A DNA stretch of 64,000 nt from Zeimonas arvi. GTDB lineage: Bacteria > Pseudomonadota > Gammaproteobacteria > Burkholderiales > Burkholderiaceae_E. Position 1 is the stretch's first letter, and the number at the start of each line of letters is the position of its first letter. Of the stretch, positions 1-64,000 are shown in pieces. Where the stretch lies: assembly GCF_008039575.1 (NCBI RefSeq), contig NZ_VDUY01000010.1, positions 1 to 64,000 of the forward strand, read 5' to 3'. The translations under genes were made by a program, and so were the position numbers. A model generated the notes under the pieces. The model searched no databases and had not been told where the DNA came from. It worked only from the letters and a program-made list of their open reading frames with translations.

Positions 1-65
1 CCGTGAAACGCCGCAGCGCCGATGATAGTGAGCACCTCGCTCGTGAAAGTAGGACATCGTCAGGC
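1..65 (+). rRNA. rrf: 5S ribosomal RNA, 3' part
   Basis: The first 65 bases match the 3' half of a proteobacterial 5S rRNA. They contain the conserved stretches ccgtgaaacgcc, gcgccgatgatagtg and gtgaaagtaggacatcgtca. The 5' half and the rest of the rRNA operon lie left of the window. A terminator follows 12 bases later. The apparent reading frame over this stretch is rRNA and not a gene. Confidence 0.93.
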
Positions 66-76
66 ACTCTCAACGC

Positions 77-106
77 AAAAAAGCCACCCCTCGGGGTGGC
101 TTTTTT
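77..106 (+). terminator. rRNA operon terminator
   Basis: An 8-bp GC stem (gccacccc / ggggtggc) is flanked by six A and six T, giving a strong intrinsic hairpin. It could also work in reverse. It ends the rRNA operon directly after 5S. Confidence 0.93.
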
Positions 107-313
107 GTTTCAACAGCGCGATCGCGCAGGGCTCCTCGTCCCGGGAGCGTCTGCCGACGCTGACGGATCTCGGGTGCCGTCTTCCGGGCACTGGCGCGGT
201 ACATTAGATATTCACAGTAAGAATATGGAATATCCGAAATATCAATTGGAATAATAACGCGACAAGCTCCATAATTCTTGTATTGCAACGCAACATGAAT
301 TTGGGAGTGAAAA

Positions 314-616
314 ATGAGCACGCTGGTCACCCATCACAACGGCTTGGATCGCGTCCTGCGGGGCTTGGAGGTCGTGGTCCAGGGTGTCTACGGAGGTGTC
401 CTCGATGCCCGTAATGCTGCGGCGCAGCGAGACGCGCAGGCCGCCGTTCGGACGGCTGAGGTTCCGCGTGCAGCGGCGAAGCCGTCGCTGTTCGCACGGT
501 ACAAGGCCGACAGGGCGAAGCGGCGCGCCGATCGCGAGTTCGAGGCGCTGATGCAGTCGGATCCGAGAGTGCGCGCCGAGTTCATGGCCGCGAAGGCGCG
601 CGCCGAGTGGAACTGA
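314..616 (+). CDS. small basic hypothetical protein
   Basis: This is a 100-residue soluble, Arg/Ala-rich protein that I do not recognise. The N-terminal 35 residues look helical and mildly hydrophobic (LRGLEVVVQGVYGGVL). The C-terminal half is strongly charged (RYKADRAKRRADREFE), and no signal peptide is visible. Support for coding comes from a ggagtg ribosome site 5-10 bases before the ATG, an AT-rich upstream stretch (about 200-300) unlike the surrounding GC-rich DNA that could hold a promoter, and a terminator about 80 bases after the stop. It stands alone between the rRNA operon and a convergent transporter gene. I propose no function. Confidence 0.6.
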   Translation: MSTLVTHHNGLDRVLRGLEVVVQGVYGGVLDARNAAAQRDAQAAVRTAEVPRAAAKPSLFARYKADRAKRRADREFEALMQSDPRVRAEFMAAKARAEWN

Positions 617-693
617 TGCGCGCGTGATGAATTCCGGGGGATGCGGAAGCCTCCCTCGACCGATGTCTCCTCCTCCACCTCCCAGGTGGATTG

Positions 694-723
694 AGCCCGA
701 ACCCCCGGTTCGGGCTTTTTTTC
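694..723 (+). terminator. intrinsic terminator between convergent genes
   Basis: The stem agcccgaac / gttcgggct, with loop cccgg closed by GC pairs, is followed by seven T. It lies between the small ORF and the convergently oriented DMT transporter gene. Confidence 0.85.
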
Positions 724-754
724 GTCCCTTGCTTGCGCCCCCCGGCTGGAGGCT

Positions 755-1669
755 TCACCGGCCGGCGCCGGTCGGCGCGCCGCGGGCGGTGGCGAGCCAT
801 ATCCCCGGAAGCAGCAGGGCAGTGCCCGCCCAGTGGTACCAGCAGGGTTGCTCGCCGAGGATCAGCCAGGTAGCGGCGGCGGCGTAGGGCGGCCCCAGGT
901 AGAGCACCAATCCGGTCCGGGCGGGGCCCAACTGCTTCTGCATGAAAGAGTAGGCCTGGTAGGCGCCGAAGCCTGGCAAGAGCCCGGCCGCGAGGACCAG
1001 CAGCACGGTCTGCGTGTCGATCCGCGGCAGGCCGAGGACCAGTGCCTCGACGATCGTGAAGGGCGCGAGCACCAGCAGGCCGGCCATGACGATCGCGGTC
1101 AGCCGGGCGAAGGGGTCCAGCACCGTCGGCCGCGCCTGCAGCATCAGCGAGTAGACGGTCCAGGCGCCCGCGGCGGTGACGACCCAGAGATCGCCCGGAG
1201 TGAAGCGCAACTGCAAGAAGGCGGCCGGATTGCCCTTAAGGATGATCAGCAGGACGCCGGCGATCGCGATGGCCAGTCCGCCTTTCTGGCGGAGCGTGAG
1301 GCGGTCGCCGAACCAGCGGGCCGAGGCCGCGGCGATCAGGACCGGGGAGACAGCGTAGATCAGGCCGATGTTGGTGCCGCTGGTGGTCCGCGCCCCGATG
1401 TACACGAAGGCGCCGCAGATCCACATTCCGAGGGCGCCGAATGTCAGCAGGTCCCGCCACTCGCGCCGCCAGGCCGGCCAGTTCGCCCGAAGCGCAGGCC
1501 ATGCGATCGGCAGCATGAACAGCAGGGCGACCAGCCATCGGAAGAAGGCGAGCGCATGGGGTTCGATCACGCCCACCGAGAGGCGGGCGATCACGTAGTT
1601 CGCAGCCCAGAGCGAGGGGGTCACGAAGAGGAGCAGCTGGGCGATTCGGATGCGGGCGTCGAGTTGCAT
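755..1669 (-). CDS. DMT-superfamily (EamA) permease
   Basis: This is an inner-membrane drug/metabolite transporter of about 304 residues with ten predicted membrane segments arranged as two EamA repeats. The N-terminal repeat carries the typical PSLWAANYVIAR segment and the motif RTTSGTNIGLIYAVSPVLIA near residue 110. The second repeat ends with LGEQPCWYHWAGTALLLPGI. Members export amino acids, metabolites or drugs, and the substrate cannot be read from sequence. The frame is open 12 codons further upstream (to 1705), but the Met at 1669 (MQLDARIRIAQ) starts the first conserved segment. The gene is divergent from trxC and I see no operon partner. Confidence 0.85.
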   Translation of the reverse strand: MQLDARIRIAQLLLFVTPSLWAANYVIARLSVGVIEPHALAFFRWLVALLFMLPIAWPALRANWPAWRREWRDLLTFGALGMWICGAFVYIGARTTSGTNIGLIYAVSPVLIAAASARWFGDRLTLRQKGGLAIAIAGVLLIILKGNPAAFLQLRFTPGDLWVVTAAGAWTVYSLMLQARPTVLDPFARLTAIVMAGLLVLAPFTIVEALVLGLPRIDTQTVLLVLAAGLLPGFGAYQAYSFMQKQLGPARTGLVLYLGPPYAAAATWLILGEQPCWYHWAGTALLLPGIWLATARGAPTGAGR

Positions 1670-1846
1670 GGCCGGTCGGATGAGGCGAGGCCCGGATGAT
1701 GTCACGAGTGGCCCGGTGTACGGCTGCTGCGAATCGGGAGGAGGCGCATGCGGTCAGGAACCCGGGGCTCGTCGCCCGGGAGGCGGCGCTTGAATCGCGA
1801 CGTTCCGGAACCATCTGCCGAGTCGATGCCTCGCGAAGGAGCGACG

Positions 1847-2296
1847 ATGAATCAGGAAAACGGCTCGACGACCCAGGTCCTTTGCCCTGCCTGCCACACG
1901 GCCAATCGCGTGCCGGGTGCGCGGCTGTCCGAAGGGCCGATCTGCGGCCGGTGTGGCGAGGCGCTCTTCGCCGGCAAGCCGGTCGAGCTCGATGCCGGAG
2001 CGTTCGAGCGCCACGTCGGGCGCGGGGATCTGCCCGTGGTCGTGGACTTCTGGGCGCCTTGGTGCGGGCCCTGCCGGGTGATGGCGCCGGCCTTCGCGCA
2101 GGCCGCGGCGCAACTCGAGCCGGCGGTCAGGCTGGCCAAGGTAAACACCGAGGAAGCGCAGGCCCTTGCGGCGCGCCATGTGATCCGGAGCATCCCCACG
2201 ATGGTGCTCTTCAGGCAGGGCAGGGAGGTGGCTCGCACATCCGGTGCGATGGGGGCCGCCGACATCGTGCGCTGGGTGCGCAGCCGGATCGGCTGA
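1847..2296 (+). CDS. trxC: thioredoxin 2, zinc-binding
   Basis: This is a cytoplasmic disulfide reductase of 149 residues. The N-terminal zinc module has two CxxC pairs (C13/C16 and C33/C36). It is followed by a thioredoxin fold with the active site WCGPC at residues 72-76 and the cis-Pro segment IRSIPTMVLF. This two-module layout separates TrxC from TrxA. TrxC is often tied to oxidative stress responses through OxyR, but I see no clear OxyR site here. The start at 1847 is chosen because aaggagcgacg precedes it. The frame is open for 33 more codons upstream, but those residues resemble nothing in the family. Confidence 0.93.
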   Translation: MNQENGSTTQVLCPACHTANRVPGARLSEGPICGRCGEALFAGKPVELDAGAFERHVGRGDLPVVVDFWAPWCGPCRVMAPAFAQAAAQLEPAVRLAKVNTEEAQALAARHVIRSIPTMVLFRQGREVARTSGAMGAADIVRWVRSRIG

Positions 2297-2327
2297 GACC
2301 CTGCGCGCCGCCGCGCGACCGCGTGCG

Positions 2328-2717
2328 TCACCGCCGGCCGGTTCGGCAAGGCACCAGTTCGATCGCGCTGGCACCGGGCGGCGCGAGAGCGCGTAACGGG
2401 CGGCAGGCGCCATTCGCGCACAGGCGCCAGTCTTCGGTGAAGTCCGACAGCGCCAGGCTCAGCCGCGGCACCTCGACCCCGCCCGGCGCATGCCAGGCGC
2501 CATCGCGCAGGACGGCGCCCTCCGGCGGGTCCATGCCGGCGCCGGAGCCGCGCACGCGCGACTCGACCAGCACCAGGCTGCGTCGCGCGGCGTCGATTCG
2601 CCAGTCTTCCTGCCAGCGGATTTTCTCGACCGAGTGCATCCAGTCGAGGGTGAAGCGCTCGACCGGCAAGGCGGCGACGATGGCGGTCGCCACTGCGAGG
2701 CACAGCCCGATCGTCAT
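2328..2717 (-). CDS. DUF1850 protein of a TAXI-TRAP locus
   Basis: This is a small secreted or membrane-anchored protein of 129 residues. Residues 1-18 form a hydrophobic N-terminus, followed by the family pattern FTLDWMHSVEKIRWQEDW. DUF1850 proteins are found beside TAXI-type TRAP transporters, as here: the gene is the last of a three-gene set, 20 bases after the fused permease. Its molecular role is not established. It may assist substrate capture or transporter assembly (inference). Conserved His-Ser and Glu-W residues are visible in the pattern. Assignment to the family rests on pattern and context together. Confidence 0.8.
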   Translation of the reverse strand: MTIGLCLAVATAIVAALPVERFTLDWMHSVEKIRWQEDWRIDAARRSLVLVESRVRGSGAGMDPPEGAVLRDGAWHAPGGVEVPRLSLALSDFTEDWRLCANGACRPLRALAPPGASAIELVPCRTGRR

Positions 2718-2736
2718 CCGAGGCGCAGCCCGATCG

Positions 2737-4797
<2,061 letters not shown>

Positions 4798-4821
4798 CGG
4801 TTGTCTCCGAGCGAAACGAAA

Positions 4822-4846
4822 GAGGGACGCGACGGTCGCGTCCCTC
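4822..4846 (-). other. intercistronic hairpin in the TRAP operon
   Basis: An 11-bp perfect stem (gagggacgcga / tcgcgtccctc, 3-base loop) sits between the binding-protein and permease genes and has no T tract. Such hairpins commonly protect the upstream mRNA or cause partial attenuation, so that more binding protein than permease is made. That role is an inference here. Confidence 0.6.
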
Positions 4847-4922
4847 GGAGCGATTCAGGCGGGCCCGCGCTCGGGTCGCGAGGCGGGCTCCGGTGCGCCT
4901 GCTCGAGCGCGATTCCTTCTTC

Positions 4923-5876
4923 TTACTTCAGGACACCCTTCTCGCGGTAGAACTTCTCCGCGCCCGGGTGCAGCGGCAGCGGCAGGCCCTTCACCGCGCC
5001 CTCGAGCGAGATCCGCTTGGCCGCGGCATGCGCCGAAACCATCTGCTCGAGGTTCTCGAACAGCGCCTTGGTCATCTTGTAGGCGACGGTGTCCGAGACG
5101 CCTTCGTGGGTGACCAGGAAGTTGTTGATCGCCGCGGTCGGCACGTCGCCCGACTGACCGTCGTAGGTGCCCGCCGGGATGACGGCGGACTGATAGGCCG
5201 GGTCGCCGATCTTGGCGATCACGTCGGCCGGCACCGGCACGACGACGATCTTCACCGATGTGGCCAGGTCTCGGATCGAGGCCACGCCAAGGCCCGCCGA
5301 CTGCAGCGTGGCGTCGAGCTGGCGGTTCTTGATCAGCTCGACCGACTCGCCGAAGGGCAGGTACTCGACCTTGGCGAAGTCCTTGTAGGTCATGCCGGCG
5401 GCCTTGAACACGGCGCGCGCGTTCAGCTCGGTGCCCGAGCGCGGCGCGCCGACGGACACGCGCTTGCCTTTCAGGTCGTCCAGGGTCTTGATGCCGGAAT
5501 CGGCGCTGGCCACGATCTGCACGTAGTTCGGGTAGATGCCGGCGATGGCGCGCAGCTTCTTGAGCGGGGCCTTGAAGCCGACTTCCTCGTTGCCTTTCCA
5601 GGCGTCGGAAAGCGCATCGCCGAGCGTGAAGCCGATCTCGCCGCGGCCTGCCTGCAGCAGGTTCAGGTTCTCGACCGAGGCCTTGGTCGACTGGACCGAG
5701 GATTTCGCCTCGGGGATCTCCTTGCCGAAGATCTGCGACAGCGCGACGCCGAGCGGGTAGTAGATGCCGCTGGTGCCGCCGGTGAGGACGTTGACGAATT
5801 GCTGGGCCTGGGCGGCGCCGCTCAGGCCGAGGCCGATCGCTGCGGCCGCGATGAACCCGCGGATGTGACGGTTCAT
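4923..5876 (-). CDS. TAXI-family TRAP solute-binding protein
   Basis: This is the periplasmic substrate receptor of the adjacent TRAP transporter, 317 residues. A Sec signal peptide spans about residues 1-24 (hydrophobic IAAAAIGLGLSGAAQA, then QQ). The mature part begins FVNVLTGGTSGIYYPLGV, the TAXI signature. Also typical are KRVSVGAPRSGTELNAR, near residue 140, and VPVPADVIAKIG. It is the first gene of the three-gene operon, and transcription is divergent from the NsrR-type regulator. Ligands of the family include glutamate, dicarboxylates and other small acids, and the ligand here cannot be decided. Confidence 0.93.
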   Translation of the reverse strand: MNRHIRGFIAAAAIGLGLSGAAQAQQFVNVLTGGTSGIYYPLGVALSQIFGKEIPEAKSSVQSTKASVENLNLLQAGRGEIGFTLGDALSDAWKGNEEVGFKAPLKKLRAIAGIYPNYVQIVASADSGIKTLDDLKGKRVSVGAPRSGTELNARAVFKAAGMTYKDFAKVEYLPFGESVELIKNRQLDATLQSAGLGVASIRDLATSVKIVVVPVPADVIAKIGDPAYQSAVIPAGTYDGQSGDVPTAAINNFLVTHEGVSDTVAYKMTKALFENLEQMVSAHAAAKRISLEGAVKGLPLPLHPGAEKFYREKGVLK

Positions 5877-5990
5877 GGGGTCTCCTCTTCGGGGAATCGG
5901 TGAAATGGAACCGGGATTATCTCAAAGATTGGTGGAGATGCCGGCGGGGGCCGTCCCGGGACCGGGCCGGGATTCGGATAAGCTGATGTC

Positions 5991-6428
5991 ATGCGAATCA
6001 CCCAACATACCGACTACGCGCTGCGCGTGCTGATGTACGTGGGCGGCAACCCGGATCGCCTGGTCACCATCGCCGAGATCGCCGAGCGCTTCGCGATCTC
6101 TCGTACCCACCTGATGAAGGTGGTCAACCAGCTGGTGCGCGACGGATTCCTTCACGGCCGGCGAGGCAAGGGCGGGGGGTTGCGGCTGGGCATGAAGGCC
6201 GAGGAGATCCGGGTCGGCGCGGTGCTGCGCAACATGGAGACGGACCTGAACCTGGTCGAGTGCTTCGATGCGGGCGGCGCCTGCCTGGTCGATCGCGGCT
6301 GCCGGCTCAAGCGGGCGCTGAGCGAGGCACTCGATGCCTTCCTGGCGGTGCTGGACCGCTACACGCTGAAGGACCTCCTGGACAGCCCGGCCACGATGCG
6401 GATCGTGACGATGTTGAAGCCGGCCTGA
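5991..6428 (+). CDS. nsrR: Rrf2-family nitric-oxide-sensing repressor, NsrR type
   Basis: This is a DNA-binding Rrf2 regulator of 145 residues. An N-terminal winged helix (TIAEIAERFAISRTHLMKVV) precedes the wing segment RRGKGGGLRL. Three cysteines at C91, C98 and C104 (ECFDAGGACLVDRGC) provide the [Fe-S] cluster ligands. NsrR uses an [Fe-S] cluster to sense NO and releases genes for NO detoxification. No hmp, ytfE or norB gene lies next to it in this window, so its targets are elsewhere, or it autoregulates. It is divergent from the TAXI binding-protein gene. Assignment to NsrR rather than another Rrf2 member rests on the N-terminus MRITQHTDYALRVLMYV and the cysteine spacing. Confidence 0.88.
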   Translation: MRITQHTDYALRVLMYVGGNPDRLVTIAEIAERFAISRTHLMKVVNQLVRDGFLHGRRGKGGGLRLGMKAEEIRVGAVLRNMETDLNLVECFDAGGACLVDRGCRLKRALSEALDAFLAVLDRYTLKDLLDSPATMRIVTMLKPA

Positions 6429-6549
6429 CCCGAGAGTCGCCGCTTTCCGGTGGCGCGCCGCGGCGAAGCGGCGCATCATCGACGCTCGCGCAAGGCTCGG
6501 GCCCGAACGCCTCGGTCCGCCTCGCACGGGTCTGGGGGCTGGCCGAAAG

Positions 6550-7185
6550 ATGGCGCGCTCCTTTCAGCACCGCGACCTCGAACTGGCGTCGTTGCGCGCG
6601 CGCCTGATGCGGTACGCGCGCCTGCTCGCCGCCGACCCGGCGCTTGCCGAAGACCTCGTCCAGGAGACACTGCTCGCGATCGCCGAGGGCCGCGCGGCCT
6701 GGCGAGGCGACGCCAGCCTGGCCACCTGGGCGCTCGGCATCCTCAAGCACAAGGCGGCGGACTGGTGGCGCTCGAACGAGAGCCGGTGGCTGACCAATCT
6801 CGATGACGGCGGCGCGGTCGACGGAGGGCCGCTCGATTCGCTCTGCCGCGACTGTCCGCACCAGGGTTTCTGCGCGCCCCTCGGGTGCGAGCCCGACGGT
6901 GTGCTGGAACGTCGGGAACTGGCCGAGGCGATCGCCCGCTGCGCATCGAGACTGCCTGCCAGGGCCACGCAGGTGTTCGTTCTGCACGAGTGGTATGGCT
7001 TCGGCACCGACGAGATCTGCGAGCGGCTCGGCTTGTCCGCGCCGAACTGCCGCACGCTGCTGCATCGAGCCAGGGTGGGCCTGCGCCGGTGCCTGGAAAG
7101 AGACTGGCGGCCCGGCGGCGGCGAATCGCTCTCGCATCCGGCGTCACGAATGCCGGGCCGGTCGCGACCAATCCCGGGACGGTAA
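6550..7185 (+). CDS. ECF-type RNA polymerase sigma factor with Cys-rich linker
   Basis: This is an extracytoplasmic-function sigma factor of 211 residues. Region 2 covers about residues 13-80 (LAEDLVQETLLAIAEGRAAW, then ATWALGILKHKAADWWRS). Region 4 covers about 120-175 with the helix-turn-helix GFGTDEICERLGLSAPNCRTLLHRAR. Between them is an uncommon cluster of four cysteines at C99, C102, C108 and C113 (CRDCPHQGFCAPLGC), which could bind a metal or sense redox state (inference). No zinc-finger anti-sigma gene follows. The next gene encodes a small exported protein 55 bases downstream. Residues after about 185 are low-complexity, and the true end of the fold is earlier. Confidence 0.88.
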   Translation: MARSFQHRDLELASLRARLMRYARLLAADPALAEDLVQETLLAIAEGRAAWRGDASLATWALGILKHKAADWWRSNESRWLTNLDDGGAVDGGPLDSLCRDCPHQGFCAPLGCEPDGVLERRELAEAIARCASRLPARATQVFVLHEWYGFGTDEICERLGLSAPNCRTLLHRARVGLRRCLERDWRPGGGESLSHPASRMPGRSRPIPGR

Positions 7186-7240
7186 GACGCGATGCCGCAA
7201 GGCCTGTCGCGCACGTCCATTCCGACGTTCATGAGGAGCA

Positions 7241-7537
7241 ATGATGAGAGCGCTGTTGTTCACCGCGCTCGTCGCGGTATCGTCTTCGGCGCCGATGGCG
7301 CAGGAGATCGTCGAGGCGAACGACTACTTCGTGCCCAGGCTCACCCGGGCCGAAGTGATCCAGGAACTCGAGCGCGCGCGCCTGCGCGACGAAATGGTCA
7401 CCCAGGGAGAGGTGACGGTGTTCGCGACCGGCCGTGAGGGCTGGGAGCGCAGCGCCGTGGAGGTCCGGGCGGAAGGCCGCGAGGCGGCCCGCACCTATGC
7501 GGCCGGCACCGTCTACGACGGCAACTACCGGAACTGA
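7241..7537 (+). CDS. small exported DUF4148-like protein
   Basis: This is a 98-residue protein with a signal peptide over about residues 1-21 (ALLFTALVAVSSSAPMAQ). It is followed by LTRAEVIQELERARLRDEM, which matches the LTR-x-V-x-x-EL-x-x-AR pattern of the DUF4148 periplasmic proteins common in Burkholderiales. The function of that family is unknown. A strong aggag site lies 4-8 bases before two tandem ATG codons (7241 and 7244). It could be co-transcribed with the sigma factor 55 bases upstream and may be a member of its regulon. That is inference from spacing only. Confidence 0.72.
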   Translation: MMRALLFTALVAVSSSAPMAQEIVEANDYFVPRLTRAEVIQELERARLRDEMVTQGEVTVFATGREGWERSAVEVRAEGREAARTYAAGTVYDGNYRN

Positions 7538-7610
7538 AACCCGCCGATCGCCGCGGTGACGAGGCGGGCGCGGCGAGCGAGAACGAAAGAGGAATCGAAC
7601 TGCAGGGGGT

Positions 7611-7653
7611 TGGAACGACAGGGGGAAGCTGGAACGACAGGGGGCTGGAACGA
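7611..7653. repeat. short direct repeats, tggaacgacaggggg
   Basis: The 15-mer tggaacgacaggggg occurs at 7611-7625 and 7630-7644, and a truncated third copy (tggaacga) at 7646-7653. The array ends at the terminator of the intron-bearing tRNA gene. The function is unknown. It may be a replication-slippage remnant or a footprint of an insertion event. Confidence 0.6.
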
Positions 7654-7682
7654 AAAAGGCCGCGCAGCGATGCGCGGCCTTT
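7653..7682 (-). terminator. terminator of the tRNA-Asn transcript
   Basis: On the minus strand a 9-bp stem (ggccgcgca / tgcgcggcc, loop tcgc) is followed by five T, 11 bases after the CCA end of the tRNA. On the plus strand it is also followed by three T and could end the upstream gene. Confidence 0.85.
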
Positions 7683-7692
7683 CCGTGTAATC

Positions 7693-7982
7693 TGGCTCCC
7701 CGACCAGGGCTCGAACCTGGGACCTGCGGATTACAAGTGCCCGGAAGTTTCCAACCGGCTTGGACTTTCTCTTCGCCTTGGCTTTCGCTTTAGGCGCGCC
7801 CCGTAAAGTCTCTACACATGCCCGGCTTCGATCTGAAGATCTCTACCTGCTTGCTCGGGATTGCCTTGGCGCTTTCGGCGCTTTAGGGTTCCCCGAATTA
7901 GGGGTGTTTTCACCGTATGGTTTCCCATACGGGCTGCCATTAAGTTAACAGTCCGTCGCTCTACCGACTGAGCTATCGGGGA
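7693..7982 (-). tRNA. tRNA-Asn(GUU) interrupted by a group I intron
   Basis: Joining 7982-7948 (35 nt) to 7733-7693 (41 nt) gives a canonical 76-nt tRNA with encoded CCA. The acceptor stem is tccccga/tcgggga, the D arm gctcagtcggtagagc, the anticodon loop ctgttaa with anticodon GTT, and the T arm ccaggttcgagccctgg. This is a normal bacterial tRNA-Asn. The gene is split between the second and third anticodon bases by 214 bp that fold as a group I intron, so the functional tRNA depends on self-splicing. Only pair 27-43 (A-C) is unpaired in the anticodon stem. A terminator follows. The 5' exon overlaps the end of the upstream endonuclease ORF. Confidence 0.93.
7734..7947 (-). ncRNA. group I self-splicing intron (IC3-like) in tRNA-Asn
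   Basis: This is a 214-nt catalytic intron. P1 is formed by the 5' exon cugu and the guide gcag (7937-7934), with a U-G pair at the splice site. The last intron base is G (7734), as the omega-G rule requires. P2 is a perfect 8-bp hairpin ccgtatgg-GAAA-ccatacgg (7932-7913). P is aattcgggga (7899-7890) and Q is aatcccgagc (7862-7853); they pair as uucggg/cccgag (P4). R contains agagactt, and S contains aagtcc, giving P7 (7810-7806 with 7767-7763). P8 is cgcc/ggcg. The size and GAAA-capped P2 resemble the small tRNA introns of the Azoarcus type. No ORF lies inside the intron. Confidence 0.92.
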
Positions 7983-8445
7983 ACAGACAACGATTATAGC
8001 CAGACTTTCTCGAATCTGTCGAATCGCGTTCCAGAATGAAGGCAGCGGCGTCGCGCGTGCCACTGACCTGCCCGTTTCGCGCAGGTATCACGCGCAGCCT
8101 CACCTCACGGTTGCAGCTCGACACCGACTCGATCGGTACGAAGTAGACCTTGCCCGTGTCCGGGCAGAACACTCCGAACGCGTCGACCTGGTCGCGGTAG
8201 TGACGGCGACCGAGGCCGCGGTGGTTTGCCGAAGAGCTCGCCGGAAACGCGATCGACCCCTTGTCGTCGAGGCGACCCGTCCTGCACTGGATTCTGACGA
8301 GGCGCTGGCCGTCGTCCGCAATCAAGTCGTACCGAAGGTTGTCGCCGAAGGGCAGGCTGACGCCGTAACCGCACTCGAGTAGCTGCGCCAGGATGCGCGC
8401 CGTGCTCAGCTCGCCGACGGACTTGGAATTGAAAAGCGGCGTCAT
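7945..8445 (-). CDS. PD-(D/E)XK homing endonuclease, I-Ssp6803I-like, outside the intron
   Basis: This 166-residue protein resembles the PD-(D/E)XK nucleases associated with group I introns (type member I-Ssp6803I, from a cyanobacterial tRNA-fMet intron). Visible core: E12 in SVGELSTARILAQLLECGY, then PFGDNLRYDLI with D40, then RIQCRTG with Q53 and R55. The family normally has Lys where R55 stands. The enzyme would cut an intronless tRNA-Asn allele to start intron homing (inference). The ORF lies upstream of the tRNA, not in the intron. Its last 12 codons (FPDSSVGRATDC) are the tRNA 5' exon, and its TAA stop is the first three intron bases. No ribosome site precedes the ATG, and a LexA box ends one base before it. 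Confidence 0.82.
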   Translation of the reverse strand: MTPLFNSKSVGELSTARILAQLLECGYGVSLPFGDNLRYDLIADDGQRLVRIQCRTGRLDDKGSIAFPASSSANHRGLGRRHYRDQVDAFGVFCPDTGKVYFVPIESVSSCNREVRLRVIPARNGQVSGTRDAAAFILERDSTDSRKSGYNRCLFPDSSVGRATDC

Positions 8446-8464
8446 ACTGTAAATATATACAGAA
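8445..8464 (-). promoter_or_regulatory. LexA/SOS box at the endonuclease start codon
   Basis: The plus strand reads tactgtaaatatatacagaa, which fits the LexA consensus CTGT-N8-ACAG used by gamma- and betaproteobacteria. The core palindrome is 8447-8462. It ends one base before the ATG of the endonuclease ORF. The same AT-rich run could serve as a -10 element, implying a very short or absent leader. LexA bound here would block transcription until DNA damage. Confidence 0.82.
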
Positions 8465-8494
8465 CGACGCCGATCGTGAAGTCCGGTGCGGCTT

Positions 8495-8537
8495 GCCGCA
8501 GCCGCAGCCGCAGCCGCAGCCGCAGCCGCAGCCGCAG
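8495..8537. repeat. gccgca hexamer tandem repeat, 7 copies
   Basis: Seven uninterrupted copies of gccgca fill the space between the tyrB stop codon (8539-8541) and the region upstream of the endonuclease promoter. The hexamer length would keep frame if read. It lies just outside tyrB and is a candidate for copy-number variation between strains. Confidence 0.9.
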
Positions 8538-8538
8538 C

Positions 8539-9747
8539 TTACTCCGCGACCACCTTCGCGATCGCGTCGGCCACCGGGTCGATGTTCCTGCTGTTCAGCG
8601 CCGCCAGGCAGATGCGGCCGGTGGCGATCGCGTAGATGCCGAACTCCTCGCGCAGCCGATCGACCTGCGCCGACGTGAGGCCCGAATACGAGAACATGCC
8701 CCGCTGCGTCGTCACGAAGGAGAAGTCCTGCTTGACGCCGCGGGCCTTCAGCTTCTCGACCAACTGCACGCGCATCTGCCGGATGCGCTCGCGCATGCCG
8801 GCGAGCTCCTGCTCCCAGAGCTTGCGCAGTTCGGGCGTGGACAGCACGGCCGCCACGATCGCCGCGCCGTGGGTCGGCGGGTTCGAGTAGTTGGTGCGGA
8901 TCACCCGCTTGACCTGGCTGATCACCCGGGTGGTCTCGTCGCGATCGAGCGTGACGATGGACAGGGCGCCGACCCGCTCGCCGTACAGCGAGAAGGACTT
9001 CGAGAACGAGCTCGACACGAAGAAGGGCAGGCCGGAGTCCGCGAACAGGCGCAGTGCCGCCGCGTCTTCCTCGATGCCGTCGCCGAAGCCCTGGTAGGCC
9101 ATGTCGAGGAAGGCGACCAGGCCGCGGCTGCGCACCGCCTGGACCACCTGCTTCCACTGCTCGACGCTCAGGTCGACCCCGGTGGGGTTGTGGCAGCAGG
9201 CGTGCAGCACCGCGATCGAGCCGGAAGGCATGGCGTTCAGGGCGGCCAGCATGCCCGCGAAGTTCACGCCGTGCGAGGCCGAGTCGTAGTACGGGTAGGC
9301 GTTGACCTTGAAGCCGGCGCCTTCGAACAGCGCGCGGTGGTTCTCCCAGCTGGGGTCGCTGATCCAGACCTCGGCGTTCGGGGCGAGCCGTTTCAGGAAG
9401 TCTGCGCCGATCTTCAGGCCGCCGGTTCCGCCCAGGGCCTCGAAGGTGGCGACCCGACCCGCGGCCAGCAGCGGGGAGTCCTTGCCGAACAGCAGTTGCT
9501 GCACCGCCTGGTTGTAGGCCCCGAAGCCTTCGATGGGCAGATAGCCGCGCGCCGGCGCCGCCTCGAGGCGGGTCTTCTCGGCTTCCCGCACCGCGGCGAG
9601 CAGCGGCAGCTTGCCGTTGTCGTCGTAGTAGACGCCGACGCCGAGGTTCACCTTGTTGGTGCGCGTGTCGGCGTTGAAGGCTTCGGTCAGGCCCAGGATG
9701 GGGTCACGGGGCGCCAACTGGACGGCGGCAAACATCGACTGGCTCAT
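8539..9747 (-). CDS. tyrB: aromatic amino acid aminotransferase (aspartate family)
   Basis: This is a PLP-dependent class I aminotransferase of 402 residues, the size of AspC/TyrB. It moves amino groups between aromatic amino acids or aspartate and 2-oxoglutarate. Visible features are the N-terminal NLGVGVYYDDNGKLPLL, the substrate/PLP loop ALGGTGGLK, N187 in CCHNPTGVD, D215 in FLDMAYQGF, the Schiff-base lysine K250 in SSSFSKSFSLYGERVG, and the C-terminal GRICLAALN. TyrB versus AspC specificity is taken from the Burkholderiales context (divergent from uvrB), not from sequence. The endonuclease gene lies downstream on the same strand, but its SOS box suggests separate control. Confidence 0.9.
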   Translation of the reverse strand: MSQSMFAAVQLAPRDPILGLTEAFNADTRTNKVNLGVGVYYDDNGKLPLLAAVREAEKTRLEAAPARGYLPIEGFGAYNQAVQQLLFGKDSPLLAAGRVATFEALGGTGGLKIGADFLKRLAPNAEVWISDPSWENHRALFEGAGFKVNAYPYYDSASHGVNFAGMLAALNAMPSGSIAVLHACCHNPTGVDLSVEQWKQVVQAVRSRGLVAFLDMAYQGFGDGIEEDAAALRLFADSGLPFFVSSSFSKSFSLYGERVGALSIVTLDRDETTRVISQVKRVIRTNYSNPPTHGAAIVAAVLSTPELRKLWEQELAGMRERIRQMRVQLVEKLKARGVKQDFSFVTTQRGMFSYSGLTSAQVDRLREEFGIYAIATGRICLAALNSRNIDPVADAIAKVVAE

Positions 9748-9803
9748 GGCGATCGACCAAGTTCCTGATTGTTAAGAAAAATTACCTAATGAAACACAAG
9801 TAT

Positions 9804-9822
9804 CTGCACAAAAAATGTGCAG
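9804..9822. promoter_or_regulatory. inverted repeat in the tyrB-uvrB divergent region
   Basis: Perfect 7-bp arms ctgcaca / tgtgcag surround an A5 spacer inside an AT-rich stretch (about 9770-9835) of an otherwise GC-rich 284-bp intergenic region. It lies about 60 bases before the tyrB start and may be an operator for either gene. It is not a LexA box, because the spacing between CTG and CAG is 13 and not 10. Confidence 0.45.
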
Positions 9823-10031
9823 GGCACTAGCTTTTTGGGGGGCGCGCAGCGATAATTCGTCTTTGGCCGAGCGGCGGCGAAAGCGCCGTGAGGCCCAGAT
9901 GAAAAGCCCTTGCCGGCACGTGGATTTCGGCCGGATTCCGGACTGTCGGGAATCCCGCGAATTCATGCGGCAGCGCAGCAAGGGTCGGTTTTGTCAAGTC
10001 TAACACGCTGCCTCCGGAACCCTCCGCCCAG

Positions 10032-12119
10032 ATGACCGATCTCGCGCTCGACAGCACGAAGTTCGTCAGCTTCCCGGGAAGCCCTTTCCAGCTGTACCAG
10101 CCTTTCCCCCCGGCTGGCGACCAGCCGGAGGCCATCGCTCGCCTGATCGAAGGCATCCAGGACGGCTTGAGCTTCCAGACGCTGCTGGGCGTGACCGGCT
10201 CGGGCAAGACCTTCACGATGGCCAACGTCATCGCGCAGCTCGGCCGGCCGGCGCTGGTCCTTGCGCCGAACAAGACGCTGGCCGCGCAGCTGTACGCGGA
10301 GATGCGCGAGTTCTTCCCGAACAACGCGGTCGAGTACTTCGTCTCCTACTACGACTACTACCAGCCCGAAGCCTACGTGCCCCAGCGCGACCTGTTCATC
10401 GAGAAGGACTCGTCGATCAACGAGCACATCGAGCAGATGCGGCTGTCGGCCACCAAGTCGCTCCTCGAGCGCCGCGACACGGTGATCGTGGCGACCGTGT
10501 CGTGCATCTACGGCATCGGCAACCCGAACGACTATCACGCGATGGTCATGACGCTGCGCGTGAAGGACAAGATGTCCCAGCGCGACGTGCTGGCGCGGCT
10601 GGTGTCCATGCAGTACAAGCGCAACGAGACCGATTTCGTGCGCGGCAGTTTCCGGGTGCGCGGCGACACGATCGACATCTTCCCGGCCGAGCACGCCGAG
10701 CTCGCGGTGCGGGTCGAGCTGTTCGACGACGAAGTCGAAAGCATCCAGCTCTTCGATCCGCTCACCGGCCGGGTGCAGCAGAAGATCCCGCGCTTCACCG
10801 TGTACCCGTCATCGCATTACGTGACGCCGCGGGCGACCGTGCTGCGCGCCATCGAGACGATCAAGGAAGAGCTGCGCGAGCGGCTCGCCTTCTTCAACGC
10901 CCAGGGCAAGTTCGTCGAAGCGCAGCGGCTCGAGCAGCGCACCCGCTTCGACATCGAGATGCTGCAGGAGCTCGGCTTCTGCAAGGGCATCGAGAACTAC
11001 ACCCGGCACCTGTCGGGCGCGGCGCCCGGCGAGCCGCCGCCCACGCTGGTCGACTACCTGCCCTCCGACGCGCTGATGATCATCGACGAGAGCCACGTCA
11101 CGATCGGCCAGCTCGGCGGCATGTATCGTGGCGACCGCTCGCGCAAGGAAACGCTGGTCGACTACGGCTTCCGCCTGCCCTCGGCGCTGGACAACCGGCC
11201 GCTCACCTTCGAGGAGTTCGAGTCCAAGGTGCGCCAGTGCGTGTTCGTGTCGGCCACGCCGGCCGTCTACGAGGCGCGCCAGTCCGGGCAGGTGGTCGAG
11301 CAGGTGGTGCGGCCCACCGGCCTGGTCGACCCGGTGGTCACCGTCAGGCCGGCCACCAGCCAGGTCGACGACGCGTTGTCCGAGATTCGCGTGCGGGTGG
11401 AGCGCGGCGAGCGGGTGCTGGTCACCACGCTCACCAAGCGGATGGCCGAGGATCTCACCGACTACCTGGGCGAGAACGGCGTGCGGGTCCGCTACCTGCA
11501 CTCGGACATCGACACGGTGGAGCGGGTCGAGATCATCCGCGACCTGCGCCTGGGCACCTTCGACGTGCTGGTGGGCATCAACCTGCTGCGCGAGGGCCTG
11601 GACATTCCCGAGGTCTCGCTGGTGGCGATCCTCGACGCCGACAAGGAAGGCTTCCTGCGTTCCGAGCGCAGCCTGATCCAGACGATCGGGCGGGCGGCGC
11701 GCAACCTGAACGGCACTGCGATCCTGTACGCCGATCGGGTCACCGACTCGATGCGCAGGGCGATCGACGAGACCGAGCGGCGGCGCCTGAAGCAGGTGGC
11801 GTTCAACGTCGAGCACGGCATCGTGCCGCGCGGGGTCAGCAAGCAGATCCGCGACATGATCGACGGCGTCTGGGATCCGCAGCAGGCGCGGCAGGAGCTC
11901 AAGGCCGCCGAGCAGCAGGCGGGCTACGACGCGATGTCGGAGAAGGCGCTCGCGAAAGAGATCAAGCGGCTCGAGAAGCAGATGCTCGAGCATGCGAAGA
12001 ACCTGGAATTCGAGAAGGCCGCGCAGCTGCGCGACCAGCTCGCTGCATTGAAGGAGCGGTTTTTCGGTTCGAACGGAGGGGGCAATGTCGTTCCGTTCGT
12101 GGCTGGGAAGGCTGCTTGA
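10032..12119 (+). CDS. uvrB: excinuclease ABC subunit B
   Basis: UvrB is the damage-verifying helicase-like subunit of nucleotide excision repair and works with UvrA and UvrC. The protein has 695 residues, the normal length. It shows Walker A GVTGSGKT at residues 53-60, the beta-hairpin [13 protein letters not shown] near 107, the DEAD-box variant IIDESH near 350, helicase motifs [27 protein letters not shown] and QTIGRAARN, and a C-terminal UVR motif ([23 protein letters not shown] region) that contacts UvrC. The ATG at 10032 begins the conserved N-terminus and has only a weak ribosome site. No LexA box is seen in the 284 bases upstream. Confidence 0.97.
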
Positions 12120-12180
12120 ATGGCGCCGCTCGCGGAGCGGCGCAAGAACCAAGGATCCTGTTTTCGAGTCTGGAGTTGAA

Positions 12181-12702
12181 ATGGCAAAACGTGAACCGAT
12201 TTCGCTGGCAATGAACACCCGCATCCTGTTCGTCTGCATGGGCAACATCTGCCGCTCGCCGATGGCCGAGGGCGTGTTCCAGCAGATGGTGCGCCAGGCG
12301 GGCCTCGACGAGGTCGTGCAGGTCGGCTCGGCCGGCACCCACGCCTTCCACGCCGGCGAGGCGCCGGACAAGCGCGCGCAGGCCACCGCGAGCAAGCGCG
12401 GCTATGACATTTCGGGGCTGCGTGCCCGGCGCATCAAGGACAAGGACTTCGAGGATTACGACATGATCCTCGCCATGGACTGGGACAACCTCGCGCTGCT
12501 CCAGCAGATGGCGCCCAAGAGCGCGCACCACAAGCTGCAACTGCTGATGCGCTTCGCCAGCGACCACGAGTCGGCCACGATTCCCGACCCGTACTACGGC
12601 AACCAGCAGGGCTTCGAACAGGTGCTCGACTACATCGAGGACGCCTGCAACGGCCTGCTCGAGGTCGCCAAGCGCCGCGCCACGCAAGTTGCCGCGGCCT
12701 GA
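12181..12702 (+). CDS. low-molecular-weight protein tyrosine phosphatase
   Basis: This is a cytoplasmic phosphatase of 173 residues. The P-loop CMGNICR (C19-x5-R25) comes directly after the first beta strand ILFV, and the general-acid segment IPDPYYG lies near residue 140. It hydrolyses phosphotyrosine on proteins or small substrates, and its bacterial targets are unclear. The start at 12181 has a ggag site 8 bases upstream. A later Met at 12211 is also possible and would remove ten residues. In Burkholderiales this gene stands directly before the isc operon, as here. Confidence 0.92.
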   Translation: MAKREPISLAMNTRILFVCMGNICRSPMAEGVFQQMVRQAGLDEVVQVGSAGTHAFHAGEAPDKRAQATASKRGYDISGLRARRIKDKDFEDYDMILAMDWDNLALLQQMAPKSAHHKLQLLMRFASDHESATIPDPYYGNQQGFEQVLDYIEDACNGLLEVAKRRATQVAAA

Positions 12703-12794
12703 GCGTGTTGCGGGCCACGGGTGGCTCGCAAGCCCGGTCCCGGATTGCGCTGCAATCCGGCGGCGGCAAGCCGGCTGACGGTCGGTTCGGACTC

Positions 12795-12822
12795 GCCCGG
12801 CCGCGGGAGACCGCGGCCGGGC
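12795..12822. terminator. terminator-like hairpin without T tract
   Basis: A 12-bp near-perfect GC stem (gcccggccgcgg / ccgcggccgggc, loop gaga) lies between the phosphatase gene and the iscR promoter. No T run follows, so termination is uncertain. The remaining 292 bases of this gap hold only the IscR-like site listed separately. Confidence 0.5.
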
Positions 12823-12916
12823 TCCGGCGCCTGTAAGGCAGGCCGGCCGGCGTCGACAATACCCGAGTGAGTTGAATGGGAATTTGTCCACGACAAACCC
12901 CCTTCCATCCTCGCGA

Positions 12917-12941
12917 ATTCTCGACTAAAATACTCGGAAAC
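12917..12941 (+). promoter_or_regulatory. IscR type 1-like operator before iscR
   Basis: The stretch tctcgactaaaatactcgg at about 12920-12938 resembles the type 1 IscR site (core CCGACTAAAnTAGTCGG). The left half matches well, and the right half has a swapped base (actcgg for agtcgg). It lies about 55 bases before the iscR ATG, the expected place for [2Fe-2S]-IscR autorepression. Confidence 0.65.
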
Positions 12942-12994
12942 TCGCCGAGCGAGAGCCCGAGTCACCGACTGGCCTCTACCAGACTGGAGCAAGC

Positions 12995-13525
12995 ATGAGA
13001 CTGACCACCAAGGGGCGTTTCGCGGTCACCGCCATGATCGACCTGGCCATGCGCCAGCATCAGGGTCCCGTCACGCTGGCCGGGATCAGCCAGCGCCAGA
13101 AGATCTCGCTGTCCTACCTCGAGCAGTTGTTCGGCAAGCTCCGTCGGCACGAGCTGGTCGAGAGCACGCGCGGGCCGGGCGGTGGCTACACGCTGGCACG
13201 TCCTGCCAAGAACGTCACCGTGGCGGACATCATCTTCGCGGTCGACGAGCCGCTCGACGCCACGCAGTGCGGCGGCAAGGAAAACTGCAACGACGACGGC
13301 CCCTGCATGACGCACGAGCTCTGGTCGAACCTGAACAAGCGAATGGTCGAGTACCTCGACTCGGTCACGCTGGGCGAGCTGGTCGAGCAGCAGAAGGGCC
13401 GCGAGGCGAGCAGCCGGCAGCCCCGCGAGATATCGGTGCTCAAGGAGCACCGCGCCGCGCTGGAGTTCCCCACGTCCACGCTGCAGCCGATCAAGATCGA
13501 GAAGGGCCGGATCACCACCATCTGA
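12995..13525 (+). CDS. iscR: iron-sulfur cluster regulator IscR
   Basis: This is an Rrf2-family [2Fe-2S] transcription regulator of 176 residues. The winged helix is at about 1-65, with the recognition segment [14 protein letters not shown] and wing [14 protein letters not shown]. The cluster ligands C92, C98, C104 and H107 are all present ([17 protein letters not shown]), at the numbering known from E. coli. It senses cellular Fe-S status and represses isc genes when clusters are plentiful. The next gene is iscA. The expected iscS and iscU are missing between them. An operator-like sequence precedes the gene. Confidence 0.95.
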
Positions 13526-13617
13526 AGGTCCGGGCGGCGCCGGGGCGGATTCCCTGGCGCCAGCCGGACAGGGCCTCTGTCGTGGACAGGGGCCGAAGCA
13601 TCGAAGGAGCGCAGCAC

Positions 13618-13941
13618 ATGGCAGTCACCTTGACCGAGTCCGCCGCCCGGCACATCGCGGCGCAGTTGCAGCGCCGCGGCAAGGGCGTGGGCCTGCGCCT
13701 CGGGGTACGGACCTCGGGCTGCTCGGGATTCGCCTACCAGATCGACTTTGCCGAGCAGACCGATCCGGCGGACGCCGCCTTCGAAAGCCACGGCGTGAAG
13801 GTCTTCATCGATCCGAAGAGCCTGCCGTTTCTCGAAGGCACCGAGCTGGACTTTGTTCGCGAGGGGCTCAACGAGGGGTTCAAGTTCAACAATCCGAACG
13901 TCACCGCATCGTGCGGTTGCGGCGAATCCTTCTCGGTCTGA
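13618..13941 (+). CDS. iscA: A-type iron-sulfur carrier protein IscA
   Basis: This is an Fe-S carrier of 107 residues that delivers clusters from the assembly scaffold to apoproteins. The three conserved cysteines are C35 in [10 protein letters not shown] and C99/C101 in the C-terminal [10 protein letters not shown]. Also typical is [18 protein letters not shown]. The ATG at 13618 has gaaggag 9 bases upstream. It follows iscR by 92 bases, where a cysteine desulfurase and IscU scaffold are usual, and neither hscBA nor fdx follows. The N-terminus [14 protein letters not shown] is a normal IscA start, so the gene itself is intact. Confidence 0.92.
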
Positions 13942-13991
13942 GTTCCCTTCGGCTCGGGGCGCCGGTTCCCTGAAGCGGTCGCTCGCCGCGC

Positions 13992-14939
13992 ATGACGCTG
14001 GACCCCGTCGTCCTGTTCTTCCTGCTGGGCGTCGGGGCGCGGCTCGCGCGCTCCGACCTGCGCCTGCCGGACGCGCTGTACGAGACGCTGTCGATCTACC
14101 TGCTGCTTGCGATCGGGCTGAAGGGCGGCGTCGAGCTCGCGCGGCAGGATCTCTGGTCGCTGCTGCCGGTGGCGTTCACCGCCTTCTTGCTGTCGGCGAC
14201 GATCCCGCTGATCGCCTTCCCCTTGCTGCGCGGCCCGGTGGGCCTGCCGCGCGCCGATGCGGCGTCGATCGCCGCGCACTATGGCTCGGTGTCGGTCGTG
14301 ACCTTCGCCGTCGCCCAGAGCGTGCTCGCGCGGGCGGGCGTCGAGGCGCCGCCCGAGTTCGCGGTGCTGGTGGCGATCATGGAGGCGCCGGGCATCGTGG
14401 TGGGCATCCTGCTGGCGCGCGGCCTGTCGGGCGGGCAGGGTCCTGCGGCGGGCTGGGGCGTGCTGCTGCACGATGCCCTGTTCGGCAAGGCGGTCTACCT
14501 GCTGCTCGGCGGCCTGCTGATCGGCGCGCTGGTGGGCGAGGCCGGGATGGCGCCGCTGCGCCCGCTCTTCGGCGACCTGTTCCGCGGCGCGCTCGCGCTC
14601 TTCCTGCTGGAGATGGGCCTGGTCGCGGGCGGCCGGCTGGGTGACCTGCGCCGCGCCGGGCCAAGGCTGGTGGCCTTCGGCCTGCTGGCGCCGCTGCTGT
14701 TCGGCGCGATCGGGCTCGGCGCGGGGCTCGCACTCGGCCTCGGTGCGGGCGGCGTCACCCTGTTGGCCACGCTGGCGGCCAGCGCCTCCTACATCGCGGC
14801 GCCGGCAGCGATGCGGGTCGCCGTGCCCGAGGCCAACCCCGCCTTGTCGATCGGTGCGGCGCTGGGCGTGACCTTTCCCTTCAACGTGACGATCGGCGTC
14901 GGCCTGTACCTCTGGCTGGCGCAGCGCCTGACATCCTGA
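13992..14939 (+). CDS. sbtA: SbtA-family sodium-dependent bicarbonate permease
   Basis: This is an inner-membrane protein of 315 residues with about ten hydrophobic segments and the SbtA (DUF897) patterns: LPDALYETLSIYLLLAIGLKGG near residue 25, IAAHYGSVSVVTFAVAQ near 94, MEAPGIVVGILLAR near 130, and TLAASASYIAAPAAMR near 257. In cyanobacteria the family takes up bicarbonate with Na+. In heterotrophs it may supply bicarbonate for carboxylases (inference). The gene begins about 50 bases after iscA and is followed 11 bases later by an SbtB-like PII gene, which supports the assignment. Confidence 0.88.
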   Translation: MTLDPVVLFFLLGVGARLARSDLRLPDALYETLSIYLLLAIGLKGGVELARQDLWSLLPVAFTAFLLSATIPLIAFPLLRGPVGLPRADAASIAAHYGSVSVVTFAVAQSVLARAGVEAPPEFAVLVAIMEAPGIVVGILLARGLSGGQGPAAGWGVLLHDALFGKAVYLLLGGLLIGALVGEAGMAPLRPLFGDLFRGALALFLLEMGLVAGGRLGDLRRAGPRLVAFGLLAPLLFGAIGLGAGLALGLGAGGVTLLATLAASASYIAAPAAMRVAVPEANPALSIGAALGVTFPFNVTIGVGLYLWLAQRLTS

Positions 14940-14950
14940 GGCGATCGACG

Positions 14951-15253
14951 ATGGAAAAGCATCCGAGGAAGCTGCTGGTCGTGATCACCGAAGCGGCGAT
15001 CGAGAAGGCGGTGGTGCAGGATGCCCGCAGGCTGGGCGCGCATGGCTACACCGCGTCGGCGGTGCGCGGCGGCGGCCTGCAGGGCGAGCGCGAAGGCGCC
15101 TGGGAGGCCGACCGCTCGGTCGAGCTGAAGATCGTCTGCGGGCGCGACACCGCCGAGCGGATCGCCGAGCACCTGCTCGCCGCCTACGCGCCCCACTATG
15201 CGATGACGGTCTGGCTGGCCGACGTGCAGGTGTTCAGGGCCGAGAAGTTCTAG
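14951..15253 (+). CDS. sbtB: SbtB-like PII-family regulator
   Basis: This is a small PII-like protein of 100 residues that in cyanobacteria binds SbtA and adenine nucleotides and closes the transporter. A beta-alpha-beta start (KLLVVITEAAIEKAVVQDARRLGAHGYTA) and a T-loop-like GGGLQGEREGAWEADRS segment are visible. It ends at VFRAEKF and lacks the C-terminal redox R-loop (CGPEGC) of some cyanobacterial SbtB proteins, so redox control of that kind is absent. It is the second gene of an sbtA-sbtB unit. Its 3' end overlaps the convergent MFS gene by 20 bases. Confidence 0.85.
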   Translation: MEKHPRKLLVVITEAAIEKAVVQDARRLGAHGYTASAVRGGGLQGEREGAWEADRSVELKIVCGRDTAERIAEHLLAAYAPHYAMTVWLADVQVFRAEKF

Positions 15254-16484
15254 CGTTCCGGCACTGGCGATCCGGCGCTTTGGTCGTGCGCGGCGGCCGG
15301 CCGCGCACGACCAGCGCCATCGCGGCGATCGAGGCCAGCGAACCCGCGGACAGGCCCGCCAGCAGCCACAGCCCGGTCCGCGGGCCGGCGGCCTCGACCA
15401 GCGCGGAGAACGCCATCGGCGCCGCGGCCGCCACGGCCAGTGCCGGGCCCGCCACTGTGCCCAGCAGTTCGCCGTAGCCGCGGCTGCCGAACACCGCCAG
15501 CGGCAGCGAGCCGCGCACGATGGTCATCAGGCCGTTCGCGCAGCCGTAGAGGATCACGAACAGCGCTGCTGCCGTCGCGTGGCCGGGCCAGGCCAGGGCG
15601 ACTGCGAAGGCGGCCGGCAGCAGCGCCACCGAGGGCGGGGCGGTCGCCAGTGCGCTGAAGCGGCTCTGCATCAGCATCTCGACCAGGCGCGCGCCGACCT
15701 GCGCCACGCCCATCAGCGCCGCGGCCGAGACGACGACCGCGGTGCCCAGGCCCAGGCCGTCGAGCAGCATCGGCAGGTGGGCGGCCATGGTCGACGCGAC
15801 GAAGGCGTGCAGCGTGAAGGTCGCGGCCAGCAGCCAGAGCGCCAGCCGACGCTGGCGGGCGGGCAGCGACATGCCGGGGTGCGCCGGTGCGGCGGGCCGA
15901 TCGTCGGCGCCGCGGGCGCCGGCAGGTCCTCCGGCGAAGCGCCAGTGCAGGGGCAGGCAGATGGCCAGGTTGAGCACCGCGTAGACGACGAGCGTGGCAC
16001 GCCAGCCCAGCGCGGTGTCGAGCCAGTGGCCGATCGGCCAGAACGCGGTCGAGGCCAGGCCGCCCAGCAGCGTCAGCAGCGAGATCGCGCGCCGCGCGTC
16101 CGCCCCGGCCAGCGCGGTCAGCGCCGCGAAGGCGCCGTCGTAGAGGATGGAGCGAAGCGCCAGGCCGAGCAGGGTCCAGCCCGCGAGCAGCCCGGCCAGG
16201 CCTTGCGCCGCGGCCAGCACCAGCAGCCCGGCGGCGGCGATGACCGAAGCGGCGCTCATCACCTTGCGCGCGCCCAGGCGGTCGATCAGCCGTCCGGCGG
16301 GGCGCGCGGTCAGCCCCGCGACCAGGATGCCCCACGAGAAGGCGCCGAGCACGGCGGTGGCGCCCAGCCCGAGGCCGGCGGCCGTCGGGGCGGCCAGCAC
16401 CGCCGGCATGTAGTGCGTCGTGCCCCAGCCGACGATCTGGGTGACGCCGAGTGCGGCGATCACCGGCCCGAGGGGCGTCGCCAT
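15234..16484 (-). CDS. major facilitator superfamily transporter
   Basis: This is an inner-membrane permease of 416 residues with 12 predicted helices in two six-helix halves and a central loop at about 200-225 (AGGPAGARGADDRPAAPAHPG). The cytoplasmic motif between helices 2 and 3 is ARPAGRLIDRLGARKV, near residue 62. The fold resembles the monocarboxylate/oxalate-type MFS branch, but no substrate can be assigned. The gene precedes lysS on the opposite side of a short gap (11 bases after the end of lysS) and may be the tail of the recJ-prfB-lysS transcript. Confidence 0.82.
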   Translation of the reverse strand: MATPLGPVIAALGVTQIVGWGTTHYMPAVLAAPTAAGLGLGATAVLGAFSWGILVAGLTARPAGRLIDRLGARKVMSAASVIAAAGLLVLAAAQGLAGLLAGWTLLGLALRSILYDGAFAALTALAGADARRAISLLTLLGGLASTAFWPIGHWLDTALGWRATLVVYAVLNLAICLPLHWRFAGGPAGARGADDRPAAPAHPGMSLPARQRRLALWLLAATFTLHAFVASTMAAHLPMLLDGLGLGTAVVVSAAALMGVAQVGARLVEMLMQSRFSALATAPPSVALLPAAFAVALAWPGHATAAALFVILYGCANGLMTIVRGSLPLAVFGSRGYGELLGTVAGPALAVAAAAPMAFSALVEAAGPRTGLWLLAGLSAGSLASIAAMALVVRGRPPRTTKAPDRQCRNARTSRP

Positions 16485-16494
16485 CGCGCGGGCG

Positions 16495-18060
16495 TCAGTC
16501 TTCGCGCTTGAGCGCCGGGAACAGGACCACGTCGCGGATGCTCGGGCTGTCCGTCAGCAGCATGACCAGCCGGTCGATGCCGATCCCGCAGCCGCCGGTC
16601 GGCGGCATGCCGTACTCGAGCGCCCGGATGTAGTCGGCGTCGTAGAACATCGCCTCCTCGTCGCCGGCGTCCTTGGCGGCCACCTGGGCATGGAAGCGCT
16701 CGGCCTGGTCCTCCGGGTCGTTGAGCTCGGAGAAGCCGTTGGCGATCTCGCGGCCGGTGATGAAGAGCTCGAAGCGCTCGGTGATGCCGGGGCGCGAATC
16801 GGAGCTGCGGGCCAGCGGCGAGACCTCGACCGGGTAGTCGACGATGAAGGTCGGGTCCCAGAGCTGGCTTTCGGCGACCTCCTCGAACAAGGCGAGCTGC
16901 AGCGCGCCCAGCCCCGCGTTGGCGAGCGGCGGCTGGTCGACCGCCGCGCCGAGCCGCTCGAGCTCGCCGCGCAGGAAGCCGGCATCCTGCAGCTGCGCCG
17001 GCATGTACTGCGGCGCGTACTTGGCGATCGCGCCGGTGATCGACAGCCGCTCGAAGGGCCGGCCCAGGTCGATGCTGCGGCCCTGGTAGCTGACCGTGGT
17101 GGCGCCGGTGGCGGCGCGCGCCGCGTCGCGGATCACTTCCTCGGTGAAGTCCATGATCCACCGGTAGTCGGTGTACGCGGCGTAGAACTCCATCATCGTG
17201 AACTCGGGGTTGTGCCGCGGGCTGATCCCTTCGTTGCGGAAGTTCCGGTTGATCTCGTACACGCGCTCGAAACCGCCGACGATCAGCCGCTTCAGGTACA
17301 GCTCGGGCGCGATCCGAAGGAACATCTGCTGGTCGAGCGCGTTGTGGTGCGTCACGAAGGGCTTGGCCGCCGCGCCGCCCGGGATCGGGTGCAGCATCGG
17401 CGTCTCGACCTCGAGGAAGCCGTGCGAAGCCATGAAGCTGCGGATCGCGCCCATCGTGCGGCTGCGCGCCACGAAGGTGTCGCGCGACTCCGGCGTGACG
17501 ATCAGGTCGACGTAGCGCTGCCGGTAGCGCAGCTCCTGGTCGGCGATGCCGTGGAACTTGTCGGGCAGCGGCCGCAGCGACTTGGCGAGCAGCCGGATGG
17601 CGGTGCAGCGCACCGACAACTCGCCCTTCATCGTCTTGAACAGCACGCCTTCGCAGCCCACGATGTCGCCGAGGTCCCAGTGCTTGAAGGCCTCGTGGGT
17701 CTCGACGCCCACGCCGTCGTCGTTCAGCCAGAGCTGGATGCGCCCGTCGGCGCCGCCGGCGCCGGTGGCCGAGCCGTCCTGGATGGTGGCGAAGCTGGCC
17801 TTGCCCTGCACCCGTTTGAGCACGATGCGCCCGCCCAGCGACACGGAGACATGCTCGCCCTCGAGCTGCTCGCGCGTCTTGAAGCCGTAGTGCTGATGCA
17901 GCGCGGCCGCGCGGTGCGCGGGCCGGAAGTCGTTCGGGAAGGCGACCCCGTTCTCGCGCAGCCGGGCGAGCTTGGCCCGGCGCTCGGCGACGATCGCGTT
18001 GTCCTCGTGGGCGGGGAAGGGGGCGTGCGGCTCGTGCTGCGGGTTCGTTTCGGCGGACAA
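16495..18060 (-). CDS. lysS: lysine--tRNA ligase, class II
   Basis: This enzyme charges tRNA-Lys. It has 521 residues, near the usual 500-510. An N-terminal OB-fold anticodon-binding domain (about residues 65-170, with [23 protein letters not shown]) precedes the class II core. Motif 2 is [20 protein letters not shown], near residue 270. Motif 3 is [20 protein letters not shown], near residue 490. The gene is four bases downstream of prfB, an arrangement widely kept in Burkholderiales and in E. coli. Confidence 0.97.
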
Positions 18061-18064
18061 GGCG

Positions 18065-19169
18065 TCAGACTCCCTGCTTCAGGCTGGCGGTGATGAACGG
18101 ATCGAGGTCGCCGTCGAGCACCGCGCGGGTGTTGCTGATCTCGACATTGGTGCGCAGGTCCTTGATCCGCGAGTTGTCGAGCACGTAGGAGCGGATCTGG
18201 TGGCCCCAGCCGATGTCGGCCTTGCCGGCCTCGATCTTGTCCTGCTCGGCGCGGCGCTTGCGCATCTCGTGGTCGTAGAGTCGCGCGCGAAGCATCTTCA
18301 TCGCCGCGTCCTTGTTGGAGTGCTGCGAGCGGTCATTCTGGCATTGCACGACGATGCCGGTCGGGTTGTGAGTGATCCGCACCGCGGACTCGGTCTTGTT
18401 CACGTGCTGGCCGCCCGCGCCCGAGGCGCGATAGACGTCGATGCGCAGGTCGGCAGGGTTGATCTCGACCTCGAAGGAGTCGTCGACCTCGGGGTACACG
18501 AAGACCGACGCGAACGAGGTGTGCCGCCCGCCGCTGGAGTCGAAGGGCGACTTGCGCACCAGCCGGTGGATGCCGGTCTCGGTGCGCAGGTAGCCGTAGG
18601 CGTACTCGCCGATGACCTTGATCGTGGCGCCCTTGATGCCGGCCACGTCGCCCTCGGATTCCTCGAGCACCTCGGTGTCGAAGCCCTTGCGCTCGCAGTA
18701 GCGCAGGTACTGGCGCAGCAGCATCGACGCCCAGTCCTGGGCCTCGGTGCCGCCGGCGCCGGCCTGGATCTCGATGAAGCAGTTGCTCGGGTCGGCAGGG
18801 TTGGAGAACATCCGGCGGAACTCGAGGTCCTCGACCATGTGCTCGACCTCGTGCACGTCGGCCTCGACCGCGACGAGCGTGTCGTCGTCGTCTTCGCCGC
18901 GCGCCATGTCGAACAGCTCGCTGCTGTCGGTGATCTTCGAGTCTATCTCGACCAGTCGCTCGACGACGTTCTCCAGCGATTTCTTCTCCCGGCCGAGCTC
19001 CTGGGCCCGGGCCGGGTCGTTCCAGATGTCGGCGGTCTCGAACTCGCGGTTCAGGACGTCGAGCCGGTTCTTCTTCCGGTCGAAGTCAAAGATACCTCCG
19101 GAGTTCGGCGGCCCGCTCGCGCAGGTCGCCGATGAGGGAATCGATCTGATTCAGGCGTTCGGCTTCCAT
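18065..19169 (-). CDS. prfB: peptide chain release factor 2, with programmed +1 frameshift
   Basis: RF2 releases peptides at UGA and UAA. Twenty-seven codons are read from the ATG at 19169 ([16 protein letters not shown]...) to CTT at 19091-19089. The in-frame TGA is then bypassed by a +1 shift, and reading continues at GAC (19087) to the stop at 18065, for 367 residues in all. The stop-codon recognition tripeptide SPF is in [10 protein letters not shown], and the catalytic GGQ is in [14 protein letters not shown]. Automatic callers often start the gene at an internal Met at 18907. Neighbours are recJ upstream (40 bases) and lysS downstream (4 bases). Confidence 0.96.
19085..19099 (-). promoter_or_regulatory. 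RF2 autoregulatory frameshift site
   Basis: The minus strand reads ggaggtatctttgac: an internal Shine-Dalgarno-like gagg three bases before the slippery ctt-tga-c. This is the classic RF2 element. When RF2 is scarce the ribosome pauses at TGA and slips +1, which raises RF2 synthesis. Confidence 0.96.
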
Positions 19170-19208
19170 GGCGTGATCCTTTCTCTGCGATTCGTGAAAA
19201 ACCCGACA

Positions 19209-20915
19209 TTATAAGACGGGTGCCACCGCCTCGACCACCAGTTGCACGCGGGCCCGGCCCTGCCAGTCGTCGCGCAGCAACCGGTAGGCCAGCAGGGCTT
19301 GCGCGGGCACGGGCTCGGTGCGGCCGAACGCAATCGCCTCGAGCCGTCGCGCGCCGAGCCGCAGCGCGAGCTTCAGGTGGCGCTCGCCGACGATCGACTG
19401 GCGTTCCACGACGAAGCGGTCCGAGAAGAGCGGTTCCGGGAAACCCTGGCCCCAGACCTGGGACTCGAGCGTCTCGAGCAGTTCGAGGTCGATGCTGTCG
19501 GGGTCGAGCCCGCCGTCGGTCGACAGCACCCGCGCGAAGCAGGCGGGGTCGGCGAGCTCGGCCAGCGCCGCCTCGAAGGCCGCGGCGAGCCGCGCGACCC
19601 CGTCGGCGCGCATCGACAGGCCGGCGGCCATCGCGTGGCCGCCGAAGCGCAGCAGCAGGCCGGGCTCTCGCTTGTCGACGAGGTCGAGGACGTCGCGCAG
19701 GTGCACGCCCGGAATCGAGCGGCCCGAGCCGCGCAGCACCAGCGGATCGGCGCTCGACGGCGCGAGCGCGATGGCCGGCCGGTGCCGGCGCTCCTTGACC
19801 CGGCTTGCCACCAGGCCCACCACACCCTCGTGCCAGCCCTCGCGGAACACCACCAGGCCGAGCCCGCCCTCGGGCAGCGCGTCCAGGTCGGCCATCGCCT
19901 CGTCGCGCATCGAGGCTTCGATCTTGCGGCGCTCGCGGTTCATCGCGTCGAGCTCGCGGGCCAGCGCGTCGGCGCGTGTCTCGTCGTCGGCCAGCAGGCA
20001 TTCGATGCCCAGGGAGGCGTCGGCGAGCCGGCCGGCCGCGTTGATCCGCGGGCCCAGCGCGAAACCCAGGTCGGTGCCGACCGTGCGCCGCGCGTCGCGC
20101 TCGGCCACCTGCAGCAGCGCGCGAATGCCGGCGCAGGCGCGCCCGGCGCGGATCCGGCGCAGGCCGGCCGCGACCAGCAGCCGGTTGTTGCGGTCCAGCC
20201 TGACCAGGTCGGCCACCGTGCCCAGCGCGACCAGGTCGAGCAGGTTCTGCAGCGGCGCGTCGGCGGCCGCCGCGAGCCCGCGCCGGCGCATCTCGGCGCG
20301 CAGCGCGATCAGCAGGTAGAACATGACGCCCACGCCGGCCAGGTGCTTGCTGCCGAAGCCGCAGCCGGGCTGGTTCGGGTCGACGATCGCGTCGGCCGCG
20401 GGGAGTTCGGGGCCGGGCAGGTGATGATCGGTGACGATCACCCGCATGCCCGCCGCCCGTGCCGCGCGCACGCCGTCGACGCTGGCGATGCCGCTGTCCA
20501 CCGTGATCAGCCAGTCGGGCCGGCCCAGGCGCGGGTGTCGCGCAGCCAGTGCGACCACCGGCTCGCCCAGCCCGTAGCCGTGCTCGAAGCGGTTGGGCAC
20601 CAGGTAGTCGACGCGGGCGCCGAGCATGCGCAGCCCGCGCACCGCCACTGCGCAGGCGGTCGCGCCGTCGCAGTCGTAGTCGGCCACGATGCACAAGGAC
20701 TCGCCGCGGACGATCGCGTCGGCCAGCAGCCGGGCCGCTTCGGCCAGTCCCTTCATCGCGTCCGGCGGCAGCAGTCCGTCGAGGCCTTCGGCGATCTCCT
20801 CCGGGGCGGCGATGCCGCGCGCGGCGAGCAGCCGGGCCAGCACCGGCGGCAGGCCCGCGTCGACCAGCCGGGAGTAAGCCGGCCCGGGCACGGGGCGGAC
20901 TTCGATCGCGGTCAT
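19209..20915 (-). CDS. recJ: single-stranded-DNA exonuclease RecJ
   Basis: RecJ is a 5'-3' ssDNA exonuclease used in RecF-pathway recombination, mismatch repair and base excision repair. The protein has 568 residues, the usual size. DHH-family motifs include VADYDCDGATA (DYDCDG at 79-84), TVDSGIAS near 138, VTDHHLPGP (DHH 163-165), and ALGPRINAAGRL near 290. DHHA1 segment GFGGHAMAAGLSM-like LRFGGHAMAAGLSM is near residue 430. The start at 20915 overlaps the upstream RpfE-type gene by four bases (atga), so the two are translationally coupled. The frame is open far upstream, but the MTAIEVRP start fits the family. Confidence 0.95.
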   Translation of the reverse strand: MTAIEVRPVPGPAYSRLVDAGLPPVLARLLAARGIAAPEEIAEGLDGLLPPDAMKGLAEAARLLADAIVRGESLCIVADYDCDGATACAVAVRGLRMLGARVDYLVPNRFEHGYGLGEPVVALAARHPRLGRPDWLITVDSGIASVDGVRAARAAGMRVIVTDHHLPGPELPAADAIVDPNQPGCGFGSKHLAGVGVMFYLLIALRAEMRRRGLAAAADAPLQNLLDLVALGTVADLVRLDRNNRLLVAAGLRRIRAGRACAGIRALLQVAERDARRTVGTDLGFALGPRINAAGRLADASLGIECLLADDETRADALARELDAMNRERRKIEASMRDEAMADLDALPEGGLGLVVFREGWHEGVVGLVASRVKERRHRPAIALAPSSADPLVLRGSGRSIPGVHLRDVLDLVDKREPGLLLRFGGHAMAAGLSMRADGVARLAAAFEAALAELADPACFARVLSTDGGLDPDSIDLELLETLESQVWGQGFPEPLFSDRFVVERQSIVGERHLKLALRLGARRLEAIAFGRTEPVPAQALLAYRLLRDDWQGRARVQLVVEAVAPVL

Positions 20916-22072
20916 CGGTGAGCGGCCAGCAGCGCGGCCAGCGAGCGCCTGCGCCACAGGGCCCAGCGGTCGGAGGGCCGGGGCGAGAATTCGACCAGGT
21001 CGCGTTCGCCGGCCAGCAGGATCGCCTCGACGGTTTCGCCCGCGGCGGCGAGCCGCTCGACGAGCGCATCGAGCCGGGTCCAGCCCTCGCGCCAGGCGAG
21101 CGGGTCGGCGCGCGAGACGGCGAGCCGCCACCAGCCCGGATCGAGCAGCACGGTGTCGGCGTTCTCCTGGATCGCGACCATGCGCACGAAATCGTCGGCG
21201 CTGGCCATCGGGTCCAGCGCGCTCACCTCGCTGCCGGCGGACAAGGCGATGCCGGCCACCGCGTCGTCGGCGGTGACCACCGCGTCGAAGGCGCGCACGC
21301 CGGCGATGCCGGGGCGGCCTTCGAGCCAGGCGCTGTTCAGCACGGGTCGGCCGGCGGCCTCGCGCGCGAGGTTCACCGGATGCTGGAACCAGAGCATCTG
21401 CAACTCGTTGACGATGGCGCGCCAGGCGCGGGCCGCATCGCCCTCGGGTTGCCAGGCGTCGATGTTGCGCCCCGAGGCCAGCCGCGCGCTGCGGCAAGCC
21501 AGTCCGCCGAGCGCCTCGAGCCGGGCGCGGCCCGCGTCGGTCGTGGCCCGCAGCGTCCAGGCGTGCGGTGCGTCGGCCGACCAGAGCAGGCCATCGTCGG
21601 CGAACAGCACGTTGGCCGCCTCGGCCAGCGCGGCGGCTTCGACCGCTTCGATCTCGTCGGCCTGCGGCACGGCGAGCACCAGGTGGTCCAGGCCCACGTG
21701 CAGATGAACCGGTCGCACCAGCAGCGCGGGCAAAGCGGCAGGCGTCGGCCGGTCTCGCGGCCCGGCCGCCTCGGCCTGCCCGGCGCCGCCGGCGATCGGT
21801 TGCGCCGTGCCGCCGATCGCGTGAGCTGCATGCGCCGCGATGCTCGCGCCCGGTTCCGCGCCGAAGCGCTCGCGCAGCCAGGCCTCGTCGGGGAGTTCGC
21901 GCGGGGTCAGCGCGTCGTCGCGGCGATGGCGGGGCGCGCGGGCGCGCGCCAGCAGGCGCGCCAGCGGGCCGCCTTCGGGCGGCGCGTGGCGGGCGAGCAG
22001 GGCAGGGCGGGCGTCGTCGTCTGCGCCGCCCGGAAGGGCCAGCGCGCCGGCGCACAGGATCGTGATCGTCAC
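20912..22072 (-). CDS. RpfE-type conserved protein (phosphoglycerate mutase-like annotation)
   Basis: This is a 386-residue soluble protein of a family found next to recJ in Burkholderiales, variously labelled RpfE-type regulatory protein or cofactor-independent phosphoglycerate mutase-like. Its hallmark is NELQMLWFQHPVNLARE, followed by RPVLNSAWLEGRPGI. HLHVGLDHLVLAVPQ near residue 125 is also conserved. I see no convincing metal-binding set of an alkaline-phosphatase superfamily enzyme, so the enzymatic label is doubtful. It overlaps recJ by four bases and is divergent from lolC. Confidence 0.72.
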   Translation of the reverse strand: MTITILCAGALALPGGADDDARPALLARHAPPEGGPLARLLARARAPRHRRDDALTPRELPDEAWLRERFGAEPGASIAAHAAHAIGGTAQPIAGGAGQAEAAGPRDRPTPAALPALLVRPVHLHVGLDHLVLAVPQADEIEAVEAAALAEAANVLFADDGLLWSADAPHAWTLRATTDAGRARLEALGGLACRSARLASGRNIDAWQPEGDAARAWRAIVNELQMLWFQHPVNLAREAAGRPVLNSAWLEGRPGIAGVRAFDAVVTADDAVAGIALSAGSEVSALDPMASADDFVRMVAIQENADTVLLDPGWWRLAVSRADPLAWREGWTRLDALVERLAAAGETVEAILLAGERDLVEFSPRPSDRWALWRRRSLAALLAAHR

Positions 22073-22126
22073 CCCGGCATTTTAGGGCTTGTGCCGCGGG
22101 CGCTGTGGCAAACTGCCGCGTCCGTC

Positions 22127-23383
22127 ATGCAAACTCCCTACGAACTCTTCATCGGCCTGCGCTACACGCGGGCGAGCCGGCGCGCCGGGCGGCGCAACGG
22201 CTTCATCTCCTTCATCTCCGGTCTGTCGGTCGCGGGGATCGCGCTCGGCGTGGCGGCGCTGATCGTGGTGCTGTCGGTGATGAACGGCTTCCAGAAGGAA
22301 GTCCGCGACCGGATGCTGTCGGTGCTCTCGCACGTCGAGGTGTTCGCCGGGCGCGAGCCGCTTCACGACTGGCAGAAGGTGCTGGCCGACGCCCGCAAGC
22401 ATCCGCGGGTGATCGGCGGCGCGCCCTACGTGGCGGGCCAGGCGATGCTCACCGTGGACGAAAGCGTGCGCGGCGTGCTCGTGCGCGGCATCGACCCGGC
22501 GCTGGAGCCGCAGGTGGCCGACTTCGCCGCGAAGATGGACCGCGGTTCGCTCACCGAGCTCCGGCCGGGCGAGTTCGGCGTGGCGATCGGTCGCGAACTG
22601 GCCGGCCAGCTCTTCCTCGACGTCGGCTCGAAGCTCACGCTGATCGCGCCCCAGGGCACCGCCACGCCGGCGGGCCTGGTGCCGCGGCTGCGGCAGCTGA
22701 CCGTCGTCGCGGTGTTCGCCGCCGGCCACTTCGAGTATGACTCGAGCCTGCTGTTGATGAACATCGACGACGCGGCCAAGCTGTTCCGGGTCGACGGCGT
22801 GACCGGCGTTCGCCTGAAGACCGACGACATGATGCAGGCGCCGCGCGTGGCGGGCGACCTCACGAAGATGCTGACCGGGGACCTCTACGTGCGCGACTGG
22901 TCGGCGGAGAATCGCAACTGGTTCGCCGCGGTGCAGATCGAGAAGCGGATGATGTTCATCATCCTCACGCTGATCATCGCGGTCGCCGCCTTCAACCTGG
23001 TGTCGATGCTGGTGATGACGGTCACCGACAAGCAGTCCGACATCGCGATCCTGCGCACTCTTGGCGCCTCGCCGGCGTCGATCATGAGGATCTTCGTGGT
23101 GCAGGGCGCGTCGGTCGGCCTGCTGGGCACCTTCGCCGGCGTGCTGCTGGGCGTGCTGCTCGCGCTGAACGTGGGGCCGGCGGTGAGCTTCGTCGAGACC
23201 CTGTTCGGCTTCGAGGTGCTGCCCAAGGGCATCTACTTCATCAGCCACCTGCCGAGTGACCTGCGCGCCGACGACGTGCTGCGGATCGGCCTGACCGCCT
23301 GCGTGCTGGCGCTGGCCTCGACCCTGTATCCGAGCTGGCGCGCCTCGCGGGTGCGGCCGGCGGAGGCGCTGCGCCATGAGTGA
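22127..23383 (+). CDS. lolC: lipoprotein-releasing ABC transporter permease
   Basis: This is the inner-membrane subunit of the Lol system, which extracts outer-membrane lipoproteins for transfer to LolA. It has 418 residues. One helix lies near the N-terminus ([23 protein letters not shown]), followed by a large periplasmic domain (about 55-270) and three helices at the C-terminus. The end [20 protein letters not shown] is the standard LolC/E tail. A single LolC/LolE-type subunit here fits the Burkholderiales arrangement, but whether it acts as a homodimer (LolF-like) or with another subunit is not shown. The ATG at 22127 begins the family N-terminus [16 protein letters not shown]. lolD overlaps by eight bases. 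Confidence 0.94.
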
Positions 23384-24122
23384 GGCGATCGTGGCGAGCG
23401 AGCCCGGGCAGGCGAATGCGCGCGGCCGGGCCCCGGGAGGCGGCGACGAGCCGCCGGTGCTGGCCTGCTCCGGCCTGCGCAAGACCTACGGCAGCGGCGA
23501 GGTGGCGGTGCCGGTGCTGCACGGAATCGACCTGGCGCTGCGCGCGGGCGAGCGGGTCGCGGTGGTCGGCGCCTCGGGCTCGGGAAAGAGCACGCTGCTG
23601 CACCTGCTGGGCGGGCTCGACGAGCCCAGTGCCGGCGAGGTGCGCTGGCAGGGCGAGCCGATCGCCGGGCTGTCGCAGGCAGAGATCGGCGCGCGGCGCA
23701 ATCGGCTGCTCGGCTTCGTCTACCAGTTCCACCACCTGCTGCCGGAGTTCAGCGCGCTCGACAACGTGGCGATGCCCTTGCGAATCCGCCGGGTGCCGAC
23801 GTCGCAGGCGCGCGAGGCCGCGCGCGAGATGCTCGGCCGGGTCGGGCTGGCCGCGCGGGTCGCGCACACGCCGGGGCAGCTGTCGGGCGGCGAGCGGCAG
23901 CGGGTCGCGCTGGCCCGGGCGCTGGTGACCGAGCCGCATGCGGTGCTCGCCGACGAGCCCACCGGCAACCTCGACAGCGCCACCGCCGAGGGCGTGTTCG
24001 GGCTGATGAACGAGCTGGCGGCGCACTTCGGCACCGCCTTCGTCGTGGTCACCCACGACATGAGCCTGGCGGCGCGGCTCGACCGCACGATCGTGCTGCG
24101 CGACGGTCGGATCGCCGGATAA
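23376..24122 (+). CDS. lolD: lipoprotein-releasing ABC transporter ATPase
   Basis: This is the cytoplasmic ATPase that powers lipoprotein release, 248 residues long. Walker A is GASGSGKST at 66-74, the Q-loop segment is [15 protein letters not shown], the signature [15 protein letters not shown] is near 169, and Walker [13 protein letters not shown] is near 190, with the H-loop VVTHD near 225. The [13 protein letters not shown] segment is typical of LolD. The N-terminus carries about 20 extra residues ([17 protein letters not shown]). A later start is conceivable, but none is better placed. It is coupled to lolC by overlap. Confidence 0.95.
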
Positions 24123-24171
24123 CGGCACCGACCGGCCGCGGCGCGCGGCCCCGGCCTGCGACAATCGCAGC

Positions 24172-24966
24172 ATGCTGATCGACACCCATTGCCACCTCGA
24201 CGCCGCGGAGTTCGACGTCGATCGCGAGCGCGTCGTCGCGGACGCGAAGGTGGCCGGCGTCGGCATGATCGTGGTGCCGGCCGTCGACGTCGCGAGCTTC
24301 GCCCCGGTGCGGTCGCTGGCCGCCGGCCGGCCCGGCATCGGCTACGCACTGGGCATCCACCCGATGTACGTGGATCGAGCGGGGGACGACGATCTCGCGA
24401 CGCTCAGGCGCGAGGTGGAGGCGGCCATGGCCGATCCGCGCTTCGTGGGCATCGGCGAGATCGGCCTGGATCACTTCGTGCCAGGGCTGGACCACGCACG
24501 GCAACTGCGCTTCTTCGAGGCGCAGCTCGCGCTGGCCGCCGAGTTCGGCTTGCCGGTCATCCTGCACTTGCGCCGCGCGCAGGACGCCATCCTGAAGCAG
24601 CTCAGGCGCTACCGACCATCCGGCGGCACCGCGCACTCCTTCAACGGGAGCGCGCAACAGGCGGCCCGGTTCCTCGAGCTCGGCTTCGTGCTGGGCTTCG
24701 GCGGCGCCATGACCTTCGACGGTTCGTTGCGGATCCGCCGGCTCGCCGCCAGCCTTCCGGCCGACGCGCTGGTCGTCGAAACCGACGCGCCCGACATCCC
24801 GCCGGTCTGGCTCGACGGCGGCCGCAACCAGCCGGCCGAACTCGGCCGCATCGCGCAGACCCTGGCCGGGCTGCGCGGCGAGCCGCTCCAGACCGTCGCC
24901 GAATTCACCACCCGGAACGCGCTGCGCGCGTTGCCTCGACTTGCCGGCATCGCGCCACTCGCCTGA
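24172..24966 (+). CDS. tatD: TatD-family metal-dependent hydrolase
   Basis: This is an amidohydrolase-fold (TIM barrel) protein of 264 residues and a probable DNase. Metal ligands are visible as LIDTHCHLD (H6, H8), GIGEIGLDHF (E near 100), VILHLRRA (H near 137), AHSFNGS (H near 160) and VETDAPDIPP (D near 205). E. coli relatives TatD, YcfH and YjjV cut DNA in repair or apoptosis-like settings, and which paralog this matches is not clear. The gene follows lolD by 49 bases, in the same direction. Confidence 0.9.
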   Translation: MLIDTHCHLDAAEFDVDRERVVADAKVAGVGMIVVPAVDVASFAPVRSLAAGRPGIGYALGIHPMYVDRAGDDDLATLRREVEAAMADPRFVGIGEIGLDHFVPGLDHARQLRFFEAQLALAAEFGLPVILHLRRAQDAILKQLRRYRPSGGTAHSFNGSAQQAARFLELGFVLGFGGAMTFDGSLRIRRLAASLPADALVVETDAPDIPPVWLDGGRNQPAELGRIAQTLAGLRGEPLQTVAEFTTRNALRALPRLAGIAPLA

Positions 24967-26389
24967 CCGGGCGCCCGCGCCCGGCGGCGAAGGCCTGCCC
25001 GCGGCGGCGCGCGCCCGGGCGATGCTCGCGATCGTCGTCGGGCTGACCGCATCGGTGCTCCAGTCCGGAATCGTCAACCTCGCGCTGCCCGACATCGCAC
25101 GCGAGCTCGAGGCCAGCGCCGCCTCGGCCATCTGGGTGATCAACGCCTTCCAGCTGGGCACGCTGGTCATGTTGCTGCCGCTGGCCGCCTTCGGCGACCG
25201 GGCCGGCTACCGCCGGGTCTACCTGGCGGGGCTCGCGCTCTTCACGCTGGCCTCGTTCGCCGCGATGCTGGCCGACTCGATCGGAATGCTGATCGCGGCG
25301 CGCGCCGTCCAGGGCCTGGGTGCGGCCGGGGTGCTCAGCGTGAACACCGCGCTGGTCAGGCAGATTCATCCCCCGGCGCTGCTCGGGCGCGGGATGGCGA
25401 TCCTGTCGATGGTGGTGGCCACCTCGGCGGTGGCGGGGCCGTCGGTGGCCGCGGCGATCCTGTCGGTCGGCGACTGGCCGTGGCTGTTCGCGGTGAACCT
25501 GCCGGTGGGCGCCGCGGCCTTCTTCCTCGCGCGCAGCGCCTTGCCGGCGGACCGGCCGCCGCCCGCAGACGCGGACGCAGGCTCGAGCTCGAGCTCGAGC
25601 TTTCCGGTCGGCGACGTGCTGATGAACATCCTGATGTTCTCGCTGGTGTTCATCGGGGCGCAGCGGCTCGGCGTCCATGCGGCGGCTGGCCAGGAAGCGC
25701 CGTGGCTCGCCTGGGGGTTGCTGGCGGCGGGCCTCGCGGTCGGCGCGGTCTACCTGCGCCGACAGGCGCGCCGCGACGCGCCGATGTTTCCGGTCGACCT
25801 TCTGCGGATCCCGGCCTTCTCGCTGTCGATGGGCACGTCGATCTGCGCCTTCTGCGCGCAGGCGCTCGCCTACGTCTCGCTGCCCTTCCTGATGCTCGAG
25901 AGCTACGGCCGCTCCCACCTGGACACCGGGCTGTTGATCACCGCCTGGCCGCTCGCCATCGTGGTCCTGGCGCCGGTGGCCGGGCGCCTGATCGGCCGCG
26001 TGCCCGACGGCCTGCTGGCCGGCTCGGGCCTGGGCATCCTGGCCGTGGGGCTGGCCCTGCTCGCGACGCTGCCGACCCAGCCGGACAACGCGGACATCGT
26101 CTGGCGGATGCTGATCTGCGGCGCCGGCTTCGGCCTGTTCCAGACGCCGAACAACCACGCGATCGTGACCTCGTCGCCGCGCCATCGCAGCGGCGCCGCC
26201 AGCGGCATGCTCGGCACGGCCCGGATCACCGGCCAGACCGTCGGCGCAGTGATCCTGGCGGCGATCTTCTCGGCCTGGGGCCGGCACGACGGCTCGGCGG
26301 AGAGCGCCGCCATGCTGATCGCATCGGGCTTCGCCGCGGGCGCCGCGGTGTTCAGCGTGCTGCGGGTCCGCCCTCGGCGTCCCGCCTAG
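24941..26389 (+). CDS. MFS drug-efflux-type transporter (DHA2, 14-helix)
   Basis: This is an inner-membrane transporter of up to 482 residues in the DHA2/EmrB-like group. About fourteen hydrophobic segments are visible. The conserved LPDIARELEASAASAIWVIN follows helix 1, and motif A-like GDRAGYRRVYLAG lies between helices 2 and 3. The loop at about 205-222 carries six serines encoded by a tandem gagctc-type repeat (GSSSSSSFPVG), a likely length-variable spot. The listed start overlaps tatD by 26 bases. A Met at 25022 (MLAIVVGLTASVLQ) just before helix 1 is an alternative. Substrates are probably drugs or toxic organic compounds, by family only. Confidence 0.85.
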   Translation: MPASRHSPDRAPAPGGEGLPAAARARAMLAIVVGLTASVLQSGIVNLALPDIARELEASAASAIWVINAFQLGTLVMLLPLAAFGDRAGYRRVYLAGLALFTLASFAAMLADSIGMLIAARAVQGLGAAGVLSVNTALVRQIHPPALLGRGMAILSMVVATSAVAGPSVAAAILSVGDWPWLFAVNLPVGAAAFFLARSALPADRPPPADADAGSSSSSSFPVGDVLMNILMFSLVFIGAQRLGVHAAAGQEAPWLAWGLLAAGLAVGAVYLRRQARRDAPMFPVDLLRIPAFSLSMGTSICAFCAQALAYVSLPFLMLESYGRSHLDTGLLITAWPLAIVVLAPVAGRLIGRVPDGLLAGSGLGILAVGLALLATLPTQPDNADIVWRMLICGAGFGLFQTPNNHAIVTSSPRHRSGAASGMLGTARITGQTVGAVILAAIFSAWGRHDGSAESAAMLIASGFAAGAAVFSVLRVRPRRPA

Positions 26390-26457
26390 GCGCTGGCCAA
26401 CGGGCCTAGGCAGCGGGGTGGATGCGGGCGGCCGCGCGCCCCGCCTAGCATGGGGCG

Positions 26458-29079
26458 ATGCGCCTGCCCGTCTTCCCGATCGGCCTCCTGCCTCCGCTGC
26501 CGGCTGCGGTCCTGGTGGCGGCGCTCCTCGCGCACCGGTTGCCCGAGCTCCCGCCGCGCTGGGTCTCCGCCGTGCTGCTCGCGGCAGGCCTGCTGGCGCT
26601 GTCCGCCGCGCGCGGCCGCCGTTCGCGGCTCGGCCTGGGAGTGCCGCCCGGCGTCGGGGCGCCGGGCGGCGGCAGCCCGGCCGCGGTGCCGCGGCGCGAG
26701 GCCATCCTGGCGCTCGTCCGGTTCGTGGCGTTGCTGCTGGCCGCGGGCGCCTGGACCATGCTGCGCGCGGGGCAGTCGCTCGAGCTGCGGATCGCTCCGG
26801 ATCAGGAGGGCGTCGACTTCGTCGTTCGGGGGCATGTCGCCGGCATGCCGCAGGCCTTCGAGCGCGGCGAGCGCTTCCTGTTTCGCATCGAGCGCTGCGT
26901 CGGTCCTTCGGCCGGTCCCGCGTCGGTCGACTGTCCGGAAGGGCGCGACGTGCGATTGGCCTGGTACCGACATTTCGGGCAGGCCGGCAAGGTGGAAGAC
27001 GGCGAACGAACGGGCGGTCCGCGGCGCCAGCCGGGCCCGCAGCCCGGCGAGCGATGGCAGCTGACGGTCCGCCTGAAGCGTCCGCATGGGCTGCTGAATC
27101 CCGGCGCCTTCGATTCCGAACTGCGCGCGCTCGAGGAGGGCATCGCCGCGACCGGCTACGTGCGCGCGAGCCGGGACCCGGCCTGGCCGAACCGGCGGCT
27201 GGCCGGGCGCAGCTGGCGCCCGGGCCCCGCGATCGAGGCCGCGCGGACCGTGCTGCGCGACGCGATCCTGGCCGCACTGGCCGGCGAGCGAGCCGATGCG
27301 GCCGGCGTGGTCGCGGCCTTGTCGATCGGCGACCAGGCCGCGATTCCGGGGGCCTGGTGGGAGACCTTCAACCGGACCGGCGTCGGTCACCTGATGAGCA
27401 TCTCCGGTCTGCACATCACGATGCTCGCCGGCATGGCCGGCGGCCTCGCGCGCAGGGCGCTGCGCCACCCTCGCATCGGCCGGCCGGCGCTGCTCGAGCG
27501 CTGCCCGGCCGACCGCCTGAAGTGGGCCTTCGCGCTGGCCGCGGCCTTCTTCTACTCGGCGCTGGCCGGATGGGGCATCCCGGCGCAGCGCACCTGCTGG
27601 ATGCTGGCGGTGGCCGGGCTTGCGCTGCTGGGCGGGCGCAGCCAGTCGCTCGCCCGCGTGCTGGCGCTGTCCGCGGCAGTGGTCACCGTGCTCGACCCGT
27701 GGGCGCCGCTTTCCGCCGGGTTCTGGCTGTCCTTCGCGTCGGTGTCGGCGATCGTCTGGTACGGCAGCCAGGAAACCCGGCAGCCGCGGCCAGATCCGGG
27801 CCGACCCGTGCTCGCGCAGGCGCGCGCGAAGCTCGTTGCGGTCCTGACCGATGCACTCCGCACGCAATGGGCGGCCACGCTGTCCCTGCTGCCGCTGGGC
27901 GCGCTGTTCTTCTCCAGCTTCTCGCTGGTAGGGCCGCTCGCCAACGCGTTCGCGATCCCGCTGGTCTCGATCGTGATCACGCCGCTGGCGCTGCTCGGCA
28001 CCGCCCTGCTGCTGCCGGTCCCGCCGGTGGGCGGGCTCGTGCTCGGCGCAGTCTGCACGGCAACCGGCTGGCTGCTCGACGCGCTCGTGCCGCTGGCCGA
28101 GCCGCGCCTGGCGATCGCGGTGCTGTCCGCGCCCGGCTGGCCGGCGACGACCGTCGCCGCGCTCGCCATCGCGGCGCTGCTCGCCCCTTTCCGGGTGCCG
28201 GGCCGGCCCGCGGCCTTCGCCGCGCTGCTGCCCCTGTTCGCGCAGGCCGACTCCGGACCGGCGCCGGGCAGCCTGGTGGTCACCGCGCTCGATGTGGGGC
28301 AGGGCGCGGCCATCCTGGTCGAGACCCCTTCGGGGCGGCTGCTGTTCGATACCGGCCCCCGCTATGGCGGCGAGTCCGAGGCCGGCGCGCGCGTCCTGGT
28401 GCCGTGGCTGCGCTCGCGCGGCATCGAGCGGCTCGAGGCGGTCGTGGTCTCGCACGCCGACGACGATCACGCCGGCGGCAGCGCGAGCGTGCTGGCCGGC
28501 ATGCGCGTCGACTGGGTCGCCAGCCCGCTGCCCGACGATCATCCCGCGGTGGCCCCCGCGGCCGAGCGCTATCGGTGCTGGCGCGGCGATCGCTGGCGCT
28601 GGGGCGAGGTGGCCTTCGAGTTCCTGCATCCGGGGCCCGAGCGCACCACCGCGCAGAAGTCCTCGACGAACGCCACGAGTTGCGTGCTGCGGGTGGAGTC
28701 GCCGGCCGGCGCGGTGCTGCTCACCGGCGACATCGAGGCCGCCCAGGAGCGTTTCCTGGTCGAGAAGCTCGAGCCGCGCTGGTTGCGCGCCGACCTTCTG
28801 GTCGCGCCGCACCACGGCAGCAACGGCTCCTCGTCGATGCCCTTCCTGCGCGCGGTCTCGCCGACGCTCGCGATCGTGCAGGCCGGCTACCGGAACCGCT
28901 TCGGGCATCCCGGCGACAAGGCCCGCGTGCGCTATGAGGCGGCCGGCGCCGCACTGATGCGCACCGATCGCGACGGCGCGATCTCGGTCACCTTGCGCGG
29001 GCCGGGGCAGGCGCCGCAGGTCACGCGGCTGCGGCAGGACGACCGCCGCTACTGGCGGGTCCGAGTGGACGCGCCATAG
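26458..29079 (+). CDS. comEC: ComEC/Rec2 DNA uptake channel
   Basis: This is an inner-membrane protein of 873 residues that carries transforming ssDNA into the cytoplasm. Hydrophobic segments at the N-terminus precede an OB-like DUF4131 region (about 100-250). A Competence domain with many helices follows (about 260-570, including GVGHLMSISGLHITMLAG). The C-terminal metallo-beta-lactamase domain (about 605-860) has VSHADDDHAGG near residue 664 and APHHGSNGSSS near 785. All three domains are present, so the protein is probably functional, and natural competence is possible if pili and ComEA are encoded elsewhere. It stands alone between an MFS gene and convergent bdhA. Confidence 0.93.
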   Translation: MRLPVFPIGLLPPLPAAVLVAALLAHRLPELPPRWVSAVLLAAGLLALSAARGRRSRLGLGVPPGVGAPGGGSPAAVPRREAILALVRFVALLLAAGAWTMLRAGQSLELRIAPDQEGVDFVVRGHVAGMPQAFERGERFLFRIERCVGPSAGPASVDCPEGRDVRLAWYRHFGQAGKVEDGERTGGPRRQPGPQPGERWQLTVRLKRPHGLLNPGAFDSELRALEEGIAATGYVRASRDPAWPNRRLAGRSWRPGPAIEAARTVLRDAILAALAGERADAAGVVAALSIGDQAAIPGAWWETFNRTGVGHLMSISGLHITMLAGMAGGLARRALRHPRIGRPALLERCPADRLKWAFALAAAFFYSALAGWGIPAQRTCWMLAVAGLALLGGRSQSLARVLALSAAVVTVLDPWAPLSAGFWLSFASVSAIVWYGSQETRQPRPDPGRPVLAQARAKLVAVLTDALRTQWAATLSLLPLGALFFSSFSLVGPLANAFAIPLVSIVITPLALLGTALLLPVPPVGGLVLGAVCTATGWLLDALVPLAEPRLAIAVLSAPGWPATTVAALAIAALLAPFRVPGRPAAFAALLPLFAQADSGPAPGSLVVTALDVGQGAAILVETPSGRLLFDTGPRYGGESEAGARVLVPWLRSRGIERLEAVVVSHADDDHAGGSASVLAGMRVDWVASPLPDDHPAVAPAAERYRCWRGDRWRWGEVAFEFLHPGPERTTAQKSSTNATSCVLRVESPAGAVLLTGDIEAAQERFLVEKLEPRWLRADLLVAPHHGSNGSSSMPFLRAVSPTLAIVQAGYRNRFGHPGDKARVRYEAAGAALMRTDRDGAISVTLRGPGQAPQVTRLRQDDRRYWRVRVDAP

Positions 29080-29096
29080 GGCGGGCGAGCTCGTGT

Positions 29097-29879
29097 CTAC
29101 TGTGCGGTCCAGCCGCCGTCCATGGCCCAGGCCACGCCGCGCACCTGGCTGGCGGCGTCGGAGCACAGGAAGATCGCCAGCTCGCCGAGCTGCTGGGGCG
29201 TCACGAATTCCTGCGAAGGTTGCTTCTCGGAAAGCAGCGCCACCTTGGCCTCGTCGGCGCTGATGCCGGCCGCCGCCGCGCGTGCGTCGATCTGCTTTTG
29301 CACCAGCGGGGTCAGCACCCAGCCCGGGCAGATCGCGTTGCAGGTCACGCCGGTGCGCGCGGTCTCGAGCGCCACCGTCTTGGTCAGCCCCACGATGCCG
29401 TGCTTGGCGGCGATGTAGGCGGCCTTCTCGACCGAGGCCACCAGGCCGTGCACCGACGCGATGTTGATGATCCGGCCCCAGTCGCGGGCCCGCATGCCGG
29501 GCAGCGCGCAGCGGGTGGCGTGGAAGGCGGCCGACAGGTTCAACGCGATGACCGCGTCCCAGCGGTCGGCCGGAAAGCTCTCGACCGGCGCCACGTGCTG
29601 GATGCCTGCGTTGTTGACGAGGATGTCGATCGCGCCGTGGCGCTCGACCAGCCGCGCGACCAGCGCCTCGACCTCGGCGGTCTTCATCAGGTCGGCGTGC
29701 TCGAACTCGACCTTCACGCCGTGGCGCTTCTCCATGTCGGCGCGCAGCCGCTCGATCTCGGCAGGGTCACCGAAGCCGTTCAGCGCCACGTTGGCGCCGC
29801 GGGCGGCCAGCGCATCGGCGATGCCCAGGCCGATGCCGCTCGTGGATCCGGTCACCAGTGCCAGCTTGCCTTCGATCAT
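29097..29879 (-). CDS. bdhA: 3-hydroxybutyrate dehydrogenase
   Basis: This is a short-chain dehydrogenase that oxidises (R)-3-hydroxybutyrate to acetoacetate with NAD+, a step in polyhydroxybutyrate use. It has 260 residues from the Met at 29879, which has gggagcgaag just upstream. The frame allows six more residues. The cofactor motif is TGSTSGIG (10-17). NNAGIQHVAPVE (89-100) is typical of this enzyme. The catalytic set is S142, Y155 and K159 (IASVHGLVASVEKAAYIAAK). The C-terminal VRGVAWAMDGGWTAQ also fits. It is divergent from the hydrolase gene. Confidence 0.93.
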   Translation of the reverse strand: MIEGKLALVTGSTSGIGLGIADALAARGANVALNGFGDPAEIERLRADMEKRHGVKVEFEHADLMKTAEVEALVARLVERHGAIDILVNNAGIQHVAPVESFPADRWDAVIALNLSAAFHATRCALPGMRARDWGRIINIASVHGLVASVEKAAYIAAKHGIVGLTKTVALETARTGVTCNAICPGWVLTPLVQKQIDARAAAAGISADEAKVALLSEKQPSQEFVTPQQLGELAIFLCSDAASQVRGVAWAMDGGWTAQ

Positions 29880-29982
29880 CTTCGCTCCCTTGTACAATGC
29901 CCTGCGATTCTAGCCGCTCGGGGGCAGTCGGCCGCGCGGGCGGTCGCCGTCCCCGGCGCGACACTCAGCCGCCGACCCTGCG

Positions 29983-30876
29983 ATGCAGCCCGACCTCTCC
30001 TCGATTCCCGAGCCCGTCCTGCGCCACGTCACCTGCGCTAGCCCCAAGGGGCTGCACCGGATGGCCTACTGGCAGTGGGACGCCCGCAGCGGCGGCCCCG
30101 GTGGCGCCGGGACGGTCGTCTGCGTGCACGGCCTCACCCGCAACGGCCGCGACTTCGACGCGCTGGCTGCGCGCCTGTCCGAGCACTATCGCGTCGTCTG
30201 CCCGGACATCGCCGGGCGCGGCCGCTCCGCGCGGCTCGCGGACCCGATGCTCTACACGGTGCCGCAATACCTGGCCGACTGCGTCACGCTGATCGCGCGT
30301 CTGGACGTCGAGCGGGTGGACTGGGTCGGCACTTCGATGGGCGGGCTGATCGGCATGTCGATGGCCGCGCTGCCCGGCAATGCCGTCGGCCGGCTGGTGC
30401 TCAACGACATCGGGCCGCACATCGATCCGGCGGGCCTCGAGCGGATCGCCGGCTACGTGGGCGACGACCCGCGCTTCGACAGCTTCGAGCAGGGCGAGGC
30501 CACGCTGCGCGAGCTGATGCGCGACTTCGGCCCGCACACCGACGCGCAATTCAGGCTGCTTTCCCGCCACTACGTGATCCGCAAGGGCGGCGCCTGGGGC
30601 TATCACTACGACCCGGCGATCGCCGTGCCTTTCCGGGCGCTGGCCGGGCTGTCCCAGCCCGACCTGTGGCCGATGTGGGACGCGATCGCCTGCCCGGTGC
30701 TGGCGATCCGCGGCGCCGAATCGGACATCCTGACCGCCGAGGTCGCTGCGAAGATGGCCGCGAGCGGGCCGCGCGCCCGCGTCGTGGAATTCGCCGGCAT
30801 CGGCCATGCCCCCACCCTGATCGACGGCGCGCAGGTCGCCGCGGTCGAAGCCTTTCTCAACCAGGAGCGAAAATGA
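29983..30876 (+). CDS. alpha/beta-fold hydrolase
   Basis: This is a soluble hydrolase of 297 residues. The oxyanion strand VVCVHGLTRNGRDFD lies at about 45-59. The nucleophile S118 is in VGTSMGG, the acid is probably D near 249 (AESDIL), and the histidine is in GIGHAPTL near 273. The pattern resembles esterases and ring-cleavage hydrolases often found with polyhydroxyalkanoate or aromatic metabolism, but the substrate is unknown. Its stop overlaps the ridA start (atga), so the two are probably made together. Confidence 0.88.
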   Translation: MQPDLSSIPEPVLRHVTCASPKGLHRMAYWQWDARSGGPGGAGTVVCVHGLTRNGRDFDALAARLSEHYRVVCPDIAGRGRSARLADPMLYTVPQYLADCVTLIARLDVERVDWVGTSMGGLIGMSMAALPGNAVGRLVLNDIGPHIDPAGLERIAGYVGDDPRFDSFEQGEATLRELMRDFGPHTDAQFRLLSRHYVIRKGGAWGYHYDPAIAVPFRALAGLSQPDLWPMWDAIACPVLAIRGAESDILTAEVAAKMAASGPRARVVEFAGIGHAPTLIDGAQVAAVEAFLNQERK

Positions 30877-31220
30877 CGATCGAGCGTCTGCATGTCGGCC
30901 GGAGGATGTCCGAGGCCGTGATCCACAACGGCACCCTCTACCTGGCCGGCCAGGTGGCAGAGGACCCCAGCCAGGACGTCGCCGCGCAGACGCGCCAGGT
31001 GCTCGCGGCCATCGACCGCCTGCTGGCCGAGGCCGGCAGCGACAAGACCCGCATCCTGCAGGCCCAGATCTTCCTGGCCGACATGGCCGACTTCGCGGCG
31101 ATGAACGCGGTCTGGGACGCCTGGGTGCCCGAGGGTCACACCCCGGCCCGCGCGACCGTCGAGGCCAAGCTGGCCACGCCGGCCTACAAGGTGGAGATCA
31201 AGGTCGTCGCGGCCAAATGA
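30873..31220 (+). CDS. RidA-family protein (YjgF/YER057c/UK114)
   Basis: This is a small soluble trimeric protein of 115 residues. RidA members hydrolyse reactive enamine/imine intermediates to keto acids. Family features are LYLAGQVAEDPSQDVAAQTRQVLAAID and ILQAQIFLADMADFAAMNAVWDAWV, with the anchoring arginine in PARATVEAKL near residue 99. Start and stop overlap the preceding hydrolase gene by four bases. The C-terminus VEIKVVAAK is the usual end. It may belong to a RidA subgroup other than RidA itself. Confidence 0.9.
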   Translation: MTIERLHVGRRMSEAVIHNGTLYLAGQVAEDPSQDVAAQTRQVLAAIDRLLAEAGSDKTRILQAQIFLADMADFAAMNAVWDAWVPEGHTPARATVEAKLATPAYKVEIKVVAAK

Positions 31221-31223
31221 GGA

Positions 31224-31252
31224 AGGGCGCCCCGGCGAGCCCGGGGCGCCCT
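31224..31252. terminator. GC-rich terminator-like hairpin
   Basis: A 12-bp perfect stem (agggcgccccgg with ccggggcgccct, 5-base loop) stands four bases after the ridA stop, between convergent genes. A second weaker hairpin follows (gggggc...gccccc, about 31263-31285). No T tract is present, so it is probably a mRNA 3' end or bidirectional block. Confidence 0.6.
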
Positions 31253-31289
31253 GAAGCCAGGAGGGGGCCGCATCGGGCGCCCCCGCGAC

Positions 31290-32375
31290 TCAGCGCCAGC
31301 CCACCCGGTCGATGATCTTCGCCGCGGTGACCTGGGCCCGGCCGATCGACGCCACCGACAGGTCGTCGGCCTTGAACTCGCCCAGCGACTGCAGCGCCTC
31401 GTTGGTGGACTTGACGCCCTTGGCGGCCGGCCACTCGTTGCTGCCGTTCGCGAAGTGGAGCTGGGCGCTGTCGCTGGCCAGGTACTCGAGGAACTTGATC
31501 GCGGCGTCGCGATGCGGGGCGTTCTTCGCCACGCCGGCGCCCGACACGTTCACGTGGGTGCCCTTGCCCGACTGGTTCGGCCAGATGATCCCGACCTTGG
31601 CCATCACTTCGCGGTCGGCCGGCTTGTCCGATTTCATCAGGCGCACCAGGTAGTAGCTGTTGCTCAGCGCGACCTGGCACTCGCCGGTGGCCACCGCGCG
31701 AACCTGGTCGGTGTCGCCGCCGCGGGGCTTGCGGGCGAAATTGGCCACCACGCCCGCGGCCCATTGCTCGGCCTTCTGCTCGCCCAGGTGCTCGGTCATC
31801 GCGCCGATCAGCGACAGCATGTACGGGTGGGCGCCCGAGCGGGTGCAGACCTTGCCCTTCAGCTCGGGACGGGCGAGGTCTTCATAGTTGCGGACCAGGT
31901 CGGGATTCACCGAGGCCTTGTTGTAGACGATGACCCGGGCGCGGGTCGCGAAGCCGTACCACTCGGCGCCCTTTCCGTCGTCCTTGCCGCGCAGGTGGGC
32001 CGGGATCCGCTCGTCGAGCACCTTCGACTTCACCGGCTGGAACAGGCCTTCCACCTGCGCCTTCCACAGGCGCGCGGCGTCGACCAGCAGCAGCACGTCG
32101 GCCGGGCTGTTCGCGCCCTCGTTGCGCAGGCGCTCGAGCAGCGCCTCGTCGCCGGCCTCGATCCGGTTGACCTTGATGCCGGTCTGCTTCGTGAATTCCT
32201 CGTACAGCGCCTCGTCGGTCTGGTAGTGGCGGGCGGAGTAGAGGTTGAGCACCTTGTCGTCGGCCGCTGCGGCCGGCGCCGGCAGGGCGAGGCTCGTGGC
32301 AAGGGCGGCCGGCAGAGCGGCGGAGAGGAGGGCGGACAGGAAGGTCCTGCGAAGCGTGGTCGTCACGATGTTCAT
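31290..32375 (-). CDS. periplasmic Fe(III)-binding protein of an ABC importer
   Basis: This is a class II periplasmic binding protein of 361 residues of the FbpA/FutA iron-binding type. Residues 1-37 are a Sec signal (LLSAALPAALATSLALPAPAAAA). The mature part starts KVLNLYSARHYQTDEALYEEF, and the tandem tyrosines of the iron site are in LSNSYYLVRLM near residue 233. TRSGAHPYMLSLIGAM near 180 is also conserved. It imports ferric iron with an inner-membrane permease and ATPase, but neither is adjacent, so they must be encoded elsewhere. A Fur-box-like sequence upstream suggests iron repression. Confidence 0.92.
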   Translation of the reverse strand: MNIVTTTLRRTFLSALLSAALPAALATSLALPAPAAAADDKVLNLYSARHYQTDEALYEEFTKQTGIKVNRIEAGDEALLERLRNEGANSPADVLLLVDAARLWKAQVEGLFQPVKSKVLDERIPAHLRGKDDGKGAEWYGFATRARVIVYNKASVNPDLVRNYEDLARPELKGKVCTRSGAHPYMLSLIGAMTEHLGEQKAEQWAAGVVANFARKPRGGDTDQVRAVATGECQVALSNSYYLVRLMKSDKPADREVMAKVGIIWPNQSGKGTHVNVSGAGVAKNAPHRDAAIKFLEYLASDSAQLHFANGSNEWPAAKGVKSTNEALQSLGEFKADDLSVASIGRAQVTAAKIIDRVGWR

Positions 32376-32410
32376 GTTCCTTCGGTTCGTTGCAGTGTGA
32401 GCGGAAGATT

Positions 32411-32436
32411 AATGCAAACGAGAAGGATTCGCAATA
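32411..32436 (-). promoter_or_regulatory. Fur-box-like operator upstream of the iron-binding protein gene
   Basis: On the minus strand attgcgaatccttctcgttt, continuing gcatt, resembles betaproteobacterial Fur sites of the form gcgaat-n-attctc-atttgc with two changes. It lies about 36-61 bases before the ATG in a locally AT-rich stretch. The neighbouring bases 32441-32624 hold only low-complexity gagcgagggc repeats and no visible gene. Confidence 0.65.
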
Positions 32437-32624
32437 CAAGTCGAACAAGGACAAATCCGAGAGCGAGGGCGAGAGCGAGGGCAAAGACCGGGGGAGAAGG
32501 GCGAGACCGCTGCGCGGCCCGGGCTGCAGGGCGGGCGGCCCCGCTGTCCCGGGTCAGGCGAGACGGCCGGACGGCCGGAGGGATTCGGCAGGACGGGCGC
32601 CCCGGCCGGTGCCGCCGACGCGGC

Positions 32625-33233
32625 TCAGAGGCCGGATCTGAACTCCGCGGGCAGCGACTGGCGCGGCCGCTCGAAGGCGAACGGAGCCCGCTGCGCGTCC
32701 TCGGCCAGCAACCGGCGCGCGCCGTTGAAGCGTTTGGCCCAGTAGCTGCTCTCGAGCGATTCGACCCGCACCTGCTTGCCGCGCGAGGGGGCGTGCACGA
32801 ACTGGTTGTTGCCGATGTAGATGCCCACGTGCGAGAAGGCGCGGCGCAGCGTGTTGAAGAAGACCAGGTCGCCCGGCTTCAGTTCGTGGCGATCGACCGA
32901 CTCGCCTTCCCGGCTCATCTCGACCGATCGGCGGGGCAGGACCTTGCCGAGGGTCTCTTCGTAGACGAAGCGGACCAGGCCGCTGCAGTCCAGTCCGGTG
33001 TCGGGGGAGTCGCCGCCCCACTTGTAGTTCACGCCGAGCATGGACAGCGAGCGGATCACCAGCTCGGCAGCGGGGTTCGTGGGGTGATCGGCGCTTGCGG
33101 CCGCACCGTCGCCGGCCGCGCGTGTCGCGGGGGGCTCTCCCGCGGCCAGGACCCCGGTCGGTGCGGCGGCGAGCCCGGCGACCAGGATGGTCGCCGCCAG
33201 GACAATATTTGCGCGAATGGGGTTGCCGAGCAT
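32625..33233 (-). CDS. NlpC/P60 cell-wall endopeptidase
   Basis: This is a secreted peptidoglycan hydrolase of 202 residues. The signal peptide is at about 1-31 (IVLAATILVAGLAAAPTGVLAAG). The NlpC/P60 domain is at about 55-175, with catalytic C83 in LDCSGLVRF, H135 in FSHVGIYIG and H147 in FVHAPSRG. Such enzymes cleave within peptide stems, often between D-Glu and diaminopimelate, and this Burkholderiales form is a small Spr/MepS-like type. The Met at 33233 was chosen because it begins the signal peptide. The frame is open far upstream without a plausible N-terminus. Confidence 0.92.
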   Translation of the reverse strand: MLGNPIRANIVLAATILVAGLAAAPTGVLAAGEPPATRAAGDGAAASADHPTNPAAELVIRSLSMLGVNYKWGGDSPDTGLDCSGLVRFVYEETLGKVLPRRSVEMSREGESVDRHELKPGDLVFFNTLRRAFSHVGIYIGNNQFVHAPSRGKQVRVESLESSYWAKRFNGARRLLAEDAQRAPFAFERPRQSLPAEFRSGL

Positions 33234-33465
33234 CGGCGGAGGGTATACGAGGAACTTTTGCCTTGTCAAAGCCGGCCCTTCGCCGCCGTCATGCCTGCTG
33301 CGGGCCCGAAACCGGCCATCGGTCGCGCGCCGTGGCCACCCGGCCACGCGGTAAGCCCGGGGCAAGCCTCGGCCGTAGAATGGCGCGCAGCGAGAACGAC
33401 CGCGCCACGCAGCGCGCAGCAACAGGTGCCGCGCCGAGCGCGGCCACGGACAGGAGGAGCAGACG

Positions 33466-35412
33466 ATGAGCGCAGCGCAGGCACCGCAGGCCGTCCCGGC
33501 CGGCGGCAAGGGGCCGGAGGACGGGCTGGCCGCCTTCCATCGACGTTCGATCGAGGATCGGGAAGGCTTCTGGGCCGAGCAGGCCGCCCTGATCGACTGG
33601 CACGTGCCCTTCGAGCGCGTGCTCGACGACTCCAGGCTGCCCTTCACCCGCTGGTTCGTCGGCGGCCAGACCAACCTGTGCCACAACGCGGTCGACCGGC
33701 ACCTGGCAGCGCTGGGCGACCGCCCGGCGCTGATCTGGGAGTCGACCGAGGTCGGGCAGTCGCGCACGCTGAGCTTTCGTGAGCTGCACCGGGAGATCAA
33801 CCGGATGGCCGCGGTCATGCGGTCCTTCGGCGTGGGCCGGGGCGACCGGGTGCTGGTCTACATGCCGATGATCGCCGAGGCGGTGGTCGCGATGCTCGCC
33901 TGCGCGCGGATCGGAGCGATCCACTCGGTGGTCTTCGGCGGATTCGCCTCGCAAAGCCTGGCCAGCCGGATCGACGATGCGCAGCCCAGGCTGATCGTCA
34001 GCGCCGACGCGGGCTCGCGCAACGGCAAGGTCATCCCGTACAAGCCGCTTCTCGACGAGGCGCTCGAGCTCGCACGCCATTCGCCGAACGCAGTGCTGCT
34101 GGTCGACCGCGGCCTGGCGCCCATGATCCGCGTCGACCGGCGCGACCACGACTGGGCCGTGCAGCGCGAGAAGCACCTCGACGCCGAGGTGCCGATCACC
34201 TGGCTGGAGTCCAACGAGGTGAGCTACACGCTCTACACCTCGGGCACCACCGGCAAGCCCAAGGGCGTGCAACGCGACGTGGGCGGCTACGCGGTGGCGC
34301 TGGCCGCCTCGATGAAGCACATCTTCTGCGGCAACCCGGGCGAGACCTACTTCTCGTCGAGCGACATCGGCTGGGTGGTGGGGCACTCGTACATCGTCTA
34401 CGGCCCGCTGATCGCCGGGATGGCCACCATCGTCTACGAGGGCACGCCGTTGCGCCCCGATCCGGGCATCCTCTGGGAGCTGGTGGCCCGGCACAGGGTC
34501 ACCGTCATGTTCTCGGCGCCCACCGCGATCCGCGTGCTCAAGAAGCAGGACCCGTCCTGGCTCAAGCGCCACGACATCTCCTCGCTGCGCGCGCTGTTCC
34601 TGGCCGGCGAGCCGCTCGACGAGCCCACCGCGCGGTGGATCGCCGAGGGCCTCGGCTGCCCGGTCATCGACAACTACTGGCAGACCGAGACGGGCTGGCC
34701 CATTCTCACGCTCGCGCACGGCATCGAGAGGACGCCGACGCGCTACGGCTCGCCCGGCATGCCGATGTACGGCTACGACGTGCGGCTGCTGCACGAGCAG
34801 ACCGGCGAGGAGGTGGGGCCTGGCGAGAAGGGCGTGGTGGCGATCGTCCCGCCGCTGCCGCCGGGCTGCATGCAGACGGTCTGGCGCGACGACGAGCGCT
34901 TCCTGAACACCTACTTCGCGAGCATCCCGGGCCGGCAGGTCTACTCGACCTTCGACTGGGGGATGCGCGATGGCGACGGCTACTGGTTCATCCTCGGGCG
35001 CACCGACGACGTGATCAACGTGGCCGGTCATCGCCTCGGCACCCGCGAGATCGAGGAGAGCCTGTCGAGCCACGCTGCGGTCGCCGAGTGCGCGGTGGTC
35101 GGCGTGGCCGATGCGCTGAAGGGGCAGGTCGCGGTGGCCTTCGCGGTGCTGAAGGACCCGTCGCGGATCGCGACCGATGCCGACCGGCTGGCGCTCGAGG
35201 GCGAGCTGATGGCCACGGTCGACCGGCAGCTCGGCGCGGTGGCGCGGCCGTCGCGGGTGCACTTCGTGACGATCCTGCCCAAGACCCGCTCGGGCAAGGT
35301 GTTGCGACGGGCCATCCAGGCGCTGTGCGAGCGGCGCGACGCCGGCGACCTGACCACAATGGAAGACGCCGCCGCGCTCGAGCAGGTCCGCGCGGCGCTG
35401 GCCGGGGGCTGA
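33466..35412 (+). CDS. prpE: propionate--CoA ligase
   Basis: This acyl-CoA synthetase of 648 residues activates propionate to propionyl-CoA through an acyl-AMP, feeding the methylcitrate cycle. ANL-family motifs are YTSGTTGKPKG near residue 259, the PrpE-typical NYWQTETGWPI near 403, DWGMRDGDGYWFILGRTDDVINVAGHR near 505, and the acetylatable lysine in PKTRSGKVLRR near 610. WQTETGWPI separates it from acetyl-CoA synthetase, which has WQTETGG. An aggagg site precedes the ATG. The other prp genes are not adjacent. It is followed six bases later by a YdcF-type gene. Confidence 0.92.
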   Translation: MSAAQAPQAVPAGGKGPEDGLAAFHRRSIEDREGFWAEQAALIDWHVPFERVLDDSRLPFTRWFVGGQTNLCHNAVDRHLAALGDRPALIWESTEVGQSRTLSFRELHREINRMAAVMRSFGVGRGDRVLVYMPMIAEAVVAMLACARIGAIHSVVFGGFASQSLASRIDDAQPRLIVSADAGSRNGKVIPYKPLLDEALELARHSPNAVLLVDRGLAPMIRVDRRDHDWAVQREKHLDAEVPITWLESNEVSYTLYTSGTTGKPKGVQRDVGGYAVALAASMKHIFCGNPGETYFSSSDIGWVVGHSYIVYGPLIAGMATIVYEGTPLRPDPGILWELVARHRVTVMFSAPTAIRVLKKQDPSWLKRHDISSLRALFLAGEPLDEPTARWIAEGLGCPVIDNYWQTETGWPILTLAHGIERTPTRYGSPGMPMYGYDVRLLHEQTGEEVGPGEKGVVAIVPPLPPGCMQTVWRDDERFLNTYFASIPGRQVYSTFDWGMRDGDGYWFILGRTDDVINVAGHRLGTREIEESLSSHAAVAECAVVGVADALKGQVAVAFAVLKDPSRIATDADRLALEGELMATVDRQLGAVARPSRVHFVTILPKTRSGKVLRRAIQALCERRDAGDLTTMEDAAALEQVRAALAGG

Positions 35413-35417
35413 GCCAG

Positions 35418-36308
35418 GTGTCGATCGACGACGTGTTCGCCTGGCTTTCGGGGCTTGCCGGGCTCGCGACCGGACTGGCATCGGGCCTTCCCGACTGGCT
35501 CGCCGGGGCGGCGGGCGACATCGGCTCGCTGGTGCCCACGCGATTGACAGGCGCGCTGCTGCTGCCGCCGGCCCTGCCCTTGCTGGTCGCGGCGCTGGGC
35601 CTGCTGGCCGTGCGCCGCCGGCCGTCGGCAGGCCGCATGCTGGCCTGGACCGGCCTGCTCGCCGGCTGGCTGTTTTCGTGCGGCACCGGCGCGTCGTGGC
35701 TGGCATCGCTGGCCGAGGGCGACGCCCGGAGCGGGCTCACCGCCGAGGCGCTGCGCGCCGCGCTGGCCGGGCGCGACGCGCCGCAGGCGATCGTGATCCT
35801 GGGGGGAGGGACCCGCGATCATCCGCTGGAAACACCGGCCCGCGAGTTCGTCAAGCCGCTCGCGCTGGAGCGACTGGTGCACGGCGCCTGGATCGCTCGC
35901 ACGACCCGCCTGCCGGTGCTGGTGAGCGGCGGCGTGCCGCGCGGCGGCATGGCCAGCGAGGCCGCGGTCATGAAGCGCACGCTCGAGGACACGTTCGGCA
36001 CGCCGGTCCGCTGGGTCGAGGAGGCTTCGCGCGACACCGGCGAGAACGCGCAGCGCAGCGCCGCGATCCTGAAGGCGGCCGGCATCTCGCGGGTCGTGCT
36101 GGTCACGCAGGCCTATCACATGCCGCGGGCGGCGGCCTCGTTTCGCCGGGCCGGCCTCACGGTGCTGCCGGCGCCGCACGGGTTTGCCGGCGGGATGCAG
36201 GACTGGACCCCGCGCGACCTGGTGCCCAACGGCGAGGCAGCCGCGCTCGCCCATCGCGCGTCGCACGAGCTGCTGGGCAGGCTCTGGTACCGGCTGCGCA
36301 ATCGCTGA
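35418..36308 (+). CDS. YdcF/SanA-family membrane protein (DUF218)
   Basis: This is a protein of 296 residues with two or three N-terminal membrane helices (about 38-60 and 68-90), followed by a periplasmic DUF218 domain. Typical features are AIVILGGGTRDHP near residue 118, PVLVSGGVPRGGMASEA near 168, EASRDTGENAQRSAAIL near 205, and VLVTQAYHMPRAAASFRRAG near 229. ElyC/SanA relatives affect envelope biogenesis and vancomycin tolerance, but the biochemical role is unknown. The start is a GTG at 35418, five bases after the prpE stop. The frame is open upstream inside prpE, which is a shadow. Confidence 0.85.
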   Translation: MSIDDVFAWLSGLAGLATGLASGLPDWLAGAAGDIGSLVPTRLTGALLLPPALPLLVAALGLLAVRRRPSAGRMLAWTGLLAGWLFSCGTGASWLASLAEGDARSGLTAEALRAALAGRDAPQAIVILGGGTRDHPLETPAREFVKPLALERLVHGAWIARTTRLPVLVSGGVPRGGMASEAAVMKRTLEDTFGTPVRWVEEASRDTGENAQRSAAILKAAGISRVVLVTQAYHMPRAAASFRRAGLTVLPAPHGFAGGMQDWTPRDLVPNGEAAALAHRASHELLGRLWYRLRNR

Positions 36309-36377
36309 CCGCCGATTCCCTGGCCCGGGGCCGCTACAATCGCCGCTCCCCGGACACTCGCAACGAACAGGACGAAC

Positions 36378-36788
36378 ATGAACACCAAGCCCTTCCTCAC
36401 CTCCGACGATGCCCGTGCGATCGCCACCGCGGCCGAGGCCGAGGCCCGGCGCAACGGCTGGGCGGTCACGATCGCGGTGGTCGACGACGGCGGGCACCTG
36501 CTCTGGCTGCAGCGTCTCGACAAGGCCGCGCCGCTGTCGAGCTACATCGCACCCGAGAAGGCGCGCACCGCGGCGCTGGGCCGGCGCGAGACCAAGTCCT
36601 ACGAGGACATGATCAACGGCGGCCGCCACGCCTTCCTGTCGGCGCCGAAGGTCCAGGCGATGCTCGAAGGCGGCGTGCCGATCGTGGTCGACGGCCACTG
36701 CGTGGGCGCGGTCGGCGTGTCGGGCGTCAAGTCCAGCGAGGACGTGCAGATCGCCATTGCCGGCATCGCCGCGCTGAAGCTCGGCTGA
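36378..36788 (+). CDS. GlcG/HbpS-family heme-binding-like protein
   Basis: This is a small cytoplasmic protein of 136 residues. The family pattern is visible from ARAIATAAEAEARRNGWAVTIAVVDDGGHLLWLQRLDKA to VPIVVDGHCVGAVGVSGVKSSEDVQIA. Members bind heme or small ligands and often sit with oxidation or glycolate genes. The exact role here is open. It lies between the YdcF gene and an MFS gene, all in the same direction with 25-70-base gaps, so an operon is possible but not shown. Confidence 0.88.
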   Translation: MNTKPFLTSDDARAIATAAEAEARRNGWAVTIAVVDDGGHLLWLQRLDKAAPLSSYIAPEKARTAALGRRETKSYEDMINGGRHAFLSAPKVQAMLEGGVPIVVDGHCVGAVGVSGVKSSEDVQIAIAGIAALKLG

Positions 36789-36813
36789 CGCGCTTCCCGC
36801 CGCGGCGCGCAGC

Positions 36814-38169
36814 ATGGCGATCTTCGACCGCGACGCGCTGAACCCCGGGGTCGCCCCGCGCGAGGTCTTCGCGTGGTCGATGTACGACTTCGCGAATTCC
36901 GGGTTCACCACCGTGGTGCTCACCGCGGTGTTCAACGCCTACTTCGTGGGGGCGGTCGCCGGCAACGCGCCCTGGGCCACGCTGGCCTGGACCGGCGCGC
37001 TCGCCCTGTCCAGCCTGCTGGTGATCCTCACCATGCCGGCCATCGGCGCCTGGGCCGACGCGCGCGGGGCCAAGAAGCCGCTGCTGCTGGCCACGACCAT
37101 CGGCTGCGTGCTCGGCACCGCCGGCCTCGCGCTCGCCCAGCCCGGCAGCGTGACGCTGGCGATCGCGCTGGTCGTCCTGGCCAACTGGTTCTACAACACC
37201 GGCGAATCGCTGATCGCCGCCTTCCTGCCCGAGCTCGCGCGGCCGCATGCGCTGGGCAAGGTCTCGGGGTGGGGCTGGGCCTTCGGCTACTTCGGCGGAA
37301 TGCTCACCCTGGGGCTGTCGCTCGCCTGGGTGCTGTCCGCGCAGGCGCGCGGCGAGACCGCCGCGCAGTTCGTGCCGGTCACCATGCTGATCACCGCCGC
37401 GGTGTTCGCGCTCGCCTCGGTGCCCACCTTCCTGGTGCTGCGCGAGCGCGCGCGGCCGCAGGCCGCGGCCATCGGAGCGGCCGAGGCAGGGCGGGCCGAA
37501 GGCACCCAGGACGGCCGGGCCGGCGCCGCCGACGCCTTCGCCCGGCTTCGCCGAACCTGGCGAGAGTCCGGCCGCTTCGTCGACTTCCGCCGGCTGCTGG
37601 TCTGCGGCGCCTTCTACCAGGCCGGCATCGCGGTGGTGATCGCGCTGGCCGCCGTCTACGCCGAGCAGGTCATGCACTTCACGCAGATCCAGACGATGGC
37701 GCTGGTCTTCGTGGTCAACATCGCCTCGGCGCTGGGCGCCTTCGGCTTCGGCTACCTGCAGGACCGGCTCGGCCATCGCCGCGCGCTGGCGCTCACGCTG
37801 GGCGGCTGGATCGCGATGGTGCTGGTGGCGGGACTCGGGACCAGCCTCGCCATGTTCTGGCTGGCCGCGGTGCTGGCCGGGTTGTGCATGGGCTCGAGCC
37901 AATCCTGCGGCCGGGCCATGGTCGGCGCGCTGGCGCCGGCCGGCCGGCTGGCCGAGTTCTTCGGCCTGTGGGCGCTGGCGGTACGGGTGGCTGCGATCGT
38001 GGGACCGCTCACTTACGGGCTGGTGACCTGGCTCACCGTCGGCAACCACCGGCTCGCCATCCTCTGCACCGGACTCTTCTTCGTCGTCGGCCTGGCGCTC
38101 CTTGCCGGGATCGACATGGCCCGCGGGGCCCGAGCCGCTCGCGAAGCGGTCGAGCCGGGTCGCCGCTGA
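36814..38169 (+). CDS. UMF1-type MFS transporter (Atg22-like)
   Basis: This is an inner-membrane protein of 451 residues with about twelve helices. The UMF1/Atg22 signature FAWSMYDFANSGFTTVVLTAVFNAYF is at residues 21-46, and ANWFYNTGESLIAAFLPELA lies near 125. The central cytoplasmic loop (about 215-250) is charged. Yeast Atg22 exports amino acids from the vacuole, while bacterial members have no settled substrate. It ends six bases before the convergent amidase gene. Confidence 0.88.
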   Translation: MAIFDRDALNPGVAPREVFAWSMYDFANSGFTTVVLTAVFNAYFVGAVAGNAPWATLAWTGALALSSLLVILTMPAIGAWADARGAKKPLLLATTIGCVLGTAGLALAQPGSVTLAIALVVLANWFYNTGESLIAAFLPELARPHALGKVSGWGWAFGYFGGMLTLGLSLAWVLSAQARGETAAQFVPVTMLITAAVFALASVPTFLVLRERARPQAAAIGAAEAGRAEGTQDGRAGAADAFARLRRTWRESGRFVDFRRLLVCGAFYQAGIAVVIALAAVYAEQVMHFTQIQTMALVFVVNIASALGAFGFGYLQDRLGHRRALALTLGGWIAMVLVAGLGTSLAMFWLAAVLAGLCMGSSQSCGRAMVGALAPAGRLAEFFGLWALAVRVAAIVGPLTYGLVTWLTVGNHRLAILCTGLFFVVGLALLAGIDMARGARAAREAVEPGRR

Positions 38170-38175
38170 CGCGGC

Positions 38176-39702
38176 TCAGCGCCGATAAGGCGCGAACGGC
38201 GCCCAGGGGCGCGCCCGCTCGATCTGGGCCGCGGCCTGCAGCACCCGGTGGTCCTCGCCGAATCGGCCGGTCAGCATCACGCCGATCGGCAGGCCCTGGC
38301 TGCTGGTCGCGAAGGGCACCGAAGCCGACGGCTGGCCGGTGGCATTGGCCAGCGGCGTGAAGGGCGAGTAGCGGATGATCCCATCCGGCCCGATCCGGTA
38401 CTCGATGAAATCCGGATGGTTCATCGCGATGCGGCCGAGTTCGATCGGTGGCGTGGCGAGCACCGGGCTCAGCATCAGGTCGTAGCCGGATTCGGGGCTG
38501 CCGTCGCCTTCCATGAACTGCCCGACCTGGCGGCCGAGGCGGTGCACCGCGCCCAGCGATTCCAGGTAGCGCGGCGCCGAAAGGCTGCGCCCGAAGGCCA
38601 CCGCGGAGCGGGTGGTCGGTTCGAGCTCGTCGTCGCCAGCAGCGCGACCGCGGCGGCGCTCGACGATGTCCACCGCCATCGCGGTGCCGCTGGTGATCAC
38701 GTCGAGCATCGGCTGGAGCACGTCGATCGTGCGCAGCGCCGGCGCGCGCTCCTCGACGATGTGGCCGAAGGATTCGAGCAGGCGGGCGGCCTCGCGCACG
38801 GCGGCTTCCACTTCCGGATGGACCGGCGCGCCGTCGAAGGTCCGCCAGGTGCAGGCGATGCGCAGCCGTTCGCGGCGCGGTCCCGCGGCGTCGAGCGCGG
38901 CCAGCGCCTCGGCGACCGCGTCGGCGAAGGATGCGGGACGCGCCGGCGCGGCGTAGGGCGCGCCGACGTCGGCACCGGCCGACACTTCGAGCGCCAGTGC
39001 GCTGTCGCGCACCGAGCGGGTCACGAAGTGCTCGGTGGCCAGGCCGCCCCATCCCTCGCCGGCCAGCGGGCCGGCCGGAATCAGGCCACGGGTCGGCTTC
39101 AGGCCGAACAGGCCGCAGTTGGTGGCCGGGATCCGGATCGAGCCGGCGCCGTCGGAGGCGTGGCCGATGGTGACGATGTCGGCCATCACCGCGGCGGCTG
39201 CGCCGCCCGACGAGCCGCCCGGGCTGTGCGCGAGCGACCAGGGATTGCGCGTCGGGCCGCCGTAGGCGGCGGCCTCGGTCGATGGGCTGATCCCCATCTC
39301 GGGGCTGGTCGAGCGGCCGAAGAAGACGAAGCCCGCGCGGCGGTACCGGGCCACCAGTGCGCTGTCGACCGGCCAGTCGATGCGCCCGAACAACCGGGAG
39401 CCCATCGTCGAGGGCAGGCCGACCGCGGCGGTGGACAGGTCCTTGAGCAGGCTGGGCACGCCCAGGAAGGGGCGCTCGCGCCGCAGCGCCTGCAGGCCGC
39501 CGGCGTGGCGGCGCGCGACCGCCAGCTGGTCGTCGACGGCGCGGGCGTGCTCGCGCGCCAGGTCGTAGGCCGGATTGCAGACCGCGTTGATCTCCGGGTT
39601 GACCGCCTCGCAGCGGGCGATTGCCGCGTCGAGGGCTTCGAGGGCGCCGAGCTGGCCGGTGGCGATTCGATCGGCCAGGGCGATTGCGTCGTGGGCGGAC
39701 AT
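38176..39702 (-). CDS. amidase signature family enzyme
   Basis: This is an amidase of 508 residues with the Ser-cisSer-Lys triad: K87 in GVPSLLKDLS, S164 in PGGSSGG and nucleophile S188 in SDGAGSIRIPA. GLFGLKPTRG follows at about 197-206. Family members hydrolyse amides from carbamates to 6-aminohexanoate cyclic dimer. The LFGLKPTRGLIPAGP pattern and C-terminal region do not identify the substrate. It shows no GatA partner genes, so it is not the tRNA-dependent amidotransferase subunit. It is transcribed away from the M81-coaX pair downstream on the same strand. Confidence 0.88.
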   Translation of the reverse strand: MSAHDAIALADRIATGQLGALEALDAAIARCEAVNPEINAVCNPAYDLAREHARAVDDQLAVARRHAGGLQALRRERPFLGVPSLLKDLSTAAVGLPSTMGSRLFGRIDWPVDSALVARYRRAGFVFFGRSTSPEMGISPSTEAAAYGGPTRNPWSLAHSPGGSSGGAAAAVMADIVTIGHASDGAGSIRIPATNCGLFGLKPTRGLIPAGPLAGEGWGGLATEHFVTRSVRDSALALEVSAGADVGAPYAAPARPASFADAVAEALAALDAAGPRRERLRIACTWRTFDGAPVHPEVEAAVREAARLLESFGHIVEERAPALRTIDVLQPMLDVITSGTAMAVDIVERRRGRAAGDDELEPTTRSAVAFGRSLSAPRYLESLGAVHRLGRQVGQFMEGDGSPESGYDLMLSPVLATPPIELGRIAMNHPDFIEYRIGPDGIIRYSPFTPLANATGQPSASVPFATSSQGLPIGVMLTGRFGEDHRVLQAAAQIERARPWAPFAPYRR

Positions 39703-39756
39703 GTCTCTGAGCGAAGGGGAAGGGAGGGGGTGAGATCCGGGCGGTCGGGGAGGGCG

Positions 39757-40554
39757 TCAGGATCGCGTATGCGGCTCGCCAGTCGTCTTGGGCAAGGACG
39801 CGGCGATCTGGTAGAGGCCTTCCAGGACCAGGTTCTCGTGATAGGTGAACTCGATGGTCAGGCGCGGGCCCAGGGTGCGCGCCGCGCCCCCGGAGATGAT
39901 GCAGCGCAGGTCGGGGTGCTTGCGCTTGTGCAGGAAGTACAGGCGCTCGACCGCGCCGGCCTGTGCATGGGCGCAGCCCGAGGCGATCGCGTCGACCGTC
40001 TGGCGCGGGTAGTCCACGTAATCACCCTGCGCGTCGGGCAGGGTGGCGGTGTTCAGGTGCAGCGCGCGCACCATCAGGCCCAGGCCGGGCATGATCCCGC
40101 CGCCCACGAAGTCGCCTTCGGCGGTGAGCAGGTCCATCGTGGTGGCCGTGCCGCAGACCACGACCAGGGCAGGGCGCTCGCCGAGGATCGCGCGCGCGCC
40201 GATCATGGCCGCCCAGCGATCCACGCCCAGCGCTGCCGGATTCAGGTAGCCGTTGCGCACGCCGCACTGCTCCGCCCTGGACGACACCCAGTGCGGTTCC
40301 GGCGCGTCGGGCCAGACCTCGAGCGCGCGCAGCACCGGGTTCACCACCTTGGTGCCGGCCACATTGGCGATCACGATCTTCGACGGCGTGGGCAGCCGGC
40401 GCCATTCGGCCATCACCATCGAGGTTTCTTCGTGGAGCACCCGCCCGAAGAGCTGGGCCCGGTCCAGCGCCAGCGCCCGGCCTTCGGCCGGGGCCTCGCC
40501 GTAGGTGCCCCACTTCAGGAAGGTGTTCCCGATGTCGATAAGCAGGTAGCTCAT
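39757..40554 (-). CDS. coaX: type III pantothenate kinase
   Basis: This enzyme carries out the first step of coenzyme A synthesis, phosphorylation of pantothenate. It has 265 residues. The ASKHA-fold phosphate loop DIGNTFLKWG is at about 6-15, followed by GVDRWAAMIGAR near 107 and VVCGTATTMDLL near 130. A GIMPGLGLMVRALHLNTATLP segment lies near 155. The birA gene that often accompanies coaX in Burkholderiales is absent here. The M81 peptidase gene ends 24 bases before the coaX start, in the same direction. Confidence 0.94.
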   Translation of the reverse strand: MSYLLIDIGNTFLKWGTYGEAPAEGRALALDRAQLFGRVLHEETSMVMAEWRRLPTPSKIVIANVAGTKVVNPVLRALEVWPDAPEPHWVSSRAEQCGVRNGYLNPAALGVDRWAAMIGARAILGERPALVVVCGTATTMDLLTAEGDFVGGGIMPGLGLMVRALHLNTATLPDAQGDYVDYPRQTVDAIASGCAHAQAGAVERLYFLHKRKHPDLRCIISGGAARTLGPRLTIEFTYHENLVLEGLYQIAASLPKTTGEPHTRS

Positions 40555-40578
40555 GGTGGGCGCAGTGTAACGCGGTGC

Positions 40579-42087
40579 TCAGGCCGGGCGGAACGCGGGG
40601 CCCAGCGGCCGCATGCGGATGCCGGGGCGCAGGCGGGTCCAGCGGAAGTCGGCCGGATCGGCCAGCGCCGGACCGGGGGAGCGGACGACCAGCACCTCGC
40701 GCGCGATCGGCTGGAAGTCGGCGCGGAAATGCACCGAGCTCTTCAGCGCCACGATCCGCTGGCGGATCGGCTCCACGCCCAGGTGGCGGAACATCTCCTG
40801 GTCGCCGGCCTGGCACTTGCTGGAGGCGAGCACCACCCGCACGCCCGGCGCGGCCTCGGAGCGCAGCAGCGCCATCGGCCCGAGTTGCATCCGGAATCCC
40901 TTGAACATCGGGCCGGTGCAGGTGAAGCGGCCGTCGCCGATCCGCTCCACGGTGAACCGGCCAGCCAGCGGCACGTGACCGGGCACGCCGGAGATCTCGC
41001 CGAGCGCGAAGTCCAGCGTCGCGCCCTGGCCGGCCTCGTGGGCGCGCCGGGCCGAGGGCGGGTCGATCAGCATGCCCAGCACCGCGTCGCGGGCGCGATG
41101 CCGGATCAGCGCGGCCAGCAGCGCGGTGGTGTCGCCGTTGCCGCCGGCACCCGGGTTGTCCTGCGTGTCGGCCAGCACCACCGGCGCGCCCGGCTCGCCG
41201 CGGGCCATCGCGCGCTCGACCGCCTCGTCGGGGGCGAGCAGCGTGAGCGCGAAGTCCTTCTCGGCATCGGCCACCGCACCGGCCATCTCGTCGACCGCCG
41301 CGCGGGTGGCGGCCTCGTCGAGCCCGTAGCCGACGACCGACATCCCGCACTCGGGGAAATCGGCCATCGGGAAACCGGGCGCGAAGGACAGCGCCACGCC
41401 GTTGCGCTGCTCGATCCGCTCGAGCAGCGCGTACAGGCCGTTGGCCGGCTCGATGAAGGTGCTCTGGGAAGGAATGCCGGTCAGGTAGTCGAGCGTGCGG
41501 TGGGCCTTCGCGAAGCGCCGTCCGGTGCCCAGCATCCGCATCAGCAGGCCGGCGGCGCGGGCGCCGGTGGCCGCCATGTCCACATGCGGATAGGTGCGGT
41601 AGATCGACAGCGCATCGGAGTGGGCCACCATGCCGCGGGTGACGTTGGCATGCAGGTCGAGGCTGGCCACCACCGGCACGTCGGGTCCGACGATCTCGCG
41701 CACGCGGCGCAGGATCTCGCCCTCGCCGTCGTCGTGGTGCTCGGTGACCATCGCACCGTGCAGGTCGAGATAGACGCCGTCCACGGGCAGCGCCGCGCGC
41801 AGCCTGTCGGTCAGCGCGCCGACGATCCGCTCGAAGGCATCCACGGTGACGTGCGCCGACGGCGAGGCCGCCGCCCAGGCGAGCGGGACCAGCGCATGGC
41901 CCGCGGCGCGCAGCGACTCGATGGCGCCCTGCACCGGGATGTTGGCGCCCGCCACCGCGTCGAACAGGGTGTCGCCGACCTGCACGCCGGGCCAGCCGCC
42001 GCCGTCCTCGAAGGCCGCGTAGTCCGCCCGCGAGGGCGCGAAGGTGTTCGTTTCGTGCTGCATGCCGCCGACGGCGATCCGTGCCAT
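40579..42087 (-). CDS. M81-family metallopeptidase (MlrC-like)
   Basis: This is a soluble protein of 502 residues. The N-terminus RIAVGGMQHETNTFAPSRADYAAF and the segment DGVYLDLHGAMVTEHHDDGEGE near residue 105 are hallmarks of the M81/DUF1485 family, followed by VASLDLHANVT near 140. MlrC was named for degradation of linearised microcystin. Most relatives, like this one, have unknown substrates and lie near amidases and transporters. Histidines in HGAM, HHDD and DLHAN are probable metal ligands. Facing it across a 148-base gap is another amidase gene, which suggests shared control. Confidence 0.88.
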   Translation of the reverse strand: MARIAVGGMQHETNTFAPSRADYAAFEDGGGWPGVQVGDTLFDAVAGANIPVQGAIESLRAAGHALVPLAWAAASPSAHVTVDAFERIVGALTDRLRAALPVDGVYLDLHGAMVTEHHDDGEGEILRRVREIVGPDVPVVASLDLHANVTRGMVAHSDALSIYRTYPHVDMAATGARAAGLLMRMLGTGRRFAKAHRTLDYLTGIPSQSTFIEPANGLYALLERIEQRNGVALSFAPGFPMADFPECGMSVVGYGLDEAATRAAVDEMAGAVADAEKDFALTLLAPDEAVERAMARGEPGAPVVLADTQDNPGAGGNGDTTALLAALIRHRARDAVLGMLIDPPSARRAHEAGQGATLDFALGEISGVPGHVPLAGRFTVERIGDGRFTCTGPMFKGFRMQLGPMALLRSEAAPGVRVVLASSKCQAGDQEMFRHLGVEPIRQRIVALKSSVHFRADFQPIAREVLVVRSPGPALADPADFRWTRLRPGIRMRPLGPAFRPA

Positions 42088-42235
42088 GTTCTCCGACCCT
42101 TTCCTGTCGTGTCTTCGTGTCGAAATCCGGATTCGCGAGCGTAGAGGAACGCGCGTTGCGGCGCCACTTTGCTACGCTGCGAGCGGAACGGCGCCGGCAG
42201 CGAGCCGGCCGCAAGCCATCGAGGAGACCCGACCG

Positions 42236-43678
42236 ATGAAGCACGACGAGATCGCCTGGCTGGGCGCGGACGAACTGACGAAGGCCTACCGCGACCGCGA
42301 CCTGTCGCCGGTCGACGTGACCCGGGCGATCCTCGACCGGATCGACGCCCTGAATCCGCAGATCAACGCCTACTGCCTGGTCGACCACGAGGCGGCGCTG
42401 GCCGACGCCCAGGCCTCGGAGGCCCGCTGGCAGCGCGGCCAGCCGCTCGGTGCGATCGACGGCGTGCCGGCCTCGGTCAAGGACCTGATCCTCACCAGGG
42501 GCTGGCCCACGCTGCGCGGTTCGCTGACCACTGATCCGGCCGGGCCCTGGGACGTCGACGCCCCGGCCACCGCGCGGCTGCGCGAGGCCGGCGCGGTGCT
42601 GCTCGGCAAGACCACCACGCCCGAGTTCGGCTGGCGCGGCAGCACCGATTCGCCGGTCTACGGCATCACCCGCAACCCCTGGCGGCTCGACACCACGCCG
42701 GGTGGCTCCTCGGGCGGCGCGACCGCCGCGGTCGCCGCCGGGCTGGGACCCTTCGCGCTGGGCACCGACGGCGGCGGCTCGGTGCGGATCCCGGCCGCCT
42801 TCACCGGTACGGTGGGCCTGAAGGCGCACTTCGGGCGCATACCTGCCTACCCCCTGTCGCCGATGGGCACGGTCGCGCACATCGGCCCGCAGACCCGTAC
42901 CGTCGCCGACTGCGCGCGGCTGTTCGAGGTGATCGCGCGGCCCGATTCGCGCGACTGGATGTCCTTGCCGCCCACCGATCGCGACTGGAGCGCCGATGTC
43001 GCTGCCGGCCGCCGGGCCGACGGGCTCGAGGGGCTGCGCATCGCCTACAGCCCGCGGCTGGGCTACGTGAAGTGGGTCGACGCCCGGATCGAGCATGCGC
43101 TCGACGCCGCCGCGAAGAAGTTCGCCGAGCTCGGCGCGATCGTCGAGCAGGCCGATCCCGGCTTCGACGACTGCGCCGACGTGTTCCGCGTGCACTGGTT
43201 CAGCTCGGCCCGCCACCTGCTGCACCGGCTCCCGGAAGACAAGCTGCAGCGCCTGGACCCGGGGCTGCGCGAGGTGATCGATTACGCCGAGCGCTACACG
43301 ATCGCCGACTTCATGGACGCGCAACTGAGGCGCGGCCAGATGGCCGTCGCGATGGCGAAGCTGCACCAGCGATACGACCTGCTGCTGACCCCCGCGACCG
43401 CGGTCCTGCCCTTCGCGGTGGGCCGCGTGATGCCCGAGCCGCCCACCGGGCTGGACAGCGGCATGACGCAGGACTGGACCTGGTGGACGCCGTTCTCGTA
43501 TCCGTTCAACCTGACCCAGCAACCCGCGATCGTGCTGGGCTGCGGCTTCAGCGACGACGGCCTGCCGATCTCGCTGCAGCTGGTGGCGCCGAACCATCGC
43601 GAGGACCTCTGTTTGCGGGCGGCGGCGGCCTACGAGGCGGCCACCGAGTGGCACCGGGTGCGCCCGCCGATCGGTTGA
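42236..43678 (+). CDS. amidase signature family enzyme
   Basis: This is an amidase of 480 residues with triad K82 (GVPASVKDLI), S158 (PGGSSGG) and S182 (TDGGGSVRIPA). The length and GLKAHFGRIPAYPLSPM segment resemble AtzF/GatA-like stand-alone amidases. The Met at 42236 follows gaggagaccc and starts the usual MKHDEIAWLGADEL. The frame is open 64 codons upstream without homology. It is divergent from the M81 peptidase, so the two may share a promoter region and act on related amide or peptide substrates (inference). Confidence 0.9.
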   Translation: MKHDEIAWLGADELTKAYRDRDLSPVDVTRAILDRIDALNPQINAYCLVDHEAALADAQASEARWQRGQPLGAIDGVPASVKDLILTRGWPTLRGSLTTDPAGPWDVDAPATARLREAGAVLLGKTTTPEFGWRGSTDSPVYGITRNPWRLDTTPGGSSGGATAAVAAGLGPFALGTDGGGSVRIPAAFTGTVGLKAHFGRIPAYPLSPMGTVAHIGPQTRTVADCARLFEVIARPDSRDWMSLPPTDRDWSADVAAGRRADGLEGLRIAYSPRLGYVKWVDARIEHALDAAAKKFAELGAIVEQADPGFDDCADVFRVHWFSSARHLLHRLPEDKLQRLDPGLREVIDYAERYTIADFMDAQLRRGQMAVAMAKLHQRYDLLLTPATAVLPFAVGRVMPEPPTGLDSGMTQDWTWWTPFSYPFNLTQQPAIVLGCGFSDDGLPISLQLVAPNHREDLCLRAAAAYEAATEWHRVRPPIG

Positions 43679-43727
43679 AGCGGGAGGACGCCATGCGGGA
43701 GAGGGCAACGCAGATGAAGGAAAGGGC

Positions 43728-44129
43728 ATGACCCGCGTCGGGGACACGCACTCGAAAGTCGTCGGCTACGCGCTGTGGATCGTCGGATTCACCGGCGCGC
43801 ACCGTTTCTACTACGGCAAGCCGGTCACCGGCACCCTCTGGTTCTTCACCCTGGGCCTGCTCGGGATCGGCTGGCTGATCGACCTATTCCTGATCCCGTC
43901 GATGGACAGGCAAGCCGACTACCGCTTCCACGAAGGGCCCATCGACTACTCGGTGGCCTGGATCCTGCTCACCTTTCTCGGCCTGTTCGGCGTGCACCGG
44001 ATGTACATGGGCAAGTGGCTCACCGGCATCCTGTACCTGCTCACGCTGGGGCTGTTCGGGCTGGGGTGGCTGTACGACTACTGGACGCTGAACGACCAGA
44101 TCACGGTGCGCAATCGCGCGCGGGGTTGA
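43728..44129 (+). CDS. double TM2-domain membrane protein
   Basis: This is a 133-residue inner-membrane protein containing two TM2 repeats. The first is KVVGYALWIVGFTGAHRFYYGK...LGIGWLIDLFLIP (about 9-62). The second is SVAWILLTFLGLFGVHRMYMGKW...LFGLGWLYDYWTLNDQI (about 77-127). Each repeat has two helices joined by the conserved G-x-H-R-F/M-Y turn. The function of bacterial TM2 proteins is unknown. It begins 50 bases after the amidase gene and ends just before a long palindromic repeat. Confidence 0.87.
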   Translation: MTRVGDTHSKVVGYALWIVGFTGAHRFYYGKPVTGTLWFFTLGLLGIGWLIDLFLIPSMDRQADYRFHEGPIDYSVAWILLTFLGLFGVHRMYMGKWLTGILYLLTLGLFGLGWLYDYWTLNDQITVRNRARG

Positions 44130-44162
44130 CGCCCGGAAGGGCGCCTTGCCTTGTGGCTCGCG

Positions 44163-44380
44163 CCCGGACCGGCGAGGGGGTGCGCCTTCCCCCCGGACAC
44201 GGTGCTGCGGCCCCGCCTGCGGCGGGGCTGCCCTCGCCTTCCTCGTCCGCGGCGGGTCGGGCGCAACTCGCGCTTCCTCTGGAAGCGCTCAGACAGCGCC
44301 CTCCCTTTTCGCCGCTCCCTCCGGAAGCGCTCGGCTTGCACAGTGTCCGGGGGGAAGGCGCACCCCCTCTCCGGCCCGGG
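44163..44380 (-). repeat. long palindromic element, copy A
   Basis: Arms of 38 bp with two mismatches (44163-44200 and 44343-44380, the inner 27 bp perfect) bound a 142-bp core. The core has its own hairpins, including gcgcttcctctggaagcgc and the ccccgcc...ggcgggg stem at about 44211-44227. Read on the minus strand, the core aligns with copy B at 45397-45538 over its whole length. The element occupies nearly all of the 298-bp gap between the TM2 gene and the manganese exporter gene. Confidence 0.85.
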
Positions 44381-44427
44381 AGGTCTTGGCGTGCGAGGGC
44401 AGGGCGTCCGTCGCGAGCGGTCGCGGG

Positions 44428-45003
44428 CTAGAAGCCCAGGCGTTCGCCGGCGCCCAGCAGCGTGGCGATGCCCAGCACGGCGAAGATCGCGGCGGCGATG
44501 CCGTGGACGAGCTTCACGTGCAGCTTGTGGGCGATCCGGTCGCCGAGCAGCACGGCGGGCACGTTGGCGATCATCATGCCCAGCGTGGTGCCGGCGACCA
44601 CGGCCACGAAGGCCTTGTACTGGGCGGCCAGGGCCACGGTGGCGATCTGGGTCTTGTCGCCCATCTCGGCGAGGAAGAAGGCGACCAGCGTGGTGCCGAA
44701 CACCCCCATGTGCGCGAGCTTCGCGTCCTTCTCGTCGAACTTGTCCGGCACGAGGATCCAGGCGGCCATCGCGAGGAAGGACAGGCCGAGCACCCAGCGC
44801 AGCGTCTCGGGGCTCATCAGCGAAGTGACCCAGGCGCCGATCGCGCCGGCGAACGCGTGGTTGAAGATCGTGGCGACCAGGATGCCCAGCACGATCGGCC
44901 AGGGCTTGCGGAACTTGGCGGCGAGGATGAAGGACAGCAGCTGCGTCTTGTCGCCGAATTCGGCCAGCGCGACGATGCCAGTGGAAACGAGAAAGGCTTC
45001 CAA
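44428..45003 (-). CDS. mneA: UPF0016/TMEM165 manganese exporter
   Basis: This is an inner-membrane cation exporter of 191 residues with about six helices in two repeats. Each repeat carries the defining E-x-G-D-(K/R)-(T/S) motif: EFGDKT at 15-20 and EMGDKT at 113-118. In Vibrio and other proteobacteria this family exports Mn2+ (MneA), and eukaryotic TMEM165/Gdt1 moves Mn2+ and Ca2+. The yybP-ykoY riboswitch in the leader strongly supports manganese. The gene is single and flanked on both sides by copies of a palindromic element. Confidence 0.92.
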   Translation of the reverse strand: MEAFLVSTGIVALAEFGDKTQLLSFILAAKFRKPWPIVLGILVATIFNHAFAGAIGAWVTSLMSPETLRWVLGLSFLAMAAWILVPDKFDEKDAKLAHMGVFGTTLVAFFLAEMGDKTQIATVALAAQYKAFVAVVAGTTLGMMIANVPAVLLGDRIAHKLHVKLVHGIAAAIFAVLGIATLLGAGERLGF

Positions 45004-45039
45004 TCGAGAGCTCCCTGGCCGGAACGGACACCGATGACC

Positions 45040-45182
45040 ATGCGCGCCCCGGCCAGTCCGGCGGCCTCATGGTCAAAGGTCTTGCCAGGTCGAGAGACTG
45101 CGCGCGCCATGGCCGGTGGGCCAAGTGTGTTGACGCGGGCCCCTTCGAATGCTGCGAAGGGCGGCTACTCCCCAATGACGGG
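45040..45182 (-). ncRNA. yybP-ykoY manganese riboswitch
   Basis: The minus-strand leader of the exporter gene contains the aptamer hallmark ttggggagtagccgc (about 45175-45161), then gtcaacacacttggccc and ggcaagacctttgacc, the pattern of proteobacterial yybP-ykoY RNAs. The expression platform follows (gaccatgaggcc... with ...gcatggtc pairing near 45037-45075). A -10-like tagaat lies at 45192-45187. The aptamer binds Mn2+ and should raise exporter expression when manganese is high. Confidence 0.87.
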
Positions 45183-45363
45183 GCGCATTCTACCCGAGTT
45201 GCCTTTGGGCGTGCGCCCGGGCCGGTCGGGATAAGCGCCCGGGCTCGTCCCCGACCGGCCGTGCATGTCGTGCGCTTCGTCGGCCGCAGTGTTGCCCTGG
45301 CAGCAAACGTCGCGAGGCGCCAGCGTAAGCGGCCGAGTGACCGCCTGAACACCGCGACCTCGA

Positions 45364-45571
45364 GGGCAGGGAGCGGGGGCCGGCTTCTCCGGACACTGTG
45401 CCAGCCGAGCGCTTCGGAAGGGAGCGGCGATCAGCGAGGGCGCTGTCCGAGCGGTCCCGCAGGGACCGCGAGTTGCGCCCGAGCCGCCGCGGACGACGAA
45501 GGCGAGGGCAGCCCCGCCAAAGGCGGGGCCGCAGCACCGTGTCCGGAGAAGCCGGCCCCCGCTCCCTGCCC
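45364..45571 (+). repeat. long palindromic element, copy B
   Basis: Perfect 33-bp arms (45364-45396 and 45539-45571) bound a 142-bp core, the same core length as copy A and homologous to it in opposite orientation. Core hairpins include gcggtcccgcagggaccgc and gccccgccaaaggcggggc. Compared with copy A, several stems have changed on both strands, so pairing is kept. The rest of this 590-bp gap (45183-45363, 45572-45594) shows no gene. Confidence 0.87.
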
Positions 45572-45594
45572 GGGCGCAGACGCTCCGGGAGCGG

Positions 45595-47250
45595 TCAGCC
45601 CGCCGCGAACGCGAAGTCGCGCCCGGGGGCCGCGGCGAACAGCGCCCGCGTGTACTCGTGCTTCGGGTTCCCGAACACTTCCCCCGCCGGCCCGTATTCC
45701 ACCACCTGCCCTTTCGACATGACCATCACGTGGTCGCAGACTTGCGCCGCCACCCGCAGGTCGTGGGTGATGAACAGCATCGCCAGGTGCAGCCGGTCGC
45801 GGATCTCGTCGAGCAGGCGCATCACCTGGGCCTGCACCGACACGTCGAGCGCCGACACCGCCTCGTCGGCGATCAGCAGCTCGGGCTCCATGGCCAGCGC
45901 GCGGGCGATGCAGATGCGCTGGCGCTGGCCGCCCGAGAACTGGTGCGGGTAGCGGTCGAGCGACGCCGGGTCGAGCCGGACCAGTTCCATCAGCTCGCGG
46001 GCACGGGCCATCGCCTTGCTGCGTGGCGTGCCGTAGTTCAGCGGCCCCTCGATGATCGACTCGCCCACGGTGCGGCGAGGGTTCAGCGAGCGGTAGGGAT
46101 CCTGGAAGACCACCTGGATGCGCCGGCGCAGCGGCCGCAGCTCGCGGTGCGACATCCGCGCGATGTTCTCGCCGCCGATCTCGACCGTGCCGGTGGTCGG
46201 GTCGATGAGCCGTGCGATGCAGCGGGCCACGGTGGACTTGCCCGAGCCGGACTCGCCGACGATGCCCAGGGTCTGGCCGCGCCGGATCTGCAGCGACACC
46301 TCGGCGGCGGCGCGCACTTCGTGCTTCGGCGCGAAGAAGCCGCCGCTCGAGTAGATCTTGCCCAGCTTTTCGGTCTTCAGCACCACCGGGGCGTTTTCGT
46401 CGGCGCCGCGGTGGCGCGGCTTCACGCTGGGCACCGAGCCGATCAGCATCTTCGTGTACGCGTGCTGCGGGTCGGTAAGCACCGCCTGCTTCGTGCCGGT
46501 CTCGACCATGTCGCCCAGCCGCAGGACCGCCACGCGATCGGCGATTTCGGCCACCACGCCGAAATCGTGGGTGATGAACAGCACGCCGGTGCCGTGCTTG
46601 TGCTGCAGGTCGGCGATCAGCCGCAGGATCTGCGCCTGGGTGGTCACGTCGAGCGCGGTGGTCGGCTCGTCGGCGATCAGCAGCACCGGCTCCAGGATCA
46701 GCGCCATCGCGATCATGATCCGCTGGCGCTGGCCGCCCGAAAGCTGGTGCGGGTAGGAGTCGTACATCCGGTCGGGGTCGGGCAGGCCGACTTCATCGAT
46801 CACCTGGTGCACCCGCTGGCGGCGCTCGGCGGGCCCCAGCTTCGTGTGCATGGCCAGCACTTCGTCGATCTGCGCGCCGCAGCGCATGACCGGGTTCAGC
46901 GCGGTCATCGGCTCCTGGAAGATCATCGACATCCGCACGCAGCGCAGCTCGCGCAGCCGCGATTCGCTGGCCTGCGCGATGTTTTCGCCCTCGAGCAGGA
47001 TCTCGCCGCCGAGCACCGGCAGCTGCTTGGGCAGCAGGCCCATCACCGCCTGCGCGATCACCGACTTGCCCGAGCCGGACTCGCCGACCAGGCAGACGAT
47101 CTCACCGCGGTTCACCGTGAGGCTCACGCCGGCCACCGCGCGCTTGCGATCACCGCCCCGCGGCAGGGCGATCGACAGGTCGCGGATCTGGAGGACGGGG
47201 CCGGTCGCGGGCATGTCGCGGGTCTGCTTGTTGATCTGGGAGGTGTTCAT
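45595..47250 (-). CDS. peptide-type ABC transporter, fused two-domain ATPase
   Basis: This is a 551-residue protein with two full ABC ATPase domains, equivalent to DppD and DppF joined. Domain 1 (about 18-270) has [23 protein letters not shown] and [12 protein letters not shown]. Domain 2 (about 290-540) has [24 protein letters not shown] and [12 protein letters not shown]. Each domain is followed by the oligopeptide-type C-terminal extension ([18 protein letters not shown] and [18 protein letters not shown]). It powers import by the two permeases upstream in the operon. The start lies four bases after the dppC-like stop. Confidence 0.94.
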
Positions 47251-47254
47251 CGGA

Positions 47255-48196
47255 TCAGACCCGCTTGGCCATCTTCGGGTCCAGCGTGTCGCGCAGCCCG
47301 TCGCCCAGGATGTTCACCGCCAGCACGGTGACCGCCAGGAAGATGCCAGGGAAGAACACGTTGTGCGGATACTGCTGGAACTGCACCCGCCCTTCGGCCA
47401 TGATGTTGCCCCAGGTGGGGATGTCGGTGGGCAGGCCCACGCCGAGGAAGGACAGGATGGCCTCCAAGAGGATCGCCGACGCGCAGATGTAGGTCGCCTG
47501 CACGATCAACGGCGCTACCGTGTTGGGCAGGATGTGCCCGAACATGATCTTCCAGCCCGGCGTGCCCAGCGACAGCGCGGCCTCCACGTAAGGTTCCTCG
47601 CGGATCGTGAGCACCAGCGAGCGCACCAGGCGCGTCACCCGCGGGATCTCGGGAATCGCGATCGCCACGATGACGGTGATCAGGCTGGCCTTCCACAGCG
47701 CGACCAGTGCGATTGCGATCAGGATGCCGGGGATCGCCATGATGCCGTCCATGACGCGCATCAGGGGGCCGTCGAGCCAGCGGAGGTAGCCCGAGCCCAG
47801 TCCGGCTAGAACGCCCAGGAAGGTGGAGACCACCGCGCAGGCGATGCCCACGATCAGCGAGACCTGGGTGCCATAGATCACGCGGCTGTAGATGTCGCGG
47901 CCGAAGGAGTCCGATCCCATCAGAAACTCGTGGGCGACCATCTCGCCTTCCATCGTCATGATCTCGCCGGTCGCGCCCGGCAGCAGGTCGCGGCTCGAGG
48001 GATCGAAGAGCGTGGGGTCGACGGTGCCCAGCAGCGGTGCGGCCAGCGCGATGGCGACCAGCAGCGCCAGCGCAACCCCACCGATGCGAACGCTCCAGTT
48101 CTGCCCGAGACGCTTCCAGATCGAGGGGCGCTCGACGATGTCGGCCGCTTCGACGGACAGCGTGTCGTCGATGGTGGGCGTGGTCGGATTCGTCAT
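47255..48196 (-). CDS. peptide-type ABC transporter permease (DppC-like)
   Basis: This is an inner-membrane permease of 313 residues. An N-terminal cytoplasmic stretch of about 35 residues and one helix (IGGVALALLVAIALAAPLLG) precede a periplasmic loop with FLMGSDSFGRDIYSRVIYG. The binding-protein-dependent transport domain follows, with the EAA loop EAALSLGTPGWKIMFGHILPN near residue 208. The start at 48196 shares one base with the stop of the DppB-like gene, so translation is coupled. Substrates of this group include di- and oligopeptides, nickel, glutathione and opines, and none can be chosen here. Confidence 0.92.
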   Translation of the reverse strand: MTNPTTPTIDDTLSVEAADIVERPSIWKRLGQNWSVRIGGVALALLVAIALAAPLLGTVDPTLFDPSSRDLLPGATGEIMTMEGEMVAHEFLMGSDSFGRDIYSRVIYGTQVSLIVGIACAVVSTFLGVLAGLGSGYLRWLDGPLMRVMDGIMAIPGILIAIALVALWKASLITVIVAIAIPEIPRVTRLVRSLVLTIREEPYVEAALSLGTPGWKIMFGHILPNTVAPLIVQATYICASAILLEAILSFLGVGLPTDIPTWGNIMAEGRVQFQQYPHNVFFPGIFLAVTVLAVNILGDGLRDTLDPKMAKRV

Positions 48197-49137
48197 CAGT
48201 AGCGGATCCTCGGGTCGAACACCAGATAGGAGAGGTCCACGAGCAGGTTGATCAGCACGTAGACGAAGGAGAAGAACAGGATCACGCCCTGGATCGTGGG
48301 GAAGTCGCGCGCCAGCACTGCGTCGACCGTGAGCCGGCCGAGTCCTGGGATGCCGAACACCGACTCGGTCACCACGACCCCGCCGATCAGCAGCGCGATC
48401 CCGATGCCGATCACCGTCACGATGGGCACCGCCGCATTGGCCAGCGCGTGGCGGATCAACACCCGCATCTCGGGAAGGCCCTTGGCGCGCGCGGTGCGCA
48501 CGTAGTCCTCGGTGAGCACTTCGGCGACCGCGGCCCGGGTGACGCGCGCGATCAGCGCGATGTAGATCACCGCCAGCGCCAGCGCCGGCAGGATGATGTG
48601 CCGCAGGAAGGGAACGATGCCATCGGCCAGCCGCGAGTAGCCCTGCACCGGCAGCCACTCGAGCTTGATCGACACCAGCCAGATCAGCAGGTAGCCGAGC
48701 ACGAACACCGGCAGCGAGAAGCCGAGCACCGAGAAGCCCATCAGCGCGCGGTCCAGCCAGCCGCCGTGGCGCCAGGCGGCCAGCACGCCGAGCGGCACCG
48801 ACACCCCGACCGCCAGCACGATGGTCACGAAGGCCAGGGCGAAGGTCGGTTCGAGCCGCTGCGCGATCAGCTCGGTGACCTGCATCTTGAAGTAGTAGGA
48901 CTCGCCGAGCTCGCCCTGCAGCAGTTGCGAGAACCAGATGCCGAACTGCACCGGCAGGGGCTTCTCGAGCCCCAGCTGCTCGCGGATCTGCTGGATGTTC
49001 TCGGCGCTCGCCGCGTCGCCGGCGATGATCGCGGCCGGGTCGCCCGGCGTGAGCCGCAACATCAGGAAGACCAGCACCGCCACGATCAGCAGCACCGGGA
49101 TCGTGGCCGCGATCCGCTTGATCAGAAAACCTGTCAT
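48196..49137 (-). CDS. peptide-type ABC transporter permease (DppB-like)
   Basis: This is an inner-membrane permease of 313 residues. The family N-terminus FLIKRIAATIPVLLIVAVLVFLMLRLTPGDPA is followed by a periplasmic region (about 30-100) and six helices in total. The EAA loop VLTEDYVRTARAKGLPEMRVLIRHALANA lies near residue 190. It pairs with the DppC-like permease that it overlaps by one base. The binding-protein gene is upstream, across a 153-base gap with strong hairpins. Confidence 0.93.
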   Translation of the reverse strand: MTGFLIKRIAATIPVLLIVAVLVFLMLRLTPGDPAAIIAGDAASAENIQQIREQLGLEKPLPVQFGIWFSQLLQGELGESYYFKMQVTELIAQRLEPTFALAFVTIVLAVGVSVPLGVLAAWRHGGWLDRALMGFSVLGFSLPVFVLGYLLIWLVSIKLEWLPVQGYSRLADGIVPFLRHIILPALALAVIYIALIARVTRAAVAEVLTEDYVRTARAKGLPEMRVLIRHALANAAVPIVTVIGIGIALLIGGVVVTESVFGIPGLGRLTVDAVLARDFPTIQGVILFFSFVYVLINLLVDLSYLVFDPRIRY

Positions 49138-49232
49138 CGATTCGTGTCCGGAAGAGGGGGCGGCGCAGTGGCGCCGCCAGTGCCCGACCCGGTTGCGCGG
49201 TCAGCCCGGCCTTCGGGCGCTCGCGCGGTCAG

Positions 49233-49261
49233 GCCACCGGCCCGGGAACCGGGCCGGTGGC
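49233..49261 (-). other. intercistronic hairpin in the ABC operon
   Basis: A 13-bp perfect stem (gccaccggcccgg / ccgggccggtggc, loop gaa) and a second stem ggcggcctgc/gcaggccgcc (about 49260-49282) stand between the binding-protein and permease genes with no T tract. They probably shield the abundant binding-protein mRNA from 3' decay (inference). Confidence 0.6.
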
Positions 49262-49290
49262 GGCCTGCGGGGCAGGCCGCCGGCCAGGAC

Positions 49291-50883
49291 CTACTTCTTG
49301 ATGTTCCAGTAGAGGTTGCCCGGCGCGGTCACCAGGCCGGTGATGCCCTTGCGGACCGCCGCCGGCTGTACGTACTCGCCCAGCGGCGCGTGGGTGCCGT
49401 ACTCGAAGGCCTTCTTCTGGATTTCCTGCGCGAGCGACTTCTTCTTGCCTTCGTCGGTCTCGCGCGCGAACTGGTCGCGCAGCTTCTCGATCTCCGGTGA
49501 ATCGGCCCAGCCGAACCAGGCCTTGTCGCCGCCCGCGCCGATCGCCGCGTTGGTCAGCGGATTCCAGATGTCGGGCGACACCCAGGCCGTCGCGAAGATA
49601 TGCCAGCCACCCTGCGCCGGCGGGTCCTTCTTGGCACGGCGCGAGACCAGCGTGTTCCAGTCCATCGACTGCAGGTCGACCTTGAAGCCGGCCAGGCGCA
49701 GCAGCTGGGCGGCCACGTCCGGCAGCTTGGTGATCGAGGCCAGGTCGGTGGGCTTCATGATCACGATCGGCGTGCCGTCGTAACCCGAGGCCTTCAGCAA
49801 CTCCTGCGCCTTCTTCAGGTTGCCCTTGCCCAGGTTCTGTGCCTCGGCGCCGGCGTTCGACGCGTAGGGCGTGCCGCAGGTGAACATCGACGCGCAGATC
49901 TTGTAGAGCTTCGGATCGCCGACCTGGGCCTTCAGGAAGGCCTCCTGGTTGAGCGCCATCAGCGCCGCCGCCTTGACCTTCGGGTTGTCGAAGGGCTTGT
50001 GCAGGTGGTTGAAGCGCAGCATGTACTGGAAGCCCAGCGGATTCCAGTTGACGATCTCGATGTTCGGGTCGGCGCGCAGCGCGGCGTAGGACTCGAAAGC
50101 CGGCTGCTCGATCATGTCGACCTCGCCCCGGATCAGCGCATTGACCTGCTGCTGCGCGTCGCGCAGCGCCAGGTTCCACTCGACCCGGTCGACGTAGACG
50201 TTCTTGCCGCCGGCGGTGCCAGAAGGCGGCTCGTTGCGCGGCACGTACTTGTCGAACTTGGCGTAGACCGCCTTGTCGCCCGGTTTGTACTGGTCGCGCA
50301 CGAACACGTACGGACCCGAGCCGGTGTAGTCTTCGATCTGCTTGTCGGCCGGAGTCTCGGCGACCCGCTTCGGCATGATGAAGGGCACGTTCGACGACGG
50401 CTTGCCGAGCGCCTCGAGCACGAAGCCGCAGGCCTCGCGCAGGAAGATCCGGAAGGTGTCGGGCGCCGGCGAGTCCATCCGGTCCACGAATGTGAACAGC
50501 TTCTGGCCCATCGCGTCGCGCTTGCCCCAGCGGGCCAGCGATGCGGTCACGTCTTCGCCGGTGACTGGCGCGCCGTCGTGGAACAGCAGGCCCTTGCGCA
50601 GCTTGAAGGTCCAGAGGCGGTTGTCGTCGCTGACCGTCCAGGACTCGACCATCTGCGGCTTGATCTGGCTCTTGGCGTCGGTGCCGAAGAGGGTGTCGTA
50701 GATCATGTAGCCGTGGTTGCGGACCATGTACTGCGTGGTCCAGATCGGGTCGAGGATCGCCAGGTTCGAGTGCGGGATGACCTTGAGCACCTTGTCCTGG
50801 GCGGCGACCTGTCCGCCGTGCAGGGTCGCCATGGCGACGATGCCCGCCGCGATGACCGACCTGAGCCTGAAACTGACTGCCAT
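49291..50883 (-). CDS. peptide-type ABC transporter substrate-binding protein
   Basis: This is a class C (cluster C, SBP_bac_5) periplasmic receptor of 530 residues. The signal peptide is at about 1-29 (VIAAGIVAMATLHGGQVAAQ). The mature start KVLKVIPHSNLAILDPIWTTQYMVRNHGYMIYDTLF and the later YTGSGPYVFVRDQYKPGDK near residue 180 are typical. The Met at 50883 is preferred for its ggagg site, and the frame extends ten residues further upstream. It heads an operon binding protein - permease - permease - fused ATPase. The ligand is probably a peptide or peptide-like compound, by family only. Confidence 0.93.
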   Translation of the reverse strand: MAVSFRLRSVIAAGIVAMATLHGGQVAAQDKVLKVIPHSNLAILDPIWTTQYMVRNHGYMIYDTLFGTDAKSQIKPQMVESWTVSDDNRLWTFKLRKGLLFHDGAPVTGEDVTASLARWGKRDAMGQKLFTFVDRMDSPAPDTFRIFLREACGFVLEALGKPSSNVPFIMPKRVAETPADKQIEDYTGSGPYVFVRDQYKPGDKAVYAKFDKYVPRNEPPSGTAGGKNVYVDRVEWNLALRDAQQQVNALIRGEVDMIEQPAFESYAALRADPNIEIVNWNPLGFQYMLRFNHLHKPFDNPKVKAAALMALNQEAFLKAQVGDPKLYKICASMFTCGTPYASNAGAEAQNLGKGNLKKAQELLKASGYDGTPIVIMKPTDLASITKLPDVAAQLLRLAGFKVDLQSMDWNTLVSRRAKKDPPAQGGWHIFATAWVSPDIWNPLTNAAIGAGGDKAWFGWADSPEIEKLRDQFARETDEGKKKSLAQEIQKKAFEYGTHAPLGEYVQPAAVRKGITGLVTAPGNLYWNIKK

Positions 50884-51011
50884 GAAATGCCTCCGCTGTG
50901 GATGGTTCGACAACGCGTTCGCGGGCGTCGTTCAGGATCCGGCCATCGGCCGGATCCGGGACAATGTTACCGCGAGAATCGAGGCGCCGGCGCCACGGCG
51001 GTGCAGGACGA

Positions 51012-52535
51012 TCAGGCCGTCGTGACCGGGATCTTCCCGATCCGGGCCTGCCACTCGGCCGGACCGGTCTGGTGCACCGAGGTGCCGCTCGAGTCGACCG
51101 CCACAGTGACCGGCATGTCCCGGACCTCGAACTCGTAGATCGCTTCCATCCCCAGGTCGGCGAAGCCGACCACCCTGGCCTTGCGGATCGCCTTGGAGAC
51201 CAGGTAGGCGGCGCCGCCCACCGCCATCAGGTAGGCCGCCTTGTGCTTGCGGATGGCGTCGATGGCCGTCGGGCCGCGCTCGGCCTTGCCGATCATCGAG
51301 ATCAGCCCCGTCTGCGACAGCATCATGTCGGTGAACTTGTCCATCCGGGTCGACGTGGTCGGGCCGGCCGGGCCCACCGCCTCGTCGCGCACCGGGTCGA
51401 CCGGGCCCACGTAGTAGATGACCCGGTTCGTGAAGTCCACCGGCAGTGTCTCGCCGCGGGCCAGCATGTCCTGGATCCGCTTGTGGGCGGCATCGCGGCC
51501 GGTGAGCATCTTGCCCGACAACAGCAAGGTCTGGCCCGGCTTCCACGAGGCGACCTCTTCCTTCGTGAGCGTGTCCAGGTCCACCCGCTTCGACTGCTTG
51601 ACGTCGGGCGTCCAGCTCACGTCCGGCCAGGTGGAGAGCGGCGGCGGCTCGCAGTAGGCGGGGCCCGAGCCGTCGAGCACGAAATGCGCGTGCCGCGTGG
51701 CCGCGCAGTTCGGGATCATCGCCACCGGCTTGGAGGCCGCGTGGGTCGGGTACATCGCGATCTTGACGTCGAGCACCGTGGTCAGGCCGCCCAGGCCCTG
51801 GGCGCCGATGCCCAGCGCGTTGACCTTCTCGTAGAGCTCGATGCGCAGTTCCTCGACCTTGTTCGCCGGCCCGCGCTTCAGCAGGTCGAACATGTCGATC
51901 GGGTCCATCAGCGACTCCTTGGCCATCAGCATCGCCTTCTCGGCGGTGCCGCCGATGCCGATGCCAAGCATGCCCGGCGGGCACCAGCCGGCGCCCATGG
52001 TGGGCACGGTCTTGAGCACCCAGTCGACGACCGAATCCGACGGGTTGAGCATGACGAGCTTGGACTTGTTCTCCGAGCCGCCGCCCTTGGCCGCCACGGT
52101 GACGTCGACCTTGTCGCCCGGCACCAGCTCCATCTGGATCACCGCCGGCGTGTTGTCCTTCGTGTTCTTGCGCTCGAACTGCGGGTCGGCCACCACCGAG
52201 GCGCGCAGCGTGTTGTCCGGGCTCAGGTAGCCCCGGCGCACCCCCTCGTTGACCGCGTCGGCGATCGATCCGGAGAAGCCCTCGAAGCGCACGCCCATGC
52301 CGATCTTCAGGAACACGTTGACGATGCCGGTGTCCTGGCAGATCGGGCGGTGTCCCTCGGCGCACATCCGCGAGTTTGTCAGGATCTGCGCGATCGCGTC
52401 GCGCGCGGCCGGGCTCTGCTCCGACTGGTAGGCCCGCGCCAGGTGCTCGATGAAGTCCTGCGGGTGGTAGTAGCTGATGAACTGCAGCGCCGCGGCCACC
52501 GATTCGATCAGGTCGTCCTGCTTGATCACGGTCAT
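51012..52535 (-). CDS. fumarate hydratase, class I (iron-sulfur)
   Basis: This enzyme interconverts fumarate and malate in the TCA cycle using an oxygen-labile [4Fe-4S] cluster. It has 507 residues, the length of the single-chain class I type. Cluster cysteines lie in ICQDTGIVNVF near 65, NCAATRHAHF near 280 and possibly WCPPGMLGIG near 185. The C-terminal beta domain has VGPAGPTTSTRMDKF near 405. The Met at 52535 has gaggacc upstream, and the frame extends 40 codons further without family resemblance. Symbols fumA, fumB or fumarase I would all fit. Confidence 0.94.
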   Translation of the reverse strand: MTVIKQDDLIESVAAALQFISYYHPQDFIEHLARAYQSEQSPAARDAIAQILTNSRMCAEGHRPICQDTGIVNVFLKIGMGVRFEGFSGSIADAVNEGVRRGYLSPDNTLRASVVADPQFERKNTKDNTPAVIQMELVPGDKVDVTVAAKGGGSENKSKLVMLNPSDSVVDWVLKTVPTMGAGWCPPGMLGIGIGGTAEKAMLMAKESLMDPIDMFDLLKRGPANKVEELRIELYEKVNALGIGAQGLGGLTTVLDVKIAMYPTHAASKPVAMIPNCAATRHAHFVLDGSGPAYCEPPPLSTWPDVSWTPDVKQSKRVDLDTLTKEEVASWKPGQTLLLSGKMLTGRDAAHKRIQDMLARGETLPVDFTNRVIYYVGPVDPVRDEAVGPAGPTTSTRMDKFTDMMLSQTGLISMIGKAERGPTAIDAIRKHKAAYLMAVGGAAYLVSKAIRKARVVGFADLGMEAIYEFEVRDMPVTVAVDSSGTSVHQTGPAEWQARIGKIPVTTA

Positions 52536-52626
52536 GGTTCGGTCCTCGTCGGAATGATGGAAGGCGATTGCCGCGCGCAATGCGCGGCGCTCGGCGGTTC
52601 GGCTCGCAGGGGCCCGGCCCGCCGGA

Positions 52627-53229
52627 TCAGTGTCCGTTGCGCTCGCGGTGGCCACCCTTGTGCGCGACGGCCAGGGTGCCCGCCATCAGGCGGTCGATGA
52701 TCGCGATGGCGATTGCCGAGACCAGGAACACCACGTGGATCACGGTCTGCCAGAGCAGCGTCTGCTGGGGCAGCGTGCCGGCCGAGATGAAGCTCTTGAG
52801 CAGATGGATCGAGGAGATCCCGATGATCGCAGTGGCAAGCTTGACCTTGAGCACGTTCGCGTTCACGTGCGACAGCCATTCGGGCTGGTCGGGGTGGCCT
52901 TCGAGCCGCAGCCGCGACACGAAGGTCTCGTAGCCGCCCACGATGACCATGATGAGCAGGTTGGAGATCATCACCACGTCGATCAGCGACAGGACGATGA
53001 TCATGATCACCGTTTCCTTGCTCCGCTCGGTGATGTTGAGCCGATCGACCGTGCTGTCGAGCGCGCCAGGGTTCCAGAGCAATTCGACCAAATGGACCAG
53101 TTCCTCTGCGAACAGCCAGACGTAGACCACCTGGGCGACGATCAGGCCGAGGTACAGGGGCAACTGGAGCCAGCGGCTGGCGAAGATCAGGCGCGGAAGC
53201 GGGGCGATCGGCTTGTCGGCGGGAGGCAT
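52627..53229 (-). CDS. UPF0114 (YqhA-family) membrane protein
   Basis: This is a 200-residue inner-membrane protein with about four helices. The family N-terminus LIFASRWLQLPLYLGLIVAQVVYVW is at about 14-38, followed by MIIVLSLIDVVMISNLLIMVIVGGYETFVSRL and VKLATAIIGISSIHLLKSFI. The function is unknown. The Met at 53229 begins the family alignment, and a weaker start 24 residues earlier exists. The gene is transcribed toward class I fumarase, 91 bases away, and is divergent from acs. Confidence 0.88.
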   Translation of the reverse strand: MPPADKPIAPLPRLIFASRWLQLPLYLGLIVAQVVYVWLFAEELVHLVELLWNPGALDSTVDRLNITERSKETVIMIIVLSLIDVVMISNLLIMVIVGGYETFVSRLRLEGHPDQPEWLSHVNANVLKVKLATAIIGISSIHLLKSFISAGTLPQQTLLWQTVIHVVFLVSAIAIAIIDRLMAGTLAVAHKGGHRERNGH

Positions 53230-53476
53230 CAAGGAGGGACTCCTTGCGGAAATCCGGCGGAGTTTAGCGGATTTGCCGAACAGGCCCGCGCGGATTCGCA
53301 CGTCTGGAGCGGCGCGCTATCCTCGGGAAGCGTCTCCGGGCGAAGGGCGAGTCGGCCTCCGGAGCGCAGGGGCGGGCGCGGTTGCGCAAATGCCTGATCC
53401 GTAAGGCTTCCGTAAGGGACCCTGCGTAACTTGCTCCCGCATAAGCAGAAATCCAGCAAGAAAATGGAGGGGGGAC

Positions 53477-55459
<1,983 letters not shown>

Positions 55460-55469
55460 GGCCCCACCC

Positions 55470-55754
55470 ATGGCGAGCGTGGTCATCGTGCTGAAGGGCC
55501 TGGTGGAGTTCGCGGGGCTGCTGCTGCTCGCGCGAGGCGCAGTGTTCGTGCTGAGCTTCGGCAAGCATTCGCAGAACCCGATCTACCAGGCCCTGGTCTT
55601 CCTGACCCGCCCCCTGGTGCGGGTCGCGCGCGCGATCACGCCCGCCGCCGTCGTCGACAGGCATGTTGCGGCGGTCGCCTTCTTTCTCTTGTTCTGGGTC
55701 TGGGTCGGGCTGGTCCTCCTGAAGGCCACCTACGCCCCTGTCGGCCCTTCCTGA
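55470..55754 (+). CDS. small YggT-like membrane protein
   Basis: This is a 94-residue inner-membrane protein with two helices (about 5-30 and 67-88). The intervening segment NPIYQALVFLTRPLVRVARAITPAAVVDRH resembles one YggT repeat. The function is unknown. It lies ten bases after acs, and similar proteins accompany acs in other Burkholderiales. A role in membrane energetics during acetate growth would be speculation. Confidence 0.8.
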   Translation: MASVVIVLKGLVEFAGLLLLARGAVFVLSFGKHSQNPIYQALVFLTRPLVRVARAITPAAVVDRHVAAVAFFLLFWVWVGLVLLKATYAPVGPS

Positions 55755-55773
55755 TTTCCCGGAGACAGCAGAC

Positions 55774-56355
55774 ATGGCGGCGTCCAGACCTTGGCTCTCC
55801 AGACAGATGGCCGTCTGGGCCGCCTTCTTCGGGCGGCGCGAGATGGCCGAGCACTGGTGGTGGCGGCTGCTCGCGGCCAGGCCGGGCGACGTGCACGCCC
55901 TGGCGTCGATCGGTCACCTGCGCGCCGAAGCCGGCGATCCGGCGGGCGCGATCGCCGCGTTCGAGCAGGCGGTCGCCGGTGGGGGGGCTCCGGCCTCGGT
56001 CTGGTTCAACCTCGGATTCATGCGCCAGGAGGCCGGCGATCACGAGCGGGCCATCGAGGCCTTCGATCGGGCGATCGCCGGCGACGAGCGCCTCGACCGC
56101 GCCTGGTACGGCAAGGCGCTGTCGCTGATCAAGCTCGGGCAGATCGAGGAGGCGATCCCGCTGCTCAAGAAGAACACCGAGCTGCAGCCGATGTCGCCCT
56201 TTGGCTGGTACCAGCTCGCGCATGCCTATCACCGGCTCGGGCAGACCGAGCGCGTCGAGAACACGATCCGCAAGCTGGCCGGGTTCGAACCCAAGGTCGC
56301 GAAGCAACTCGAGCGCGAGACCGGGGTCAACGTCGGTGTCGAAGTGCCGTTCTGA
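55774..56355 (+). CDS. tetratricopeptide-repeat protein
   Basis: This is a 193-residue protein with three to four TPR units between about residues 35 and 165, for example ALASIGHLRAEAGDPAGAIAAFEQAV, SVWFNLGFMRQEAGDHERAIEAFDRAI and RAWYGKALSLIKLGQIEEAIPLLKKN. The N-terminus is aromatic and basic, possibly membrane-associating. TPRs bind partner proteins, and the partner here is unknown. The gene follows the small membrane protein gene by 19 bases within the acs-symporter cluster. Confidence 0.88.
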   Translation: MAASRPWLSRQMAVWAAFFGRREMAEHWWWRLLAARPGDVHALASIGHLRAEAGDPAGAIAAFEQAVAGGGAPASVWFNLGFMRQEAGDHERAIEAFDRAIAGDERLDRAWYGKALSLIKLGQIEEAIPLLKKNTELQPMSPFGWYQLAHAYHRLGQTERVENTIRKLAGFEPKVAKQLERETGVNVGVEVPF

Positions 56356-56453
56356 GCAACCGGCGTGAAGCCTTGAATTCTGCGGGCACGACCCGCTTAC
56401 CGGGGAGGAGGAGAGCGTGAGACTGCGTTCGACAACAAGGGGGAGGAGACATC

Positions 56454-56714
56454 ATGCAATTGACGGCTAAACACCAGGAGTACTGGCAGCGGAACCTCAG
56501 GATCACGGGCCTGCTGCTCGCGATCTGGTTCATCGTCACCTTCGTGCTCATCTACGGGGCACGCACGTTGACCTTCAATTTCTTCGGCTGGCCGTTCTCG
56601 TTCTGGGTGGCAGCGCAGGGTGCCCTGCTGGTCTACGTGGGCATCATCATCTACTACGCGCGCTACATGAATCGGCTCGACCGGGAGTACGGCGTCGAGG
56701 AAGGAGAGGAATGA
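56454..56714 (+). CDS. symporter small subunit (DUF4212)
   Basis: This is an 86-residue inner-membrane protein with two helices (about 15-37 and 46-70). The family pattern is YWQRNLRITGLLLAIWFIVTF, then FNFFGWPFSFWVAAQGALLVYVGIIIYYARYMN. DUF4212 proteins are always paired with a sodium/solute symporter of the VC_2705 type, here encoded next with a four-base overlap. A ggggagga site precedes the ATG. Confidence 0.93.
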   Translation: MQLTAKHQEYWQRNLRITGLLLAIWFIVTFVLIYGARTLTFNFFGWPFSFWVAAQGALLVYVGIIIYYARYMNRLDREYGVEEGEE

Positions 56715-58783
56715 TGAGCAGCGTCGCACAGAGCAACAAGGCCTTCAAGGCGCAGCTCAAGAAGGTCTACGGCTTCTACACAGGGGGCTTCGCGATCTTC
56801 GTGATCGCGCTGGCCATTCTCGAGCAGATGGGCCTGCCGCGGGTCATGATCGGCTACGTGTTCCTCATCGCCACCGTGTTGCTGTACGCCGGCATCGGCA
56901 TCATCAGCCGCACCAACGTGGCGGACGAGTACTACGTGGCCGGCCGTCGCGTGCCGGCGGTCTTCAACGGCATGGCGGTGGGCGCCGACTGGATGTCGGC
57001 AGCGTCGTTCATCGGCATGGCCGGCACGCTGTACCTCGCCGGCTTCGGCGGCCTGGCCTTCGTGATGGGCTGGACCGGCGGCTACGTGCTGGTGGCGCTG
57101 CTGCTGGCGCCTTTCCTGAGGAAGTTCGGGCAGTTCACGATCCCCGACTTCCTGGGCGCGCGCTTCGGCGGTCACGTGCCGCGCTTCGTGGGGATCGTCA
57201 TCGCGGTGCTCTGCTCGTTCACTTACGTGGTCGCGCAGATCTACGGCGTGGGCATCATCACGACCCGGCTCACCGGCGTGCAGTTCGAGATCGGGATCTT
57301 CCTCGGCCTGGCCGGCATCCTGGTCTGCTCCTTCCTGGGCGGCATGAAGGCGGTCACCTGGACCCAGGTGGCGCAGTACATCATCCTGATCATCGCCTAC
57401 ATGATCCCGGTAGTCTGGCTGTCGGTGAAGCAGACCGGCTTCCCGATTCCGCAGCTCATCTACGGCCAGCAGCTGACCAAGGTCACGCAGCTCGAGGAGA
57501 AGCTGATCGCCGACCCGAAGGAGCAGGAGGTCAAGAAGATCTTCCTCGACCGTGCGGCGGCAGCCACCGAGAAGCTGAAGGATCCGGCCAAGTCGTTCGC
57601 TGAAGGCAAGGCTGCGCTCGAGGCGGCGGTGGCCACCGCCAGGTCGGGCGGCGACGCCGCGGCGATCAAGAAGGCCGAGGACGCGCTGGCCGCCTACCCG
57701 AAGGACCAGGCTGCCGCGGAGGCTGCCTGGGGCAAGGACAGGGCCGGCGGGGCAAGAGGCGCGCCGCTGTCCAGGCACGCCGAGGCCTTCCCTGGCAAGG
57801 ACGACAATGCGCGGGCGGTGGCTCGGAAGAACTTCCTGGCGCTGGTCTTCTGCCTGATGGTCGGCACGGCAGCACTGCCGCATATCCTGATGCGGTACTA
57901 CACGACGCCGTCGGTGCGCGAGGCGAGGAACTCGGTCGCCTGGTCGTTGTTCTTCATCCTGCTGCTCTACCTGACCGCGCCGGCCCTGGCGGTCCTGGTG
58001 AAGTACGTGGTCTACAACGACCTGGTCGGAACCGCCTTCGCGGAGCTGCCTCGCTGGGTGCAGTCGTGGACCAGAGTCGATCCAGGCTTGCTGTCGATCG
58101 CGGACGTCAACGGTGACGGTGTCGTTCAGCGTGCCGAGATCGCGATCGGCGGGGACATCGTCGTGCTGGCCACGCCGGAGATCGCCGGGCTGCCCTACGT
58201 GATCTCGGGCCTGGTGGCCGCAGGCGGTCTGGCGGCGGCGCTGTCCACCGCCGACGGCCTGCTGCTGACGATCGCCAACGCGCTGTCGCACGATCTCTAC
58301 TACAAGATGATCGACCCGAACGCGCCGACGGCCCGCCGTGTGCTGATGTCCAAGATGCTGCTGCTGGTCGTGGCGGTCCTCGCTGCGCTGGTCGCTTCGC
58401 AGAAACCGGCCGACATCCTGTTCCTGGTGTCCGCCGCGTTCTCCTTCGCCGCCGCGGGGTTCTTCCCGGCGCTGGTGATGGGCATCTTCTGGAAGCGCAC
58501 CACGGGCATCGCGGCAACGTTGGGCATGATCGCCGGCTTCGGCGTCACGTTCTACTACATGATCCTGAACCAGCCCTGGTTGCGCGAGATCTTCCTCGAC
58601 ATCCCGCGCTCGGCGCCGATCACGAACCTGTGGTGGGACATCCAGCCGATCTCGGCCGGACTGTTCGGCGTGCCGCTGGGCTTCATCGTGATCATTCTCG
58701 TCTCGCTGGTCACTCCGGCGCCGGACAAAAAGACGCAGGAGCTGGTGGAGCATGTTCGCTACCCGAACCTGAAACCGGCCTGA
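56711..58783 (+). CDS. VC_2705-type sodium/solute symporter (monocarboxylate uptake)
   Basis: This is an SSS-family permease of 690 residues, related to ActP, probably importing acetate or other short monocarboxylates with Na+. Conserved parts are DEYYVAGRRVPAVFNGMAVGADWMSAASFIGMAG at about 75-108 and SGLVAAGGLAAALSTADGLLLTIANALSHDLYY near 500. A hydrophilic Ala/Lys-rich insert lies at about 250-375. A canonical EF-hand-like loop DVNGDGVVQRAE lies near residues 464-475, in the loop after a membrane helix. It overlaps the DUF4212 gene by four bases and ends the acs cluster. Confidence 0.93.
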   Translation: MMSSVAQSNKAFKAQLKKVYGFYTGGFAIFVIALAILEQMGLPRVMIGYVFLIATVLLYAGIGIISRTNVADEYYVAGRRVPAVFNGMAVGADWMSAASFIGMAGTLYLAGFGGLAFVMGWTGGYVLVALLLAPFLRKFGQFTIPDFLGARFGGHVPRFVGIVIAVLCSFTYVVAQIYGVGIITTRLTGVQFEIGIFLGLAGILVCSFLGGMKAVTWTQVAQYIILIIAYMIPVVWLSVKQTGFPIPQLIYGQQLTKVTQLEEKLIADPKEQEVKKIFLDRAAAATEKLKDPAKSFAEGKAALEAAVATARSGGDAAAIKKAEDALAAYPKDQAAAEAAWGKDRAGGARGAPLSRHAEAFPGKDDNARAVARKNFLALVFCLMVGTAALPHILMRYYTTPSVREARNSVAWSLFFILLLYLTAPALAVLVKYVVYNDLVGTAFAELPRWVQSWTRVDPGLLSIADVNGDGVVQRAEIAIGGDIVVLATPEIAGLPYVISGLVAAGGLAAALSTADGLLLTIANALSHDLYYKMIDPNAPTARRVLMSKMLLLVVAVLAALVASQKPADILFLVSAAFSFAAAGFFPALVMGIFWKRTTGIAATLGMIAGFGVTFYYMILNQPWLREIFLDIPRSAPITNLWWDIQPISAGLFGVPLGFIVIILVSLVTPAPDKKTQELVEHVRYPNLKPA

Positions 58784-58837
58784 CGAAGGTCGTGCCGCCC
58801 GGTGCCGCTCGCGGCGCCGTGGCGGCGGTTCGAATCC

Positions 58838-58866
58838 GGGCCGGCCTTGTGCCGGCCCTTCTCTTT
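58838..58866 (+). terminator. terminator after the acs-symporter cluster
   Basis: An 8-bp stem gggccggc / gccggccc with loop cttgt is followed by ttctcttt. It lies 55 bases after the symporter stop and 57 bases before tRNA-Ser. Confidence 0.8.
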
Positions 58867-58923
58867 GGTGCGCCGCAGGTCGCCTCCAGGGGCGTGTCGC
58901 GATTTGCTAGAATGTCGGGTTCC

Positions 58924-59014
58924 GGAGGGATGGATGAGTGGTTTAAGTCGCACGCCTGGAAAGCGTGTAAGGGTTAACAGCCCTTCGGGGGTTCGAATCC
59001 CCCTCCCTCCGCCA
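58924..59014 (+). tRNA. tRNA-Ser(GGA)
   Basis: This is a complete 91-nt class II tRNA with encoded CCA. The acceptor stem is ggaggga/tccctcc with discriminator G. The anticodon loop is cctggaaag with anticodon GGA. A long variable arm (aagggttaacagccctt) precedes the T arm gggggttcgaatccccc. The integrase gene begins 175 bases downstream, so the 3' end of this tRNA is the probable attachment site of the following element. Confidence 0.96.
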
Positions 59015-59189
59015 GTTAGATTCCCGGCATAGCTCGGGAAAGTTCGCAGTAGTTGCACTAAGCCATTGATAGATATGGGTTTCCCGAGTCCACGCATCCC
59101 TTCCTAGTCCGCCATAGTCCCGCGTCAGTTCGCCCTGATGCGCGGAAATTTTGGGGAACGGGAAGGGGATTGGAACAAGGGGAATCCTC

Positions 59190-60470
59190 ATGGCTGCGAT
59201 CCACAAGCTGGCCGCTCGGTCAGTCTTTACCGCTGGCATCGGTAAGCACGCCGACGGCGGCAATCTCTACCTCATCGTCAAGCCGACCGGCGCCTCATGG
59301 GTGTTCCGGTACACGGCGCCATCCGGTCGGCAACGGGAGATGGGGCTCGGGCCTTGCCTGCGCGACACGCAGGCGGCGGCGGGCGCGAGCCTGACCCGAG
59401 CACGCAAGGCGGCCGGGAAGGCCCGCGAGGTGCTCGACGCGGGCGGCGACCCGCTGGAAGTCCGCCGCGTCGAGCGCGAGGCGGCGAAGGCGGCCGACGA
59501 GGCCGCCAAAGCCGAGAAGCAACGCGACCGGGCGACGCTGGCGCGGGTGGCACGCGAGTACCACGAGCGGGTGATCGAGCCGACTAAGACGGCCAAACAC
59601 GGGGCGCAATGGATTGCCAGCCTCGAAAACCACGTCCCGCCCGCGATTTGGCATAAGCCAATCGCCGACGTGAGCGCCCCCGAGTTGCTCGACTGGCTGA
59701 TTAGCCTTCAAGCCAAAGTTCCCGAAACCGCGTCGCGCATCCGGCAGCGGCTCGAAGTGGTGTTCGACGATGCCGAGTTTCGCGGGGTTTCGGCTGGCAA
59801 CCCGGCGCGGGCCTTGCGGCGCAAGCTCACCGAGGCGAGCAAGCGGCGCGAGCGAGGACACTTCGCCGCGCTCGATTGGCAAGCCGTGCCGGCCTTCATG
59901 GCCGACCTTCGCGGACGCGAGGCGATCGCCGCGCGAGCGTTGGAGTTCGCCATCCTGACCGCAGCGCGAACCGGCGAGGTGATCGGCGCGGCATGGGATG
60001 AGTTCGACCTCGACGCGGCAAAGTGGGTCGTGCCTGCGAGCCGAATGAAGGCCGGCGAAGAACACGAGGTGCCTCTCTCCGAGCGCGCGGTCGAGATTGT
60101 TCGGGCTATGCGCGCGATCCGGCACCCCGAGCAAAGGCACGTCTTTCGTTCGCCGCAGTCGCATGAGCGCCCGTTGTCGAATATGGGCATGTTGACCTTG
60201 CTTCGCCGCATGGGGCGAGCCGACGAGACGACGGTTCACGGCTTGGCGCGCGCCTCGTTCTCGACATGGGCGAATGAAACCGGCGCGGCGCGCCCCGACG
60301 TGATCGAGGCTTGCCTCGCGCACCGGGAGGCCGACCTCGTGCGGCGTGCCTACAGCCGCGCTAAGTTCGCGGCCGAGCGGCGGGCGTTGCTTGATGCGTG
60401 GGCGCGCTACTGCGCGGGCGAGCAACCGGCGACGGCGGAGGTGATCGAGTTCAAGCGGGGGAGCGCATGA
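59190..60470 (+). CDS. P4-type tyrosine integrase
   Basis: This 426-residue recombinase integrates and excises the element at tRNA-Ser. The N-terminal DUF4102 arm-binding region has DGGNLYLIVKPTGASWVFRY and EMGLGP at about 20-70. A SAM-like core-binding domain spans about 110-210. The catalytic domain has R in TAARTGEVIGAAWDEFD, the HGLARASFSTWA box, CLAHREADLVRRAY and the nucleophile Tyr in AYSRAKFAAERRALLDAWA. The Met at 59190 is chosen because agggga lies nine bases upstream, and the frame extends 13 codons further. The stop overlaps the next start (atga). Confidence 0.93.
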   Translation: MAAIHKLAARSVFTAGIGKHADGGNLYLIVKPTGASWVFRYTAPSGRQREMGLGPCLRDTQAAAGASLTRARKAAGKAREVLDAGGDPLEVRRVEREAAKAADEAAKAEKQRDRATLARVAREYHERVIEPTKTAKHGAQWIASLENHVPPAIWHKPIADVSAPELLDWLISLQAKVPETASRIRQRLEVVFDDAEFRGVSAGNPARALRRKLTEASKRRERGHFAALDWQAVPAFMADLRGREAIAARALEFAILTAARTGEVIGAAWDEFDLDAAKWVVPASRMKAGEEHEVPLSERAVEIVRAMRAIRHPEQRHVFRSPQSHERPLSNMGMLTLLRRMGRADETTVHGLARASFSTWANETGAARPDVIEACLAHREADLVRRAYSRAKFAAERRALLDAWARYCAGEQPATAEVIEFKRGSA

Positions 60471-61033
60471 ACCCGGCGACCGGGGCGCCGTGGGCGCTGT
60501 CGGAAGCCGCGCGCGCCGAAATCTTGCGCGTGCTGAGGCGCGACAAGGACGCGGGCAACTGGCATCTGCCGGCCGTCGTGGCGTTGATCGACAAGGCGGC
60601 GGCCGAGTACCGGCGCTTGATCGGCGATCAGTTCCCCGATCGTGGCCGGCGCACGCTTGAGGCCGAGGCGCAGCGGCGCCCGGACGGGTTCGCGGCGGCG
60701 GCGCTCGCGTTCGACGAGCGCGCGACCGCGAGCCGAGGGCGTGGCCGTCCGACGATGACGCGAGAGCGATGGGCGCTCGTTCATGCGATCCGCCGGGCGC
60801 TGCCGGGCATGATGGGTCGGAAGGGTAGACACGGCGCGCTCGCGCTGTCGCCGAAATCGACCTTCGTGCAGATTCTCGGCGTCGCGCTTCACGAGATCGA
60901 CCCGGAGATCCACAAAGACGCCTACAAGTTCGCGCGGCGCGTGCTCGGCGAACCGCCCCCGCCGGTGACTCGTCTTGAGCCGGCCGTCATGGCCGATCTC
61001 TTGCGCGGGAGGGAATTTTTCGCCCAAAAATAG
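60467..61033 (+). CDS. hypothetical protein of the integrative element
   Basis: This is a soluble basic protein of 188 residues that I do not recognise. It begins MNPATGAPWALSEAARAEILRVLRRDKD and has a low-complexity Ala/Arg centre (FAAAALAFDERATASRGRGRPTMTRERW). The C-terminal half is helical (FVQILGVALHEIDPEIHKDAYKFARRVLGE). The start overlaps the integrase stop by four bases, so it is translated with the integrase. It might be a DNA-binding accessory protein, from charge and position only. Confidence 0.7.
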   Translation: MNPATGAPWALSEAARAEILRVLRRDKDAGNWHLPAVVALIDKAAAEYRRLIGDQFPDRGRRTLEAEAQRRPDGFAAAALAFDERATASRGRGRPTMTRERWALVHAIRRALPGMMGRKGRHGALALSPKSTFVQILGVALHEIDPEIHKDAYKFARRVLGEPPPPVTRLEPAVMADLLRGREFFAQK

Positions 61034-61036
61034 AAA

Positions 61037-61094
61037 CGGGGTGCGGGTGTAGCCAAATGCTCGGAAGCGAACTACTCCGAGCTAGGGCACCCCG
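61037..61094 (+). promoter_or_regulatory. structured leader before the AlpA-like gene
   Basis: Outer 8-bp arms cggggtgc (61037-61044) and gcaccccg (61087-61094) enclose a second hairpin ctcgga / tccgag (about 61059-61080). Together they fill the 63-base gap between the unknown ORF and the AlpA-like gene and end two bases before its ATG. The structure could hide the ribosome site or be an operator. Confidence 0.5.
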
Positions 61095-61096
61095 CC

Positions 61097-61435
61097 ATGA
61101 ACAAGCCAATCTTGGTCACCGCCGCCGACGCATCGGCCCTCCTGTCCGTCGGCGAAACCCGCTTCTATCAACTGCGCGCCGAGCGAGCCGACTTCCCCAC
61201 GCCGGTCATGCTCGGGCCTCGCTGCATTCGCTACCGCACCGCCGACATTGAGGCCTTCGTCGAGAGGTTGGCAAGCGAGTCGGCGCCGCAGCCTGAGCCC
61301 GTACAACTGGCCGCCGGCCGTTCGCGAGGCCAAGCGCGGCGGAAGGGCCGTCTGCCGTTCCCCGCGCAGGACATGGGCTGCGAGGACGATGTGCGGCCGA
61401 TCCCCACGCCAGCCCCCGCCGAGGTGTCGGCGTGA
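61097..61435 (+). CDS. AlpA/excisionase-like helix-turn-helix regulator
   Basis: This is a 112-residue protein. The N-terminal 60 residues form a MerR-like winged HTH of the AlpA/Xis kind: LVTAADASALLSVGETRFYQLRAERADFPTPVMLGPRCIRYRTADIEAFVERL. The C-terminal 50 residues are Pro/Arg-rich and look disordered. Such proteins control integrase expression or bend DNA for excision. Its position after the integrase and before the ATPase gene fits that use. The start lies at the base of a hairpin. Confidence 0.85.
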   Translation: MNKPILVTAADASALLSVGETRFYQLRAERADFPTPVMLGPRCIRYRTADIEAFVERLASESAPQPEPVQLAAGRSRGQARRKGRLPFPAQDMGCEDDVRPIPTPAPAEVSA

Positions 61436-61692
61436 GTGCGCTTCTAACCGGGCACTTCGATCCGACTGCGATCAATGCCGTCGTCGCTGGCGAGCAAGAC
61501 GCCGAGCGTCTGTTGCGCCGGATCGCTACTGGCGTCGCTGGCCCGGATGATCTCTGCAACCTGATGGCCGCAGCCGCTGCCGGCGCGGTGGAAGCGTCGG
61601 GGCCGATCGCTGTCGATCCGCGCTTTCGCGCAATTGCGAGGCGGCTCCAAAAGCGAATCGAAGTCGCCGAGGCCGAGGCCGGAAAGCGGTGA
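61432..61692 (+). CDS. small hypothetical protein of the integrative element
   Basis: This is an 86-residue protein starting with GTG at 61432, overlapping the previous stop by four bases and the next start likewise. It is Ala-rich and predicted helical (AINAVVAGEQDAERLLRRIATGVAGPDDL, then FRAIARRLQKRIEVAEAEAGKR). No family is recognised. The tight coupling on both sides argues that it is a real gene. Confidence 0.65.
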   Translation: MSALLTGHFDPTAINAVVAGEQDAERLLRRIATGVAGPDDLCNLMAAAAAGAVEASGPIAVDPRFRAIARRLQKRIEVAEAEAGKR

Positions 61693-63044
61693 TGCGGTTG
61701 CTCGACCACGAACGCGATGCGCTCTTGGTGCCGGGCGCGTCGTGGATTCCGGGTTTGGTGGCGGACGAACCGCCGCCCGCTTCGGCGCGCGACGATTGGA
61801 GTCTTGCCGATCAGATCGAGGCGGCCGCAATGCTGGTATCTGACGCGATCCGCGATCGGGCCGACGAACCGGCGCGCGTCTTTCGGGCGCTGACCTCATG
61901 GCGTCTGCTGCGGAAGCATGACCGCGCGATGTTCGACGGACTGATTGCCCAACTCGATCGCGATGCGCGCGCGGTACTGCTGCGGCGCCTCGCCGTGCCC
62001 GAAGGCGATACCCCGGCAGACGGGCGCGCGCCGTTTCGGGTGCTGACGGCGGCCGATCTCGCGACGCTGCCTCGGGCTCGCGATCGGGTGCGCGGCGTGC
62101 TGCCAGCCGAGGGCATGGCCGCAATCTATGGGCCAGCGGGCAGCGGAAAGACGTTTCTCGCGCTCGACTTGCTCGCCGCAGTCTCGGACGGCCGCGAGTG
62201 GTTCGGGCACCGGGTCGAGTCCTGCCCCGTGGTGTACGTCGCCCTCGAAGGCGAGGCAGGCATCGCGCAGCGATTGAAGGCTTACAGCGAGCGGCACGGG
62301 CAGGCACCGTCCGGGCTCCGGTTCATCTTGGAGCCGTTCGCGTTGCTCGAAGGCGGCGACGTGGCCGAGCTTGCCCAAGCGGTTCGGGCCGCCGGGTGCG
62401 CGGAGGGCATCGTCGCAATCGACACTCTGAACCGTGCCGCGCCCGGCGCCGACGAGAACGACTCGCGCGACATGGGGCGAATCATCGCGGGCGCGAAGGC
62501 GCTGCAATCGGCGCTCGGTGGGCTTGTGTTGCTGGTGCATCACGCCGGCAAGGACACGACGCGCGGGCTGCGCGGGCACTCATCCCTGATGGCCGCTCTC
62601 GACGCTGTGATCGAGGTGTCGCGCGACGGCGAGCGGCGCGAGTGGCGCGTCGCGAAGTCGAAGGACGGGCCCGACGGGGCGACCCATCCCTTCCGCCTTT
62701 CCGTGGTCGAGCTTGGCAGCGATGGCGAGCCGATCACGTCGTGCGTCGTCGAGCCCGAGCAGTCGCCGTCCGAAGCGGTGCGCCGCGTGAAGGTGCCGCA
62801 GGGCGGCAATCAACGCATCGTTTGGGATGCGCTCGGCGAAGTGCTTCGCAACGCATCCGAATTCGGGCAGGCAGGCGCGCCACCGGGTCGGCCGTGCATC
62901 CGGATCGAGGCGGCAATCGAACGTTGCCGGGGCCGGCTTACATGCTCGCCGGATCGTCAGACCGAACGCGCTCGCGAGGCGATAACCGGGCTTGTGAATC
63001 GCGGCGCGCTGACGCTGCGCGATGGGTGGCTATGGGCAACTTGA
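61689..63044 (+). CDS. AAA/RepA-like ATPase (AAA_25)
   Basis: This 451-residue protein has a RecA-like hexameric helicase/ATPase core of the RepA (AAA_25) kind found in phages and islands. Walker A YGPAGSGKTFLALDLL is at about 147-162, VVYVALEGEAG near 183, Walker B EGIVAIDTLNRAAPG near 240, and the sensor segment LVLLVHHAGKDTTRGLRGHSSL near 278. The N-terminal 130 residues are unrecognised, and the C-terminal 90 may form a winged helix (REAITGLVNRGALTLRDGWLW). It probably supports replication of the element. GTG 61689 or ATG 61692 is the start. Confidence 0.85.
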   Translation: MMRLLDHERDALLVPGASWIPGLVADEPPPASARDDWSLADQIEAAAMLVSDAIRDRADEPARVFRALTSWRLLRKHDRAMFDGLIAQLDRDARAVLLRRLAVPEGDTPADGRAPFRVLTAADLATLPRARDRVRGVLPAEGMAAIYGPAGSGKTFLALDLLAAVSDGREWFGHRVESCPVVYVALEGEAGIAQRLKAYSERHGQAPSGLRFILEPFALLEGGDVAELAQAVRAAGCAEGIVAIDTLNRAAPGADENDSRDMGRIIAGAKALQSALGGLVLLVHHAGKDTTRGLRGHSSLMAALDAVIEVSRDGERREWRVAKSKDGPDGATHPFRLSVVELGSDGEPITSCVVEPEQSPSEAVRRVKVPQGGNQRIVWDALGEVLRNASEFGQAGAPPGRPCIRIEAAIERCRGRLTCSPDRQTERAREAITGLVNRGALTLRDGWLWAT

Positions 63045-63045
63045 A

Positions 63046-63125
63046 TCCCCGAAATTCCCCGAAATCCCCGGAAACGGGGAAGTCCGGGCCCGAAATTCCC
63101 CGCCGCCCCTATAAGGGGCGGGGAA
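63046..63125 (+). repeat. iteron-like 10-bp tandem repeats plus hairpin
   Basis: The decamer tccccgaaat occurs at 63046-63055 and 63056-63065, followed by the variant ccccggaaac and a further cccgaaatt at 63089-63097. A strong imperfect hairpin (ttccccgccgcccct / aggggcggggaa) spans 63096-63125. This lies in the 206-base gap directly after the RepA-like ATPase gene, where an origin or operator would be expected. I see no gene between 63045 and 63250. Confidence 0.65.
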
Positions 63126-63250
63126 GTTCGGGGAAAGGTTTCCGGGGAGCGGTGAGGGTTGGATTGGGGGCTGAGAGCGGTAGGTGTCGGAGGCCGTGCA
63201 ACCGCGCGGCAGCCGGCGGATGACCTGTCTTTAGAACTGAGGAAATGAAC

Positions 63251-64000
63251 ATGGAAAACTTCGAGATGACGGAAACCGGGCGGGGCGTGGTCTTTGCGCT
63301 GGCGGACGGTGGCACCTTTCACTTGCCGGCCAAGCCCAATGTCGAGCGGGTCGGATCGCTCGACGTGCTGGCCGTGGCGCGGGGAGTGTTCGACGAGGCC
63401 GCCCGGTTGCAGGCCGAAACCAAAGCGGTGCGGGCCAATCCGCATTTGACCGAGGCTGGCAAGCTTGACCGCCTCGCGCCTGTTCGAATCAAAGGGGTTC
63501 GCGCCGTGGCGCGTGCAGCGGCGTCAGTCGAGCATGAGGACGAACAACTAGCCGCCCGCGAGAATGCCATCTTCACGGTGCCGGCGATTGATCGGGCCGA
63601 CGCCGTAACGGCGATCCGCGAAGGCGAGCTTCGCAGCCGGTTCGCATCCTTGACGGCGCGGGCGCGCCTGCAAGTCGTGGAGGAAATCTCCAAGCCCGGC
63701 AACGAGCAATTGATGCTTGCCCTGTTGCGCGACCCGATGCCGGCGCAGGACGCGCTGCGCGAGGTTGTCGTGACTCGTTGGCGCGAGGCGCGCGAGGCCG
63801 AGCACATTCAAGAGCTTCGCTCGATCCGAGCGGCACGAGAGGCGCTCGATTGGCTGCGTCGGTCGATCTTCGCCGCAGCGGCCGCCGTCCGTCGCTCGGC
63901 CGAACTGTCGCCGCGCGAGTTGGCATCGGTGCTTGCGGGCGACGCCAACGCAATGCGCGGCGCTCATGCCTTCGGCGTCAGCCCCGACGACATCGCGGCG
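63251..64000 (+). CDS. hypothetical protein, cut by the window end
   Basis: An open frame of 250 codons runs from the ATG at 63251 to the last base of the window with no stop. A gagga site lies eight bases before that ATG, and an earlier ATG at 63245 is too close to it. The protein begins MENFEMTETGRGVVFALADG and is rich in Ala, Arg and Glu with long predicted helices. It contains repeated helical stretches such as REGELRSRFASLTARARLQ. I do not recognise it. It continues the gene direction of the integrative element. Confidence 0.7.
   Translation, partial: MENFEMTETGRGVVFALADGGTFHLPAKPNVERVGSLDVLAVARGVFDEAARLQAETKAVRANPHLTEAGKLDRLAPVRIKGVRAVARAAASVEHEDEQLAARENAIFTVPAIDRADAVTAIREGELRSRFASLTARARLQVVEEISKPGNEQLMLALLRDPMPAQDALREVVVTRWREAREAEHIQELRSIRAAREALDWLRRSIFAAAAAVRRSAELSPRELASVLAGDANAMRGAHAFGVSPDDIAA

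Follow-up and report, generated by a model that had tools for sequence, protein, structure and literature searches.

Does the decoding of asparagine in Zeimonas arvi depend on a group I ribozyme lodged within an anticodon and, if so, how did the ribozyme come to be there? Group I introns are known in bacterial tRNA-Leu(UAA), tRNA-fMet, tRNA-Ile(CAU), and tRNA-Arg(CCU) (PMC5733544, PMC8450103). Hosts claimed for cyanobacteria include tRNA-Arg, tRNA-Gly, and tRNA-Lys (PMC5733544), Ile2 and fMet hosts have been reported (PMC8450103), and a 2007 paper counted four bacterial tRNA hosts (PMC1995217). One of these introns, in the tRNA-fMet gene of Synechocystis PCC 6803, encodes the active homing endonuclease I-Ssp6803I (PMC1995217). 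The original prediction, made from the letters of a 64,000-nucleotide stretch (hereafter the window), placed a group I intron in tRNA-Asn(GUU), which it did not list among the known hosts. The open papers searched, a set that omits most subscription papers, likewise gave no bacterial or phage example of such an intron in tRNA-Asn.

The split tRNA-Asn gene and its group I fold

The prediction had read positions 7693–7982 as two exons that flank a 214-nt insert and join to a perfect 76-nt tRNA-Asn. The range and the insert length are as described (Table 1), and ARAGORN identified the 76-nt exon join as tRNA-Asn(gtt). The joined exons were identical at 76 of 76 positions to the intact tRNA-Asn genes of two congeners, G003 (L194) and G002 (L197), and differed from the intact gene of a third, G001 (L200).

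Table 1. Features at the split tRNA-Asn locus, in window coordinates
Feature	Position	Strand	Details
Possible intrinsic terminator	7653..7682	minus	GC-rich hairpin then T run; by eye
tRNA-Asn 3' exon	7693..7733	minus	41 nt; tRNA positions 36-76; CCA encoded
Group I intron	7734..7947	minus	214 nt; start TAACTTAATGGCAG, end CACTTG (terminal G); RF00028 match (49.9 bits), covariation, junction from relatives
tRNA-Asn(GUU) 5' exon	7948..7982	minus	35 nt; tRNA positions 1-35; end ...GGACTGT; with 3' exon equals intact genes of G003 and G002
PD-(D/E)XK endonuclease ORF	7945..8445	minus	166 aa; PDDEXK_5 at residues 6-136 (8038-8430); I-Ssp6803I homologue
Sigma-70-like promoter	7993..8022	minus	TCGACA-18-TATAAT, 11/12; scanner found 1 versus mean 0.2 in shuffles
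492-nt segment, most of endonuclease ORF	8046..8537	minus	Missing in close relative G007; GCTGC repeats at bounds

ARAGORN overlooked the split gene when introns were disallowed; when they were allowed, it returned tRNA-Asn(gtt) with a 199-nt intron set at 37/38. Taken by itself, the window sequence carries a three-base ambiguity at the junction, with TAA opening both the intron and the 3' exon. In the relatives L035, L072, L094, L112, and L140, however, the first intron base is C, which places the junction at U35|U36 with an intron-terminal G and bears out the predicted cut inside the anticodon between bases 35 and 36. Splicing at 37/38, outside the anticodon, is what the ARAGORN output would imply, but its product would be unlike the intact tRNA sequences of the congeners, and the intron-initial C of the relatives permits 35/36 alone; we give this alternative almost no weight.

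A search with the Rfam Intron_gpI model (RF00028) matched the insert from end to end (model positions 1–253) with 49.9 bits and an E value of 1.2e-11 in the 701-base stretch searched. The curated (gathering) cut-off for this model is 50 bits, and a default Rfam search is silent at the intron because its score falls just below that value. None of the 14 introns of the window type reached the cut-off in the searches made: nine scored 33.4–49.9 bits, and five were unreported. The window intron was the sole Intron_gpI match at E values up to 1 in the whole genome (3.83 Mb in 16 contigs, 98.9% complete).

We aligned these 14 introns (12 from the genus, G062 from the family, and L112) and scored a structure running from P1 to P9 with the P3/P7 crossing, which we laid out by fitting the general group I architecture to the window sequence and which is therefore favored over versions in which the partners are slid. 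Pairing was found in 97.4% of 820 cells, compared with 28.6–46.2% when partners were slid by one to three columns. Double-sided changes occurred in 19 of 59 pairs (mean of 6.8 in shuffles), and 0 of 500 shuffles, which ignore kinship, matched either observed value. Because of this disregard for kinship, and because the structure was drawn on the window, it is the double changes that count as evidence. P1 (including its U-G pair) and P7 are invariant across the 14 introns and so contribute no covariation; the double changes are distributed over P2, P3, P4, P5, P6, P8, and P9, some of them arising from L112 alone. These results support the conclusion that the conserved helices P1–P9, including the P3/P7 pseudoknot, are maintained by compensatory change. 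The profile match and the covariation together back the assignment of a group I intron to tRNA-Asn(GUU).

The finer features that had been predicted, a P1 U-G pair, a GAAA-capped P2, and a terminal G, are all present in the window intron. The U-G pair at the 5' splice site was found in all 14 introns, and the terminal G in each of the 31 introns of bacterial tRNA genes whose ends are set by the exons (18 in tRNA-Asn and 13 in others), although the pattern search of the genus required G or T before the 3' half, so that the terminal G there is not fully independent. A terminator scanner listed nothing at the hairpin at 7653..7682, which was also seen in sub-threshold Rfam leader matches. Elsewhere in the window, Rfam reported a manganese riboswitch at 45007-45185 (minus strand, 92.4 bits) and a Betaproteobacteria toxic small RNA at 664-723 (plus strand, 55.3 bits).

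Occurrence of the split gene in the genome, the genus, and beyond

A tRNA family search of the genome gave 40 matches, all of which were examined, and no further tRNA-Asn gene was among them; this search is not exhaustive, as it missed tRNA-Arg(CCG), which was found by pattern (G000:C5:348841-348870, L371). In a pattern search that tolerated up to two mismatches, the split gene was the sole tRNA-Asn-like 3' half in the Z. arvi genome (G000). Both searches thus count the split copy alone, and because no other tRNA-Asn was found in the assembly, splicing should be essential.

Among 18 genomes of the genus, 12 carry the split gene (an exact 3' half preceded by G), three carry an intact gene (preceded by T; G001, G002, and G003), and three have no exact match (G009, G010, and G015). 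None of the 18 has both forms, and a separate pattern search likewise found the intact-gene pattern in none of the 12 split-gene genomes. In all 12 split and all three intact genomes, tRNA-Asn and uvrB share a contig and are separated by no more than a few kb, and aspC sits between the two in the genomes compared.

These observations bear on the possibility that the tRNA gene is dead, its insert having lost the ability to splice, and that a gene missing from the assembly provides tRNA-Asn. An assembly in 16 contigs that is 98.9% complete could lack such a gene, and the family search did miss one tRNA. Against this, an intact gene was found in 0 of 12 split-gene genomes, the exons are unchanged, the fold is kept by compensatory changes, and the genome does use asparagine codons (uvrB by itself contains 19). 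We consider a dead gene very unlikely. The predicted dependence of asparagine decoding on splicing, itself deduced from sequence, is supported by the gene structure, the covariation, the empty sites in congeners, and the failure of both searches to find a second tRNA-Asn.

Beyond the genus, 13 of 74 genomes of the family are split (the 12 of the genus and G062), 41 have T before the 3' half, and 20 have no match. Five of 399 genomes in a sample of the order matched the pattern, three of them genuinely; the matches in G136 and G202 were rejected because the tRNA context is missing. Samples of the class (369 genomes) and the phylum (388 genomes) each gave one match, the window's own. As the sample patterns fix the 35/36 cut, and those for the order and phylum also require an AGTCC element, other split forms would be missed. 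A broad scan of genome contigs gave at least 120 stretches, mostly tandem tRNA-Asn arrays, with 101 tandem and 6 intron-like matches among the 80 loci listed; absence elsewhere cannot be read from these listed matches. A plasmid search matched exon parts only, and a phage search gave no match to the window intron.

Other elements were seen in the course of these searches. The congener G011 has a 722-nt group I match (L034, 66.2 bits), the flanks of which appear to be 23S rRNA sequence. At L049 and L051, tRNA-Ile(CAU) is apparently interrupted at 33/34, ahead of the anticodon, and the introns there do not resemble the remaining CAU introns.

The upstream endonuclease reading frame

The original prediction was right about the gene and its intron but overlooked an adjoining endonuclease ORF, as well as the introns of viral contigs described below. 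The ORF lies directly upstream of the split gene; its 3' end traverses the tRNA promoter and the 5' exon to terminate at a stop codon formed by the initial three intron bases. It matched Pfam PDDEXK_5 (PF11645) with 118.4 bits (cut-off 26.1). The top PDB sequence match was 2ost, which is I-Ssp6803I (1.8e-7), and 2ost also ranked top when the predicted structure (mean pLDDT 72.8) was compared with PDB folds (E 2.2e-9, TM 0.60). At the position of the motif lysine, the window copy has arginine, and G004, G006, G013, G016, G135, L316, L323, and 2ost have lysine. The aligned lysine of 2ost is presumably the catalytic one, and the window copy, in which arginine replaces it, may be dead.

Immediately upstream of the split gene, the endonuclease is full-length in G000, G004, G006, G013, and G016, and also in G135, which belongs to another family and has a different intron core. 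The endonuclease is truncated in G014, and only fragments are present in G012 and MESE (L094); none was found next to the split gene in G005, G007, G008, G011, or G017, or next to the intact tRNA-Asn of the three intact genus genomes (G001, G002, and G003). Full-length copies are thus present in 5 of 12 split and 0 of 3 intact genus genomes, numbers too small to prove a link. In G004, G006, G013, and G135, the endonuclease stop is the TAG of TAGAAT, which looks by eye like the −10 box for the tRNA. The dN/dS ratio was 0.10–0.27 in 12 of 15 endonuclease pairs, with dS mostly >1, and in the other three dS was saturated; these ratios indicate that the endonuclease is under purifying selection.

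The close relative G007, which lacks the 492 nt listed in Table 1, retains the last part of the endonuclease frame and the intron, and the missing segment looks like a deletion. A short GCTGCG repeat lies at about 8500-8537 of the window, in the interval that separates the aspC end from the endonuclease ORF, and one GCTGC within it is one edge of the segment absent from G007.

Viral relatives, gain and loss, and a proposed mechanism

We scanned viral contigs with a pattern comprising the 3' half and the upstream AGTCC element and obtained 71 stretches: 26 split tRNA-Asn, 5 split tRNA-Lys(UUU), 2 split tRNA-Lys(CUU), 17 intact tRNAs, and 21 others. Among the last group, L323 and L351 proved to be split tRNA-Asn genes whose introns are longer, and a split tRNA-Lys(UUU) was recognized in L316. 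The contigs predicted to be viral thus carry 28 tRNA-Asn genes (23 distinct introns) and 8 tRNA-Lys genes (7 distinct introns) split by group I cores. The split-gene contigs include L273, L304, L306, L310, L317, and L335, and L273 bears a tRNA array. PDDEXK_5 proteins are encoded inside the introns of L323 (tRNA-Asn, 89.1 bits) and L316 (tRNA-Lys, 105.8 bits), and the intron of L351 encodes an HNH-like protein that scored 20.4 bits, below the cut-off of 21.4. In a tree of introns, the window intron clusters with those of viral tRNA-Asn genes L317 and L306 and viral tRNA-Lys genes L296 and L319 (100/97).

We then compared the viral split tRNA loci with an annotated phage collection by BLAST; each query matched 4–16 records, except for one without any match, and 13 regions were examined. 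Five proved to be split tRNA genes of kinds other than tRNA-Asn. Gordonia phage Daredevil (L363) has a split tRNA-Lys (34/35, by eye), and Agrobacterium phage Atu_ph07 (L364) and an uncultured 735-kb phage (L369) have a split tRNA-Leu. Klebsiella phages Muenster and RCIP0023 (L372 and L376) have a split CAU tRNA, with an intron match of 104.1 bits and exons assigned by eye. ARAGORN, run with introns allowed, did not call the Klebsiella genes; Rfam reported their introns and left the phage tRNA-Lys and tRNA-Leu introns unreported. None of the five phage records has an annotated feature at the place of the split tRNA. The remaining eight regions were rejected because they lie in or near protein genes, three on the basis of annotation and five also for want of a tRNA in ARAGORN. 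Across the 13 regions, none of the named phages showed a split tRNA-Asn. The number of split tRNA genes on viral contigs and their position in the tree suggest that viral tRNA genes are likely to be a wider reservoir of these introns.

Is the intron of Z. arvi nevertheless an old, immobile element inherited vertically, like that of tRNA-Leu(UAA), with the endonuclease ORF as an unrelated passenger? It is present at one syntenic place in 12 of 18 genus genomes, which fits vertical descent with some loss; 7 of the 12 split-gene genomes have no full-length endonuclease; and the nearest introns to that of the window belong to its nearest relatives in a tree of UvrB. The passenger role is harder to reconcile with an endonuclease of the PD-(D/E)XK kind, to which a known tRNA-intron enzyme belongs, with homologues inside viral tRNA-Asn and tRNA-Lys introns, with the same placement beside a different intron core in G135, and with purifying selection. 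We regard an immobile, vertically inherited intron as unlikely, and favor an intron of the homing type.

The UvrB tree, which covers 15 genomes (G005, G010, and G015 were left out), requires three changes of the split/intact label. It places the intact G003 as sister to the split pair of G000 and G007 (88/98), the UvrB proteins of which are 98.7% identical. G003 has neither intron nor endonuclease but shares the promoter-proximal 50 nt with G000, and the simplest reading of this pattern is a precise loss of the intron in G003; separate gains are the alternative.

Four bacterial tRNA-Asn introns (G135, L072, L094, and L140) have another core and group with tRNA-Ile(CAU) introns (98/97, and 95/89 in a second tree), indicating from intron phylogeny that clearly different cores occupy one tRNA-Asn site. 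A single clade of all 18 bacterial tRNA-Asn introns was not rejected (p 0.069); it was rejected after MERQ (L112) was dropped, a choice made after the tree was seen (p 0.00016). When viral introns were added and MERQ kept, a single tRNA-Asn clade of 39 was rejected (p 0.0016), and the tRNA-Asn label must change four or more times across well-supported branches. These tests are limited by long branches and difficult alignment, and rejection fits repeated entry into tRNA-Asn and a role for tRNA-Asn as the source for other tRNAs alike. The MERQ intron (MERQ01000087.1, 405-630) combines a P1-P2 part close to the G135 type with a core closer to that of the window: over the initial 36 nt it agrees with G135 at 32/36 positions and with the window at 22/36, and the remainder matches G135 at 71/170 and the window at 113/162. 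It may be a mosaic, although its 5' likeness to G135 may in part be imposed by the shared exon with which this region pairs.

We propose that the locus is probably a homing-type mobile tRNA intron, with both splicing and homing deduced from the comparisons above. The tRNA gene's own promoter would drive a precursor in which the anticodon, GU|U, is interrupted by the group I ribozyme. The CUGU of the 5' exon would pair with the ribozyme guide GCAG, with U35 forming the P1 U-G pair; free guanosine bound at P7 would cut after U35, as suggested by the sequence and the conserved structure, and the freed end of the 5' exon would attack after the terminal G, joining the exons to tRNA-Asn(GUU). The intron would have arrived by homing, in which the upstream I-Ssp6803I-type endonuclease cuts tRNA-Asn alleles that lack the intron, and donor-templated repair copies the endonuclease, promoter, 5' exon, and intron as a single block. 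In the Z. arvi genome, the endonuclease may already be inactive, and the intron would persist because it still splices, at little cost.

Compared with the known bacterial tRNA introns, the window intron shares the small ribozyme in the anticodon loop, the P1 U-G pair, the terminal G, the P3-P9 core, and GNRA-capped P2 and P9; it differs in its host (tRNA-Asn(GUU), for which the genome searches gave no second gene), in its cut at 35/36, and in a core that scores below the Rfam cut-off. With I-Ssp6803I and the Synechocystis tRNA-fMet intron it shares the PD-(D/E)XK fold and the tie to a tRNA group I intron, but the window ORF is not intron-encoded and instead precedes the tRNA gene, whose promoter it overlaps, the host tRNA is different, and arginine replaces the motif lysine. 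In collaborative homing, described in two phage systems, a free-standing endonuclease acts with an ORF-less intron (PMC3984707). The window resembles these systems in its ORF-less group I intron and nearby free-standing homing-type endonuclease, and differs in that the setting is a bacterial chromosome, the target is a tRNA gene, the enzyme is of the PD-(D/E)XK kind, and its cutting of the intron site is putative. The element is thus of a known kind, with a host gene new to the open papers searched and an unusual placement of the endonuclease.

More tentatively, we suggest that anticodon position 35/36 of tRNA-Asn (and tRNA-Lys) may be a recurrent landing site for a phage-centered class of tRNA introns, one that escapes annotation by evading both profile searches and tRNA finders. 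This site would be shared by different ribozyme cores, and the bacterial mobile unit would be an endonuclease gene whose frame doubles as the promoter of the invaded tRNA gene, so that one repair event replaces the promoter, the 5' exon, and the intron.

A 2014 review stated that all phage introns then observed were in protein-coding genes, despite the many tRNA genes of phages (PMC3984707). The five phage records and the predicted viral contigs contradict that statement and indicate a wider viral range. Because none of the 14 introns of the window type scored up to the Rfam cut-off, the annotation of other genomes may report tRNA-Asn as missing. The genus includes genomes that are intron-free, genomes with the intron and a full endonuclease, with the intron and a truncated or fragmentary endonuclease, and with the intron alone, together with one apparent precise loss; because all these states occur within one genus, the cycle of gain, decay, and loss of a homing intron can be tested on close relatives. 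In most of the sampled members of this genus, the decoding of asparagine seems to be staked on a ribozyme.
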